Shown here: in pieces, positions 1 through 64,000 of the stretch
How positions within the stretch are numbered: position 1 is the first letter of the stretch
Layout of the letters: each line of letters begins with the position of its first letter
Assembly (NCBI GenBank): GCA_037447655.1
Contig: JBBHKE010000229.1
Location: 109,629 to 173,628 of the forward strand
Direction of reading: 5' to 3'
Origin: Zygnema cylindricum
Lineage: Eukaryota; Streptophyta; Zygnematophyceae; Zygnematales; Zygnemataceae
DNA: 64,000 nt
The notes under the pieces: generated by a model
Told to the model about the DNA's origin: nothing
The model's database searches: none
Seen by the model: only the letters and a program-made list of their open reading frames with translations
Translations under genes and position numbers: made by a program

Positions 1-945
1 CCGAGTGTATTTTTTGAAAAACAAGTCCGACGCTCAGGATTGTTTTAGACAATATAAAGCATGGAGCCAAAAACTCCATGAAACTCCAATCAAGAGAATA
101 AGGAGTGACAATGGTGGAGAGTATACTTCTAACCAGTTTGAGGATTTTCTGAGGGAAGATGGGGTCCAACACCAAAAGACAGTTCCACAAAAACCCGGAA
201 CAGAATGGGGTAGCTGAAAGGTTAAATAGAACACTAAGTGATAGTGCTAGAAGTATGTTGTCAGATAAGAAGATAGGAAAAAGGTTTTGGGCAGAAGCAA
301 TGAACTATGCTAATTACCTCAAAAATAGAGTTCTTACTTCAGCTATAAAAGATCAAACACCTTATGAGAGATGGACAAGCCGGAAACCAGACATATCTCA
401 CTTAAAGGTTTTTGACAGTCAAGTATTTAGTCTAGATACAGATCATTCTAATTGTAAGCTAGATCCTAAACGAAAATCGGGATACTTATTAGGATATGAT
501 GAGGATGTTAAATGATATAGAGTTTATGATCTAAAAACGGAAGATATAATCTTTGTAAAACATCTAGTAGTTATGGATGAAAGAAAGTCTGTGGATCCCT
601 TCAAATATGCAAAGTCATTAAAAATCAGATTTGAGTCAGAAAATTCCGATGACATTGGGCTTCCTAACTATCCAGGTTTTAGAGAAGATGACATTCTTGC
701 AGGTACAAATCAGACTGAAAAGGACTTGGCTGTGGAAACTCCAGTGACAACTCTACCCGAAGCGGAAGACGTGGTGGAAATTGATTCAGAATCAAAGGAT
801 AGGGGAGAAGCCGAGTTTGTTGGAAAGAATCCACGAGAACCATCTATTTCGGCCTCTGATTTGAAGGGGGGAAGGAGAAGTAGCAAAAGACTGCAAGAAA
901 AACAGATTAATAACAGGTAACAAAACTATCTCATCAAGATGAACC
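1..945 (+). pseudogene. Ty1/copia integrase C-terminal half and linker (decayed)
   Basis: The window opens inside a copia pol gene. The first frame (5-217) has the integrase core motif SDNGGEYTSNQFEDF with the second catalytic Asp. A frameshift near 160-180 moves the reading to the frame of 159-515, which holds NGVAERLNRTL with the catalytic Glu, then the copia segment around KPDISHLKVF. A stop after GYDEDVK (about 513) is followed by the acidic linker usual between integrase and RT (573-920). Integrase joins retrotransposon cDNA to host DNA. This copy cannot make it because of at least one frameshift and one stop, and its 5' part lies outside the window. Same copia family as the RT and RNase H fragments that follow. 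Confidence 0.85.
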
Positions 946-961
946 TCAAACTTATGGAGAG

Positions 962-1660
962 GTGATGACTTGTCCAGAAAGAAACCGGTGGAAGACAGCC
1001 ATCAATGAGGAGATGGCCTCAATTATGGCAGCCGATACTTGGGAGCGGGTGGATTGTCCACCTAAACAAAAACCAATCGGTTGTAAGTGGGTTTTCAAAT
1101 TAAAACTGAACCCAGATAACACAATCGAGCGCTACAAGGCCAGATTAGTGGCACAGGGATTTACACAAAAGGAGGGAATTGACTACGAAGAAACCTTTGC
1201 CCGGGTCATCAAATTTCCCTCCATCCGCATACTTCTCAGCCAGGCAGCAGCGGAAGACATGGAAGTACACCAGATGGACATCAAGACAGCATTTTTGCAT
1301 GGAGGATTGGAAGAGGAGATCTTCACGCGACAACCCAAAGGGATTGTGGAGGAAGGAGAGGAGAGTAAGGTATGCCGGCTGATTAAATCTCTTTATGGTT
1401 TGAAACACGCGCCTCGACAGTGGAATAAGAAGCTTAATGAAATTCTAACAGGTTTGGGATATATCGGGATCAGCTCCGGTCACTCAATCTATGTTTTTAA
1501 AGATGAGGAATGTTTTATATTTATTGCAATTTATATTGATGATTTGCTTGTTCTAAGTAAATCAATGGAAAAAATTAATAAACTGAAAACCGATCTTAAG
1601 GGGAGATTTGAAATGAAGGATATGGGGGAAGCAAGATATATTTTGGGAATTCAAGTATAA
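962..1660 (+). pseudogene. Ty1/copia reverse transcriptase
   Basis: A 232-residue open stretch covers most of the copia RT domain (RVT_2 type): WKTAINEEM, then CKWVFKLKLN, YKARLVAQGF, the palm segment VHQMDIKTAFLHG with the first catalytic Asp, SLYGLKHAPRQWN, and the YIDDLL box with the catalytic Asp pair. The usual copia box is YVDD or YIDD, so this domain may once have been functional. It ends at a single TAA (1658-1660) just after YILGIQV, and the same frame reads on into RNase H. A point mutation therefore split one pol frame. No promoter of its own; it belongs to the element ending in the LTR at 2541. Confidence 0.9.
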
Positions 1661-1687
1661 AGAGACCGAAAAAGAAAGATTATAAGA

Positions 1688-2527
1688 TTGACTCAAAAGG
1701 AGGCAATAGGGAACATGCTTGAAAATTTTCAGATGGATAAAGCTAATAGTTGTACAACTCCAATGGAGTTAAAGAAGGGAAGTGAGGGGAGTGAGGAAGA
1801 AGGAGTCATAGTCTTAAACGAGATATTATCTCTTGAAGAACAAAAGTTCATGCAGACTATTCCTTACAGGCAACTAGTGGGAAGTCTAATCTATTATATG
1901 AATTGTACCCGGCCGGATTTAGCTGCAGTTGTAGGAGTGCTGAGTAGAAGTCTAAATGCTCCCACTAAGAGGGATTGGGAGGCAACTAAGAGAGTCCTTA
2001 GATATTTGGTAGGAACTAGGGATCTATGGTTGCATTTGGGTGGGGAGAATACTGACATCACCACTTGGAGTGATGCTAGTTATGGTGATGCTCCGATGAG
2101 GAGTTGTACTTCTGGATATGTATTATATGTGGGTGATGGGGCTTGCTGTTGGAGTAGCAAACAGCAAAAGGTTATTGCTCAGTCCACCATGGAGGCTGAG
2201 TATATGGCCTCTTGCTCTGCTGTAAAAGAATTGATGTGGGTCAAGTCTTTGCTTGGTGAGCTTGGTCACCTTAAGAGTGGTGTGCAGAAAATATTTTGTG
2301 ATAATCAGGCAGCAATCGCTATTTCTGCCAATCCTAAACACCATTTTAAAGCCAAACACATGGACATCAGACTCAGCTTTGTTAGAGAGAAAGTAGAAAA
2401 CAAAATAATCAGTTTAGAGTACAGACCAGATAGTGAGATGGTAGCAGATATGATGACCAAACCTGTGCCTTCCCCTAAGCTAATTTTTTGCAGGGAGAAG
2501 TGTGGTCTGAAATTAAAGATTGACTAG
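1688..2527 (+). pseudogene. Ty1/copia RNase H domain, 3' end of pol
   Basis: This 279-residue frame continues the RT frame after the TAA at 1658. It has the connection motif YRQLVGSLIYYMNCTRPDL, then RNase H with TTWSDASYGD (first Asp), MEAEYMA (Glu), CDNQAAIAI (Asp) and the copia ending HMDIRLSFVREKV ... MMTKPVP. RNase H degrades the RNA strand of the RNA-DNA hybrid during reverse transcription. The stop at 2525-2527 is followed within 15 bp by a polypurine tract and the LTR, so the end of pol is complete. This part looks intact, but it sits in a broken pol. Confidence 0.9.
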
Positions 2528-2540
2528 AAAATAAGGGGAG
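2528..2540 (+). promoter_or_regulatory. Polypurine tract of copia element
   Basis: A purine run (AAATAAGGGGAG) directly precedes the TG of the LTR. The same block (AAAATAAGGGGAG) precedes the LTR at 21298. It is the expected plus-strand primer site. Confidence 0.75.
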
Positions 2541-3589
2541 TGTAGAAACTAATGGTTTTATTAGTATTTTCTAGGTCTGAAAAGAAATATAGAAGTCGAG
2601 GCAGTCTATCTCTAACTTCTCTCTCCAACTCTCAAACTTGTCGCAGTCACTGAGAAATTGGAGAGGAAGCTAGAGCCATGGCTACCTTGGCTATCCTGAG
2701 GTTTACGGGAAATTTATATTAGGGTTTATTTATTTAAGTAAAAGTTATGTGCCGGCGGCAGGATTTGATCCTTGTACCTACAGGCCGGCAGACAGGAAGT
2801 AGCCGGTAGCCTTAGCCGTTAAGTCTAGCGGTAGTGTTACGTAGCTTATAGTTTGATAATTATTTAGATATGTATATTAGCGATAAACCATTTAACTGAA
2901 ATGAATTACGTGATACATAGATCCAGTAATATATAATGTACGACTTACGGTACGGACAAAAATCAGTACCGCGCATTTGTTTCGTAAAAGAAACAAATAC
3001 CGCGCATGTATTTATTACGGCTACGATTAAAGCCGAATTTAATCGGACGGCCGGGATTAGCGCCGAGATCGCGGAGGAAGATTTCGGCGGTTTGTGGCCA
3101 TCGCCACATCGGATGACGCGTGGCGAAATTCCGTTGGATTGTGGAATCTCCGGAGATTATGGCACCGAATCCGGATTTGACATGTGTCGACTTTTTGGCC
3201 ATGTCGTACAATATCCGTACATAAAGTACACCGGCAGCTGTACTTTTACGTACGAAACTCAATTCTGATTGGTTCCGTACATCAGTAGATAGAGTCTGTG
3301 AGAGAGATAGGACTTAGAAAAATTAGAAGATAGGACCCTCTCTCCCAGAGAGCTTCTGTACAAAAGGTCAACTTTGACCCTCCATAACTTACTGCTCAGG
3401 GGAGCAAATTCAGAGATTCTTTTTGCTATCGACTCAGGGGAGTCTTGTCTTCACAGGGGTGAAGTTGGTCAGAGTTTTTGTCTGCCAGGGTGGCAGTTAT
3501 TTTTGCTTAAACACAAAGGGGTCAGGATTATCCTAGAGGCTTCTTGGAAGCTGTCCACTCTGAGGACTTATGGAGGTCTCAGAGTTTCA
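2541..3589 (+). repeat. Copia 3' LTR (family 1), about 1.05 kb
   Basis: Begins TGTAGAAACTAATGG after the polypurine tract and ends GAGTTTCA. The same start-to-end sequence is recognisable at 21298-22481 and, on the minus strand, at 25856-27042. Inside are a CpG-rich block with the inverted repeat ATTTGTTTC ... GAAACAAAT (about 2976-2997), several GTAC-rich direct repeats near 3210-3255, and an antisense tRNA-like segment (about 2755-2840). The short overlapping open frames here are artefacts of this CpG-rich sequence and do not resemble proteins. Confidence 0.8.
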
Positions 3590-4773
3590 CTCTCAAACTT
3601 GTCGCAGTCACTAAGAAATTGGAGAGGAAGCTAGAGCCATGGCTACCTTGGCTATCCTGAGATTTACGGGAATTTTATATTAGGGTTTATATATTTAATT
3701 AAAATGTATGAGCCGGCGGCAGGTTTTGATCCTTGTACCTGCCGGCCGGCAGACACAAAGTAGACGGTAGCCTTAGCCGTTTCATCTAGCGGAAATGTTA
3801 CCAAGCATATAGTTTGATAATTATTTAATTATGTATACAAGCGATAAACCATTTAACTAGAATTAATTACGGGATACATAGATCCAGTAATATGTAATGT
3901 ACGACTTACGGTACGGACATAAATCAGTAACGCGCATTTGTTTCGTAAATGAAACAAATACCGCGCATGTATTTATTACGGCCACGATTAAAGCCGAATT
4001 TAATCGGACGGCCGGGATTAGCGCCGAGATCGCGGAGGAAGATTTCGGCGGTTTGTGGCCATCGCCACATCGGATGACGCGTGGCAAAATTCCGTTGGAT
4101 TGTGGAAACTCCGGAGATTACGGCACCGAATCCGGATTTGACATGTGTCGACATTTTGGCCATGTCGTACAGTGTCCGTACATAAAGTACACCGGCAGCT
4201 GTACTTTTGCGTACGGAACTCAATTCTGATTGGTTCCGTACATCAGTAGATAGAGTCTGTGAGAGAGATAGGACTTAGAAAAATTAGAAGATAGGACCCC
4301 CTCGTGGCAAAATTCCGTTGGATTGTGGAAACTCCGGAGATTATGGCACCGAATCCGGATTTGACATGTGTCGACATTTTGGCCATGTCGTACAGTGTCC
4401 GTACATAAAGTACACCGGCAGCTGTACTTTTGCGTACGGAACTCAATTCTGATTGGTTCCGTACATCAGTAGATAGAGTCTGTGAGAGAGATAGGACTTA
4501 GAAAAATTAGAAGATAGGACCCCCTCTCCCAGAGAGCTTCTGTACAAAAGGTCAACTTTGACCCTCCATAACTTACTGCTCAGGGGAGCAAATTCAGAGA
4601 TTCTTTTTGCTATCGACTCAGGGGAGTCTTGTCTTCATAGGGGTGAAGTTGGTCAGAGTTTTTGTCTGCCAGGGTGGCAGTTACCTTTGCTTAAACACAA
4701 AGGGGTCAGGATTATCCTAGAGGCTTCTTGGAAGCTGTCCACTCTGAGGACTTATGGAGGTCTCAGAGTTTCA
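3590..4773 (+). repeat. Second, 5'-truncated tandem LTR copy with a 224-bp internal duplication
   Basis: Right after the LTR terminus at 3589 the sequence restarts at a point equivalent to 2629 (CTCTCAAACTTGTCGC), giving a second LTR copy offset by 961 bp without its first ~88 bp. Within it the stretch 4081-4304 (starting GTGGCAAAATTCC) is repeated at 4305-4528. The copy ends at the same GAGTTTCA terminus at 4773. This is consistent with unequal crossing-over or replication slippage between LTRs. Confidence 0.8.
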
Positions 4774-5112
4774 TCCCCCTCCCCCTCCCCCTCCCCTCCC
4801 CCCTCCCACTCCCCCTTCCCCTCCCACTCCTTCTTCCCCTCCCCCTCCCCCTACCCCTCCCCCTCCCCCTCCCTCTCCTCCTCCTCCTTTCCCACCCCCT
4901 CCCCCTCCCCCTTCTCCTCCTCCCCCTTCCCCTCCCCCTCCCCTCCTCCCTCATCCTCCCCCTCCTCCCCCCCCTCCTCTTCCCCCTCCCCCTCCTCCTC
5001 CCGCTCCTCCTCCTCCTCCTCCTCCTCCTCCTCCTCCCCCTCCTCCTCCCCTTCCTCCTCCTCCTCCTCCTCGCCCTCCTCCCCCCCCTCCTCCTCCTCC
5101 TCCTCCTCGCTA
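4774..5112. repeat. Long polypyrimidine tract (CCCCTC/CTCCTC repeats)
   Basis: About 340 bp of nearly pure C/T on the plus strand, from (CCCCTC)n to (CTC)n. It starts exactly where the LTR terminus TTTCA ends. It produces long open frames of Pro/Ser/Leu or Arg/Gly/Glu repeats on both strands; these are low-complexity artefacts. Confidence 0.95.
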
Positions 5113-5226
5113 TTAGTGTTTTTTTTTGCCACTTCTCCATACACATTTGCCAGATTGTGGATGTGACGGTTGCAATTGAAAGGTAAGATTCTCAGCTTCT
5201 GGTTGGCGTTCTCAAATCGGATAAGT

Positions 5227-7010
5227 TGTTGAAATTACTAGATTTATAGAGTATTTTCTAGGTCTAAATATATCAGTATAAAAAGAAAATGAAAAGGGCT
5301 GACAGCCTGCCTCCACCTCCTCTCTCTAGCCCCCATACTTGTTGTAGTCACTAAAGGTTACACAGGGTGGTTGAGCCATGGCTCCCTTAGCCCCACAGGT
5401 AGGACTAAAGAGTGACATAAGTCACTCTCAACAAAAGGTTCAGTCCGACAAGACTCGAACCTTCGACCGCGAAAGTGAGGCGTAGGCGTTAGCTCTAACT
5501 GGTCTGTCGTAGAAGTTCATTACACTACATGGGGTAAAATATTGATTTAAACATAAAATTGAACATTAGTCCAATTAACAAAACTACGAATATTGAACAT
5601 AGAGACATATTATATTAAGTGTGTTCATCAAATCCGCTGCACGAAATAAATAAATTGGATATTTATTTCGACGGTGTATATCAAAAGTCGGTCTTTACCG
5701 ACATCGCAAATCATTGCCGAGGTCCCGAAATGGTCACTTTGGCGGTTTACGGATGTCGCAAGACTTGGTGATACGTGGCACAATAGAATTGAGCAGCAAG
5801 AATCTTGAACAACATGAGGACGAGTCCGAAGGCGACCCGTGTCCACTCCATGGCCTTGTCGTTCTTTGGCCGGATAGAAAGTACATCGGCAACTGTACTT
5901 TTCTGTACTTTACAGTCTCCGATTGGAGCATACTTCAGTAGATAGGGGTTGTGAGAGGGGTTTTGGGACTTAGGGGATTTGGGTAGGTAGCACCTCTCTC
6001 ATATAGAGCTTGTATAAAGGATTGGCATCTTTTCTGCTTGTTAACTTATTGGATGGTTTGCCGTTTTCAGTGATTCTTTTTGCAACGGACTCAACGCAGT
6101 CTAGGTTGCACAGGGTGCAATCAGACTGTCAGTTTGCCCTCTTGGGTAGCAGTGGTTGTGGCTTGATGTGGGTTTGTTAAAAGCTATGTAGAGGGTTCCT
6201 GAATTCTGTAGTCCAATGGAAGACACATAATTCCAAGTAGCCGGTAGTTGTTAGTTTCAATCCTATAAGCCTAATGTTGGTATTGAGGTATATAGGGTTT
6301 GATAACTATTTAAAGATGGACTTTGAGGGATTTCCATTTAGCTGAGTGATCAGACTTTAGAGCATAGACACAGTTGTACCCATAATACGAACGAAAGTAC
6401 CGCACGAAACAAATGTTTAGTGCGTTTGTTTTTACTGCCAACATTAAAAGCCATTTTGGATCGGACGACCACTGTGCGAGTCGACATCGCGGAATAACTG
6501 CTTTGGCGGTTTTCTGTCACAATCATACAAAGTGACACGTGGCACAGTATCATTCGCTTGCGACATTTTTGGAGAACACCAGAACAAGTTCGGATGAGAC
6601 AGACGTCAAGTTCTTAGCCATGTCGTACGATGGACGTACATGAAGTACTCTAACACCAGTACATTTTTGTACTTTACAGTTACCAGATTGGTGTCTTACT
6701 TTAGTAGTAGGGGTTTAGAGAGGGGTTTTAGGAATTAGAAAAATCTTAGGTAGCCGCCTCTCTCCTAAAATGCCCCTCTATAAGAGGGTCATGTTTGACC
6801 CCTAATAATTGATAGCTCAAGAGAGCAAATTGCTTGATTCTTTTTGCAACACACTTAGGGGAGTCTTGCCTTCACTAAGGTGAATTTAGGTCTAACTATT
6901 GTTTTTCAAGGTGGCAATCGGTCTTGATCAAACCAAGGGGGGTTAAGACTATCATAGGGGCTTCGTGTGAGATTCTTACATTGAGGGCCTATGGAGGTCT
7001 CACATTTACG
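5227..7010 (+). repeat. Diverged copia LTR followed by a truncated tandem LTR copy
   Basis: Begins TGTTGAAATTACTAG with the family phrase GTATTTTCTAGG. It carries the antisense tRNA-like block (5445-5515, containing GACTCGAACC), the GTAC-rich region and the GTGATTCTTTTTGC block. Around 6190-6230 it restarts with a second, partial LTR (second TTTGATAACTATTTAA near 6298), ending beside the primer-binding site at 7011. At about 1.78 kb it is longer than the ~1.19 kb full LTRs because of this partial duplication. It is more diverged than the copies at 2541 and 21298. Confidence 0.7.
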
Positions 7011-7025
7011 GGTTATGGGCCCACA
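7011..7025 (+). promoter_or_regulatory. Primer-binding site, half-tRNA-iMet type
   Basis: GGTTATGGGCCCACA directly follows the LTR. It is complementary to the anticodon stem-loop of eukaryotic initiator tRNA-Met (anticodon CAU within GGGCCCAUAACC), not to a tRNA 3' end. Drosophila copia uses a cleaved half-tRNA at this kind of site. The same block follows the LTRs at 25856-27042 (minus), 32984-33428 and 41760-42182. Confidence 0.75.
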
Positions 7026-7074
7026 CTCTAGGGTACCCATCTTTAACAAAATTGGCTTCATATACTAGTAGAGT

Positions 7075-8010
7075 TTGATGAAAAAAGCGTTGTGTGAGAA
7101 ATTTTTTTGGGGAATAGTGAATGGACGAGTGGAGCGTCCATCTATTCTAGGTAATCCTCTAGGATTTGGGGAGATCAGATTTACCAAGGTGGCAAATCTA
7201 GATCCATCGAAGAAGATGAAGGACGGGGAAGTGGTAGACAAAGGGAAGGAGAGGGAGATGTTGGCACCGATAGCAACCAGTTCCGTATTCATGTCACGTG
7301 TTTCGAGAAACGAGGAGAATGATATTGACACCTAGGACCAAAACAATATGGCGGCAAAACACTTCATCCTCGGACATCTCACTCAAGGACTTGCATCACC
7401 TCACTTGTAAGTAGAAAAGGCATCTAATCTATAGAAGGCACTCATAGATATGTAGTGAAGCGGTAAAATTCAGCAAGAACAACTGATAGATCACAAAATA
7501 GATAAAAATGGATAGAAAGGAGAAAAAATGCTAGATTATTATTATGAGCTTGCGGCATTTTTTATAGAGTTAGAGACTGTTGGAAAGGTAGAAACTAAAA
7601 AGGCGACGATTATCTGTTTACTCATGAAGCTATCTGATGTGTATGAGAATATACTCAACCGGAAACAAGACCTGTCAGACTCGAAGTGGACTTGGAATTC
7701 TGTGGTAGAGATGATTATCGTCCGACAGAATACGATAGAGATCCGAAAGGGAGGAAAGGGCGGACAAGCCTTGGCAATCGATATCGATTGGAGGAACAAG
7801 GACTCAAGGAAAACCCTTCAAAACAATGGAGGGGGGGTGGCAGAAAAATCAGTCGACGATTCTCCCCTGAGGTTTTCCAAGGGGTTCTATCACTTTTGTA
7901 AGAAACCAGGGCACTATATGGCAAATTGTTGTAAGCTAATTGAACTTCTCCTAAAGGAGGGACAGTCCGTTGGATTTTTGAAAGGAAAGAAAAAGGTCCT
8001 TGTGACGTAG
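7075..8010 (+). pseudogene. Copia gag (nucleocapsid region), decayed
   Basis: Frame 7075-7335 starts MMKKALCEKFFWGIVNG, matching the start of the minus-strand gag at 25801 (LLYEKHLWGIVSEQV). Frame 7528-8010 carries the Gag middle region (LMKLSDVYENILNR) and a zinc-knuckle-like YHFCKKPGHYMANC, in which the first Cys of CX2CX4HX4C is Tyr. Gag forms the virus-like particle and binds RNA. Multiple frame breaks between 7335 and 7528, and loss of the knuckle Cys, show the copy is dead. It lies just downstream of the LTR and primer-binding site, as expected for gag. Confidence 0.8.
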
Positions 8011-8249
8011 GTACAGGAGGAGAAATCCAAAGACGAAGACGATGAGCTTTTGCTGGATGAGGAGATGGAGGTGAAGATCGAGGTCAAAATTCCACGAAAA
8101 CAGAATTGTGTCGTCGGGGGAGTGACATGAAAAGCATGTTCGATTGTGGAATCATGTGCTTCTATACACATGTGTAAGGATAAACATATGTACACAAAAA
8201 TGAGAAAGATTCACTGTAGAGATAGAGTATAGAGTACGGGGATGGGAGG

Positions 8250-8867
8250 GTAGACACTACTAGTTTGGTAGGATCGGCAGATCTGAAATTTTAGTGGAAG
8301 GAAAGACATCCATAGTTACATTCAGTGGTGTGTTGTTTATTCCTGAGTTGAACAAGAATCTTATCTCAACATCTGTGTTAGATGATAAAGGATTTGAAAC
8401 TAGCACTAGGAAAGAAATCTTTACTGCTAGCTTTGAGGATAAAGTCTTTTTCACAGCTGAAATTGGTAGCCAAAGGATGTTCCGACTGATTTTAAGTAAT
8501 GGAAAGAATAAACTTTATTATGCTGGTGTTAATGATAAAATGTTTTGGCATAAGAGAATTGGACATGTGCATTTAGACAAGTTAAAAGAAATGAAAAAGA
8601 TCGGAGTAGTGGAAAGAATTTAGTTAGGGGAAAGTTAGAACCTAAGTGACTATACTGGATGTGCTCAAGGTAAGTCCCATAGGTTACCCTTCCCAAAAAC
8701 AACCACATATAAAGGCGAAAAAGTCTTAGATCAAGTATACACAGACCTATGGGGACCTGCAAAAATGCCTTCATGTGGAGGTAAGAGGTATATGATGACC
8801 ATCACTAATGCCTAGTCTCGGTATTCAAGAGTAAATTTTTTGAAAGCTAAATCAAAGACCCCATTAT
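8250..8867 (+). pseudogene. Copia GAG-pre-integrase and start of integrase, decayed
   Basis: Frame 8294-8623 (109 residues) has the protease/pre-integrase junction pattern LFIPELNKNLISTSVL and the GAG-pre-integrase motif FWHKRIGHVHLDKL. Positions 8640-8867 still read, with frameshifts and stops, as the integrase start, including TDLWGP with the first catalytic Asp and the YMMTIT strand. The rest of the integrase core is deleted. The next homologous segment (8868) jumps to the second catalytic Asp region fused to RT. Confidence 0.8.
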
Positions 8868-9257
8868 AATTTATGGATTACAAGGCATGGAGTGAGAAAC
8901 TACATGGAACTCGGATCAATGGCATGAGGTGTCATAATGGTGGAGAATATACTTCCAACCAATTTGAGGATTTTGTGAGAAAAGAGGGAATTGACTACAA
9001 GGAAACATTTGCCTCGGTCGTCAGGTTTCCTTCCATCCGTATACTTCTTAGTCTCCCATAATATGTTATGGAATACAAGGCATGGAGTGAGAAACTACAT
9101 GGAACTCGGATCAATAGAGTGAGGTGTGATAATGATGGAGAATATATTTCCATCCAGTTTGAGGATTTTGTGAGAAAAGAGGGAATTGACAACGAGGAAA
9201 CATTTGCCCCGGTCGTCAGGTTTCCCCCCATCCGTATACTTCTTAGTCTGAGTTTCC
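8868..9257 (+). repeat. 195-bp tandem duplication of a copia integrase-RT deletion junction
   Basis: Two consecutive units, 8868-9062 and 9063-9257, each encode YKAWSEKLHGTRIN, the integrase motif GGEYTSNQFEDFV (degenerate in unit 2), and then directly the RT motif ETFASVVRFPSIRILLS or its variant. In the intact arrangement at 1-1660 these two motifs are about 1 kb apart, so an internal deletion came first and was then tandemly duplicated. A further ~30-bp duplication (CCCCCCATCC ... CTTAGTCTG) follows at 9224-9281. Confidence 0.8.
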
Positions 9258-9715
9258 CCCCATCCATATACTTCTTAGTCTGGCGGCAACAGAAGACATG
9301 GAGGTGCACCAAATGGACATCAAGATGGCCTTTCCGCATGGAGAGTTAGAAGAGGAGATCTTCATGCGACAACACGAATGGATTGTGGAGATAGGGGAGG
9401 ATAGCAAGGTATGCCGATTGGTCAAATCTCTGTATAGACTGAAACATGCACCCTGACAATGGAACAAGAAGCTTGATGAGTTTCTTATAGGTCTAGGATA
9501 CATTCGGATAAGCTCAGATCACTCAATTTACCTGTTTGAAGATGATGAAGGTATCATCTTTATTACCATTTATGTTGATGATTTGCTTTGTATCAAGTAA
9601 ATCTATGGATAAAATCAATAAAGAGAAAAATGATCTGAAAGGCAAATTTGAAATGAAGAATATGGGGGAGGCATAATACATTTTGGGAATTCAGGTAGAG
9701 AGAGACGAAGTTAGG
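9258..9715 (+). pseudogene. Copia RT remnant
   Basis: Reads, across frameshifts and at least one in-frame stop, as EVHQMDIKMAF, KVCRLVKSLY, QWNKKLDEF, IYVDDLL and FEMKNMGEA in order, matching the RT at 1260-1660. The catalytic YVDD box is still visible at about 9575 just before a frame break. Similarity to copia stops near 9715, where sequence related to a hAT transposase begins by 9790. Confidence 0.85.
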
Positions 9716-9789
9716 AGGATTTACGTGGAAAAAATTAAGGTCAGCGTTGCCTCGATCACATCAGACTAGCGGACAATAGTTGATAACAC

Positions 9790-10720
9790 ACCTCTCCTAA
9801 ACATTTAGCTGTCACCCCCAAAGGTGAAATGTTCTTGAAGACACACTAGTTGACAAATCAAAGATGCCGAATACCTTTGTAAGGTGTTTCAAAAGGGAGT
9901 TCTTGCACTAGGGGTTGAGGATGCGGTGCAAATTGTTACAGATTCTGCCCCTCTAAACAAGGTTGCCCCTCTAAACAAGGTTGCAGCCTCGTTGCTCGTG
10001 AGTAAGCACTCTTCAATCACATGGACGACATGCTCTCCCCATGTCTTGGACTTGATGATGGAGGATTGGGGCAAGATGGCATTTATTTTCACACCTTTCC
10101 GAGAGGCAAAAAGGTGTTGAAACTGATCACGAATCATAGCATGAGTGCAGCCATGTTCAACAATATCTTTGCACTTCAGCTTTTGAAACCTGGAGAGACT
10201 ACGTTTGCTACGAATTTTGTCACGCTCTAGAGGTTTCAGAGGTGAAACACAGTCTAGAGTGCTAAATGTTTGATGATAATTCCAAGCAATGGATGGGCAA
10301 GGCTTCAGAGAAGATCGATGGGGCTAAGATTAAATGCCACATATTGAGCCGGGAGTTTTGGAAGAGAGTGACGAAGATTGTGACAATTTCAGAGCCTATA
10401 GTGCGGTTGATGAGGGAGTGTGACAAAGGTGCCCCGAATGTAGGGAAGGTTTATCATCGTTTTTACATGATTGGATAGTTATTGGAGAAGTTATCTTGCG
10501 ATGGAGGAGAGAAATTATGCAGGCATGCAAATTTTGGAGGAGCTGAAGGCATCTTAGATGGCGAGGTAGGAGATGGCACATAGGCCCATGTATCTGGTTG
10601 GCTTGGTACTCGATCCAGAGTACCAAAGTGTTGCGTATGGGCAACATTCAAATGCGAAAGTAATGGAAGGTTTATAGACAATGCCTGAAAGGATGTTACC
10701 AAATGTAGAGGACCAGGTTG
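9790..10720 (+). pseudogene. hAT-superfamily transposase remnant (DUF659-like)
   Basis: Frames at 9884-10120, 10021-10230 and 10266-10478, plus the stretches between them, line up with the plant hAT transposase pattern: KDAEYLCKVFQKGV, then VQIVTDSA (conserved VVTDNA strand), WTTCSPHVLDLMMEDWGK (conserved WTPCAAHCLDLMLEDIGK region), the REFWKRVTKIVTISEPIVRLMR segment, and MYLVGLVLDPEY near 10590. hAT transposases cut and paste DNA transposons. This copy has several stops and frameshifts, an 18-bp in-frame duplication (CCCTCTAAACAAGGTTGC, near 9950-9980) and no recognisable dimerisation domain, so it is inactive. Family assigned from remembered motifs only. Confidence 0.75.
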
Positions 10721-10790
10721 AGGCGTGTAGAGGATTTTACCAAATGTAGAGGACCAGGTTGAGGCGTGTAGAGGACCAGGTTGAGGCCCA
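10700..10790. repeat. Short tandem repeat (GTAGAGGACCAGGTTGAGGC)
   Basis: Two and a half copies of AAATGTAGAGGACCAGGTTG-type units at the 3' end of the hAT remnant. The following 10791-11339 is AT-rich and shows no gene. Confidence 0.7.
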
Positions 10791-11339
10791 CGTTCAGTTG
10801 TCTAGATATACAGGTTTTAAGGTTGTTTTTGGTAGGGAGGTAACAAAAGCTTGTGAAAAGAAAATCACAGAGTGGAAATGGTGGCAAAAGTTTGGGTTTC
10901 CATATCATTAGAAAAGAAAAATAAAAGTAGATGAACTAAATCATAATTACAAATAAATAAAATAATAATAATACAGTGTAGAACGCATTTCCACATATTT
11001 TTTCAAATCTTATGTGACGGTCGTTAGGATGGAGGAAGTAGATAAGCCTTCTTTTTCTTAGTTTTAATTTTAGGAAAAACATAACCCTATATTTTAGTTT
11101 TATTTTACGCTTTGGCTACTTTACCCTAGACTATCCCTTTGATTTGAAGAAACCATGCGCAATACAAAAATCTTTTTATATTTTTCTTTTCATCTTATTA
11201 AGAGCCCATTACTGTTACAGATTTTTCATTACATTTTCCGGTCCGAAGAAAACACTGATTTTAATTAGCTCTTTAATTAGTTAGAAAGCTACTGACTTGT
11301 CTCACGTTTTTCAAGTTTTTGTTAGTGTTGAAATTGCAT

Positions 11340-11623
11340 TGTCGAGCGTGCCCGAGAAACACAGGGGAAGGGCCCGCTGCACGGAACGGCCGGTCTTGGC
11401 GTCCTGCACAGAACCCACCAATGCGAATGCTTCCCATAATAATGATAATGCCCACTGCTGACCCCATCCCTCCCAATAGGCATGCATGAACAGGTTGGAG
11501 AGGCACAAGGATAGGGAATAGGGATGAGTGCATGGGAAGGCGAAAAGATCTCCCCTCCCCCTTACTTTCCCCATTAAGCCTGGGAAAGGGGGTTGGGTAC
11601 TCGGTAATCGGGTCGTTACCCCA
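11340..11623 (-). repeat. Extra copy of the gypsy LTR (repeat A1)
   Basis: A 284-bp unit that reads TG...CA on both strands, about 96% identical by eye to 12713-12995. The minus strand begins TGGGGTAACGACCCG and ends GCTCGACA. It has no adjoining polypurine tract. It is separated from the other copy by the 1.09 kb segment B. Confidence 0.75.
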
Positions 11624-12712
11624 ATTTTACTTATTCACGGGAAGTCTACAGCATTTGTTCCCTCAAAATCCACTGTTTCGATACAAGGAATAGGTAGTTT
11701 ACTCCGGGGAGTTCACGCCAAAGCAAAAGAAACTACAAGCGAATACACAAATGCACTACCACGTGGACACATAGAAAATAAATAGGAATGGTTGTTTCAG
11801 ATTTAACAATATCACCTTGAGCCACAGAAATAAAATATAAGATGGAAAATATAAAAGATGGCGAAGCAAGCTTAACATACCCCGGCAATTTACGAGAACA
11901 AAGAGACAAGGGCGAAATCTCTCCCGATGGTATTGTAAATAGGTATGGTACTCCTTCAACCCTCGGTGTCCGCAGTTCGGAACCGACCGGACTCTTCTCA
12001 GTTTCAAGCAGCGAAAGATCCAAAAATCACCCAAAGGGACGATAGTGCCAACTACCAGCCCGAACTATGATTCCCAAAATAGACAGATCCAAAAAAAAGA
12101 TGGCAATAGAGTCAAACAAAACAAAGATTCTTCCAAAAGAAAGTTTGTTGGATTTTCTGAGGGTTTTCACAGGAGACAGTATTGAAAAGCAACCTGTCTC
12201 CTTCGGCCCCAAGTGCCTTATACATCAAAGTTTGTCCAAAATCAGGTCCAAAAGTCAAACCTACGGTATTAGCCAATGAGCGACCAGCAACGGCAATCAA
12301 ACTGACATAAGACAAAATAATATGTACTACTCTTAGGGCAAAAAGTTGGACCCTTGACCACGGCTAGATCCGCGGCCGGAAGTTATTATTTCTTCCATAG
12401 TTTTTAAGACAAAGTACTAAAAAGACACGGAAGTGCTAAGCTTTGACTTAATGTAATTAATTAACTACTGGTCAGCTGAATCTGAACTGAATTGCTACAG
12501 ACAGCTAACAGCAAAATCTAGATTACAGTTCGGAAGTATACGTGGCAATCCACAATGTACCCTCCACTAGGGCTGGTGGAAACTAGTACTATGTGACGGA
12601 ACTGCGATCTTTCAGACGGCTTCTCCGGAATTTGAGAATGGTACGGGTTGGAAGGGTACGGAAATCCTCGGTAATATAGAAGCGTGCCTGAAAAGCACTC
12701 GAGCTTGACAGC
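11624..12712 (-). repeat. Segment B, 1.09 kb repeat between the two gypsy LTR copies
   Basis: Almost identical to 22661-23838, with only scattered substitutions. On the minus strand it begins GCTGTCAAGCTCGAGTGC and ends at AAGTAAAAT beside repeat A1. Both copies keep a minus-strand frame with the hydrophobic start MSYVSLIAVAGRSLAN followed by GLTFGPDFGQTLMYKALGAE. I do not recognise this protein. It could be a captured host-gene exon or the interior of a non-autonomous LTR element whose LTRs are the flanking A repeats. No primer-binding site was found next to either A copy. Confidence 0.6.
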
Positions 12713-12995
12713 TGTCGAGCGTGCCCGAGAAACACAGGGGAAGGGCTCGCTGCCCGGAATGGCCGGTCTCGGCGTCCTGCAAAGAACCCACCAATGCGAA
12801 TGCTTCCCATAATAATGATAATGCCCACTGCTGACCCCATCCGTCCCAATAGGCATGCATGAACAGGTAGGAGAGGCACAAGGATAGGGAATAGGGATGA
12901 GTGCATGGGAAGGCGAAAATTCTCCCCTCCCCCTTACTTTCCCCATTAAGCCGGGGAAAGGGGGTTGGGTACTCGGTAATCGGGTCGGTACCCCA
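12713..12995 (-). repeat. 3' LTR of the gypsy-methyltransferase element (repeat A2)
   Basis: Lies immediately after the polypurine tract on the minus strand, starts TGGGGTACCGACCCG and ends GCTCGACA, giving TG...CA termini and a length of 283 bp. A near-identical copy is at 11340-11623. The opposite (5') LTR is missing because the element is cut off near 20.88-20.95 kb. Confidence 0.75.
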
Positions 12996-13012
12996 ATTTC
13001 CCCCCCTCTTAG
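12996..13012 (-). promoter_or_regulatory. Gypsy polypurine tract
   Basis: Minus strand reads AAGAGGGGGGGAAAT directly before the LTR start, the expected plus-strand primer of reverse transcription. This fixes the element's orientation and the LTR boundary. Confidence 0.8.
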
Positions 13013-13132
13013 TCAACCGTGACTAAGAAAAAGAAATTGTTACCCGCCCAATTCACAATTCCCGCAGAACGATGAACTAGGGGATGGAGGGCATGGTTCC
13101 CATGAGGTGGGGAGACAAGCGGGATGCCAAAA

Positions 13133-14232
13133 CTACCCGCACTGATGGCAGACCAAGATGTCTTGCTGCTGGGAGGACAGGTTGCATGATGATGAACAGG
13201 AAGGAGGATTGGCAAAGTAAGTCAAGTGGAAAGTCGGTTCGTCTTCTAATCCTCGGAGGTGAGAAGGGGCCACATTGATTTGATTTTCTTTAATTCTTCG
13301 CCCATCTTTCCCCTCCAAAGTAAGAACTCCCTTATTTGAAACTTCCACCACTTTCAAGATCACCCGCCCGGCAGAAATGTCAAGCGTGTCCTTTTTCTGT
13401 TGCATGCGATACACAAAGTCTCCCGGCATAAATCGTCGCTGTCGAGGCACATAATCTCCGCTCCGGCGTTGGGAATACCACAATTGATCCCGGTGTTGTG
13501 CCGCCTGCAAATTTCCCATGGCGAGAGGCATCTCCCGGTGGAAAATTTTGGCACGGTCGGCGATCAGTTTTTCGACAGTTCCCTGGTCATCCATTGCCAG
13601 GAGGACCACCGCTTGGGCAGAGGCAGCCCCGGGCAGAATGGGATGCCGTCCGAATAAAATGAAGTAAGGGCTGTAGGAGTGAAGAGAAGCCTGTCTGCTG
13701 AATCTGTATCCCATGGCAATCCAAGGCACCCTTCTGTCCCACTCTCCCAAGTCCTCTTCAACTGCATATTTCCGTAGTGACCGCTTCACTGTCTGTACGC
13801 ACCTTTCGGCCAAACCGTCGGCTTGGGGGTGGTCGCGACTGGTAAGTCGATGGTGATGAGGCATTTCTCCAAAAGATTAGTAAATTCTCCGGCGAATTTC
13901 GATCCCTGGTTTGTCAGAACCTCTGCTGGCGCCCCAAACTATGACAGGACTCTCTGCAGAAAGGCGTCGGCAATGGACTTGGACTCCTTTCGGGGCAGGA
14001 CCACAAGCTCTATCCATTTTGAGAAATGTTCAATCATGACCAGAACGAAACGATTCCCACGTCTGCTGGTCGGAAGAGGTCCTAAAAGATCCAAAGACCA
14101 ACGATAAAACATTCCCCTGATGGGAAGAGAATGGAGCTCAGTTCCGCCCTTTTTGTCAAAAGCTGCCTTAACTCGATCGCAGGAAGAGCAAGTCTGTACA
14201 ATTCGGTTGACTTGGCCCGCAACCCGTGCCAC
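13133..14232 (-). pseudogene. Gypsy integrase (zinc-binding, core and C-terminal parts), frameshifted
   Basis: The upstream frame (14232-13939) has the second half of the HHCC zinc-binding module (QTCSSCDRVKAAF) and the core strand WSLDLLGPLP with the first catalytic Asp, then VLVMIEHFSKW. The second frame (13864-13133) has SRDHPQADGLAERCVQTVK with the catalytic Glu, then a conserved core (PYFILFGRHP) and a C-terminal GPY/F-like module (VILKVVEVSNKGVLTL ... NVAP). The central Asp lies in or near the break between 13939 and 13864. Integrase inserts the cDNA into host DNA. Two frameshifts (about 14215 and 13900) disable this copy. No chromodomain was recognised. Confidence 0.85.
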
Positions 14233-16256
14233 CAGTAAGAGCCTGTAACCAAGGAAGTGGTTCGCTTCTGTCCGAAGTGTCTACATTGTTTATAGAGATT
14301 GGTAATCAGAGTTTCTCGATCTGAGGGAGGAGGAACCACTTTCCTAGTACCGTCTGTCCATTTTCGGAGGAGCACTCCTCGGTCCCATTCATACGCCGCC
14401 ATCCGGGTCTGAACTCGGGATAATTGAATTCCAGCCAAGTGGGGAAGAGGGGATCCTTGCTGAATAGATTGGAGAGCTTCAGAGTCATTCCAAATGTCTT
14501 TCCGTCCGGCTCCTATGGGTGCCTGCCCCTCAACATCTGCTGCAAAAGTTGACAATTCCCCCCCAGATGGAAGAAGCCAAATGAAGGCGGAGGATGCTCG
14601 AATGAGTCCCAAACTGATTTCCGGATCCTCGTCGTGCCGAGCCCCGGTGGAATCCAGGGTAGAAGGATCGGGGTATCGGCTCAGTCCGTCGGCATTCCCA
14701 TGAATTTCCCCTGCCCGGTGGACAATGCTGAAATCATATTCTTGCAGGATAAGAACCCATCTGGCGAGTTTGCCGGTCAACTTACTATTTTCCATGATCC
14801 ACTTCAAGGGTTGGTGATCGGTGATTAGTGTGAAATGGACCCCGCACAAATAAGGTCTGAAATGCTGAATGGCCCAAACCGCGGCAAGAAGCTCCCCATG
14901 ATAACTGCTATAATTTCCCTCAGCTCGGTTATTGCTCCGGCTGGCGTAAGCCACCACATACTCGGCACCTGCGTCGTAAACTTGGGCCAAAACAGCTCCT
15001 AATCCAAACCTACTCCAATCAGTGTAAAGGAGGAAAGGCCTATGGTGATCAGGCATCCGGAGCACTGGGTGTTGCTTCAGAGCATCCTTCAAGAACTGGA
15101 AAGCGATCTGCTGTTCCTCGGCCCACAACCATTCTTGATCTTTCTGCAATAGCTTATTTAGGGGCTGGGCGTGACTACTGAACTCAAGAATTAACCTGCG
15201 ATAGTAGTTGGCCATGCCAAGAAAGGTGCGCAAGGCAGAAATATCCTGCGGGGGAGGAAGAGCGTTAAGGGCTGCAACCTTAACCATATGGGGACCCACG
15301 GTCCCAGGAGTCACCTCATGTCCGAGGTAAATAATTTTATGCACCCCAAAAATACCCTTGCCCGGGTGACATTTCAAGCCCGCTGCTTGAAGGGCCCGGA
15401 GAACGATCTGGATATGCTCCACATGTTCCTCAAAAGTCTTTGAGAATATTATCACATCGTCGATGTAGCACCGGGCACAATCGATTCCTCGGAGCGCTTC
15501 GTCCATGGCCCGTTGGAACTTGGCTGGTGCATTCTTCAGTCCGAATGGCATATAAAGCCACTCATAAAGTCTGGATCCGCCCCAGAATGCAGTTCTCTCC
15601 CGATGTTTTAGTTCCATGGCAATCTGGTGGAAACCATTCTTCATGTCCAGTGTGGAGAAAATAGTGGCCCCAGCAAGAGAATCGAATATCTCTTCCGGGG
15701 TTGGCATTGGGTACCGGTCAGGAATGGTGGCCGTGTTCAACATGCGGTAGTCCCCACACATTTGGAAGTCCACAGTTTTCCCGGATGAATCCTTCTTAGG
15801 AGGGAGAACTGTGGGGGAAGCAAACCCATGGAGTCCGGTACTTTCCTGAACCAACCTTGCGTCCACCAAAGTTTGAACCTTTGCAGTAATAAACTCTTTC
15901 TCTTTCAAGCTGAGAGGATATTGTTTCTGCCAAACCGTTGCGGTTTCATCGATCAAATCTATCCGAAAGGGGGTTCCTTTGTAGATTCCGACATCTGTTT
16001 CGGACCATGAGAAAACCTGAGTGTTTCTAGCCCAGAGTTCTGTTAGCTGTTCTTTCTGCTGAGGGTCCAGCTGCTCCCCCAGAGTCCAGTCCATTTTTCC
16101 AGGCTCAACCGTAGCCCAAGCTTCCGGTGGTTTTCCCCAGAGGTTGATGTCGAATTCTAGCCCAACCTGTGGATCTGCCTCTATTCCTCCGGATAATACT
16201 TTACAGCTGACAACTTCCGCTAAGTTGTCTTCTTCTGAGCTCCTGTTCCCCCCCAC
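14082..16256 (-). pseudogene. Gypsy reverse transcriptase and RNase H
   Basis: A 724-residue open frame with all RT landmarks: FRIDLIDETATVWQKQYPLS, DYRMLNTATIPDRYPMPTPE, FSTLDMKNGFHQIAM (first catalytic Asp), FGLKNAPAKFQRAMD, and YIDDVIIFS with the catalytic Asp pair. FLGMANYYRR and the Ty3-type RNase H follow (LLYTDWSRFGLGAVLAQ, HGELLAAVWAI, LITDHQPLKW). It then enters the integrase zinc region (LYKQCRHFGQKRT) before a frameshift near 14215 ruins the last ~50 residues. RT and RNase H themselves look intact. The frame begins at a GTG in a run of seven G inside the end of the methyltransferase, so it was probably read as part of a larger polyprotein, not from its own start. Confidence 0.92.
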
Positions 16257-17422
16257 TGAAGGAACTCTCGGGTGTAGAATTTTCTCTTTTCTCTCCCCCC
16301 TTCAAGCTGCAAAGTTGCTTGCATGGACAGTAACTGTGGAGCTTGAAGGTAATTTCTGCGTGAATTTGGAGCGTGGAGACTGGAATAGGCAAGAGCATGC
16401 TTTACAACCCATGTAATGGCATTTAAATCCATGCTTTGCCCTATGAGGCTGCACCGCTGTAGGTCTGAAATACCTGGTGCTGCCGTGGTTTCCGGATGAA
16501 ATCCCATTGCCTGTTCTCGTTCCGATATTGTGGGTGCTGTCCAAAGTCTTTCCTTGCTTTCAAAAATCATTCCATCTGCCCCTTTCCGGTAGGCATGACT
16601 GTGAGGAAAAGATACCAACGTGGGGAGTGCTCGACGTGGGAATCCGGGGATATTGCATTGGAAGAAAGGTGTACGATCCGGCTTTGTTACAGGTGTCGTT
16701 ATTCTCCCTTTTCCAAGTATCTGTTGCACTGAAATCTGGGGGTCGGGGGTTTGTGTCTCCAATAGTTGTCGGAGGACTGGAAGAGGGATCATATTGATCC
16801 AATATGCCCGGAGTCTGTGCGCTCGAGATCCCATTTGAGCATCGTCAAAAACCAAGGGAGCTCCCAGAATACGGGTTACCTGATTCCAACTTTCTGCAAC
16901 CTGCTTTCATTTATCATCCCCCGGGTGGACATTCTCCAAAATGTACCCCACTGGTGTGTCTTGGAGCTGTTGAATCCACGATATCAATGTAATCATCTGA
17001 TAGAAGGTTCCACTTTGGTGGTCCTGATGCCCTCTTCCTTGTCTTGCTAGGGAGTATCTCTGACAAGGCCATCCCGCCACAACCAGATCTACTGTTCCCA
17101 GACTAGCTAAATGAGGTGCCATTATATTATCCACATTCTGGGGAAGACTTCGGTGAGCTTTGGAAATGGAAGACACTGGAAGCTGTTGAGGATATAAGCG
17201 GTGCAGTTGATGTAGGCGGTGTTCGCTGACAGCTCGCGCTTCCGGTGAAATTTCCACCGCTGTGTATGACTCCACTCGATACCCTGCCTTTAAAACTGCC
17301 TCCAAATCAGAACTGATTCCTGAAAATAAAGATAAAATCCGAAGTCCGGAGTCGGGGACTGTCAATGACACCACTTGTTGATTGAAGTTCTCGCTCCCAG
17401 TCTTGGTTTTGAAAACATCTGG
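16220..17422 (-). pseudogene. Retrotransposon-borne cytosine-5 DNA methyltransferase (DNMT3-like)
   Basis: The first part (17374-16910) has the AdoMet-binding motif I LRILSLFSGI, motif II (TAVEISPEAR), motif IV DLVVAGWPCQ with the catalytic Cys at codon 17065-17063, the motif V region SGTFYQMITLI and motif VI YILENV. After one in-frame TGA (16909-16907) the same frame continues with motif VIII-like SRAHRLRAYWIN, a target-recognition region of roughly 90 residues, motif IX SEREQAMGF and motif X LIGQSMDLNAITWVV. All catalytic motifs are present in the right order. The compact layout and the AHRLRAYW and EREQAMGF segments are closest to DNMT3-type enzymes from memory. The enzyme transfers a methyl group from AdoMet to C5 of cytosine. 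Lying between protease and RT and sharing the protease frame, it was presumably released from Pol. One internal stop makes this copy non-functional unless read through. Confidence 0.88.
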
Positions 17423-17551
17423 CTATTTCGTCGAATCTGTTTTCGGTAATAGTAAGGCCGAGAATGTTTGATCCACTCCCCGCCGGAGTTTCGCCACGTG
17501 CAATAATCTGTCTGTGTATTCTTTTTCCCACCGCTTGGATATCGGGAATTG

Positions 17552-18163
17552 CTAGATGTCTTCGGCAATATGTGTGGAACTGTCAAACAGCTCCGCCGGA
17601 GAGGTTGTAGAATACAGGGGGAAACAGCCAGACACCGGAACATTGGTCTTTCCCCGGTTCCATAAATCCAAAGGAACCACTACTTTGGTTCCTTCGGGAT
17701 TTCCTGGGTCCCGAACCGTACATTGCTCCTTCCAAACACTCAAACTCATATTCATGCGGGTCCAAGTTGCCATTCCCAATAGAATTTCAAACTGATTCCC
17801 TTCTACCACTAAGAAAGGAAGTCCAATTTTCACCTTCTGTCCCGCATCATCGAAGAATTCAATGTCCATGGCTTTGATGATCCCATGGACTGGCTGATTG
17901 CCGCTGCTGACTGTGCTCAAGCAGATGTTACTCGGGCAGATCTGGGGTCTGAGTTCTTCCGGCATTTTCTGCAATGCAGAAGTAGTGATGAGGTTGGGAA
18001 GGGCTCCGGTATCAACCACAACGTCCTGATACCCGCCGTACCCGTTCAGTTTGAAATTCTTGGTCCTGTTTAGAATGAGTGCCACGGACAAAGTTTTGTA
18101 GTCCCTATCCGCCATAGGGGTCTTAGGATCTGAAGACAAGTATACCGCCGTGGGTGGTGTCAC
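17552..18163 (-). pseudogene. Gypsy aspartic protease
   Basis: A 203-residue stretch with the retropepsin pattern: VVVDTGALPNLIT (active-site Asp-Thr-Gly), a flap-like region, and EILLGMATWTRMNM equivalent to the ILG(R/M) motif near the protease C-terminus. It cleaves Gag and Pol polyproteins. It is in the same frame as the linker upstream (separated by TAA at 18179-18181) and the methyltransferase downstream (separated by TAGs at 17552-17554 and 17423-17425), pointing to one ancestral frame. The stretch after the first TAG (about 40 codons) is open and continues smoothly to the next TAG. Confidence 0.82.
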
Positions 18164-18178
18164 CGTATCGACTTTGTC

Positions 18179-18905
18179 TTACCCAGAATGAATCTCTTCT
18201 CCTAGGGCCTGAATGAGGATCTCTTTAGGCAGATTATGGGAGGAAGCAAGGGTCTTGACATGGGTCAAGGCATAAGGTATCAAATGCCGGACCAGCATAA
18301 CAGCAGGCCTGGAGGAATGGAGCGGAGCTTTTGGGGAGGATGTCGGCGAATCTTGTTCCTGATCCGGTTCTATCTCTTCGTTGTCATCAGTTTCAGAACC
18401 GGAATCGGGTACGGGTGGAGTTTTCGGTGCATCTTCGTCCGGGCGTTTTGCCATAAACCGCTCAAACCAATCCTGTGTACTTTGGTTGTCCTCTTCCAGT
18501 GATTTTGTCTCCAGCTGCTGTTTCTCTTTCTTGTAATTTTCGAAACCGGGAGGCAATTTAGGTTGAGGAGGAAGAGGAGGAGGTTGAGTGGGCTTGATCT
18601 GAAGGCCTATGTCACTGTTCAGAATGACTGCCCTGGGCGTGAAAGACAAAGGCCCGCTGGCCTTCCGGTTGTGGTCCTTTTGGCCCATTTTCCGCCGGTC
18701 TCTCCTTTGATCCGAGGTTGAGGAGCGGAGTTGTCTACGACCATCTCCCACTGCAACATTCCATGCTCCGTGCAGGAAACTGTTTGCATTGTGGGCATTT
18801 GGGGGTTCCAAATCCCAGCCCATCAAATCATCGTCATTAACACCCAAGGTGCTTTGAAGCTCAAGCTCCGCTAGCTTTTGTAGTAACTCTTGCTTCTGTC
18901 TTTAG
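18179..18905 (-). pseudogene. Gypsy linker region upstream of protease
   Basis: The frame of 18847-18179, extended upstream to about 18903, codes for a leucine-rich segment (KQELLQKLAELELQSTL), an arginine-rich stretch, a proline-rich stretch (PPPLPPQPKLPPGF) and a strongly acidic segment (PDSGSETDDNEEIEPDQEQ). Such disordered linkers are common between nucleocapsid and protease. It shares the protease frame. I recognise no domain. Confidence 0.6.
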
Positions 18906-19164
18906 AGTCGTTGCGCTGCCGTAAGAGGAGCAGGCCGGTAAGTCGACCCCAAACGAAGTGCAGCCAATTTTGCAGCCATGGCAACCATCTGCTGACTCTG
19001 TTGTTGGATTATTATCTCCGATGTAAGTCTTGCTGGAGCAATCGTTAATTGTTCTGGTGTCACTGGTGTAGGCAGCACTGGGCGCTCCCAAGGGTAAAGT
19101 AGTTGTAGGGGAAGAGGGTTAATGCCAGTCTCTCCTCCTCCCGTGAACAGACCACATTACATCA

Positions 19165-20875
19165 TTTCCTTCGAGATCCCGTTCTTCCGGAAACATTGCC
19201 CCTCCTTGTGCCCCATAAAACCACAAGCCTGGCATTTGTGACCCTCGGTGGTATACTTCCTCCGAATCTCGTTGGAGATCTGAGCATCGTCAAACTTGGG
19301 CAGTTTGATTTGCCGCAGTTGGGACTGGGACATTTTCGAAGTTTCGCTCCGTGGAGTGGGTCGGTAATTGTTCTTAGTGACCGGTGTTCTCTCCCCCCCC
19401 CCAGCTCCTTTGAGTCGTTCTTCATGCTGCTTCTGGCTCCTTTCTGAACGTTCTACCTCCCATTCTTTCAGCTTGAGGGCTAGCTCCGGTTTGAGTTTCC
19501 TGCTTCAAGTTTCCATCCATGTCCTGGTTGTTGACAATTTAGGCAATTGTACAGAATTACCCGATCGTCTGCCCCCATTGCAGCTTTGGGCCCGCTGTCC
19601 ACAACTTGCTTCCCTTTAAGCTTCCGCAAAGCTTGGAGTTCTGCTTGTTCTTCCCCACTTAAGGAAGTCTCCCCAGCGAATCCTGCAAAATTTGCTCTTG
19701 CCTTGCCGGTCACGGCTTTTTCCCTAGCCTCACTGTGAATGAAGTGGTCGTACAACTTCATAGCCACCAGGGATATGTCCTTGGCCGAGGGATTGATGTC
19801 CTGGATTGCCTGTCCTGCAATCCAGTTATCCAAGGCAGTCTGCCCTGTCGGTCCGAAGGAATTACGGACAGCAATGAAATTCTTCGTGGCCATTGCAGGA
19901 AGATCAATGGTCGACAACTTAGTTTTCTGGCACAGGCTAGATAGACGGTTGAAGAGAGTCTGGGGTGTCTTGCTCTTCAGACATCGAAATTCCGTGAATT
20001 CCTTGATGGCCGATTCGTTCCTCTCGGTGTAGAGGAGTCGCCAGATATTCAGAAGAGTGGTACAAGGGGTGGGATTGGGAACCATGCATGTTGCCGCCCG
20101 AGCTGCCTGAATAGCTTGCAACTGATTAACATAGGCCTTTCCTTGGGCCTGCAGTTTCATGTCATCGGTGAATGTGGCTGTCACAGAGGTGGCCGCCGCT
20201 GAAGCCAAGTCAGCCTCCGCTTGAAGAACGGCCGCATCAAGAGTGGGATCAGATATCTTGATGCTAGGAGCCATCAAATGAGGTTGACGCTCCTTATAGT
20301 CTGCCAACGCCCCTCCACAGAGGTAGTTAACCATCATAGGAAAGAGGGTCGTCTCGAAGTCATCCGGCACCGCTCCTCCCTAGTACTTATTGATTTCTGA
20401 TTGGGTGAACGATTTCCACAACAACTCGAAATCTGAGAAAGCGATCCCGGAGCTGTCCCCTGTAAATATTCGAATTTCCCCCATTTCTTTCTCCTCTTCC
20501 GCTGATTGGGTGAACTGAGAAAAGAAAATGCCGGTGGGACTGACGAACTGTGCCGGCGAAGTGACCCCTTTGTCTTCTTCTTCGGGACCGGGACCGCCTT
20601 CTCCTCCGGTAGGAGGTGCTGCTCTGCGAGGTGGGGATACTCATCCCAAGGGAAGTACCAACCCCTAAAAGGATGGCTGGAGGAAGGGTATTCCTCTCGG
20701 GAAGAACTTCTGGCCTCCTGGGTGCAGATGGTAGCTGCGTCTGAAGACTTGTCTGGCCTGGTGTCGCAGAAAGAAGGGCCCACTCCCCTTCGTCCACTCC
20801 TCGATATCTACGGGAATACCTTTCGTCCCTAAGAACTTCCTCCTCTGAAGGGATGTGGATCCGAGGTCGGTTCAT
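19165..20875 (-). pseudogene. Gypsy gag with two zinc knuckles, frameshifted
   Basis: Starts MNRPRIHIPSEEEVLRDERY at 20875, followed by a low-complexity charged region whose frame shifts near 20780-20700. The capsid region is the 296-residue frame 20370-19480 (FRCLKSKTPQTLFNRLSSL, AVRNSFGPTGQTALDNWI), with an incomplete knuckle CLNCQQPGHGW at its end. A further intact CX2CX4HX4C knuckle (CQACGFMGHKEGQC) is read at about 19230-19190. Gag builds the particle and packages RNA. A stop near 20385 and several frameshifts kill this copy. The 5' UTR and primer site upstream are missing. Confidence 0.75.
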
Positions 20876-20945
20876 AGGTTGATCTCTGGGCAGGGATGGA
20901 GAAGAAGACGACGAAGGCCAGTTCTCGAAGAAGGAGTTCTTCCAT

Positions 20946-21230
20946 CACTACTTGGTGTGATGTCACTTGTGAAGATGTGCCTGTAAAAGGGTTATCATCC
21001 GGATATGTGTTGCAGGTTGGGGATGGGGCTGACTGTTGGAAATGCAAAGGGGAAAGTAGATTCTGGTTGAATGAAAAAGAGAGGAAATGGATAAAATCTT
21101 TGATCAGATTTATGATAAATGAGGTGCTAAATGAAATGTGTGATGCAATTATTATTTCAGTCCATCTAATGCATTGTTTTAAATACAAGAGTATTTTTCT
21201 TAAGTTTTATAAAAGGTAAAGAAAAAGGAA
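20946..21230 (+). pseudogene. Copia RNase H remnant, 3' end of a plus-strand copia
   Basis: Reads TTWCDVTCEDVPVKGLSSG-like sequence, then YVLQVGDGADCWKCK, equivalent to YVLYVGDGACCWSSK at about 2120. It ends with LMHCFKYKSIFLKFYKR, equivalent to HFKAKHMDIRLSFVREK. The catalytic MEAEYMA and CDNQAA segments are replaced or deleted. The minus-strand element at 24040-24496 has the same altered WKCKR version, so this is a distinct deletion subfamily. It cuts off the 5' end of the gypsy element somewhere in 20880-20945. Confidence 0.7.
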
Positions 21231-21284
21231 ATAGGGGAAAGAGTGTTTGTTTATTTGTTTGTAAGAGTTGAAAAAGTAGACTAG

Positions 21285-21297
21285 AAAATAAGGGGAG
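21285..21297 (+). promoter_or_regulatory. Copia polypurine tract
   Basis: AAAATAAGGGGAG directly before the LTR at 21298, the same block as at 2528-2540. Confidence 0.7.
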
Positions 21298-22481
21298 TGT
21301 TGATATTTGAGTATTTTCTAGGTCTTTATAGAAAAAGAGCAAAGGAGAAAAGAGCAAAGGCAGTTTGTCCCTGACTCCCTTCTACAAACCCCCACGTTTG
21401 TTGTAGTCACTGAAGGCTTGATAGGGAGCTAGAGCCATGGCTGCCTAATGCTCACTAGAGAGACATGGGGTGGATTAGATATATACTAAAAGATATTGAC
21501 GGATGCAAGAATTGAACCTTGTACCTGCCGTCCGTCATCTTCCGTTAGACGTTAGCTCTAAACCGTTAGGCCTAGGATAAATATTAGGATATATTGTATT
21601 TGATAAATATATAAATTGTTACATGTAGATTAATTCATTTAACGGCGAACAGATACTTAGTGCATAGATACAGTTTGATTTAGTACGCAGTCCGGTACGC
21701 GGACAGAACGGATACCGCACATTTGTTTCGATAGCGAAACAAATACTGCGCGTCGAATTTCAGCAGCTAGGATTATAGCCGGTTTTGATCGGACGGCCGC
21801 GATAGGCGCCACGATCACGAAAAAGGTACTTTTAGCGTTTTATGGTATTTGCCACGTCAGATGACACATGGCATGATAACATTGGATTACGAGAATTTCG
21901 GAGATTAGAGGAACTAATCCTGATTTGACACGTGTCGACATTTTTGCCATATCGTACAATGGCCGTACAAAAAGTACACCAACACCTGTACTTTTCTCTA
22001 AGACACAGTAATTTGATTGGTGCCGTACTTCAGTAGATAGAGTTTTAGAGAGGGAATAGGACTTAGAAAATTTTGGGTAAGTAGCTGCCTCTCCCAAGAG
22101 CACCTTGTATAAATGGCAAACTTTGGCCAGCCATAACTATCAATTTACTTGACCATTTTCAGTGATTATTTTTGCTACGGACTCACGGGAGTCCATGCTA
22201 CACAGGGGTGTAGTCGGTCAGAGTTTTTGTCTGCCAGGGTGGCTGCATTTATAAGGGAAAGTCAAAGTGGGTGAATGTGTCCAAATCTAATATTCTAACT
22301 TTGCATTCTGTGGTGGAACTGAGCACACAGAAAGTGTTATTTCACAAGGGTGAATCTATATTGGGATTGTGACTGTCAAGGGGTCAGTCAGTTGGTTTTA
22401 TATTAACTTGGAGTCGGCACTATCTAGATTAGCTTCTTTTGGATCTGCATACTCTGAGGGCCAATGGAGGTCTCAGAGTCA
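21298..22481 (+). repeat. Complete copia LTR (family 1), 1184 bp
   Basis: Starts TGTTGATATTTGAG after the polypurine tract and ends CAGAGTCA. Its length closely matches the 1187-bp LTR at 25856-27042. It contains the ATTTGTTTCG ... CGAAACAAAT inverted repeat (about 21720-21745), GTAC-rich repeats near 21960-21995, and an antisense tRNA-like segment (21505-21590, rc with TAACGGTTTAGAGC and GGTTCAATTCT). No primer-binding site follows, so it is a 3' LTR. Confidence 0.82.
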
Positions 22482-22660
22482 TTCTTCCGGCCGGGCACCG
22501 GAGAGATTCCTATCTTGGACTTCGCCTCCCCCCATGATGACAAAGGTCTTGAAAGAAGAAGAAACGAAAGTAAACTAAACTCGATTGCGTCAAGTGGGCT
22601 TTTAAAGTCAAAAAATCCTATCCCCTCTAATCCGAAGAAGACAGGTTGCTTTTCAGTACT
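22482..22660. other. Unassigned 179-bp spacer
   Basis: Lies between the copia LTR and segment B'. Its last ~27 bp (22633-22660) are an inverted copy of a stretch inside B' (about 23210-23240). I see no coding or repeat identity for the rest. Confidence 0.5.
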
Positions 22661-23838
22661 GTACTTATTCACGGGAAGTCTACAGCATTTGTTCCCTCAA
22701 AACCCACTGTTTCGATACAAGGAATAGGTAGTTTACTCCGGGGAGTTCATGCCAAAGCAAAAGAAACTACAAGCGAATACACAAATGCACTACCACGTGG
22801 ACACATAGAAAATAAATAGGAATGGCTGTTTCAGATTTAACAATATCACCTTGACCACATAAATAAAATATAAGAAGGAAAATATAAAAGATGGCGAAGC
22901 AAGCTTAACATACCCCCGACAATTTACGAGAACAAAGAGACAAGGGCGAAATCTCTCCCGATGGTAGTGTAAATAGGTATGGTACTCCTTCAACCCTCGG
23001 TGTCCGCAGTTCGGAACCGACCGGACTCTTCTCAATTTCAAGCAGCGAAAGATCCAAAAATCACCCAAAGGGACAATAGTGCCAACTACCAGCCCGAACT
23101 ATGATTTCCACAATGGACAGATCCAAAACAGAGATGGCAATAGAGTCAAACAAAATCAAAGATTCTTCCGAAAAAAAAGTTTGTTGGATTTTCTGAGGGT
23201 TTTCACAGGAGACAGTACTGAAAAGCAACCTGTCTCCTTCGGCCCCAAGCGCCTTATACATCAAAGTTTGTCCAAAATCAGGTCCAAAAGTCAAACCTAC
23301 GCTATTAGCCAATGAGCGACCAGCCACGGCAATCAAACTGACATAAGACAAAATAATGTGTACTACTCTTGGGGCAAAAAGTTGGACCTCTGACCACGGC
23401 TAGATCCGCGGCCGGAAGTTATTATTTCTTCCACAGTTTTTAAGACAAAGTACTAAAAAGACACGGAAGTGCCAAGCTTTGACTTAATGTAATTAATTAA
23501 CTACTGGTCAGCTGAATCTGAACTGAATTGCTACAGACAGCTAACAGCAAAATCTAGATTACAGTCCGGAAGTCTACGTGGCAATCCACAATGTACCCTC
23601 CACTAGGGCTGGTGGAAACTAGTACTATGTGACCGAACTGCGATCTTTCAGACGGTTGAACTTTGTCATCCGGCCTCCGTTAGGCACAAAACAAAGTGCG
23701 TCTGGTTCAGTAGAGGAAATACTTCCATCCTTCCGGCAGGTTGTGCGGGCTTCTCCGAAATCTGAGAATAGTACGGGTTGGAAGGGTACGGAAATCCTCG
23801 GTAATATAGAAGTGTGCCTGAAAAGCACTTGAGCTTGA
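22661..23838 (-). repeat. Segment B', second copy of the 1.1 kb gypsy-flank repeat
   Basis: Near-identical to 11624-12712 apart from a ~70-bp insertion (about 23660-23752) and point changes. It carries the same minus-strand frame (SYVSLIAVAGRSLANSVGL). It is flanked by a plus-strand copia LTR on one side and a truncated minus-strand copia LTR on the other. No LTR A copy is attached here, so B can move or be duplicated independently of A. Confidence 0.65.
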
Positions 23839-23990
23839 CATAGGCAGCCATGGCTCTAACTCCTCCTCCAGTCTTTAGTGACTGCAACAAGTGTGGGGAG
23901 TTGAGAGAAGAGTTAGAGGCAAGCTGTCAGTGTCTCCTTTTTGCCTTTTATTTCACAATCTCTAGACCTAGAAAATACTTGAATTCAACA
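23839..23990 (-). repeat. Truncated copia 3' LTR
   Basis: Minus strand starts TGTTGAATTCAAGTATTTTC and runs 152 bp to CTGCCTA, where segment B' begins. Matches the first part of the LTR at 27042. Confidence 0.8.
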
Positions 23991-24039
23991 CTTCCCTTTG
24001 TTTTCTAGTCTACTTTTCTTTCAACTCCCATCAAAAACG

Positions 24040-24496
24040 ACAAATACATATATATATTTTTTTCTTTTCTTTTTCCTTTTTCCTTCATGAAGCTTTAAGC
24101 GAATACCTTTATATTTAAGAAAGTGTATTAGATGATCCGAAATAATTTCATCTTGTTCATCATACATTTTATTTTGCATGCGACTTTTCATAAATCCGAG
24201 CAAAGATTTTTTGCACCTCCTCATTTTTCATCGTAGCAAAATCCAGTATCCCTTTTGCATTTCCAACAGTCAGCCCCATCCCCAATCTGCAACATACACC
24301 CGAATGATAACCCTTTTACATGCACATCTTCATAAGCGACATTACACCAAGGAGTGATGTCAAATCCACCCCCCCCCAAATTTTCCCAAAAGCCACTAGT
24401 CCCCACTAAGTTCCTCATAAGATCTACATCTTCCTTACTCAAATTTTTACCCATGATAATTACCCCATTTTCTGAACTTTCCTCATTCTCTCCCAT
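24040..24496 (-). pseudogene. Copia RNase H remnant in the gag-only element
   Basis: Reads GVIIMGKNLSKEDVDLMRN, then a jump to FDITPWCNVAYEDVHVKG and MLQIGDGADCWKCKRD, matching RNase H DITTWSDASYGD and VLYVGDGACCWSSK. The stretch between (about 80 codons in the parent) is deleted. The equivalent of LSFVREK is seen near 24110. It cannot encode an enzyme but marks the deletion junction of this subfamily. Confidence 0.7.
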
Positions 24497-24703
24497 GAAA
24501 TTATTTCCACTATCACTTCCTATTTTTATTCCTAAAAATATATTTCTCCTCCCCTAAACCTTTCATTCAATATTCTTCTTCTCCCCTATCCTTGTAATCC
24601 GTTGAAGTTCCCCTTTCCGACCTGTTTCCTATTTCCAAAATATCTATGAAACTATCCTCAATATTTTGAACTCCCTCAAGTTTCTCATCTCTCTTTAATT
24701 CCC

Positions 24704-25801
24704 TTATACCTCCAAAAGCACACTGTTGCTTTCGTGGAATATCTTTGTGCTTTTATCTCTTCCCCATATTACCGATGTGGAGAAGCTCCTAAATATTTTC
24801 ACCCTCTTTCCCTCTTCCCCTTGTTCCTCCTCATCCACATTCCAACTTCTAAGTTCTTCCAAACTAGAGCATTCCTCCATATAGTGACCCCGTTCCCTAC
24901 AAAAGAAGCACAACCCTCTTTTCGAAGCTCCCTTTTCTTTTCCTCTCCCTCTCTTTCCACCAAAGTTCTGTATGGGTTTACCTTTGTCTTTCTTCCTCTC
25001 ATCATGCTTCCACTCGTCACCGTCATTCCTCTCATCACGCTTCCGCTCGTCACCACCTGTTGTTAGTGCATTCACCCTGTCACTTCCCCTACGAAGTTCC
25101 AAAGTGCTTTTCCTCACAAGAATTATCCCCATGGTATTGCTCCAAGTCCACGAGGAGCCATCCATTTCCTGCATACGGTTAATGATGTTTTCGTACTCAT
25201 CTGTGAGTTTCATGATTAGTGTGTTAATCTTTCTCTCCTCAAATTCTACATATCCTGCACTAGCAAGCTCAACATATAGCGTAGCAATATCATTGCAAAA
25301 CTCTATCATGCTACCGCCTTTATAAACATAGGCATCTATTTCTTGTTTTACTAATTGATGCCTCTGTATAGTCTCACTCTTATAAATCTGACATAGTGTT
25401 TCCCAAATTTACGAGAACTTGGTTAGATTCAAAAGAGTGATAGCTATGGACTTAGACATATATCTAAGTATGAGATGTTTTGCTTTAGGGTTTTTATGCT
25501 CCCAAATTCTATTTTTAGTTTCTTCAGTTTTAGTTATAACCCCTACAAGTGGGACCGTTGCCGAGAGCCTAGCTCCCCTCACCATAGGTGTTCCTTTTCC
25601 TTTCTCTATTTTTCCCCCTTCCATGGCAATGATTTTCCCTTCACCTTCCTTTGCAACTGAAATCCGGTTGGTTTTCTGGGAAGCCCCAGATGAATCTCCA
25701 TAGTGAGTTCCACCAAAGTCCGGTGGCGAACACCTCACTTGTTCTGAAACAATTCCCCATAAGTGTTTTTCGTAAAGCAATCCCTCCATCGTAATTCCCA
25801 A
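24704..25801 (-). pseudogene. Copia gag with intact zinc knuckle, one frameshift
   Basis: The first frame (25801-25409) covers the N-terminus and the start of the capsid (RIWEHKNPKAKHLILRYM). The second (25309-24704) has the capsid segment LIMKLTDEYENIINRMQEM and the nucleocapsid knuckle CFFCRERGHYMEEC, an intact CX2CX4HX4C. An indel or frame break lies between 25409 and 25309. An Arg/Asp/Glu-rich repeat region precedes the knuckle. Gag without Pol is typical of elements mobilised in trans by autonomous relatives. The frame begins 40 bp after the primer-binding site. Confidence 0.78.
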
Positions 25802-25840
25802 TAATTAAAGTTTGTTCCATCAAACATTGGCACCCTAGAT

Positions 25841-25855
25841 GGTGGGCCCATAACC
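25841..25855 (-). promoter_or_regulatory. Primer-binding site, half-tRNA-iMet type
   Basis: Minus strand GGTTATGGGCCCACC abuts the LTR end TTTCA. It complements the initiator tRNA-Met anticodon region. See the equivalent site at 7011. Confidence 0.8.
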
Positions 25856-27042
25856 TGAAACTCTTAGACCTCCATTGGTCCTCAAAGTAGGCAGCTCACA
25901 AGAAGTTTATCTAAGTAGTGCCGACTCCAAGTTTATATAAACCTAAATGATTTACCGTTTGACAATCAGAACCACATTATAGCTTCACCCGTGGGAAATA
26001 AGACTTTTTGTGTGCTCAGTTCCACCACAAAACTGCAAAGTTAGAATATGACTTTTGGACCGATTCACCCACTTTGACTTTCCCTTAGATATGCAGCCAC
26101 CCTGGCAGGCATAAACTCAGACCACTACACCCGTGTGTAGCTTAGACTCCCTTGAGTCCGCGGAAAAAAATAATCTCTCAATTTGCTCCCTTGAGCAGTA
26201 AGTTATAGAGGGTCAAAGTTGACCTTTTGTACAGGAGCTCTCTCGGAGAGAGGCGGCTACCTACTAAATTTTCTAAGTCCTATCTCTCTCTAAACTCTAT
26301 CTATTGACGTACGGCACCAATCACATTACTGTGTCGTACAGAAAAGTACTGGTGCTGGTGTAATTTTTGTACGACCATCGTACAACATGGCTGAAATGCC
26401 AACACATGTTATATCTGGATTTGTTCCTGTAATCTCTGGAGTTGCCGCAATCCAATGTTGACGCGCCACATGTCCCTTGACGTGGCGAAGACCGTAAAAC
26501 GCCAAAAGTATATATTCCGCGATCGCGGCGCCTATCGTGGCTGTCTGATCAAAACCGGATATATTTCTAGCCATTGAAAATAGACGCGCGGTATTTGTTT
26601 CGCGGTCAAAACAAATGCGCGGTATTGGTTTCATACAATACATAAAACCGTACTCCGTACTATCTAAAACTGTATCCATGCACTACGAATCTATTTCTCG
26701 TTAAACGAACTAGTCTGTGTGTAAATATTTATATGTTTGTCAAACTCCATGTACATTAGCACTGGTCCTAGACTTATAAGATAAAGCTAACTGTCAATCT
26801 GAAGGACGGCAGGTACCAGGATTAAATTTTGGGTTCTTCAAACCTTTTGTAACTCTATCAAGATTGGCCTTCCTGTCCTCTTTGGACAGCTTAGGCAGCC
26901 ATGGCTCTAACTCCTCCTCGAGTCTTTAGTGACTGCGACAAGTGTGGGGAGTTGAGAGAAGAGTTAGAGGCAGGCTGCCAGTGTCTCCTTTTTGCCTTTA
27001 ATTTTAGAATCTCTAGACCTAGAAAATACTTGAATTTCAACA
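25856..27042 (-). repeat. Complete copia 5' LTR (family 1), 1187 bp
   Basis: Minus strand starts TGTTGAAATTCAAG and ends AAGAGTTTCA just before the primer-binding site. Contains the ATTTGTTTCG-type inverted repeat (about 26588-26616) and the antisense tRNA-like block near 26790-26830. Confidence 0.85.
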
Positions 27043-29600
27043 TCCCTCGGTTGACCTCACCAATCAAAAAACCTTAAAAGTAGCATAGATTCGTCAAAAG
27101 TGGCGGAAAGTGTGTATATATCATGTTTTAAAGCAGGCTTAGTTTGTGAAAGTGGCGCAAATTTTGTTGATGTGAGAAGCGTATGTTAGTCTATTTTTTC
27201 ATTTTCGAAGTGTTTGTGATGTGTGTGTGTTGATGATCAAATCACCGTATGGTTGTTGTTCCCATGTAAAATGTGAAGGTAGTCTATAGATAAAATGCTT
27301 ATTGTAAAATTAATCAATGAACATATAAACGTACGATGGTTGTACACTTTGTTAAGGGCAACTGAAAGCGTGATAAAACATGAAACTAAAAGTGAAGAAT
27401 AAATATTCAAAAATGATTGTTGTACACTTTGTTAAGGGCAAGTGAAAGCGTGATAAAACATGAAACGAAAAGTGAAGAATGAATATTCAAAATGGTTGTT
27501 GTTCCCATGTAAACTGTAGGGATACAGTTTATATATAATTCATGTTGTAAAATTTATCATTAAACACGTAAAATTATGATTGTTATATACTTTGTTTAGG
27601 GCAAAAGAAAGCGTGATAAATTAGGAAACTAAAAGTGAAGTATGAATGTTAAAAACATTAGTACGCTTACTTGAGCTGTATAAGAACCGAGAGAGTTTGC
27701 AAACACAAAAAACGTTGGATCTGCTCAACTCTCGAGTATAGATACGTGGGTGCCATTCGGGCTCAATTGATGCCTCAACCTACATGTGATGAAATAAAAT
27801 TATATGTAGGTAACGTGATCAAATCACCTAGGGTTGTTGTTCCCATGTGGAGTGTAGAGCAACTATTTATGTATAATGCATCCAAATCACGTGTTATGGT
27901 TTGCCTTTTTTTTCCACCATACAAATGGTGACTAAACGTTTTACACAAGATTTTAACATTAGAAAATGCATTCAAATTAGATCTAAATTTGTGACATGGG
28001 AGTTTGTGCCATTAATTTAGGAAACAAGTTAAGAAGAATAGAAAAAATTAGTCGTTTCACGTTTTTGGGAATCCTTCTTAAAAGTAGGTAACCTTTATCG
28101 CACAAGCTACTTTATATGTATTAACTGGTACCTACCTGTCTTAATAACATAACAACTTACATTTTTTGTCGACCTGGACATAAAATTAGAATAAAAAGTG
28201 ACCCGTTTTCATCAATATGAGTTTATTACGTCGAAATTTACATAGGATTTCTAAATTCACGGAAATATCGTATATTTACAAAATGTAGTGTATGTTTGTT
28301 ATGTAGTGCGTTCATGTTTGCCGTTTCGGCCTGAACCGTGGAAGGCCCCCAAAATTTTTTGTTCATTTCGGCGTATCACAACCACGTTGCTATTCTGATG
28401 GAAATTCAAAAAGACGTGTCATCTATAATTCAACTTAGGGTTTGAATGACAAATCGGTTGCTTCTACTATTAAGAACGGTTTGGTACATATTTGTTATTG
28501 TCCATGACTTTGTTTTGGTTTTGAGGTTCCTTGCATGGAGTTTGGTATGTGTAGTCGCGTTCTCTCCTTATCAAAAATTTAATTTGAACAACTTGAAATT
28601 TTTGAGATCATTCACTAATGGTAGTTAGTCTTATGTGTGTTTATTCGCCTTAAATTTTTCTAGGCCCAAAATAGCGTTGATAACAATATTTGTTTATTTG
28701 GACTGATAAGTTTCTTACACTAATGGCGATTTGATGTGTAAGATTGATTGGACTTCTTTACGCCCAGAAAAAATATTGGTCGCACTTTGGAAATTTTTGT
28801 TTTACTAAAAATCATAGATTCGTACTATGCGCACGCATGACACACCCAAAAATTAATGAATACGCGCACAAAAAAAAAATCATAAGTTTATCAAATGCGT
28901 TGACCGAATTGGACTTTATAAAAAAATAAAAAATAGAAAAATTCCAATCAAAAGTAATACTACAACTTAGGGTATGTGCCCATGTATCAAATTACCGGGT
29001 TTTTTAGCAGTACGAGGGAGAGTACTCACTAATTTTTTCATTGCCGGTCACGCTTATGTGCCGAAAAAAAATTGCACTTAATCAAATTTAACTCAAAATT
29101 TTTTTTTTCGTATTAGATCTGCTCATTATTTCGTACAATTGTACAAAATAACTCTTAGATAAAGGCGTCGACAGGGGAAATTGAGTGTGTTCCATAGAAA
29201 AGCATACTCAGATTTGATTCAAGTCACAAAGACGAGGGAAAATAGCGAGAACATGTTCAAGCGTCAAATATGTGAACACATACTATGGCAGCTACAACAT
29301 GGAAATGTGTATTAAAATTAGTGTTGGGTGTATAAATTAGCGTTAATTTTTGTTGCCGTTAAGCACTTTAACCCAAAATAGAGTTAGAAATATTGATTTT
29401 CTCTTTACACAAATTGTTTCTTAACTCTAATAGCGATTCACGTTGTACTTTCAACCCTCCTGTTTTTTTTCTACAATTTATTGGTACAATTCATCCGTAC
29501 ACGAAAAGTATACGAATTTTAAGAAAAGTTCAAAAAGTTTAAAAGCATTTTCGTAAAGAAGTCAAAATCAGTACGAATATAAACTCAATGCTAAAATTAA
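27043..29600. other. Gene-free AT-rich stretch with dispersed and tandem repeats
   Basis: No protein-coding signal seen. A repeat with the phrases GATCAAATCACC, GTTGTTCCCATGT and TTTGTTAAGGGCAA...AAAGCGTGATAAA recurs at about 27230-27410, 27415-27500, 27500-27640 and 27800-27870, and again at 41590-41759. Near 29331-29445 is a possible degenerate mariner-like MITE ending AATAGCGATTCACG. Confidence 0.6.
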
Positions 29601-29619
29601 AGTGAGAATGTACAACATA

Positions 29620-31540
29620 GGTATAGCCCATACCAGTCGACATGACGTCCGTCAACTGCACAGATGACACGTAGCGGCACAAGTTCCCAAAAAAGAACAA
29701 GGGACCGTCAAACGCGTCATAACGCATTCCGCTTGAAAAGTTCGCTCAAACAAATGAAAGTGTCCTTTCTGTACGGCCGGGCTTCTCATGTCGGTGGAAC
29801 TCAGTTCTTGGTTGGGGCGACTGTGGAAGTACAGTATTACGAGTGTCCTTTGTAAGTACGGCACTAGGCCTGGATGTGTTGTACGGAGATGCTACAGTGC
29901 TGTTGGAGTTACATTGGTAGAAACAAAAATCATTTGTAGAAAAGTCAAAACGTACAGTACAGTTCTGTAAATTTCAACCCGCGATTCACGCAGAATACCT
30001 ATGATTACACTGTATCTGCACAGCTGGAAAAGTACAAACTGAGTTAAGGTAACCGCGCAGTTTCTCCGACAAGAAACCACCCGCCGCGCGATATTGAAAA
30101 CTCTGCTGCGCGCAAATATCGGTGCGTATCGGGACGATGTCGACGTGGAGAATGCTCTCACATGGAAAAAGGGAGGATATACGACACAAGCGTAGCCCAT
30201 AGTCAATTTGGCGGCCCATCGATTGTACGGATAACACGTAGAGGCACAAGTCATCCACAAGGAGAAAGGACCGTCACGTATCACAACACATTCCGGTTGG
30301 AAAGTTCGCTCAAATAAATGGAAGCGTCCTTTCTGTATGGCCGGCTGCTAATGTCGGTGGAACTCAGATATTTTTTAGGGCTAATTATGGGAGGACTGTA
30401 GAAGTACCGCGGATGGACTCTGGCCATGCAGCACTGTGTAAGGAATGTCATGTACGGACACGCTGTTGTTCACGTCATATTGATACAATTTTTACAATCC
30501 TCCGTGGCAAATTGATACCGTACATTGATCCCGAGATCCGCTCATCATCACCTGCACAGCTGGAAAAGTACAAACAGATAGTAAGCTACACCGCCAATCG
30601 TTATTAGCGTTGTGTACGCTAATTCCGTCCCGCTTTTTTTTATTTTTATTCTCCATTAGTGTAGTTCATTCTATTTTTTATTTATTCTATTTAGGGTTAT
30701 TTTCTGTACGTTGTCTCTTAAATAGAGTGGTGTACGGTCAGTGTCAGACCGTACATAAATGTACCTTTTTAAGTTAAAAAGTACAATAAATTAGTTTTAG
30801 TAACCGCCGACGCATGAGAACGTGCGTTCTAAAAAGGAAAAAAAACCAGGTCGTTAAAAATCCCGCTCGCACATATTCGTCCGACAGCCGCGTTTCGACC
30901 GTGTGAATGTACAATTTGTGTACAGTTTGTCAGATTTTGTACGGATACCTATATTAGTGCAAGCATGTTTGCGACCGACATTTTTTTTTTCAAAGATCCA
31001 AATTATCATAACCAAACAATTAGAATGTATGATTTTTTCCAAAATTTCCAAATTCTTAAATAGCGTACACCACGGTAATTATTTTTATACGCTAAAAAAA
31101 CTTACACGCTAATAACGATTGGCGGTGTACAGTACAGTAGTCGCCCAAATAATACGACAAGGAACCATTCCCCAAGCGACTAAATCTTGACCTTCCGATC
31201 TTCGCAGGGACTCTCGGAAATGTCGCGTAAGCGGCATAAGTATTCTGGCAGTCGGACAATCTGCGGTCTCTAAAGTACGACGGCGCTCGAAGAATGCCGA
31301 CGACTGCGCAGACGACACGTGGCGACGTAAGTCATGCAAAAGAGAAAGGGCTGCGACGCGTCAAAACACATTCCGTTTAGAAAGTTCGCTCAAATAAATG
31401 TAAGCGTCCTTTTTCCCGACGGCCGGCTGTTCATGTCGGCTGAAAGGCTGGTTTTACGGGCTAATAAGGACGGACTGCGAAAAAACTGCGATGTACTTGA
31501 TAAACTGATAAGTACAAGACCGGGATGAGGACTGTACGGA
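29620..31540. repeat. Tandem repeat of about 560 bp, three units, one split by a MITE
   Basis: The phrase GACACGTAGCGGCACAAG ... CATTCCG ... GAAAAGTTCGCTCAAA ... GTCCTTTCTGTACGGCCGG occurs at about 29665-29785, 30230-30345 and 31310-31430. Unit 1 to 2 is ~565 bp; unit 2 to 3 is ~1100 bp, of which 541 bp is the inserted MITE plus its TA, leaving ~560 bp. CTGCACAGCTGGAAAAGTAC also repeats at 30015 and 30551. It lies just upstream of the Root_cap gene. Confidence 0.7.
30589..31127. mobile_element. Mariner-like MITE (539 bp, TA target duplication)
   Basis: Perfect terminal inverted repeats of about 22 bp (left CACCGCCAATCGTTATTAGC, right its complement) flanked by TA at 30587-30588 and 31128-31129. 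No transposase inside. Interior is shared, inverted, with 42932-43484. Confidence 0.85.
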
Positions 31541-32087
31541 TGATGGATGAAGTACAGAATCTCTACAGTACAGTACTGTAGTTCCCGTAGGCAGCGCCTC
31601 GCGCAAGTTGCGGATGCTCCACAAATACGCCGCATGGCGAGAAGGTCATCGGCTCCGGCGGACTGTCGAGTCATCAGGCGAATTCTTCCCGTGCGATCCT
31701 CTTTGCAGCCGCCACCCGGAAATGTCCACGTGCATTATTTGTAAGGTGCTACATTACTGTACTGGTCGCGGGTACAAGATTGGTGTCGGGTACACTGCGG
31801 AAGCCGCCGACAGAATGATTCGGCGATATATCCGGTGGTTTGTACAGTTTCATATTATAAATCCGTCCGTACAAGTGAATCTATTACATCGGAATGACGT
31901 CGAAACTGTACCCTTCACCCATTCGGAAAATAAAGTTGTGCCTCCAGCTGTACCGACGCCGTTCAGTTCACATAGAAATCTGCGACTTTTGACTTAAAAA
32001 TGTCCACGCGTCTCCAAATTGCTCTCTACAGTAGATTGCCGCCCTCGCTTTCCGGAGCCCTTCCCGAGCCTTCATCCCAAACCTGCG

Positions 32088-32160
32088 ACGTCACACCAAA
32101 CCTGTCACGTCACACTAACTCAACTTGTCGCCGCACTCTCTTCCCGACTCCTATATAAAC
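32088..32160 (+). promoter_or_regulatory. Putative core promoter of the Root_cap gene
   Basis: A TATA box CTATATAAAC sits at 32151-32160, about 196 bp before the ATG. Just upstream are two ACGTCA-type motifs in a direct repeat (GACGTCACACC at about 32088 and CACGTCACACT at about 32106), the core of bZIP-binding CRE/as-1-like sites. Factor identity is inference. Confidence 0.55.
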
Positions 32161-32983
32161 TAAACACTCGCCACTCTTCCAAGTCATCCGCTCACTCCCA
32201 CTCGCTCCTCCTCTCTCGCATACCTCTCTCTCCCCATCCCACTCTCAGAAAGCTCGTCTACTCACCAACAAAAGCTGCACATTGTCTTAGAAAAAACCCC
32301 ATTTCGAAATTTTTTGCCCAGAAGAAAAAATCCTTTTCCTCTTCTCCTCTAAACTATGGCTCTGAATACGAATATTCTTTTCCGACTTTCCATACTTGTT
32401 TGTCTCGTAGCGTGTGCGAGTCCTACATTTGGCTGTACTCAAGCCGGTACGGCCGCATGTCCCACTTCTTCTTACGTGTGCAATAGTACGGTCGGCATTC
32501 CGGGCCGCATTTTTGAAACCAGGACATACATCGTCGCCAAATTCTTTCTCGATCCGAGAGACTCTTCGCAGATCACCTCCGACACGCAATGCAAGGAGCT
32601 TTGTCAACAATACGTCACCTGCCTCTACTGGAACCATTTGCAAAGCTCGACTAACGGTATGTGAATGACTTAACTTTGTTTTGGAACAATTTGTTTGCTT
32701 TTCATATTTCTTCTTAATTGCTTCTTGCTGAAAGGAATGGATTTTTTTTGAAGTAATAAAAATCTCAGCTCAGGTAATGAACTGAAGTAATGAACAAAGG
32801 TGGCGAAAATGGAGTCCTTGGTGGCCAGTTTTTTTTGGGTTTGTGCATCAACTACTCTTTGTTGATTTGAGGATTTGGAAAATAGTAGTTATTTAACTCC
32901 TCCTTCCCTCGTTTCCTCCTTCCCTCTCCCTTTTCCTCTCCATTCCCTCCCCAGGCACCTGCACCCTCTTGAAGGGCAGCGCC

Positions 32984-33428
32984 TGTTACAGGACATTTAG
33001 CGTAGGATATTTTTTGTCGTGTTCGTACGTTTTCTTACGTCGGTCAAGTCTTGTTGACCGACTTGTCCGCACGTCTCACTTTTTGGTCCTGTCCGTACTT
33101 CCATACGTCGGTCCAGTCAATTGTACTTTTTCGTTACATACGTCGGTCTAGTCCTTTACGTAGAAGTCTTTTGACCGTCGGTCCAGTCTTTTAGCCGACG
33201 GTCCAGTCTTTGTCTTACATACATTTGTTAGAATCTAGACTAGGATTCCTTTGTTACAGCGCACCGTAGAGCACTTAGACTCCACAGTAATTAGCATTGT
33301 ATATTTTGTATATAAGTGACTCTTCTCACTTAATGAAATCATCCCAAATACAAATCAATTCCTCTCTCAAATGCATTGATCTTTCTCTTGTGTACAATTT
33401 CATGGCTTCCGCCAATCCACCTCCAATA
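32984..33428 (+). repeat. 5' LTR of the family-2 copia element
   Basis: Starts TGTTACAGGACATTTAGC. Holds at least five copies of a CGTCGGTCCAGTC-like motif (33040-33205), then a TATA box (TATATAAG, 33309-33316). The gag ATG (33402) lies inside the LTR. Confidence 0.9.
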
Positions 33429-34346
33429 GGTTATGGGCCTAGCCATGCCACTTCTAATAGCATCCAAAAGTTTGTTGGCCAAAACTTTTATGATTGGTCA
33501 TTTTCAGCCATGCATTTTTTCAAACACGAGAAGATTTGGGACCATTTTATAGGAATTTCAAAACCTCCTATCCTTTCCTCGACTGATACACCAGCAGAAA
33601 AAGCTACCAAAGAGTTGGCGATAGCTACATGGAAACAAAAGGATGAGGATGCGCACGCTCGTCTAGTGATATCACTTACTACCGAGCGCACTCGTCTTAT
33701 TCGCGGCGCCTCCTCTTCCGCCGAGGCTTGGAGTCGTCTACAAGCAGCTTACATTCAAACCGGATGGGCCGCTCGCCGAATTCAAAAACGAGCGTTTTTT
33801 AACTCCATGAAAAAGCCGTCGGAATCTATGCAGGATTGGATTAGCACAGTCGAATTGTCGGCCGGAAAATGCACCATGATAGGCGTGCATCTTTCCGACG
33901 AGGACCTCTCTTCAACCCTTTTGGGAGGACTCTCTGAAACCTTTTCCCCTTTCATTTCCTCGTTTGACAATCTAGACCAATCCATCCCCTTTCACTCACT
34001 TTGTAGCAAACTTTTGCATGAAGAGACAAAACTTCTCTCTTTTTCTGCTCCAAATCTCTCTAATGCAAATGCCTTTATTGCCGAAAATCAAAAGACTAAC
34101 TCTGGGGGGGTGCAGCGTTTGTTTTGCGCCTACTGCAAAACAAAAGGCCATTCCGTTGAAGACTGTCGAAAATTGGCGAGGCGGAAAGCAGCCGAGGCTT
34201 CCAATCCCCCTAAACTTGGAGGGAATGCCGACGCTGCCAATGTCAACCCACCAGTTCTTCCCACTCCCTCCACACATTTCTTTCCCTCCAAATTTTCCTT
34301 ATCCTCACAATTATTCCCCTTCTCCATCACTTCCACAATCTTCTAA
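33402..34346 (+). CDS. Copia Gag polyprotein
   Basis: Starts at MASANPPPIGYGPSHATSN. The ATG is chosen because the related element at 42155 starts at the same point (MASNNPSPKGYGPNHATSN). Capsid region holds the UBN2/Retrotran_gag-type landmarks YDWSFSAMHFFKHEKIWD, LTTERTRLIRGASSSAEAW, SMQDWISTVE and LLGGLSETFSPFISSFD. The nucleocapsid has an intact zinc knuckle CAYCKTKGHSVEDC. The frame runs to a stop at 34346, but the Pro-rich region joining it to protease continues in the +1 frame from about 34240, so either a small indel or programmed shift connects them. Gag forms the particle and binds RNA. The 5' end is unusual because it overlaps both LTR and primer-binding site. Confidence 0.88.
   Translation: MASANPPPIGYGPSHATSNSIQKFVGQNFYDWSFSAMHFFKHEKIWDHFIGISKPPILSSTDTPAEKATKELAIATWKQKDEDAHARLVISLTTERTRLIRGASSSAEAWSRLQAAYIQTGWAARRIQKRAFFNSMKKPSESMQDWISTVELSAGKCTMIGVHLSDEDLSSTLLGGLSETFSPFISSFDNLDQSIPFHSLCSKLLHEETKLLSFSAPNLSNANAFIAENQKTNSGGVQRLFCAYCKTKGHSVEDCRKLARRKAAEASNPPKLGGNADAANVNPPVLPTPSTHFFPSKFSLSSQLFPFSITSTIF
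33429..33444 (+). promoter_or_regulatory. Primer-binding site within gag, half-tRNA-iMet type
   Basis: GGTTATGGGCCTAGCC matches the complement of the initiator tRNA-Met anticodon arm. It is translated as part of Gag (GYGPS). Confidence 0.78.
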
Positions 34347-34650
34347 CGCCGCAGCGCACTATGCCTCTTCAAACCCCGTTAACCTTCCTTGGTCGACCGC
34401 TTTCTCTCCACATTTTCCCTCTAATTATCCCACTCCAGTGGCTTCCCCTTTTGTCCTCCCTCCCTCACCAGAATTTGGATATGGCAATGTTGCCCATCAT
34501 ATCCCAAATTATGTCACTCCCGATCCTCAATTTCCACAAGGGTATGCTTTTCTATCTCAAACCCCTGTCGATTGGCTAATAGATAGTGGTGCAAGTCACC
34601 ACCTTTCACCACGATCTGATTGGTTCACTCACCTTTCTCACGTCATTTAA
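34240..34650 (+). pseudogene. Copia protease N-terminus, cut by an internal deletion
   Basis: In the frame +1 to gag, a Pro/Ser-rich linker leads to VDWLIDSGASHHLSPRSDWF with the copia protease active site Asp-Ser-Gly. Shortly after (FTHLSHVI, stop at 34648-34650) the sequence jumps to the integrase C-terminal half. The rest of protease, GAG-pre-integrase and the integrase core up to just before the catalytic Glu are missing. Confidence 0.82.
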
Positions 34651-37195
34651 CGGCGCCTCGGACGCCACAACAAAACGACATTGCAGAAAGGTACAATCAA
34701 ACATTACATGACATGTCACGCTCTATGCTGTACTTTGCGAATTTGCCTTATGAATTTTGGGCAGAGGCTGTAGTTTGCGCAAATTACTTACGCAATCTTT
34801 GTCCCACTAACGCTTTACCAAAATCTACTCCAATGGAAGCATGGTCCTCTGTCAAACCAGATATACGTCACCTTAAAATCTTTGGTTGTGAAGCATGGTA
34901 CAAAGACCTCCTCCAATCGGACGGCAAATTGGGCGCTCGCGCATTTCGTGGCATTTTCGTTGGGTACGCTCCAAATTCCAAAGCGTACCGCATCTGGAGT
35001 CCTTCTCAGCATCGCGTCATCACCACCAGAGAAGTAGTTTTCAACGAAACGCCACTCCTCCAAACCTTGTCTCGTATGCCCTTCCCTTCCCCTCTTCCCC
35101 CATTATCTGACTTTCCTTCCCTCACCCTCTATGACCCTCTTCCCCCAAACCTTCCCCTTCACTCTCTTCAGCTATCTGAATTCACCTACGTTACACCTTC
35201 CCACCCCTCTCCCCTTAATCCTCCCAGTTTTTCCCCCTCATCATTTTCAAGTCTCCCTCCTCCTCCATCTTCTCCCACCCCCCTTGTTTTCCCGGCTGCT
35301 CCCCTCACTCCTGCCAGCCACTCAGCTGCCCTTCCTCTTCATCCTATCACAAATTCTGAAGATAATTCCTCCTCTCCCCCTCTTTTCCAAGATGATCCTC
35401 TTTTTGACAATCTTTCTCCCACAATTTTGTCCCACTCACTCCTTCTTGGGTCTATTGCTCCTCTTGAGCCTTCACTTCCCAATCTTGAGCCTTCCCCTCT
35501 TCCTGACCCTTCTCATTTACCTCGCCGAAACCCCGCACGCTCTAGAATTCCCCCCTCTCGTCTTATTACTTCCATAGGCCACGCCTCTCTAGCTTACGCT
35601 TACTCGGCTGGGGCCTCTGCCTCTCTTATTTCAGCCCCTTTCTCTCTCAAGGCTGCCCTAAAACGACCTGATGCCTCCCTTTGGAAAACTGCCGCTGATG
35701 CTGAATTCAATGCCTTGCTTTCCAACAAAACATGGAATCTTGTTCCCCTTCCCCCTGGAAGAAAGGCAATTGGTTCGAAATGGGTCTTCCGTGTAAAACA
35801 AAAAGCGGATGGATCCGTGGACAAATACAAAGCTCGCTTGGTGGCGAAGGGCTTTTCCCAAATTGAAGGTATAGATTTCATTGAAACCTTTGCTCCTGTT
35901 GCCCGGTTGACATCTATACGCACTTTACTTGCTTTAGCTGCTGAACATGATTTCCATGTTCATCAGATGGATGTTAAGAATGCCTTCTTAAATGGGATCT
36001 TGTCCGAGGACATTTATATGCATCAGCCTGAAGGATATATTTCCCCTGGATCTGAACATCTAGTTTGCCATCGCATTAAAACGATCTATGGTTTAAAGCA
36101 ATCCCCCCGTGTCTGGAACCATACCATAGATGCCATTATGCGGAAAGAAGGATTTACCCGAATTGATGCCGATTTTAGCATTTACTCTCGTGGCTCTGGC
36201 ACCTCATTAATCATTGTTGCCATCTTTGTTGACGATCTCCTTCTTGTTGGTCCTTCCCTCTCTGAAATCTCCACTGTCAAATCTCTCCTTCAGTCCCATT
36301 TTGACATGGCCGATTTAGGTGAGCTCACTTATTATTTGGGCATCCAAGTTTCTCGTAATCGCTCGACTCGCACCCTCTCTCTCTCTCAGGAGACCTTTAT
36401 CTCTGATCTTTTGGAACGCTTTGGCTTGGCAGAGTGCTCCTCCCTTTCCACTCCTTTAGATGCCAATGCCCCTCTCCTCCCTTCCACTGACTCTCTTCTC
36501 TCCCCCTCCCTCCATGCCACTTACCGCTCGATGGTAGGGGCCCTTATGTACGCCATGCAAGCCACCCGCCCTGACATTGCCACAGCTGTCACTAAACTCA
36601 GTCAATTCCTTCAACGCCCTTCTCCTGATCATCTTGCCGCAGCCAAACGTGTCTTTCGTTATCTACAAGGCACTAAAACTCTTTGTCTCACATTCCTTCC
36701 TCTGGCTCCAGTGCTCTTACGGGTTTTGTTGATTCAGATTGGGCACAAGATGAGCTTTCCCGCCGTTCCACCACTGGCTCGTGCTTCTTTTTGGGCAATG
36801 GTCTTATCTCTTGGTCATGCAGAAAGCAACCTACCACGGCATGCTCCAGCACTGAGGCGGAATATATGGCCGCGTGTCACGCCGCCAAGGAAGCTGTCTG
36901 GCTTCGGACTCTACTTTCCAATCTTGGGTTTCCCCCTTCAGCCCCTACTCCTATCTTTTCGGATTCCCATTGAGCTCTTGCTTTGATCCGCAATCCTGTT
37001 CACCGCAAGCGGACGAAGCACATCGACATTCAGTATCATTACTCTCGGGAGCGGGTCGAAGATGGCACTCTCCAGTTTCTATATGTCAAATCCGCCGACC
37101 AAGTGGCCGATTATCTCACCAAGGCTCTTCATCGCCCTCACTTTGAGCACCATCGCCTCTCCTCTGGCCTTCGTCTTCCTTCTCCTCCTGGCTAA
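34620..37195 (+). pseudogene. Copia Pol: integrase C-terminus, RT and RNase H
   Basis: The long frame (to 36986) begins at the deletion junction and has TPQQNDIAERYNQTLHD (integrase catalytic Glu), KPDIRHLKIFGCEA, a ~200-residue Pro-rich linker, and RT with SKWVFRVKQKADG, VHQMDVKNAFLNG, IYGLKQSPRVWN and the FVDDLLL catalytic box. A frameshift near 36690 moves RNase H to the frame 36683-36973 (DSDWAQDELSRRSTTGS, STEAEYMAA). One in-frame TGA (36971-36973) precedes the last part (KRTKHIDIQYHYSRERV, YLTKALHRPHF), ending at 37195. RT is intact; integrase is truncated. Confidence 0.9.
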
Positions 37196-37236
37196 ATTTC
37201 CTTTCATTTTCATCTCAATCTACTTCCTAGTTTTCG

Positions 37237-37248
37237 CTTGAGGGGGGG
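37237..37248 (+). promoter_or_regulatory. Polypurine tract of the family-2 copia
   Basis: CTTGAGGGGGGG, immediately before TGTTACAGG of the 3' LTR. Confidence 0.85.
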
Positions 37249-37694
37249 TGTTACAGGACATTTAGCGTAGGATATTTTTTGTCGTGTTCGTACGTTTTCT
37301 TACGTCGGTCAAGTCTTGTTCACTGACTTGTCCGCACGTCTCACTTTTTGGTCCTGTCCGTACTTCCATACGTCGGTCCAGTCAATTGTACTTTTTCGTT
37401 ACATACGTCGGTCTAGTCCTTTACGTAGAAGTCTTTTGACCGTCGGTCCAGTCTTTTAGCCGACGGTCCAGTCTTTTGTCTTACATACATTTGTTAGAAT
37501 CTAGACTAAGATTACTTTGTTACAGCGCACCGTAGAGCGCTTAGACTCCACAGTAATTAGCATTGTATATTTTGTATATAAGTGACTCTTCTCACTTAAT
37601 GAAATCATCCCAAATACAAATCAATTCCTCTCTCCAATGCATTGATCTTTCTCTTGTGTACAATTTCATGGCTTCCGCCAATCCACCTCCAATA
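37249..37694 (+). repeat. 3' LTR of the family-2 copia element
   Basis: 446 bp, starting TGTTACAGGACATTTAGC and ending CACCTCCAATA, followed by the GCGCC duplicate. About 98% identical to the 5' LTR. Confidence 0.92.
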
Positions 37695-39515
37695 GCGCCT
37701 GCCTCAACACTTTCACCTACGAGTTGACCTCCACCTGTTCCTCGAACTCCGCGGTTACCCAGACTACTGGAAGCGTCTGTCCCACACCTCCTTCCCCTCC
37801 TCCTCTTCCCACTTCTCCTCCTCCAGCTGCGGGGGTATCTGGAGACCCTCATTACACAGGAGACGATAACTCCCACTTTGATTTTACAGGTAAACATCTC
37901 ATTTCATTTTTCTCTTTTTTTTTTCTGTTTGTGTTTATCTTTTTTTTAAGCACGCCAGCTGTGGTATGTTTCAAATGTTCATTTCGTTCCACTCGTACAC
38001 TTACTATCTTCTTGTTGTCGGGGCGACAATCGGTTATCTAAAATTCAATTTCACAAAAAGTCGGAAAAGTCTTCTTTATCTGCATCAAATGTGGTAGGAA
38101 CATAAGTTCCGAACTCAATTTCAGCCTCGAAATGGAGTAAACTCTTGAAATTGTTTGTTGCTCTTCCCATTGTGAGCCATTACTGCCACAGATTTAAATT
38201 TGATTTATCTCTTGAAATTGATATTGGGACAGAAAAGTACAAATCTAACGCTCGAGAGTCTCAACATTGAAGGAGAATTTGAAGACATGCAGTTATGAGA
38301 TTAACGATGTGAAGATATTTATCTTTTTTACAAATTCCTTACGATTTCCTTGTTTTATTTTTTCGGCCCCGTTTTTTCCCTTTTCTTTTTTTCATTTATG
38401 TTTTTCCAGGTCTGCCCTCAAAAACTTACTGCATGCTGAGTGACTCCCATTTACACATTAATGTTTACCATGGAGGAAGGTTTGACCGATGGGGTACAAA
38501 TCCCGATAAACCTCTCACATGGATCCGACAAATCGCTCTTTTCTGGGGACACCATATTGTGTATTTGGCGGTCCGAGAAGGTTCCGACTGGAAATACGGT
38601 AATGGGTACTTGAAAGAAATTACTGTCGACGGAAAACAAGTAGTCTTAGAAAAACCCAATGATTATGCGACATTTTTCGATAACCAGATGAAAATTAAAT
38701 GGGTGGCGGCAAAAAAACAAAGTGGAGACGACGAAGTCGACGTTTACGAAGTCGAAATCGAGGCGGTGATCAAAATGGTGTTGACTTTGCGACCGGAAAT
38801 TGCACTTCTTAGAACAAAAGATGACGGAGTTGTTCATTTCAGTATCAAAATTCCCAAAGTTTCGGTTTCCTCCAACGTTCACGGAATCTTGGGACAAACT
38901 TTCCGTCCAGATCATCAGGATCGATTGTAAGTTTGTCATTCGTTTCATTCTTTTTGTGTAGATACTTTCGATGTGCGTTGATGAGTATTTTTTTATTTTG
39001 AAAATGGTTGATGCATTTTCTTTGTTTACTGTCGTGCAAGAAAATAATAAAGCATAAGTTGAATATCTTTTTCTTAGCCATTCCCCTCAATTTCCTCAAA
39101 TTTCACACTCTTTTCCTTTTGTTTCATCTCCCTCGTCTTCTACTTGTCATTTCTTCAAATACATCTTCTTTTTCCCTCATTAGCTTGTTCTCTTTCTTCT
39201 CCTATTCAGTTTTTACCCTTATTTCCACTACTTATTCCACTCTTTCTGGCCAACAACAAGTACAAACAAAAGCTTGTCCAAAGCGACCTCCTCAAAGTCG
39301 ATGTGGTCCCGGGAGACAATGGAGAGGGATTCTTGGATGGTGACGTGACAGATTACGAGACAAAAGACCTTTTTAAGCCAAACTGTGCCTTCTCCGGATT
39401 TGCTCGAACCGACAAAATTGACGAAGAAACCGCCGCAGCGATCGAAACAAGTACTCAATCGGCAGTTGAGAGTGGATATTGGTCGGGTTTGCCTCGGAAA
39501 ATGGCGGTAGAATGA

Positions 39516-41587
39516 GAGCATTTTAAGAGTTTCATAGAACTTAAGAATGTTTTTAAAATGTGAAGAGGGAGGGACATGGAGAGAGGCTTCTATTTAACCA
39601 TGCAGTTTTAATGGATCATGTAGATAAAAATGGGTTTTTTAGTTTTGGTTTTTTGTTTAAAGGAATGATCTTTACTGCCTGTCAGATACTAGTTTACCAA
39701 ATGCAGAAAAACTAATTATGCAAATCATAAAAATTTGAGAGCTCCCGTTTCTTCGAGGGATAGTAGCCGGCAGTTTCATTCTAGTGATTATGATAATAAG
39801 TAATATGAAAGTATTTTTGATTTATTTTTAATGCTCAATGGCCGAAATATATCATATCATGTTCAATTTTTGAAATTCAATATTCAATGTCTTTTTTCTG
39901 CTTTAAATTTCATTGCCCAAATTATTCGTGGGAGTTTCGTAATATGACTTCTCCGTCTAAAAATCCTTCGGTCTTTTCTCCCGGAACCATTTCTACTTTC
40001 AGATGTTCATCATATTGAAGTTTGCCCTGAATTTTTTTTTTATGTATTTTGCTATTACAAAACTTTAATTTTTAAACTTTATACAGAAAAACAAACACAT
40101 ATGGAAGAAATTGTCCGTTGTTATTCTACTGTATATGGAAAATAATTGACATGTGGAAAGCATTATTTCCCGGAATCATTTGTTCTTTAAAATGTTTACA
40201 ATATTGAAAATTTTGAAGAGCCCTAAGAAAAAAAGGCAAATGTTAGGCTTTATGAAAATTGATACGAAAAACAAATTCATGTGACAAAAGATTATGATAC
40301 TTCTACATGTGAAATTATGACTCATTTTGAGCAGTGTAGTAACAGATAACGACTAATAAATTTCTAAACACATTTCAAATTATTTCTCCTCCTATTTTAG
40401 GAATCCCGATTAAAGTCTCATTATGGAATAAAAAAAAGCATAATTCCATATAAGAAAAAGGGAAAGAAAAGAATGAAAATCCAAAAGAAGCCCAAAGGCA
40501 ACCGGGAAATATAAAAAGTAAATGACAAAGGATATCTCAAAAAGAGCCTCAGAAACAACCCCAAAAACTACAAATAAATATACGTTCAAATATTGAATCC
40601 CGAACTCCCAACTCCCAAAATCCCAAAATCTCAAAATGAACCATAAAACAAAAAATCTTAAAACAAAGGTCACTATTCTGGGAAACATATTCCATCACCA
40701 GTATACCTCCCTAGTTTTCAGACCCCACCCAGAAATTCAAAACTAGACTCCAAAATCAAACATTGGAAGTCCTGTCTTCTTCTCTCCCTCCCTCTCCCTC
40801 TCTCTCGCCCTTCTACTTCATTATTCCCTCCATCACTTTCCTCTTTCCTTCCCTCCTTTCCCTCCACCTTTACTCCCCTCCCCTCCCCCAATCTCCCCTC
40901 CTCTCCCGTCTCTCCCACTCTTTCCCTCCATCCCTCCCTCTCTCCCACCTTTCCCACCCCTCCCCCCCCTTTAGATGTGGACTCAATAACAGGATATCTC
41001 AAAGAAGAAAGAGGGAAAAAAATACAAAACATATATGGAGAGGAGGAGGTTTTTAAATAGCGTAGCGTATGAAATACAATCAACAAGGCTGAAGGTAAGT
41101 TAGTTCACCACCTGGGTCTGTATAAGCCACAACCAGTGTTTGCACACGGGCAACTTTATGTATTATTGTCGCGTGTCACTTCTCGGCCAATGTAAAAGTG
41201 TTGATTGAAGACAGAATACTCGAGGATGAAAAAGGAACGTATACCAAGAGTGTTGTCTACAAAAGCGTCATTACTGCATAGGCTATATAGCTTTATACAT
41301 AGGTTCCACACTGGCTGTATAGGCTTGAATGTTAAGGTTCAGATTTTGGATGCATGTCATGTAGGAAATCATGCAAAAATGCAATCAGAGTCTGACAATT
41401 GACAGTTAGCTTTATTATACTTAGATATAGAATTATCTAAAGAGTCATATCTTTAAATATTCTTAAACTTTTGAATGGTTGACATCAAAATTTCCTGTTC
41501 ATTCTCGATTGGGTTTTTCATGTTTTAAAGTATACCTAAATATATTTATGTCACTGTTATCTCTTCCACGGGACATTCCTGTAGTTT
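39516..41587. other. Gene-free AT-rich stretch with a CT-rich tract
   Basis: I see no conserved coding sequence. 40765-40970 is a C/T-rich low-complexity tract (TCTCCCTCCC type), and 40600-40640 has short TCCCAAAA repeats. Confidence 0.6.
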
Positions 41588-41759
41588 AGTAGTGTTTGTG
41601 ATGCGTTTGTGTTGCTGATCAAATCACCCTATGGTCGTTGTTCCCATGTAGAGTGTAGAGAGACTATTTAGATATAATGCATATTGTAAAATTAATCATT
41701 GAACAAGTAAACGCATGATGGTTGTATACTTTGTTCAGGACAAAAGAAAGCGTGATAAA
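41588..41759. repeat. Dispersed repeat shared with 27.2-27.9 kb
   Basis: Carries GATCAAATCACC, GTTGTTCCCATGTAG and GAAAGCGTGATAAA in the same order as the copies at 27230-27640. The family-2 copia fragment at 41760 begins directly after it. Confidence 0.65.
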
Positions 41760-42154
41760 TGTTAAGGGTAATTTCCCGTACTGTTTTTCTCTCCTGAATA
41801 CGTACGTCCACTTTAACGTTTTTGTCCTAAGTCAACTTGACCGTAATTCACTTATTAGTGCGTCGTCCATTTTAGTCTTTTTCGTCCTACGTGAACAAGA
41901 CCGTATTCCACATATTCAAGTGCGGTCTCGTAATTGTATTTTTGGTCTTATTCTTCATTTTTCTTTTCGTTGGTCAACCTTGTCGAATAGATTTGGTCTT
42001 TGTGTAGCCGCCCAAATCTACTTTGTGTAGCGTAGTACAGTACTATCAACAGTAATTAGCAATTTGTCACTTTATATAAAAGGATCTCGTTTCATAATGA
42101 AATTATCAACTCGATCACACAATTCCCAAATGCTTTGACTCTTTTGTCTTTTAC

Positions 42155-42890
42155 TATGGCGTCCAATAATCCTTCTCCTAAAGGTTATGGGCCAAACCAC
42201 GCAACTTCCAATAATATCCAGAAGTTCCATGGTTCAAATTTATATGATTGGTCATTTTCTGCCATGCATCTTTTTAAGTTAGAGAAAATTTGGGATCTTT
42301 TCACAGGCGCATCTAAACTACCGGTCATTAATACTACCGATGACGCGGCGGCTGAAACCACCAAAACTCAAGAAATTGCGGAATGGAAAGTCAAAGACTA
42401 CAACGCTCACGCGCGCCTAGTAATGGCGCTAACAACAGAAAAAACGCGACTCATTCGAGGCGCCCTCACATCGGCCGACGCTTGGTCTCGTTTGACGGCC
42501 GCGTACGTACAAACTGGATGGGCGGCTCGCCGCATTCAAAAGCACGCCTTTTTCAATTTAATGAAAAAACCGACGGAATCGATGCAAGATTGGATAAGTA
42601 CAGTTGACCTATTTTCATGAAAGTGAGAAATGATTGGCGTTCACTTGTCTGATAAAGATTTGTCATCCACTTTATTAGGTGGCTTGCCAGAATCTTTCGC
42701 TCCTTTCATCTCATCTTTTGACAATCTTGAAAATCCAATCCCTTTTTACGCTTTATGTACAAAATTAATGCATGAAGAAACAAAAATCTTGTCTTTTTAT
42801 GCATCTAACCCTTCTCACCTCACCGCGTACTTTGTTTCGAATCTTAAAACTAACCTGTGGGGGGCATCGTCTGTCATTTGCAATTACTAG
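42155..42890 (+). pseudogene. Copia gag fragment
   Basis: Starts MASNNPSPKGYGPNHATSN. Continues with YDWSFSAMHLFKLEKIWD, TTEKTRLIRGALTSADAW and SMQDWISTVDLFS, then a TGA near 42618. The next frame (42630-42890) has IGVHLSDKDLSSTLLGGLPE and CTKLMHEETKILSF. It breaks off just before the zinc knuckle. As in the family-2 element at 32984, the ATG lies within the LTR and the primer-binding site is translated. Confidence 0.85.
42183..42193 (+). promoter_or_regulatory. Primer-binding site within gag, half-tRNA-iMet type
   Basis: GGTTATGGGCC, equivalent to 33429-33439. Confidence 0.7.
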
Positions 42891-42931
42891 TAAATCAACG
42901 CCCGTTACACGGGCTTGTACCGTGTCAACTA

Positions 42932-43484
42932 CATCGCCAATCGCTATTAGCGTAGAAGTTTATTTAGCATATATGCATAATTACCGCTGCTTATGCTAAT
43001 TAAGAATTTGAAAATCTTGAATAAAAAACATACATTCTAATTGTTTAATAATTCTAATTTGGGTCTTTGAAAAAAATAAATGTCGGTCGCAAACATGCTT
43101 ACACTAATATAGGTATTTGTACAAAATCTGACAAATCGTACACAAATCGTATGTTCACACAATCGAAACGTGGTTGCTGGACGAATATGTGCGAGCGTGA
43201 TATTTGACAACCCGATTATATCCCCTTTTTAGAGCGCACATTCTCATGCGTCCGCGGTTACTAAAACTCATTAATTATACTTTTTCACAAAAAAAAAATA
43301 CAATTTTGTACGGTCTGACACTGTCCGTACACCACACTAATTAAATGATGAACTACTTCCGTTTTGTACGGTACTAACAAATTAACCCTAAATAGAGTAA
43401 AGAAAAAAATAGAATGAACTACGCTAATGGAGAAAAAAAGCAGGGTGGAATTAGCGTACACTACGCTAATAGCGATTGGCGGTG
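42932..43484. mobile_element. Mariner-like MITE (553 bp, TA target duplication)
   Basis: Left end CATCGCCAATCGCTATTAGC, right end complementary (GCTAATAGCGATTGGCGGTG), flanked by TA at 42930-42931 and 43485-43486. Interior is an inverted relative of 30589-31127 (shared CTAATATAGGTATTTGTAC). Confidence 0.85.
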
Positions 43485-43668
43485 TAGTGTTGGGTATCGA
43501 GGACCTATTGCCGATATTCGATATATATCGCCTTTTAGGGATCCGATAATCGATATATCGAATCCATGTACCTAGAAGCTAAATATCCGGATATTCACGC
43601 GATTTTTTTCTTTTCTTCCCGATTTTTTTCTCAACCCCTCCCCCCCCCCACTGTGGCGCTCGCTCAGT

Positions 43669-43701
<33 letters not shown>

Positions 43702-43868
43702 CCGTACGATTTTCTGTCGATTTTCCGCACGATTTTTGTTCTTCAACTGTACGAACACCCATTTTTCGCGATGTATATCGCGATAATTTATGTTGGTCCC
43801 GGTACGATATATTGAGGATTCTGCTCGATCGATTATCGCGATATGAATTTACCCGATACCCAACACTA
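43485..43868. mobile_element. hAT-like MITE with TAGTG termini, carrying a C-tract/G-tract hairpin
   Basis: Termini TAGTGTTGGGTATCG and CGATACCCAACACTA form inverted repeats. The interior is rich in ATCG/CGAT palindromes and holds a C-rich run (43636-43649) opposite a run of 32 G (43669-43700), which pair around CACTG...CAGTG. The mariner-like MITE at 42932 sits in its first TA. Outer flanks GTGTCAAC (left of the mariner MITE) and CTGTCAAG (right) look like a diverged 8-bp target duplication. Confidence 0.7.
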
Positions 43869-43904
43869 CTGTCAAGTTTATCATGCCCGTACCCCGGACG
43901 TACG

Positions 43905-45040
43905 GCAACGTCACGTTGTGCCAGCAGTCCGGCGGTCTGTACCGTTGACGCATGGCAACGTCACGTGACGCACGGCAACGTCAGTTGTGCTAGCGGTTCG
44001 GCGGTCTGTACCGCTGACGCACGGCAGCGTCACGTTGTGCCAGCGGTAAGGCGGTCCGTACTGCGGACGATCGCACGACAACGTTACACCGCGAATCGTT
44101 AATAGTGTCAAAGTTTAAATAGTGTTGAAGGTAATTTACTGTAATTGATGCTAATTAAGAATTTGATTTTTTTTTTAAAAGGTGTATTTTAATTTCGGCT
44201 TAATGCTAATTTGGGAACAACAAAAATTAAATATTCTCCGTACGATTGTATACATTAACATATGTATTCGTACAAAATATTAGAAATCGTACGCCGTCGT
44301 GAAATTTAATTTTCCGTACATGTCAGACTAATTTACTTGTCAGACTAATTCCGTTTTTTGAGTGCACGTTCCTATGCTTGCGCATCTGATTTAATTAATT
44401 TTTTGTAAAATTTTCACTTTAAAAGGTACATTTATGTACGGTCTGACATCGACCGTACACCACACTATTTAGATCCTATTGTACTTTCATTTTTTACGCT
44501 ATTCAATACGGTACCTTACTTAACGTGAAGGAAAAAATAAAAGCATGTATCCTATTTAGGAAAAAACTCAAAATTTCAGGAACCCAAATTAGATTTATAT
44601 ACTTTAATAACGATTCGCGGTGTACATTATGCCAGCGGCACGGCGACCTTCGACGGTTGGCAACGTTACATTGTGCCAACCCTACGCGGTCTACACAGCG
44701 ACGTTTGGCAATAATACATTACGCCATCCGTACGGCGGTCTGCACACGACGCACGTCAACGTTAAATTACGCCATCCGTACGGCGTTCTGCACAGCGACG
44801 AACGGCAGCGTTAAATTGCGCCATCCGTACGGCGGTCTGCACACCGACGGGTGGCAATGTTAGGTTTCGCCAACCGTACGGCGCTCTGCACACCGACGGT
44901 TGGCAATGTTAGAGTATGCCAACCGTACGGTGGTCTGCACACCGACAACTGGCAATGTAAGATTATGCCATCCGTACGGCGGTACGGGTGGTACCGTTAC
45001 ATTGTGCCAGCGGTACGGCGGTCCGTACTGCGGACGGACG
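43905..45040. repeat. 49-bp GC-rich minisatellite, interrupted by a MITE
   Basis: Units such as those beginning at 44722, 44770, 44819, 44868, 44917 and 44966 are spaced 48, 49, 49, 49 and 49 bp. The core is GCCAACCGTACGGCG ... CACACCGACGGTTGGC, so each unit has an internal inverted repeat (GCCAACCGT/ACGGTTGGC). Related units occupy 43905-44086. The MITE 44087-44622 splits the array inside a GTTACATT phrase. Confidence 0.85.
44087..44622. mobile_element. Mariner-like MITE (536 bp) inside the minisatellite
   Basis: Ends CACCGCGAATCGTTAATAG and AATAACGATTCGCGGTG, flanked by TA at 44085-44086 and 44623-44624. Interior is a diverged relative of the two ~550-bp MITEs. Confidence 0.82.
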
Positions 45041-45070
45041 GAAAAAATCGATGACAAACACACCGCCTAC

Positions 45071-45084
45071 CGCCTATATAAGGC
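45071..45084 (+). promoter_or_regulatory. TATA-box-like element next to the minisatellite
   Basis: CGCCTATATAAGGC lies ~40 bp after the last minisatellite unit. No gene is recognised just downstream, so the transcript, if any, is unknown. Confidence 0.35.
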
Positions 45085-46094
45085 TTCGCAAAGGGGCGAA
45101 CAACGTTCCCTTATTTATATACTGATTTACACAAGATGCAGCAATAATAGTATCAAATGAAAGATGTTTTTTTTTTGTCTAAGTTTGATGGCATATCGAA
45201 TGATAAAAGATAAGAAAACGAAAACGGGAAAGCCATGGCGGAAAATCTACGTACTGATGACGTCACATGGTAGCATGATTTCGCTATGTCACAAAACCCT
45301 AAACATCTACAACGTCTCAAAAACCTCGACGTTTGCAACCGTCGCCGTTTTTGTAGACGTCACCAATTTTAGAAAGTTTTGTAGTTTCGTAGTCGTCTAC
45401 ATTTCGTTTCGTAGACTGTCGCAAATTTTGTAGACGCCTACTACTGTCACATATTTGAAGTAATGAAAGCGCAAGTAATGATTGACATATGCACACTTTG
45501 AAAAGGACACCGTAAAATCTGCGCTAAAATCCAAAGTAACGTTTTAAAGTTTTGTTTACATGGGAACACGCCCTAAGGGTGCGTCTCTGTGTGCCAAAAT
45601 AAAGGTTTTTTTCTGTCGTTTTCTTGTAAAACTTAGAGCCGTACCGCGTAAGTTTCAACCGTACAAAAAAAACAGAAAAAAAGAGGAGTACATTTTTGTG
45701 TCATTATCGAATTTAAGATGTACTACATGTTGTCGTCTTGTGTTCTTCGACCCACGGCCACGCCAAAAAACGTCATCTTCAAACTTTTCTTTAAAATAGA
45801 GGGCCGATGTGTTTTAAAACAAAATATTTTTCAAAAAATAAATAAAAACACGTATTCGCACGTGTAAATTTTGTTACGAAAATTTCAAATGAATTCAAGT
45901 TACGGCGAAAGGTACACTATTCGTTATGTTTTGTCCGTTTTCGTCCATCAAAGTACACAATTTGTTTTATTTTGTCGTGTTTCGTTCAGTACGGACTTTT
46001 CCATTCCAAGGGTCTGAAAATTCCGATGGGCGCCCCCAGCAAGTCGCACACGCCGCCTCTCTCACGCAGCCTCGCATTCTCGCGACGTTCTAAG

Positions 46095-46456
46095 CATAGT
46101 TCAAAAGTAGGCGTTTTTTGGTAGGCCTTTTGTAGGCCGCCTTTAGCGTAAGTTGTGTTACGGGCTTTCCATGTGATCTTCTTAGATCGTTACTTTCATC
46201 AACGACCGTTAGATCGTCCGAATCTGACGGTTTAAAAAAAAGTCGCTTAAACTCACAAAAAAATATTTTTTTGTCCGATTTTTTTTTCAATTTTAGACAT
46301 GACGTTTAATTCTCTATCGATCCATGTGCAACTCAACCCTGTTATTATTTTATTTCATTTTGCGGCCAATACAATATGGGTCTTAAGGCCATATTGTATG
46401 TTTTGCATACAATAGGCATATTGTATGGGCGTACGGTCACCTACTTTTGAACTATG
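46095..46456. mobile_element. hAT-type MITE (362 bp, 8-bp target duplication)
   Basis: Perfect 17-bp inverted ends CATAGTTCAAAAGTAGG / CCTACTTTTGAACTATG, flanked by GTTCTAAG at 46087-46094 and 46457-46464. A longer, inverted relative is at 55218-55763. Confidence 0.9.
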
Positions 46457-46758
46457 GTTCTAAGGCATTTTTTTACAATTTGGTGCGTCATCACAAATTG
46501 TACACTGTCGACAGCCGTCACGGGCATTGTCGACGTTTACAATCGTCACGCCCTTAAGTGACAACTTCGTTTGGTACACATAGGGACACCCGAAATCCGG
46601 GTCCGCCGGATCTGTGCTAAAAAACAAAGTATATTCTCTAAGTTTGAAGTACATAGAGACGCACTCTAATAAAATACATTAATATGTATTATTTGTTTGG
46701 ACTCGGCAACCGGCAACCATATCAGTCCGCAATACCCATAGGAGATCCTGCCTTCGCG

Positions 46759-46956
46759 ATGCCTCCCTCCATGACCATGACTGCTGCTAGTCCACACGTT
46801 CGGCGGGCCGCAGGTATTGGTCTGCCTCTCCTACTGGCGTTACTGGCGCTGCGACCTCGCCCCCTCCTGCACTCGCCCCGCCAATGGCACTCCCGCCTGC
46901 TTTCCGTACGAGCCTCCCGCTCCCCGAGCCTGCCTGCGTGCTGCTTGGGAGCCTAA
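46759..46956 (+). CDS. Possible N-terminal exon with a membrane anchor (unassigned)
   Basis: A locally GC-rich stretch opens with MPPSMTMTAASPHVRR and a hydrophobic segment GIGLPLLLALLALRP, then basic residues, resembling a type II membrane anchor. The O-fucosyltransferase-like gene on the same strand lacks its N-terminal exon, and such proteins normally have a Golgi signal anchor, so this could be it. All three frames are open here, no splice donor is certain and the distance (2.4 kb) is long. Treat as a guess. Confidence 0.25.
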   Translation: MPPSMTMTAASPHVRRAAGIGLPLLLALLALRPRPLLHSPRQWHSRLLSVRASRSPSLPACCLGA

Positions 46957-47083
46957 GCAAAGCAGTGAGCTGCAGAAAAGACAAAATAGTCGACCGCTCA
47001 CGGTCGGTGATGGGCGCAGGATTGGGTTCCCCCTCATGCGCAATATCCCGGTCTGTTGCAAGGGGCGATCGCACGTGTAAGGA

Positions 47084-47135
47084 ACTGAACTGAAACTGAA
47101 CTGAACTGAAATGAACTGAACTGAACTGAGCTGAG
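47084..47135. repeat. Microsatellite (CTGAA)n
   Basis: About ten imperfect AACTG/CTGAA repeats. Confidence 0.85.
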
Positions 47136-47468
47136 TCTCGTAGGCTGGCTGATCAGAGTCTTAGGGTTTTGCACGGGACACTTTTTGCTGGTAGTGAAGA
47201 CACTTAGAAATCTGCTCTAATAGGCAGAGCACATTTTACCTCTGTTTCGAAACTCTGACAAATCCTTAAGGGTTTCAACGTTTCAGAAGCCTTTACAGCA
47301 AATTGTATTTGAGCTAAATGCAAGCATTATAGGTAGACAATTCAAACTGAGTGTTTATCTTGGTCACCCCTTGTGTATAAAGATTTTTTTTTGAGCATGT
47401 AGGGATTTGGAGGTGTATAGACAGTCGAATATAAAGCAGCATGTGACCTTTGGCTGATCAAGAAGGAA

Positions 47469-47673
47469 CCGGGAATCGCTATTAGCCTTATGAAATATGT
47501 ATGAGGATTGTTTTAATTATGTTTTCTGTCCGGATGGCGTGGACAATTGTGAGCCGCAAAAAGATTTAGCCTTAAAAAAAAAAACAATTTGTATAAGTAA
47601 CGTTTTTTGTATTCAGAGGGCAAAAAAAACCGGGACGGATTAGTGTTATTAATGCTGATACCGATTCACGGTG
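47469..47673. mobile_element. Short mariner-like MITE, degenerate left end
   Basis: Right end CCGATTCACGGTG followed by TA. The left end GGGAATCGCTATTAGC is a decayed match. About 205 bp. Confidence 0.5.
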
Positions 47674-47699
47674 TAGTTATACAACATTCGTGACCTTGT

Positions 47700-48140
47700 A
47701 GATGGTACTCGTTCTATGACAAATCCTTGAACATAAGATAGAGAAGGTAATTCATTGAAATGCTTATGTTTTTAACAACAGTTGTCTTTATTTTCTTCCC
47801 TTTTTACCTTAAAAGCTGCTCTTGTGCGGATACATTGGAAGAGGTGCATTCTTCATTGGTTTGAATCATACTAGATATAGGAGCATTAGCCTCAACTAAT
47901 CCAATTATAATAATGGAAACAATTAACTAACAAATAAATATTTTTTATCATTGTGAATATATGTGGGTTACCAACATCCATATAAGTACTTTCCCACATT
48001 CACAGTCTGGTATTGTCTATATTTTTCAAACTAACTGCAATAAACAGGGCGTCCAGTAGGCAGGAACTGTCCTTTCTATGAGGGAACCTCTAGTCTTTCT
48101 AAAGGTCATTGCTTCTATCCATCCAAATTGTCCGAAACAA
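47700..48140. other. No gene seen
   Basis: AT-rich, no conserved coding or repeat signal recognised. Confidence 0.5.
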
Positions 48141-48783
48141 GTGAATTCGCAAACTTGTTCAAACAATGACATTGATATCCTTTTTTTCTGCTTTATCTCA
48201 ACTCTTGGTGCTCAAAATGCCACCCTACAGAACCTGAAAACATGAAAACATGTACATATTCTCGGTCGATTCGAGGAAAAAATTAGAATTAAGAAAATGT
48301 GTCTAATTTGTCAATAGCATGTGGAACTACATCGTGAATCGCTATTAACGTGATAACATGTGATCGCATATGGAATAATATTAATTCCTCTTCTATTTTT
48401 GCCATCTGAACACAAAATAGCGCTATCAATACTAATTGTTTTTTCCTTAACGCTAATCCTTTTTTGAAGTTTACAATTGTCCACGTCATTAGGACGAGAA
48501 ATATTATTGTTAACGCTAAAGCAGTCATACTAATTGTTTCTTAACTTTAATAGCGATTCACGGTGTAGTGAATTTGCAAACTTGTTCAAACAAGGATATT
48601 CTATATCCCTTCGTTTCTATTTTATCTCAACTTTTTGGTGCTCAACTTAACAACCCAAAAAACTGTGAAATACCACTCTGAAAAACCTGAAAACATGAAG
48701 GCGTGCATATATTCTTGGTCGATTTCGGAAATATCATACAATCAAGAAAATGTGCCGAATCTATCAATGGCGTATGGAACTAG
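48141..48783. repeat. Tandem ~190-bp duplication with a MITE at the junction
   Basis: 48141-48329 and 48568-48783 both run from GTGAATT(C/T)GCAAACTTG through TTATCTCAACT, CCTGAAAACATGAA and CTTGGTCGAT or its variant to TGGAACTA. The MITE 48330-48565 lies exactly between them. Confidence 0.7.
48330..48565. mobile_element. Short mariner-like MITE (236 bp, TA target duplication)
   Basis: Ends CATCGTGAATCGCTATTAA and TTTAATAGCGATTCACGGTG, flanked by TA at 48328-48329 and 48566-48567. Confidence 0.8.
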
Positions 48784-49388
48784 TACTGCTTTTGGCTTGG
48801 GTTTGAGTTGTCTCTGTTGGCTTCTGTGAGCTTTATCTGTTCGGTCGCATTTTTCTTGAAATGTGACAAATGTCACAGTCTCTCCCGATTGGTGGAAGCC
48901 GTTTCCTTGGAAACGAAAACAGATTCCGGAATAACATGACAAAAAACCACATTCAGGAAGATAGAGGAGAAATTCTGTCGGATAATCAGCTGAAACGTAC
49001 TCGTAATCCAGCGTACTTCCGGCCAATCTCGTGGCTTCATGAGAATCCGCAAAAAACGCTATGGAAGAGGAGAGAGGGATTCTGAAAGGAGAGGGAGAGG
49101 GGTCGAAAGACACAAATGGAGAGCGTGAGTGAGAGGGAGAAGAAGAGGATAGGATGGAGAAGGATAGAGAAAAAACAGGACGCTTTGTGTGTGGTAGGAT
49201 CCTTATGTTCTTTGAAGGTGTGAAAAGAATTCCGCTGCAATATTCATTTCATAGCCAGATTCATCTCTTTCCGTTGGTGGATATATTCGCAAGGCTGTTC
49301 TTCTATTGGTGATTGTAGATTCTTACTCCCATGTGCAACCTTGAAATTTTTTAAAAGGTTTCACACCTAAGAACAAAGCGTCATGCAG

Positions 49389-52300
49389 GATGCTGAGCCA
49401 CAAGAGGACCTATGGAAGCCACCCAACCCGAAAGGATGGAAACCTTGCTCTGAACCAACAACGAGCTACCCCCGTAAGTGCAAACTACTGCTGGCTCATT
49501 TATTATAAGTAATTTATGATTTTGAGTAGAAAAAGGACTCACTCGAATTAGAGTGATTAACTTTAACAGCGATGGGCAGTGTGGCTTTGTTTTAGAAACG
49601 GCATGCATGTACTTGACATGCATCAGATGTCCCAGAAGAACTGCCTCTTGTTTCGAAATTTGTGTTTGGATTTCCCAGCTGAGACTAACTAGATGGAGTA
49701 ATCACTCCCCTCACTACTGTTTGTGGATTGGCTTAGCAAAGCGTTCCGTTGTCGTTGCTAGTCCATTGTAATGGACCGCCAACAATGCCCATTGTGGTAC
49801 AATTCTCACGGATTAGTTGAGTTCCACGCTAACTCGTGGTTTTTATTTTATATCTTATGCTAATTTACTTAAATGAAATGCTTAAGTTGAGAAATAATGT
49901 GGACCATACTATTGATGGTGAAGGATCTGTGTTTGAAATTTTGACTCTTGTCCTTTGACATTTTCTGTGCGGGAATTGAGTACCTGGCAGCACCGCATCC
50001 TGAGGAGGGATATCTGCAGATTTGGCTCGAAGGAGGGCTCAACCAGCAACGAATTGGAGTGGGTTCCTGTTTCTTAATTATTCCATCTTCTATGATATTG
50101 CATGTTAATTCATATTTGTCTGTCGTTGTGTACCGGAAGCTGGTAATAGTTCTTATAGGGGTGTTATTGTGACTGGTAACCATACTACTGAAAATGGATC
50201 CAGAAAGTAACGGTTTTCGAAACTTCAAAACCCATTTAGTAGATGTAATTGTACCAATTCCCCTTCCAGCAGATTTTTTTTGGCCTTGTCATGGAATGAT
50301 CAAGGTGTAAACCAATTAGTCTCTGCTTTTTATTGTTTTTGCTATGTTTCTCGTCCAAACGTCTTCTAGTTTTTTGCTGTAGTTTTGGTTGTGATTGAGC
50401 GTGGTTAAGATGGAGTTCAAAGACAAGATAGTGTGTCCAATTTTAAAAATTAAGCCAAAAATGGGACAGGCACATCATATGCCAGAGGCGTGAGTGCGAA
50501 CGGAGAGCAAGAGTGTGCAGAAATGTGTAGATAGTTTAAGCTGGTTTATTTTCGTTGTACCTTGTAATGATTGTGTATGATCCATATCCGGAAAACTTGG
50601 TCAGGTTGCTTTCTCCAAAAGTAGCGGGTTGGGAGTGCGTATGATGCTGCACTTCAATTTTGAATATTCGTTGAAGTAAAGCATAAAAAGTGTTTTATAT
50701 TTGAGTTTTGAGAAAGTTGTGTAGCTTCCTGGGTTATGTATGATTTACTGTGTCCGTTGCGGTTGAAATTATACTTGAAACTTGTGTCCCGAAATGGATG
50801 TGTGGATAATTTACCGTGAGAAACAGAGCCAGATACCTGCAGTGTAATTCGAGAAGTCAAATGACCTTTTTTGCAGATCACGTGGCATTAGGACAGCCAC
50901 AAAGATGCTCAGAAAATTGAATTGGTTGATTTATTGTCTTTTTTTGTCCTTTGGTGCATATATTGAGTAAGTGCCCTCTTGTACTGGATGTCAGTTGTGC
51001 AATGCAGTGGCTCTCGCCCGTCTTCTGAATGTGACACTTCTACTTCCAGAGTTGGAGCTCAACCCTGTTTGGCAAGATCCTAGGTCAGTTGCTTCACATT
51101 GGGGGGAGGAGGGAGAAAGGAGGACAGCATCCACTATTTTGGCTTTTGACAGTGTATCATTTCGGCAATTTTGATGCTTTAAGCAAGAATTACATTTGCC
51201 ATATAAATTAACGGTGATGTAATCGACATTCAAATGGTTATCAAAGCCAATTGACTTGTTGCATGTGGCTAAAGTCAGACATCTTAAGGATGGTTAAGGG
51301 CATTGTAAGGTAAATGTTCAGTGGGTTATTGAAAGTCTTATCATATGGAAGGTGAAGCTAGATATTTTATACTAGAAATTTTAGAAGGATTGTTACACCC
51401 AAGTTGTTATCAATTCCTTTAGACCAAGAGGAACCTCGTACGTTTCATGAGGAAATGGGATCCTCGGGGGATTGAATTGTAAAAAGCTGATGTATTCTGC
51501 ACAGAAAGGACTTGTGCGCTAAAATTTTAGTGTCTTGCAAGGGAAATTTAGCTGGATGTATGAATGATTGTTCGGGTATGCCATTGATTGGAGGTTCGTT
51601 TTTAAGTTCCACAAAAATGCTGTGGAAATGGGTTTGGGCCTGGTCACTATCATGGAATTATGTATTTTCAATACGGGAAACACCGATAAGTTTTGTTTCG
51701 ACATTGTTGTGGTAGTTTTTTTTGTGTGTCCTACCAGACTGATGGGGAGGGCAGATACGGAAAGTTTGCAGCACTCTGGGAGAGCTGTTTGATGTGGAGT
51801 TTTTAATAGAATCACTTCGAGGAGATGTGAAGATCGTGAAAGAACTGCCTGAGGATTTACAGTGGAGCTCTCGGGAGTACTATAAAATGCCAGTCCATGG
51901 TGAGCACCAGCATGTCCACACACGAGTAAAAACGGCTCCGTCTCATGCTTCGGCCCAGTGGTACATCGATAATGCTCTGCCTATTATTCAGAGGTATTGT
52001 TAATTTCCTTGCCATTTGCCCCAGTCCACATTTCAATCTCAAGTCCAAGACCAAGTTTTGTTGTTTTGGGTCCCAATCCTTGTTTCATCCCCTTCCTTTT
52101 CCTTCCTTTCAGCACCAGTACAAGTGTCTAGTCCAAGTTCCATGCTTAGGTCCCAGATGTAGTTTCATTCCCAATGGCAGTGGCTTTCTCAGTAATGTAG
52201 CAAATGAAACTCCGCAATATTTTCGGATATGACACAGGAGGGTTGTGTGTTGCAAAACGATAATTTTTTTATTGTGGTACCATTTTTGCAATACAGGTTG

Positions 52301-55300
52301 TGTATCGTGATACAGATTACTCAATATAGTATAAAATATAGGTGGCTTGGAATAAAATCTTTTGCAATGGTTTACGGTTGTAATTTTTTTCCCCAAGGCC
52401 TGTATTGAATAACGAGGGCCCTTTTTTTCCCCATATCAAATATCGGCTTTGTCTCCATGACATGCATCAATAGCATTTCCTTACCGTAGGTCCCAATCCA
52501 AGTTTCATGTACAATTCGAATGACGCCCAACTCTATTAGAGTTTATTACATTAATTTGGTCGCAACTTTTTCCGGCAGAAAATCACAAAATGGTGTTAAT
52601 AGCACTGTTTAAGGGAGTGGACTACAATCCGGCCACGTCTCCCTACACTAAATTAGTATCGCACATTCTAATTTCGCGTCTACACTGATAATTCCGTTGC
52701 TCTAATAGCGATGGGCGGTGTAGTTTGCCATTCGTCCTGGTCTTGTTTGGGACCCCATACCAACTGTTTGTTATATTTGTTTGGCATTCCAAGTTTGAAC
52801 TTGAGATTTGACAAACACTTTAGGACAATTGAAGAACAAAACTTAGTCCATACATATAGATATTATACGGTAACTACAACCTTCTCATAGGACTACAACT
52901 GAAAACCTGTCGGACTTAGTTTGATAGTCAAGCTGCTGTTGGCAGTCAACTTTTTTGCTTGAACCCGTTCTCTTTGTAGGCACATTGTGCCAAACTGTTG
53001 GTGACAATCTTTCTTTTGAAAAGTTTTGACTGTGCTTTCAATGGAATGTTGCGGTTTTTTTTGTTTGTGGTGTATCCTGGGTTATAGATTTTTGTAAGAA
53101 GCATCAGCACTCTTCTATGTGATGTGTTGTTGATACCTTTTTACAGTTCATATCTCTTTGTGATAGGGGTCCCTAATCGAGGCAGAAGATGGTCATTAAA
53201 TTTAAAACCTTTTGATCTTGAATACATAAAATTTTCAGTAAGTGTATGAAAAGATCGCACAGTCAACTATTCAATAGCCGAGTGTAGTGAGAAAGGAAGG
53301 AAACACTTGATGTCGCTCTTGCTCATTAAAAAGAGACATTGATCGACTGTGGTAAAAGAATTTGTTTGTTGTTGTTTGTCAAGTTGTTGTCATCGTTTTC
53401 AGATCAATGACGTGTTATGGACTTTATAAGCATGTGCAATCTCATAGATACTAACATGTAGCTAAATTCAAACAACCTTGTCCTTATTAGGTTGTTATTG
53501 CCTTCTTTGAATGATCCTTTCAATATGATTTGGCGGAGGCATTTGCAACAAAAATGCTGTAATAGCTCCAGCAATAAATTCCGTATAACCTTAAAGGCCC
53601 CTGGCTCCAAAGCTAGATAGTATGCTTGTATAGCTACACTGGTATAAAGTCACAAAGTATTTTTGTCTATGGTGTAGCTGGGTGTTTTGTTTACTCCGGA
53701 GCTGACTAGTATATTTTATGGTATACAACAAAGCTGGTACAAATGTATTTGCCTCTAAACCTGAATGAATTTTCCTACAGCTACCGAGGAGATCAGTCAT
53801 AAAGCTAAATTTTATTCTTGTACATCTACATCACTATCAACTCTCTCCAAGACTTGTCCTTTGGATTTGTTTCTGACTGCAGATATGGTATAGCCGCAAT
53901 TGCCCCCTTCACCCATCGCCTCACATTTGACAACCTTCCTCCTGACATCCAAAAGTTGCGATGTCGCGTCAACTTCCACCATATTCGCTTTGCGCCCCGT
54001 ATCGAGAATCTCGCCAAGACGCTCTTGTCACGTCTCCAGGCTCCTAAATTGCACCTCCCCGGGCTTCCCCAATCGCACCCCCTTCATCGATGGCTAGCGG
54101 AAGCAGAAACAACAGACAGTCAGACTCACACAAATGGGAACCCGACAAAGTTTTTGGCTTTGCATCTGCGATTTGACAAGGTACGAGGGCGTTTTTGCTT
54201 AACTCCGTCCAAAGATGAAGCAAATCGAGAAAGTCCAAACCCGGCTGACAGATGACCAGCTTTCTTAACTGCCTTTTCAGTTGTGGGGTTCTGTATCAGG
54301 ACATGATTGCTCATTCCGCTTGCGATTTTGGTGGAGGTTGGGCGGAACGGAGGGCAATGATGAAGTATCGTGACTTTGCCTGGCAAAACCGAATCGACAA
54401 GCTCCAACACAGCCCTGAGGAGCTTCGCAAGATGGGCAAGTGTCCTCTGACGCCTGAGGAGATTGGCCTCATGCTCGCTGCTTTGGGTTTCAGTAACCAT
54501 ACACGTCTCTATGTCGCATCCTACAAGGTGAACTGCAGATTGGTGTTCCATGTGAAACTAGTGAACCTGGGCCTTTAATCTTGAGTTCTCGATGCTTTCA
54601 TCTTATGTAGTTTTTGTGTCCTTCCTGCTCGATTGTTTCCTAGAATAGGAAAGGTGATTGCAAACATTCAGCAGATGACTTTTTAGATGGATGTTGTTGG
54701 CATGATGAAGTTCCCAACAGTGCACTTGTGACAAGGTGATAAACTAGATGTGAATTTAGCAACTACAATATTGTGTGGGTATTTTATCGTCCATGATGAG
54801 AAGCTCCATTTTGAAGTCCATTTCATGCTGACTAAAACTCAGGTGGCAATTTTCTTGCTCGACACTTTTTTGTTAAATTCACACTGCTCCACACCACATT
54901 TCTGGCAATGTCATAGGTTTATGGTGGAGAGGCACGCATGGCACCGTTACGGTCACTGTTTCCGTTAACGGTAGACAAAAGCCAGCTGGCGTCGTCGGAG
55001 GAGCTTGAGCCCTTTAAGGGCCGTGCTTCACACATGGCAGCGTTGGATTTCCTTTTGGCGCTGGAAAGCGATGTATTTGTTTCGGCATCACCTGGAAATA
55101 TGCGAAATGTGCTGGTGGGTATAGGGGGAAATTACACACTGCCCCTTTCTATAAGAGTTAGTCACTCTAATTTGAGTGTGTTCTTTCGACCCAAAATCAC
55201 AAATTAGTGGTTTTAAACATAGTTCAAAAGTAGGTGAAAGTAGGCCCATACAATATGCCTATTGTATGCAAAACATACAATATGCCCTTAAGACCCATAT

Positions 55301-56396
55301 TGTATTGGTCGAAAAATGAAAAAAAATAGTTACAGGGTTGAGTTGCACATCGATCGATAGAGAATTAAACGTCATGTCTAAATTTTGAAAAAAAAATGGA
55401 CAAAAAAAACAATTTCTGTGAGTTTTGAGGTAAAACTTATTTAAACCGTTAGATTCAGACGATCGGACGGTCTCTGATCAAAGTAGTGATCTAAGAAGAT
55501 CACATGAAAAGCCCATAATACAACTTACGATAGGACTATCTGTCATATTAGCGTCTGCAATTTTGAACGTCCGCGTGTTTTAGTTCGCTAAAAAATTTCG
55601 TCCGTCGGCGTGCGCTGAACTATGATCATACGTCAGATTCGTACGTCCGTACAAGAGTGTCCACAACGAACACCCATACACTATGCCTACTCTACGCGAG
55701 TTTAGTGCCAAGTTTTGGGCGCCTACCAAAGGCCTATCATAAAAACGCCTACTTTTGAACTATGGTTTTAAAACTATTTAGCAAAACATAAGTTAATTCA
55801 ATTAATCCTAATATATAGTGTGAACGCTAATAATGCATTAACTCTAATAGTGACGGGCAAGGGGACAGGAAAGTGTTGTTGGACTTAACCTATGGCCGCC
55901 CAAATGTTTAACTTTGTTTCTGAGTTACACTGTGAATTGCTATTAGCGTTAATAACAACAATTTGGTGCCGTTTCTTTTTTCTTTTTTAAATTGCGTCAG
56001 TAATAATTGTTTTTTTCTTAACAGCAAGTCTTTCAACAGTATTTAAACAGCAGCCACATCACGGAACTGAACTAGCCTTAATAACACTAATATAAACTCC
56101 ACACTAATTATTCATTTACTGTAAAGACGATTTATAGTGTGGTGATTTGTCATGTTTTGCAGGCTGGTTTTCGACAATACAGGCATGTGATGAAGACTAT
56201 CAATCCGGCTCTCAACAAACTTGCGGATGCTTTTCAAAACAATCAACAAAACTGGCACAACTTCACGAAAGTGGTACGAGGGGCACATAAAAAGCGGTCG
56301 GGACAGGTGGTCAAGAGAAGTCCAACGCAATCCATTTATGTTTATCCTTCACCAGACTGCATGTGTCAAAGCAAAATGGAAAATTCGAATCTATGA
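49389..56396 (+). CDS. Plant-type GDP-fucose O-fucosyltransferase-like protein (8 exons seen, N-terminus not found)
   Basis: Exons: 49389-49473, 49991-50058, 50995-51083, 51772-51993, 53883-54180, 54300-54527, 54917-55114, 56163-56396. All have AG/GT borders and compatible phases, giving about 473 residues to a TGA at 56394. Landmarks in order: DLWKPPNPKGWKPCSE, GYLQIWLEGGLNQQRIG, LCNAVALARLLNVTLLLPEL, ELFDVEFLIESLRGDVKIVK, YGIAAIAPFTHRL, the sugar-nucleotide loop FLALHLRFDK (catalytic-type Arg), DMIAHSACDFGGG, YVASYKVYGGEARMAPLRSLFP, and LLALESDVFVSASPGNM. These match plant O-FucT (DUF246) proteins, probably Golgi glycosyltransferases acting on cell-wall glycans or proteins. The exact substrate cannot be told. 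The signal-anchor exon is missing or unrecognised. MITEs lie in introns 4 and 7, none in exons. No defect seen. Confidence 0.87.
52521..52720. mobile_element. Degenerate mariner-like MITE in intron 4 of the O-FucT gene
   Basis: Right end CTCTAATAGCGATGGGCGGTG followed by TA. The left end TGACGCCCAACTCTATTAGAG is a decayed inverted match. About 200 bp. Confidence 0.55.
55218..55763. mobile_element. hAT-type MITE (546 bp, 8-bp target duplication) in intron 7
   Basis: Ends CATAGTTCAAAAGTAGG / CCTACTTTTGAACTATG, flanked by GTTTTAAA at 55210-55217 and 55764-55771. The interior matches 46095-46456 in opposite orientation, with ~180 bp extra. Confidence 0.9.
55928..56139. mobile_element. Mariner-like MITE (212 bp) near the end of intron 7
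   Basis: Left end CACTGTGAATTGCTATTAGC preceded by TA; right end ACGATTTATAGTG followed by TG (decayed). It ends only 23 bp before the last exon. Confidence 0.6.
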
Positions 56397-57249
56397 CGTC
56401 CTTTTCTCTTTTTTTTGTTGTTCATATATAATTGTGAAGATCACACATAGAAGGGAATGCAAGATGTTGTCCAATCACTTCGTTTGTTTTTTTTTTTCCC
56501 TCCAATTCTTGCTGCGGGAAACATTTTCTTATGCTTATTGGAAAGCTGATGGGTAAAAAATTATTAAATAAGAAGGCCAAAGATCAAAAATTTAAATCGC
56601 TGCACAACATTAAAAGAGGTGGGTCTATTTAATTTCTTTTTATTAATTAATGGTGGTTAATGGTGGATGCATGGGTATTCTTTTGGATAAGTATTCTTTT
56701 GCATGAAAAGAGATACGCAGGATAAATTAAAAAGCACGATGGTAAACCATCCGAGTCCGGGGGTACAAAAGGGGTGGCATGGCCGAGTATTATTTTGGAA
56801 AGCATTTTTTAATTTGTGATTTTGGTAAAATGCAAAAGCGAGCTTAAAGTTATGGTGAGATTTGAGGTTTTTGAGTGGTGTACATGTGTCTTATCTGGTA
56901 CTCTGACATGACGGCTAGGTTTTTGGTTTCGGTGCTTATTCGAATCTACGCCATAAAGAGTTATCTTCAGTGAAATACTTTCTTAGTGTGGTGAACACTT
57001 TCCGCACACTAATGTTCGCTTTCAAACGATGACAACTCTTTGGGCAAACTGTGAGGATTTACTATTTAGGACACACAAGTCTGTAGATTGTGTGCACAAC
57101 AACTAATACTGAACCTTGTAGGATGAGGATGAACATTTTGGAAACCGTTGGGGAATGTCATCAGTACGGTATCGTGTAGCAATATAATACACTACCAGTC
57201 CAGGAACTGCCTCACTTAAGTCCTGGAAGGTGTTGTGTGACTTCGGTCT
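56397..57249. other. 3' flank of the O-FucT gene, no further gene seen
   Basis: AT-rich, no conserved coding signal recognised. Confidence 0.5.
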
Positions 57250-57440
57250 TAACTCAGGCCATAGAGCTCATACTGTGCGAATAAATTGTCATGCATCCAA
57301 TTGAAACACTTAATTCTCTCAAACTTTTTCTTTATTCTAACTGAAGCCTTTGCAACATGGCGTGTGACCATGTACTCAGCTTCCATCAGAAGTAGGTTGG
57401 AGATGGGAACTCCATGAAATTGTCTCTTCAACAACAAAAG
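57250..57440 (-). pseudogene. Copia RNase H fragment, heavily decayed
   Basis: Minus strand reads LLMEAEYMVTRHVAKASVRIK, matching the copia RNase H motif MEAEYMA(A/S)CHAAKEAVWLR. Nothing else of the element was found nearby. Confidence 0.6.
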
Positions 57441-57840
57441 TGTAGCTGGGCGTCAATTTCTCCTGTAGCAATTTACAAATGCACCAGCGGAAAGTCACAT
57501 AATACTTACAGACACTTCCAGCTAATAGATTTTGATTTAATCGACATCAGTTTGGAGGTACTGTGAAATCTTGTTGAGGAAAACGTATAACGCACGATGA
57601 AACGAGGAATGCATTGTCAGAAGCAACAATTTAATTATGTCTTGTTAATGTCAAATTAGAGACGTGCTAAAAAAAATTAACTCTACATATAAGAAATGCA
57701 ATTGCATAATTACATCGTCAGCATGATTGTGTGCAAGTACGTGTCCCTTTCTCTTAGATGAAAAGCAAACTGGAATGATTTGTCATGTAAAATCATATTG
57801 TATTGTGATATTTTTGATTATGTTCAACAAATGTTTGGTT

Positions 57841-58038
57841 TTAGCCACCTGCACCCAAAGAGATATGGGAAAAACCCTCTGTAAGACCTAAATAATTGGA
57901 GGCAACGGTGATTGGAGGTTGCCAAGGTTGGTGTGACACAAGTTTCCAGAGAGTCGCAAGTGAAGTGATTGGTCCAAGCTGGGTTGAGATGGAGAAGAGG
58001 GGAGAATTCAGTGTGCAGTGCGTATCCACTTGCATCAA
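57841..58038 (-). other. Possible exon of an unknown gene
   Basis: A 65-residue minus-strand frame reads LGPITSLATLWKLVSHQPW and then PPITVASNYLGLTEGF. The composition looks protein-like and it has AG upstream and GT downstream candidates (TCAACCCAG and TTTAGGTC). I do not recognise it. Confidence 0.2.
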
Positions 58039-58048
58039 AGGTTAAAGG

Positions 58049-58921
58049 TAATGTTGTAAATCGGTAAAAAAATTATCGCGATAACACCGATACCGATAGT
58101 TATCGGTAATCGAACGGTCAGAGGTTCCGATGTATCAGTCTGAGACCAACAAATTCCATATCGGCGATAACTTAAAAAAATATAGTATGCATACAATAGT
58201 ACTTTATAACATACTGCATTATATTATTGACTTTATACAGCGTGGCATGCCACGCATAAGAATCTGTTCCGTCTCCGTTTAACTGCAGTTTATTACGGAC
58301 AGCGCAGCACATAAACGTTGGCCGGTTAACTGAACAGAAATTTTACGGCAGCGTACGGAATTGAACTTACAAACTGGTGGACGTGGAACGGAAAAAGGAC
58401 GGCGGACACAAAGTACAACGGACACAAAATAACACTGCGCGCCGCCGGAATCGAACGGACGACTTGGAATGAGAAAACATGAGCGCCGGCATCCCGGAAT
58501 GGCTCTTTTGGCAGCTTATGCCAAAAAAGCCGACAGATTGACACGTGGCAGGTCCCCAGTGGATCTCAAGGAATAAATGGACAAAGCCATGGCGTCGGAT
58601 GTGAAAGGTACATCGTTTTTACAGGATCCGTATCAAAACCGTACAGATCTCATGGCGGCTACTGTACTTTCTGTGCTTGTACACGTCCGGGGAATAACAC
58701 TTCCAGTTGAGTGTACTGGCCGTACATTTATCTGTACGGTCCGTACAGTTATTTCCAATAGTTATCAATATAGGTGTTATCGCCGATAATAACCAATAAA
58801 TATCAGTTATTTATCGGTGATAACACCGATAACGATATATCATACCAATATATCGATTATCGGATACCCGAAAAAAGGCCCATATCGGTTATCGGCAAAT
58901 CCTTACCGATACACTACACTA
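58049..58921. mobile_element. hAT-like element (873 bp, 8-bp target duplication), ATCG-palindrome rich
   Basis: Termini TAATGTTGTAAATCGGTAA and TTACCGATACACTACACTA are imperfect inverted repeats, flanked by GTTAAAGG at 58041-58048 and 58922-58929. The subterminal regions are full of TATCGGTTATCGG-type repeats. The GC-rich centre has B-box-like segments on the minus strand (GTTCGATTCC near 58455, GTTCAATTCC near 58360). No transposase. Confidence 0.78.
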
Positions 58922-59969
58922 GTTAAAGGTGATACAAGGGTAAAAAATGTCTCGTAAGACGAAGTGCAGTATACTGCTACTTTCAAAAAAGCATTTATAA
59001 GCATTAATATCACTAATATTAAGGAAATTCTCCTTATGTGCCAGTGCAATATGATGTGAAAGGGAAGATTAAAAATCAGAAGTTTCATTGGGCTGTAATG
59101 TCAGCAATATCATCGCGTCCGCCCAATGAAGTAAATATGTCGGCGAATTTGTTGCAGCGTTTCACCAAATCCGAAGTCGATAGCACTGCAGCGGCAACCA
59201 AAAAGAATTTTTTCTAATAGATAGTTTCGATGAACCAATCCACTGTACTTTATCACGGTGTCTAGTGATGTACTTCCGTTCATCTCGCTTATTCGTACTG
59301 TTGACAATTATCCACGCGATAATTTCCCATTATTTTCATCCTCTCCCTCCCCCCCCCCTCCCTCCTCAAGTTACCATTTTTCCCATTTGACAAAGAATAC
59401 CCGATGTCGGTTCTTGAATCTTGGAGGAGAATCAACCCAGTTCTGTACGGCGATGCGGAAGGTAAGGAAGTACAGGTGGAACAAATTAGAAATTAAAAAA
59501 AAGACAAAATAAGGGAGATTGGACATTGCAGTTTTCATTGGAAATATTAACATAATTTCTGAAGGAAAATATTCATTACAACCATCTTGCTACCAATCGG
59601 AATTGCTCTCTACCTCTTTAAGCTCCATCCTCTCTCCCCTCCTCCCACCCCTCTCTCCTCTCTTCCCATATTTCATAGCCTCTTCTTCTAGCATTTCTCT
59701 CTCCTCTCTCCTCCACTCCCTTCCTTCCACTAATCTAGAAACCCTTATGACAAATTACCTAACTCTCCCTGCCTCTCTCTCTTTATTGCTTCGCTCAAGT
59801 TTCCATATTCCTTCCCCCCCACCGTCACGTCCCCTCTTCCCGGACACTAAAATGTTCCGAGCGTAGCAACAATCTCACATGGAAACACATCCTTTCCCTT
59901 CCCTTCCCTCCAACTAGCCTCTCTCTATGTCAGAATCACTCTCTCTCCCCCCCCCCTCTCTCTCTCCCT

Positions 59970-62299
59970 CTATGTCACATCACGGTGGTCCGCGCCAATG
60001 GCTTCTGTGACGTGACTGAATCCGTCTGCCGCAAGCAGCTCTGCCAGCTCTCTCTGCATTCAGAAAAGACAAAAATAAACAAAAACTTCTTGGAAGATGG
60101 TCTTGACAAGAGTTTGTTCCCTTTCTCAAATAAGACTCAAAGCTCGTGTCAAATTTCAAATGGAGATAATGTAAAGAAAAGGCAAAAACTCGGAGAATTG
60201 CATTTGATCCCCAATGCAACAAAAAGGAAATGGCTAGCATATTGTGCTCCTTCCCTTCCTCCCTCCCTACCTCCTTCCCCCTCTCCCACTAGCGATATTC
60301 ACTCGTGTTTTTATTCGGCTTAGCGTTAAATTGGGGTTTCCAAATCCTTACGAGAATCTCATTTGTACTTCCCATATTAATTGAAACAACGTAGTCACAT
60401 GTCACATGTCGACATACACAACAAAATAAAGTATTAGAGAAGGACGTGACTATAAATTGTAGAAAACAAAATATTTAAACCTCGGTACTTTGCGTAAATT
60501 GTTTAATACGAGCAAAGTGAAAAGGTCTCAAACGTACAAACAAAAGGGATACATTTGCTAAGAAAACCGGTTCTGAGAGCTACTTTAGTAACTTCGAAAA
60601 AAGCTTTCGTGAAACTTTTTCAAAAAAAAAATCGCAAACTTTTTGTGAAATTTTCTCAAACTTTTCCCAAACTCTTTGTGAAATTTTCGAAAGTTTTTCG
60701 CAATGTCAATGAAACTTGGTATGTCAATGGAGTTAATGAGAAGAAATGTCCGTAAATCTCAACATCTCTTTTAGTACAGAATGGATAACGTCACAAAAAC
60801 CGGGAAAAACGACAAAGAAGTACTAAAAAAATTAACAATAACAGAAAGCGTGAATACGGCGACTCTCTCCCATCCTCTCCCCACTTTCCCATCGCCTCCC
60901 GCCCTTGTCCTCTCCCTCCCTCTCCCTCCTCACCTTTATTCTGGGCACCACTCCCGGCCCCTCGTAGGGAAGAGCCGACCAAATCTGTACTAGAGACGCT
61001 CCCGCTCGGATCTTCTGGTAGGCGTCCTGACCACTGGAGAGGGGGGGAGAGGGAGAGAGGGAGAGGGAGAGGGAAAGAGGAAGAGGGAGAGGGAAAGAGA
61101 AAGAGGGAGAGGAAAAGAGGAAGAGGGAGAGGGAAAGAGGGAGAAGGAGAGGGAGAGGGAGAGGAAGAGGAAAGGGAGAGGGAGGGAGAGTGAGGGAGAG
61201 GGAGGGACCCAACATCCTCAATTCAGCATTACCATCTTTACCAACTTTTTTTCCTTTAGCCATCAATAACTCCAAACCAACCCGTCAGACAGTCCATAAC
61301 TCTCCCTCTCTCCCCTCCCTCCCTCCCTCCCTTCCGTTTGAAACCAAAATTTCCAGCTTTGCATGGAGGAGATAAAGAGAGAGAGAGAGAGAGACTCACG
61401 TAAAGACACCTCCACAACCAATCAAAGGAATTTTGCCCTGCTCCCTCCCTCTCCCCCCCCCCCCCCCCTCGCGGTCCCCCCAAGAGCTCTGTCAGATTCC
61501 AATCCCCGATCACACCTATCCTTACCTTCAAACCAAATCAATTCCATAAAACGTAAAATAAAAAATCACAGTTTTCACTCAGATCCAAACTATTGATAAA
61601 GACAAGCATTTAACTCAAAACACCCATTAAATCGTGACTACCAGTAAAAGAAAGAGAAAAAGAAAAACAGGAAAAGAGAAAGAAATAGAAAAAAGAAAAA
61701 AGAAAAAAAAATGACTTTCGAAAAGGATGTCAACCAAAAAGCTGTGACATGGAAACAAATGTCTCTGTCAAGGATTCTGTTTATCAACGTAATCAAAAAC
61801 TAATCAACGTAACTGAATCGCCACATATGCCATATGACTCAGATACGACTATCTACAAACCACAAAAAATATGTAAAGCAGTAAATACTGAAATACGAAA
61901 ATCGGCAAATCCATAAATCCATGAATCAATAAAACTGCAAATCTGCAAATCTGTAAATCCTACATCTGTAAATCCATAAATCCCTAAATTCCTAAATCCG
62001 TAAATCTGTAAATCCATAAATCCTAAAACTGTAAAGCCAAAAACGTAAATCCGTAAACCCGTCAAGATGTAAGTTTGCAACTCCGCAAATCTGCAAATCC
62101 TAAATCGGTGTAAATGCATATATCCATTCGAATCTATAAACCAGTCAGCAATTCCTTTGTATTCAACAATTACAATTCCATTTTACAGTGAACATAAGTC
62201 GCATGAAGGAGAGAGTGTGAGAGAGAAATACAAAGAGAGAAGCGGAAAAAGGGGCAGGAGGGAGAGAGAGAGAGTGAGAGCGAGAGAGAGAGCGAGAGT

Positions 62300-62339
<40 letters not shown>

Positions 62340-63538
62340 AAAAAAAAAGAGAGAGAGAGAGAAAGGGGTGAGAGGGAGAGAAAAGCCACCTTAGTGAGGC
62401 GGTACATTTCCCGTAGTACATCTGTGGAGAGGGCAAAGAGAGGGGCTCCACTGAGCCCCCCACCCTGATGAGAGTGCACACACCCTAGAATGGCATCAGG
62501 ACGTGACACCGTTGTGTTGGAAACAATCTGTTCACCCTCTCCCCCTCCCTCCCTCCCGTCATCCCCCACTATTCTCCCTCCATGGCCAACCCTTGCAACT
62601 TCTGTATCCAGGTAGAAAGGGGTAAATCCACAAAACACAGTTTAAAATTCAATATAAAGATATAAGTATACAATTAAGGTAGAATGACGGGTCCTCTCCC
62701 TCTCCCTCTCTCTCCCCCCCCCAACCACAGTTTAAATTAAGATGGAGTTGAAGTATACAATTAAAGTAAACCACTGAGACATCTCCCTCTCCCTTCCCCT
62801 CTCCACCCTCCCTCTCCCTCTCCCTCTCCCTCTCCTTTCTGGCCGGTCCTAAGGCCTCACCAGGCCGTCCAATCGCAGCGTCAGTGCCACCTGGCAGCCC
62901 CTCCCGGCCACAGTTCAGAAGTAAGCCTCTTTTAGTATACGGGACTAAAGTGAGAGAGAGAGAGAGAGAGAGAGAGGGAGGAGAGGGAGAGGGAGATATA
63001 GAGGGAGAGGGGGAGGGTTAGCAAGACAGAGGGGCATGGAAAGGGACAGGGAGAGGGAGAGAGAAGGGGAGAGAGAGAGGGAGAGAGGGAAGGAGAGGAA
63101 GGGGAGTGGGAGAGGGAGAGAGAGACAGGGAGAAAGGAACAATACAAAATCCATAAAATACTCGCATAATATGCGAGCCAAATGGTACACTGTGAATCGT
63201 TTTCAGCGCAAAACATTATATAGAGTAAAGATTATTTCGATGTTGTTAATTCTAATTTTGGTCCGCGTGACGTAGATGATTTTCGAGAGCTTTGTAAAAT
63301 AGTACATCCCTCTCCCCCTCCCTTCCCCTATACCATTTAGTATATGTACATAATACACATATATACAAATAAAAAAAACCCCAATTGCGAGGGTAGAAAA
63401 GGGATATAAAGGGGATATATATCTCCTCACAGCTGCAATATCCGCCATATCCTGAGGAGAGAGATCTGGAGCTATCTTCACTAAAAGGGGGGGAGGACCC
63501 ACAGACCCCCACTGCATCTCATCCCGAGCCGCCAATAC
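59970..63538 (-). CDS. PYRD: Dihydroorotate dehydrogenase, class 2 (3' exons)
   Basis: Exons on the minus strand: 63538-63431 ([36 protein letters not shown]), 62890-62861 ([10 protein letters not shown], 30 nt), 62527-62390 ([12 protein letters not shown] ... [20 protein letters not shown]), 61033-60934 ([18 protein letters not shown] ... GPGVVPRIK) and 60053-59970 ([12 protein letters not shown] ... [14 protein letters not shown]). All borders are AG/GT and phases fit, except that a short exon coding for the PLIGxGG FMN-phosphate loop is expected between 62389 and 61034 and was not found. Class 2 enzymes oxidise dihydroorotate to orotate in pyrimidine synthesis, at the inner mitochondrial membrane, using FMN and quinone. 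The upstream exons, with the catalytic Ser region, lie beyond 64000. Introns are packed with GA/CT microsatellites. Confidence 0.85.
60555..60720. repeat. Degenerate short tandem repeat (AAACTTTTTGTGAAATTTTC type)
   Basis: Several imperfect ~20-30 bp units in the last PYRD intron. Confidence 0.6.
61037..61205. repeat. GA-rich tract (GGGAGA)n upstream of a PYRD splice acceptor
   Basis: About 170 bp of purines on the plus strand. On the coding (minus) strand it is a continuous pyrimidine tract ending at the CAG before the exon at 61033. Confidence 0.9.
61895..62110. repeat. Minisatellite of ~8 bp units (AAATCCAT/AAATCTGT)
   Basis: More than 20 imperfect AAATC(C/T)(A/G)TA-like units. Confidence 0.8.
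62205..62385. repeat. GA microsatellite
   Basis: (GA)n with interruptions; begins right after the donor of the PYRD exon 62527-62390. Confidence 0.9.
62690..62835. repeat. CT microsatellite clusters
   Basis: Two CTCCCT/CTCTCC runs in the PYRD intron. Confidence 0.85.
62950..63135. repeat. GA/GGGAGA microsatellite
   Basis: Nearly pure purine tract on the plus strand, in a PYRD intron. Confidence 0.9.
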
Positions 63539-63604
63539 CTGTACCTCTCCCTCCCTCCACTCCCCCGTCAATTCCCCACTTTAACACCCTTTCCAAATAA
63601 GAGT

Positions 63605-63725
63605 TTTAAACTGAATTTGATTTTGTAAAATTTGATTCCGAAAAATTTGATTTCGTAAATTTTGATTTCATAAATATGATTCCGTAAATATGATTTCCTA
63701 AAATTTGATTTTGTAAATTTGATTT
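63605..63725. repeat. ~15-bp tandem repeat (TTTGATTTCGTAAA)
   Basis: About eight imperfect units of TTTGATT(T/C)CGTAAAA-type sequence. The remainder to 64000 is C/T-rich with no exon seen. Confidence 0.8.
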
Positions 63726-64000
63726 GACTTCTTAACTGTTCAGCTCTCACTCCATCCTGTCATGGTCACTGTATCCTCCCTGTCACTGTCACATCCTCCT
63801 TTCCCTTATCATCTCAGACTGTCCTATTCCGGTACTACTCTCCCTGTAACTGTTTCCACCCTTCTTCTTTCCTATCCCTGGCTCACCACCTTTGCCTCCC
63901 CCACCATCCTACCCACTGCCAGCTCACCCCTCCCCTCCCCCCCTGTCCATCCACCCCCCTCCTCCCTCCTCCCTCCTCCTCCCTCCTCCCTCCCTCCACC

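Follow-up and report, generated by a model that had tools for sequence, protein, structure and literature searches.

DNA methyltransferases (DNMTs) borne by retrotransposons have been described in dinoflagellates and in a charophyte, and their role has been termed unclear (de Mendoza et al. 2018, PMC5890265). The charophyte element, KnitGypsy-Dnmt3 of Klebsormidium nitens, carries its DNMT inside the gypsy Pol and has DIRS-like repeats; a yeast test gave no methylation, a result that the authors call inconclusive (PMC5890265). KnitGypsy is named by no other paper in the literature searched. Here we describe a retrotransposon family of Zygnema cylindricum, starting from one copy in the window, the whole stretch of 64,000 nucleotides analysed. 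The family closely matches KnitGypsy-Dnmt3, in line with the charophyte precedent named by the first-pass annotation, so DNMT capture itself is not new. Both hold an unrearranged DNMT3-type enzyme in the Gypsy Pol ORF, next to the reverse transcriptase (RT), and, judged by description, share the DIRS-type repeat arrangement A-coding-B-A-B (PMC5890265). SymbioDIRS-Dnmt3 and SymbioLINE-Dnmt of Symbiodinium are likewise retrotransposon-borne DNMTs, the former with the DIRS-type repeat order, but they use a tyrosine recombinase and LINE machinery, respectively, where our family has a DDE integrase (PMC5890265). The main text of PMC5890265 contains the term "PHD" nowhere and "stop codon" once, on decayed LINEs, and the portions of its KnitGypsy-Dnmt3 description compared here make no mention that we could find of a conserved stop, a primer site, target duplications or a PHD finger.

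We think it probable that the window holds a decayed Ty3/gypsy-type copy whose Pol includes a DNMT3-like methyltransferase (MTase) and a PHD finger, from a family that would use readthrough, self-priming, a circle route and cDNA methylation. All features lie on the minus strand, in the order A1, coding, B1, GC, A2, B2, which is also found in the copy on contig C1344. Repeat A1 (22662-23840), the left element end, begins TGTCAAGC, a TG end, and is followed by a putative 30-nt primer-binding site (22632-22661). Gag remnants in broken frames (19160-20379) gave no Pfam match; two CCHC-like zinc knuckles were recognised there by eye. The aspartic protease (17555-18178) matches PF13650 at E 0.0034, under the curated cut-off, as does that of copy L009 (E 2.1e-4). 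RT, RNase H and the start of the integrase occupy 14085-16301 (RVT_1, 2.5e-27; H2C2 just under cut-off), and a partial DDE integrase core (rve) lies at 13942-14280 (PF00665, E 2.4e-4, under cut-off; E 1.5e-12 in L009), giving the Ty3/gypsy layout of RT-RNase H followed by H2C2 and DDE integrase. The integrase C-terminus (13136-13876), which by itself has no Pfam match, ends at the apparent first residues of a PHD finger. A polypurine tract, AAGAGGGGGGG (13000-13010), also seen in eight other copies, abuts repeat B1 (12713-12999), which ends GCTCGACA. The GC spacer (12711-12712) of the palindromic B1-GC-A2 junction then leads into A2 (11628-12710) and B2 (11340-11627), the right element end. 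A1 pairs with A2 (BLAST against 11628-12710: 96.8% identity in an alignment of 995 columns and 94.6% in a second of 93) and B1 with B2 (96.2% identity to 11340-11627); the window repeat pairs differ by 3.0-3.5%. Two other repeats were noted in the window: an inverted 1.2-kb repeat at 77% identity between the element's left non-coding region (21293-22479) and the flank (25860-27046), and a 195-bp unit present as a tandem pair at 8860-9249, 91% identical.

The C5-methyltransferase motifs claimed by the first-pass annotation are present in the minus-strand translation of 17422-16220, and the profile search that it suggested gave a match at 16910-17422 (Pfam PF00145, E 7.4e-9, 35.9 bits; curated cut-off 22 bits). 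The domain of L009 matches the same profile at E 7e-14. On its own, the C-terminal half of the window domain (16223-16906) has no Pfam family at E<=0.01. In L009 and L010, however, this part lines up with that of metagenome relatives from motif VIII to motif X; the alignment has 14 sequences, some incomplete there, and leaves out the window's own C-terminal half. The motif order, I-IV-VI-VIII-IX-X, is not rearranged as in DRM methyltransferases, which rules out that identity, and both the best sequence match and the fold match are DNMT3. DNMT3 enzymes have PCN at motif IV; the family differs in having PCQ in L009 and most aligned rows, and ECQ in P0012, P0015 and C1344. The motif IV cysteine is retained in 23 of 24 copies. 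Separately, L030:378-653 is an exon of a chromomethylase-like host gene, scoring 104 bits to PDB 9mvy, 7ubu and 4fsx, which we take to be plant chromomethylases, and 51 bits to the next match; this indicates a host of the green lineage. A search of the assembly for the RuBisCO large subunit gave no match.

The enzyme does lie between the protease upstream (17555-18178) and RT-RNase H downstream (14085-16301), as had been claimed. That it shares the protease frame is correct as far as the frame goes, but a TAG at 17552-17554 separates the two. The annotation noted neither this stop nor the split repeats, the self-complementary primer site or the PHD finger. The proposed MTase start at 17422 does not hold: the reading frame opens at 17551, domain and linker together covering 16220-17551, and 17422 looked like the start because of a stop at 17423-17425. 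This stop occurs at the same place in L022 and is absent, for example, from L009, L010 and L019. A TGA at 16907-16909 splits the MTase domain, the RT frame differs from that of the MTase, and the integrase has further frame breaks. With these two stops and the RT out of frame, the window copy, as read from its sequence, is dead and unable to make the enzyme.

Intact copies were sought in the assembly (352.8 Mb, 2689 contigs) and found. The first half of the MTase has at least 152 matches in the genome, with 65-100% identity among the matches listed; the count is a lower bound, as only the best candidates were scored. A search with the Pfam MTase family gave 123 matches. C1374 and L009 have a 1520-aa frame comprising MTase, RT, RNase H and integrase, and C1344 has a 2395-aa frame (2155 aa + 240) running from Gag through integrase and PHD finger. 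The loci on C1344 (L033, L052 and L053) represent a divergent MTase-gypsy subfamily, with this single Gag-to-PHD frame, ECQ and identical A repeats; L009 and C1344 are 42% identical in the MTase, 54% in RT-RNase H and 55% in the integrase. Among 20 protein matches, P0006, from a metagenome, likewise has the MTase followed by RT, the two domains being 54% and 71% identical to those of L009, and P0007 has protease then MTase. Based on the divergence of L009 and C1344 and on these two gene orders, the MTase was probably captured before the splits among L009, C1344, P0006 and P0007. No near viral relative emerged: a scan of viral contigs with the L009 MTase found one contig, with a C5-MTase at 29% identity.

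Selection was estimated on 24 copies. The median dN/dS of the MTase is 0.217 (184 pairs, dS>0.05) and 0.123 (62 pairs, dS>0.4), compared with 0.152 (204 pairs) and 0.050 (88 pairs) for RT and 0.161 (130 pairs) and 0.046 (76 pairs) for the integrase at the same two dS limits. The MTase is thus under purifying selection across the family copies; set beside its two medians, the Ka/Ks of KnitGypsy-Dnmt3 is below 0.2 (PMC5890265). The central claim of the first-pass annotation, a gypsy family that encodes its own DNMT3-like enzyme within Pol, is borne out, and the enzyme is selected for. A chance assembly, in which a host DNMT pseudogene lodged between gypsy pieces, is extremely improbable given the at least 152 matches, the same domain order within one uninterrupted frame, of 1520 or 2395 aa, and P0006; the recurrence of an intact MTase-Pol order rules out the host pseudogene reading.

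At the protease/MTase border (17546-17554), the window has UAG-CAA-UUC, a putative readthrough site. Of 20 fetched loci of 10 kb, 18 have TAG followed by CAATTC there, as does the window; these loci were picked by peptide, leaving the codons free, and all 19 sites read TAG CAA TTC. In the other two loci, L023 and L028, the peptide pattern used did not find the site. Genome-wide, there are 228 occurrences of the downstream motif CAATTCCCNATHTCNAAGCG and one of its control. At 20 further listed CAATTCCCNATHTCNAAGCG sites, picked by hand on contigs throughout the list and avoiding loci already read, the codon is TAG in 18, TAA in one and TAT in one; the search motif contains CAATTC, so these sites test TAG alone. 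TAG does not seem to be a sense codon, as the 1520-aa frame has no internal stop. The site resembles the known plant-virus (TMV-type) readthrough motif UAG-CAR-YYA in its UAG-CAA-UU and differs in its final base, C rather than A, and in its position at a retrotransposon protease/MTase border (PMC3542737). We infer programmed readthrough at the UAG: the protease would end at a conserved leaky stop, and MTase, RT, RNase H, integrase and PHD finger would be made only by readthrough. It could instead be that the UAG is never read through, that MTase-Pol comes from internal initiation or a separate RNA, and that the stop ends the Gag-protease product. The C1344 subfamily manages without a stop here, its continuous frame needing no readthrough, yet the TAG is kept while silent positions beside it vary, and its surroundings are close to UAG-CAR-YYA (PMC3542737), so we judge this alternative improbable.

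The other end of the predicted readthrough product would carry the PHD finger. A PHD profile search of two copies matched the integrase end of C1344 (locus L053) at E 4.8e-11 and, weakly and under the cut-off, that of L009 at 2e-4; the finger would act as a histone reader. No chromodomain is among the matches at E<=1 in L009:8299-9876, which has the PHD finger instead. Chromoviruses carry a chromodomain at the integrase end, and its absence from this part of L009 argues against membership of that group. Nor is a tyrosine recombinase among the matches at E<=1 of six pieces of L009, which have the rve integrase instead. DIRS elements use a tyrosine recombinase and are not known to make a target duplication; the rve integrase, the tyrosine recombinase not found in L009 and the 4-bp duplications described below argue against DIRS membership.

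The primer-binding site starts directly after A1. In the window, 29 of its 30 nt are complementary to A1 599-628, with a score of 27; the best of 200 shuffles scored 10. The C1344 site has 18 nt complementary to its own repeat A (score 17, maximum 11 in shuffles), and lies in sequence that has no match to the window A and B; C1374 has a similar site. Tf1/sushi-type elements self-prime, the primer site after the left repeat being complementary to the element's own repeat, over 11 nt in Tf1. The family is like these elements in its self-complementary site just after the left repeat, and differs from Tf1 in having 30 or 18 nt rather than 11 and a PHD finger rather than a chromodomain. A fragment of the element's own RNA, derived from repeat A and pairing just after A1, may prime minus-strand synthesis. 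Plus-strand synthesis would start at the polypurine tract before B1. Given these two positions, the linear cDNA would be B-GC-A-coding-B-GC-A.

The junctions and ends of the repeats bear on how such a cDNA might be inserted. The spacer between B1 and A2 is GC in all nine copies read (window, L019, L020, L021, L022, L023, L025, L028 and C1344), and the B1-GC-A2 junction pattern has 111 exact copies in the genome, against none for the reversed control. The A2|B2 joints vary: the repeats meet directly in the window and C1344, L016 and L040 have C between them, L042 has CG and L038 has CAC, and in L034 and L036 deletions extend into B (L023 was too diverged to call, and L044 has no A). Constant and variable joints are what would be expected if the B1|A2 spacer were templated and A2|B2 newly made by end joining. 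Both ends were read in ten copies, not counting C1508 and C886, whose left ends lay outside the fetched stretch. Perfect 4-bp target duplications flank six of the ten, namely C746, C1214, C1344, C928, C161 and the solo A-B of L016, and three of four bases match in C902, C1485 and C2026; a 4-base match is expected by chance about once in 256. At both ends of the window copy a target duplication was looked for and is absent. In C1344, A1 equals A2 over 931 bp, and the repeat pairs align without substitutions.

We propose, tentatively and with more doubt than confidence, a DDE-integrase element that is self-primed, makes a DNMT3-like writer and a PHD reader via readthrough, and inserts from a circle opened at a palindrome in its own repeat. 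Joining of the cDNA ends would form a circle, which the integrase would open within one repeat at the left GC palindrome (...CGACA-GC-TGTC...), giving 4-bp target duplications and A1-coding-B1-GC-A2-B2; the order and the duplications are observed. Ordinary linear integration followed by recombination could also split the repeats, with no circular intermediate. The solo A-B of L016 and a tandem on C1825 show that recombination between repeats probably occurs, but the perfect duplications at the A1 start and B2 end of complete copies, including C1344 with its identical A repeats, suggest that these are the inserted ends, and we consider this alternative unlikely. A third route, based on the DIRS replication model, would pair the transcript ends over the B1-A2 junction, close the circle by templating and insert it by the DDE integrase. 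Its A-coding-B-A-B order is that of DIRS (PMC5890265), but the polypurine tract at B1 and the primer site at A1 resemble ordinary LTR priming, and the variable A2|B2 joints are unexpected of a templated joint; we hold it rather unlikely.

The circle model has evidence against it too, including the window copy's absent target duplication. Its main weakness is the scarcity of the mirror form, with the junction 5' of the coding region, which random opening of a two-repeat circle predicts to be equally frequent. Of 100 junctions listed among the 111, 39 have a listed MTase on their own strand no more than 16 kb away, 37 lying 3' of the MTase and 2 lying 5'; the other 61 have none. The distance is 4525-4726 bases in 29 of the 37, and the remaining eight may belong to other copies. 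One of the two 5' junctions, C1825, belongs to a tandem array and is preceded by integrase sequence; at the other, C2298, an integrase match was sought upstream and not found. At its right end C1825 has CGACA-AC-TGTCAT, which is not followed by a repeat A; this site was left out of the counts of both junctions and ends. Tandem elements on this contig (L056) share one B-GC-A repeat. Since the mirror form is so rare, either opening is biased or the circle model is incomplete. In C928, C2026 and C161, which have the form A-coding-B, no A2 was found beyond B1; these copies fit a one-repeat circle, yet later B1/B2 recombination could yield them.

Inserted copies bear traces of methylation. Between the repeats of four copies (C746, C902, C1485 and C1214; seven pairs), CpG transitions account for 31 of 118 differences, and in the window repeat pairs for 7 of 43. 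Differences per CpG base, computed by hand on element copies only, are about 13% versus 3% elsewhere in the four copies and 6% versus 3% in the window, and the element has a CpG observed/expected ratio of 0.68, compared with 0.81 for the rest of the window. The excess change at CpG suggests that inserted copies become methylated, by the host or the element enzyme. The place of the MTase within Pol supports a possible association with the particle, and we hypothesize that the packaged enzyme could methylate the element's own cDNA or new insertion at CG, which would perhaps mimic host DNA or settle the insertion into tolerated chromatin. That the K. nitens relative showed no activity in yeast (PMC5890265) weighs against this hypothesis. 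The enzyme might also serve the host, brake new copies by silencing rather than aid escape, or act on RNA; a brake and RNA methylation were both raised in 2018 (PMC5890265), and the CpG excess accords with a host or brake role whichever enzyme methylates. Selection on the MTase across diverged subfamilies argues for a benefit to the element, which makes this alternative rather unlikely.

If the proposed route is true, the cDNA could be chromatin-marked before it enters the genome. In the textbook view, the DDE integrase of an LTR element acts on the ends of a linear cDNA, and the ends mapped here would challenge it; they also point to a possible reason why a Gypsy element was published with DIRS-like repeats. 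The question of what retrotransposon-borne DNMTs do is now testable in this family, which has at least 152 matches in the genome, an enzyme under selection, mapped ends and one insertion whose repeats are identical.
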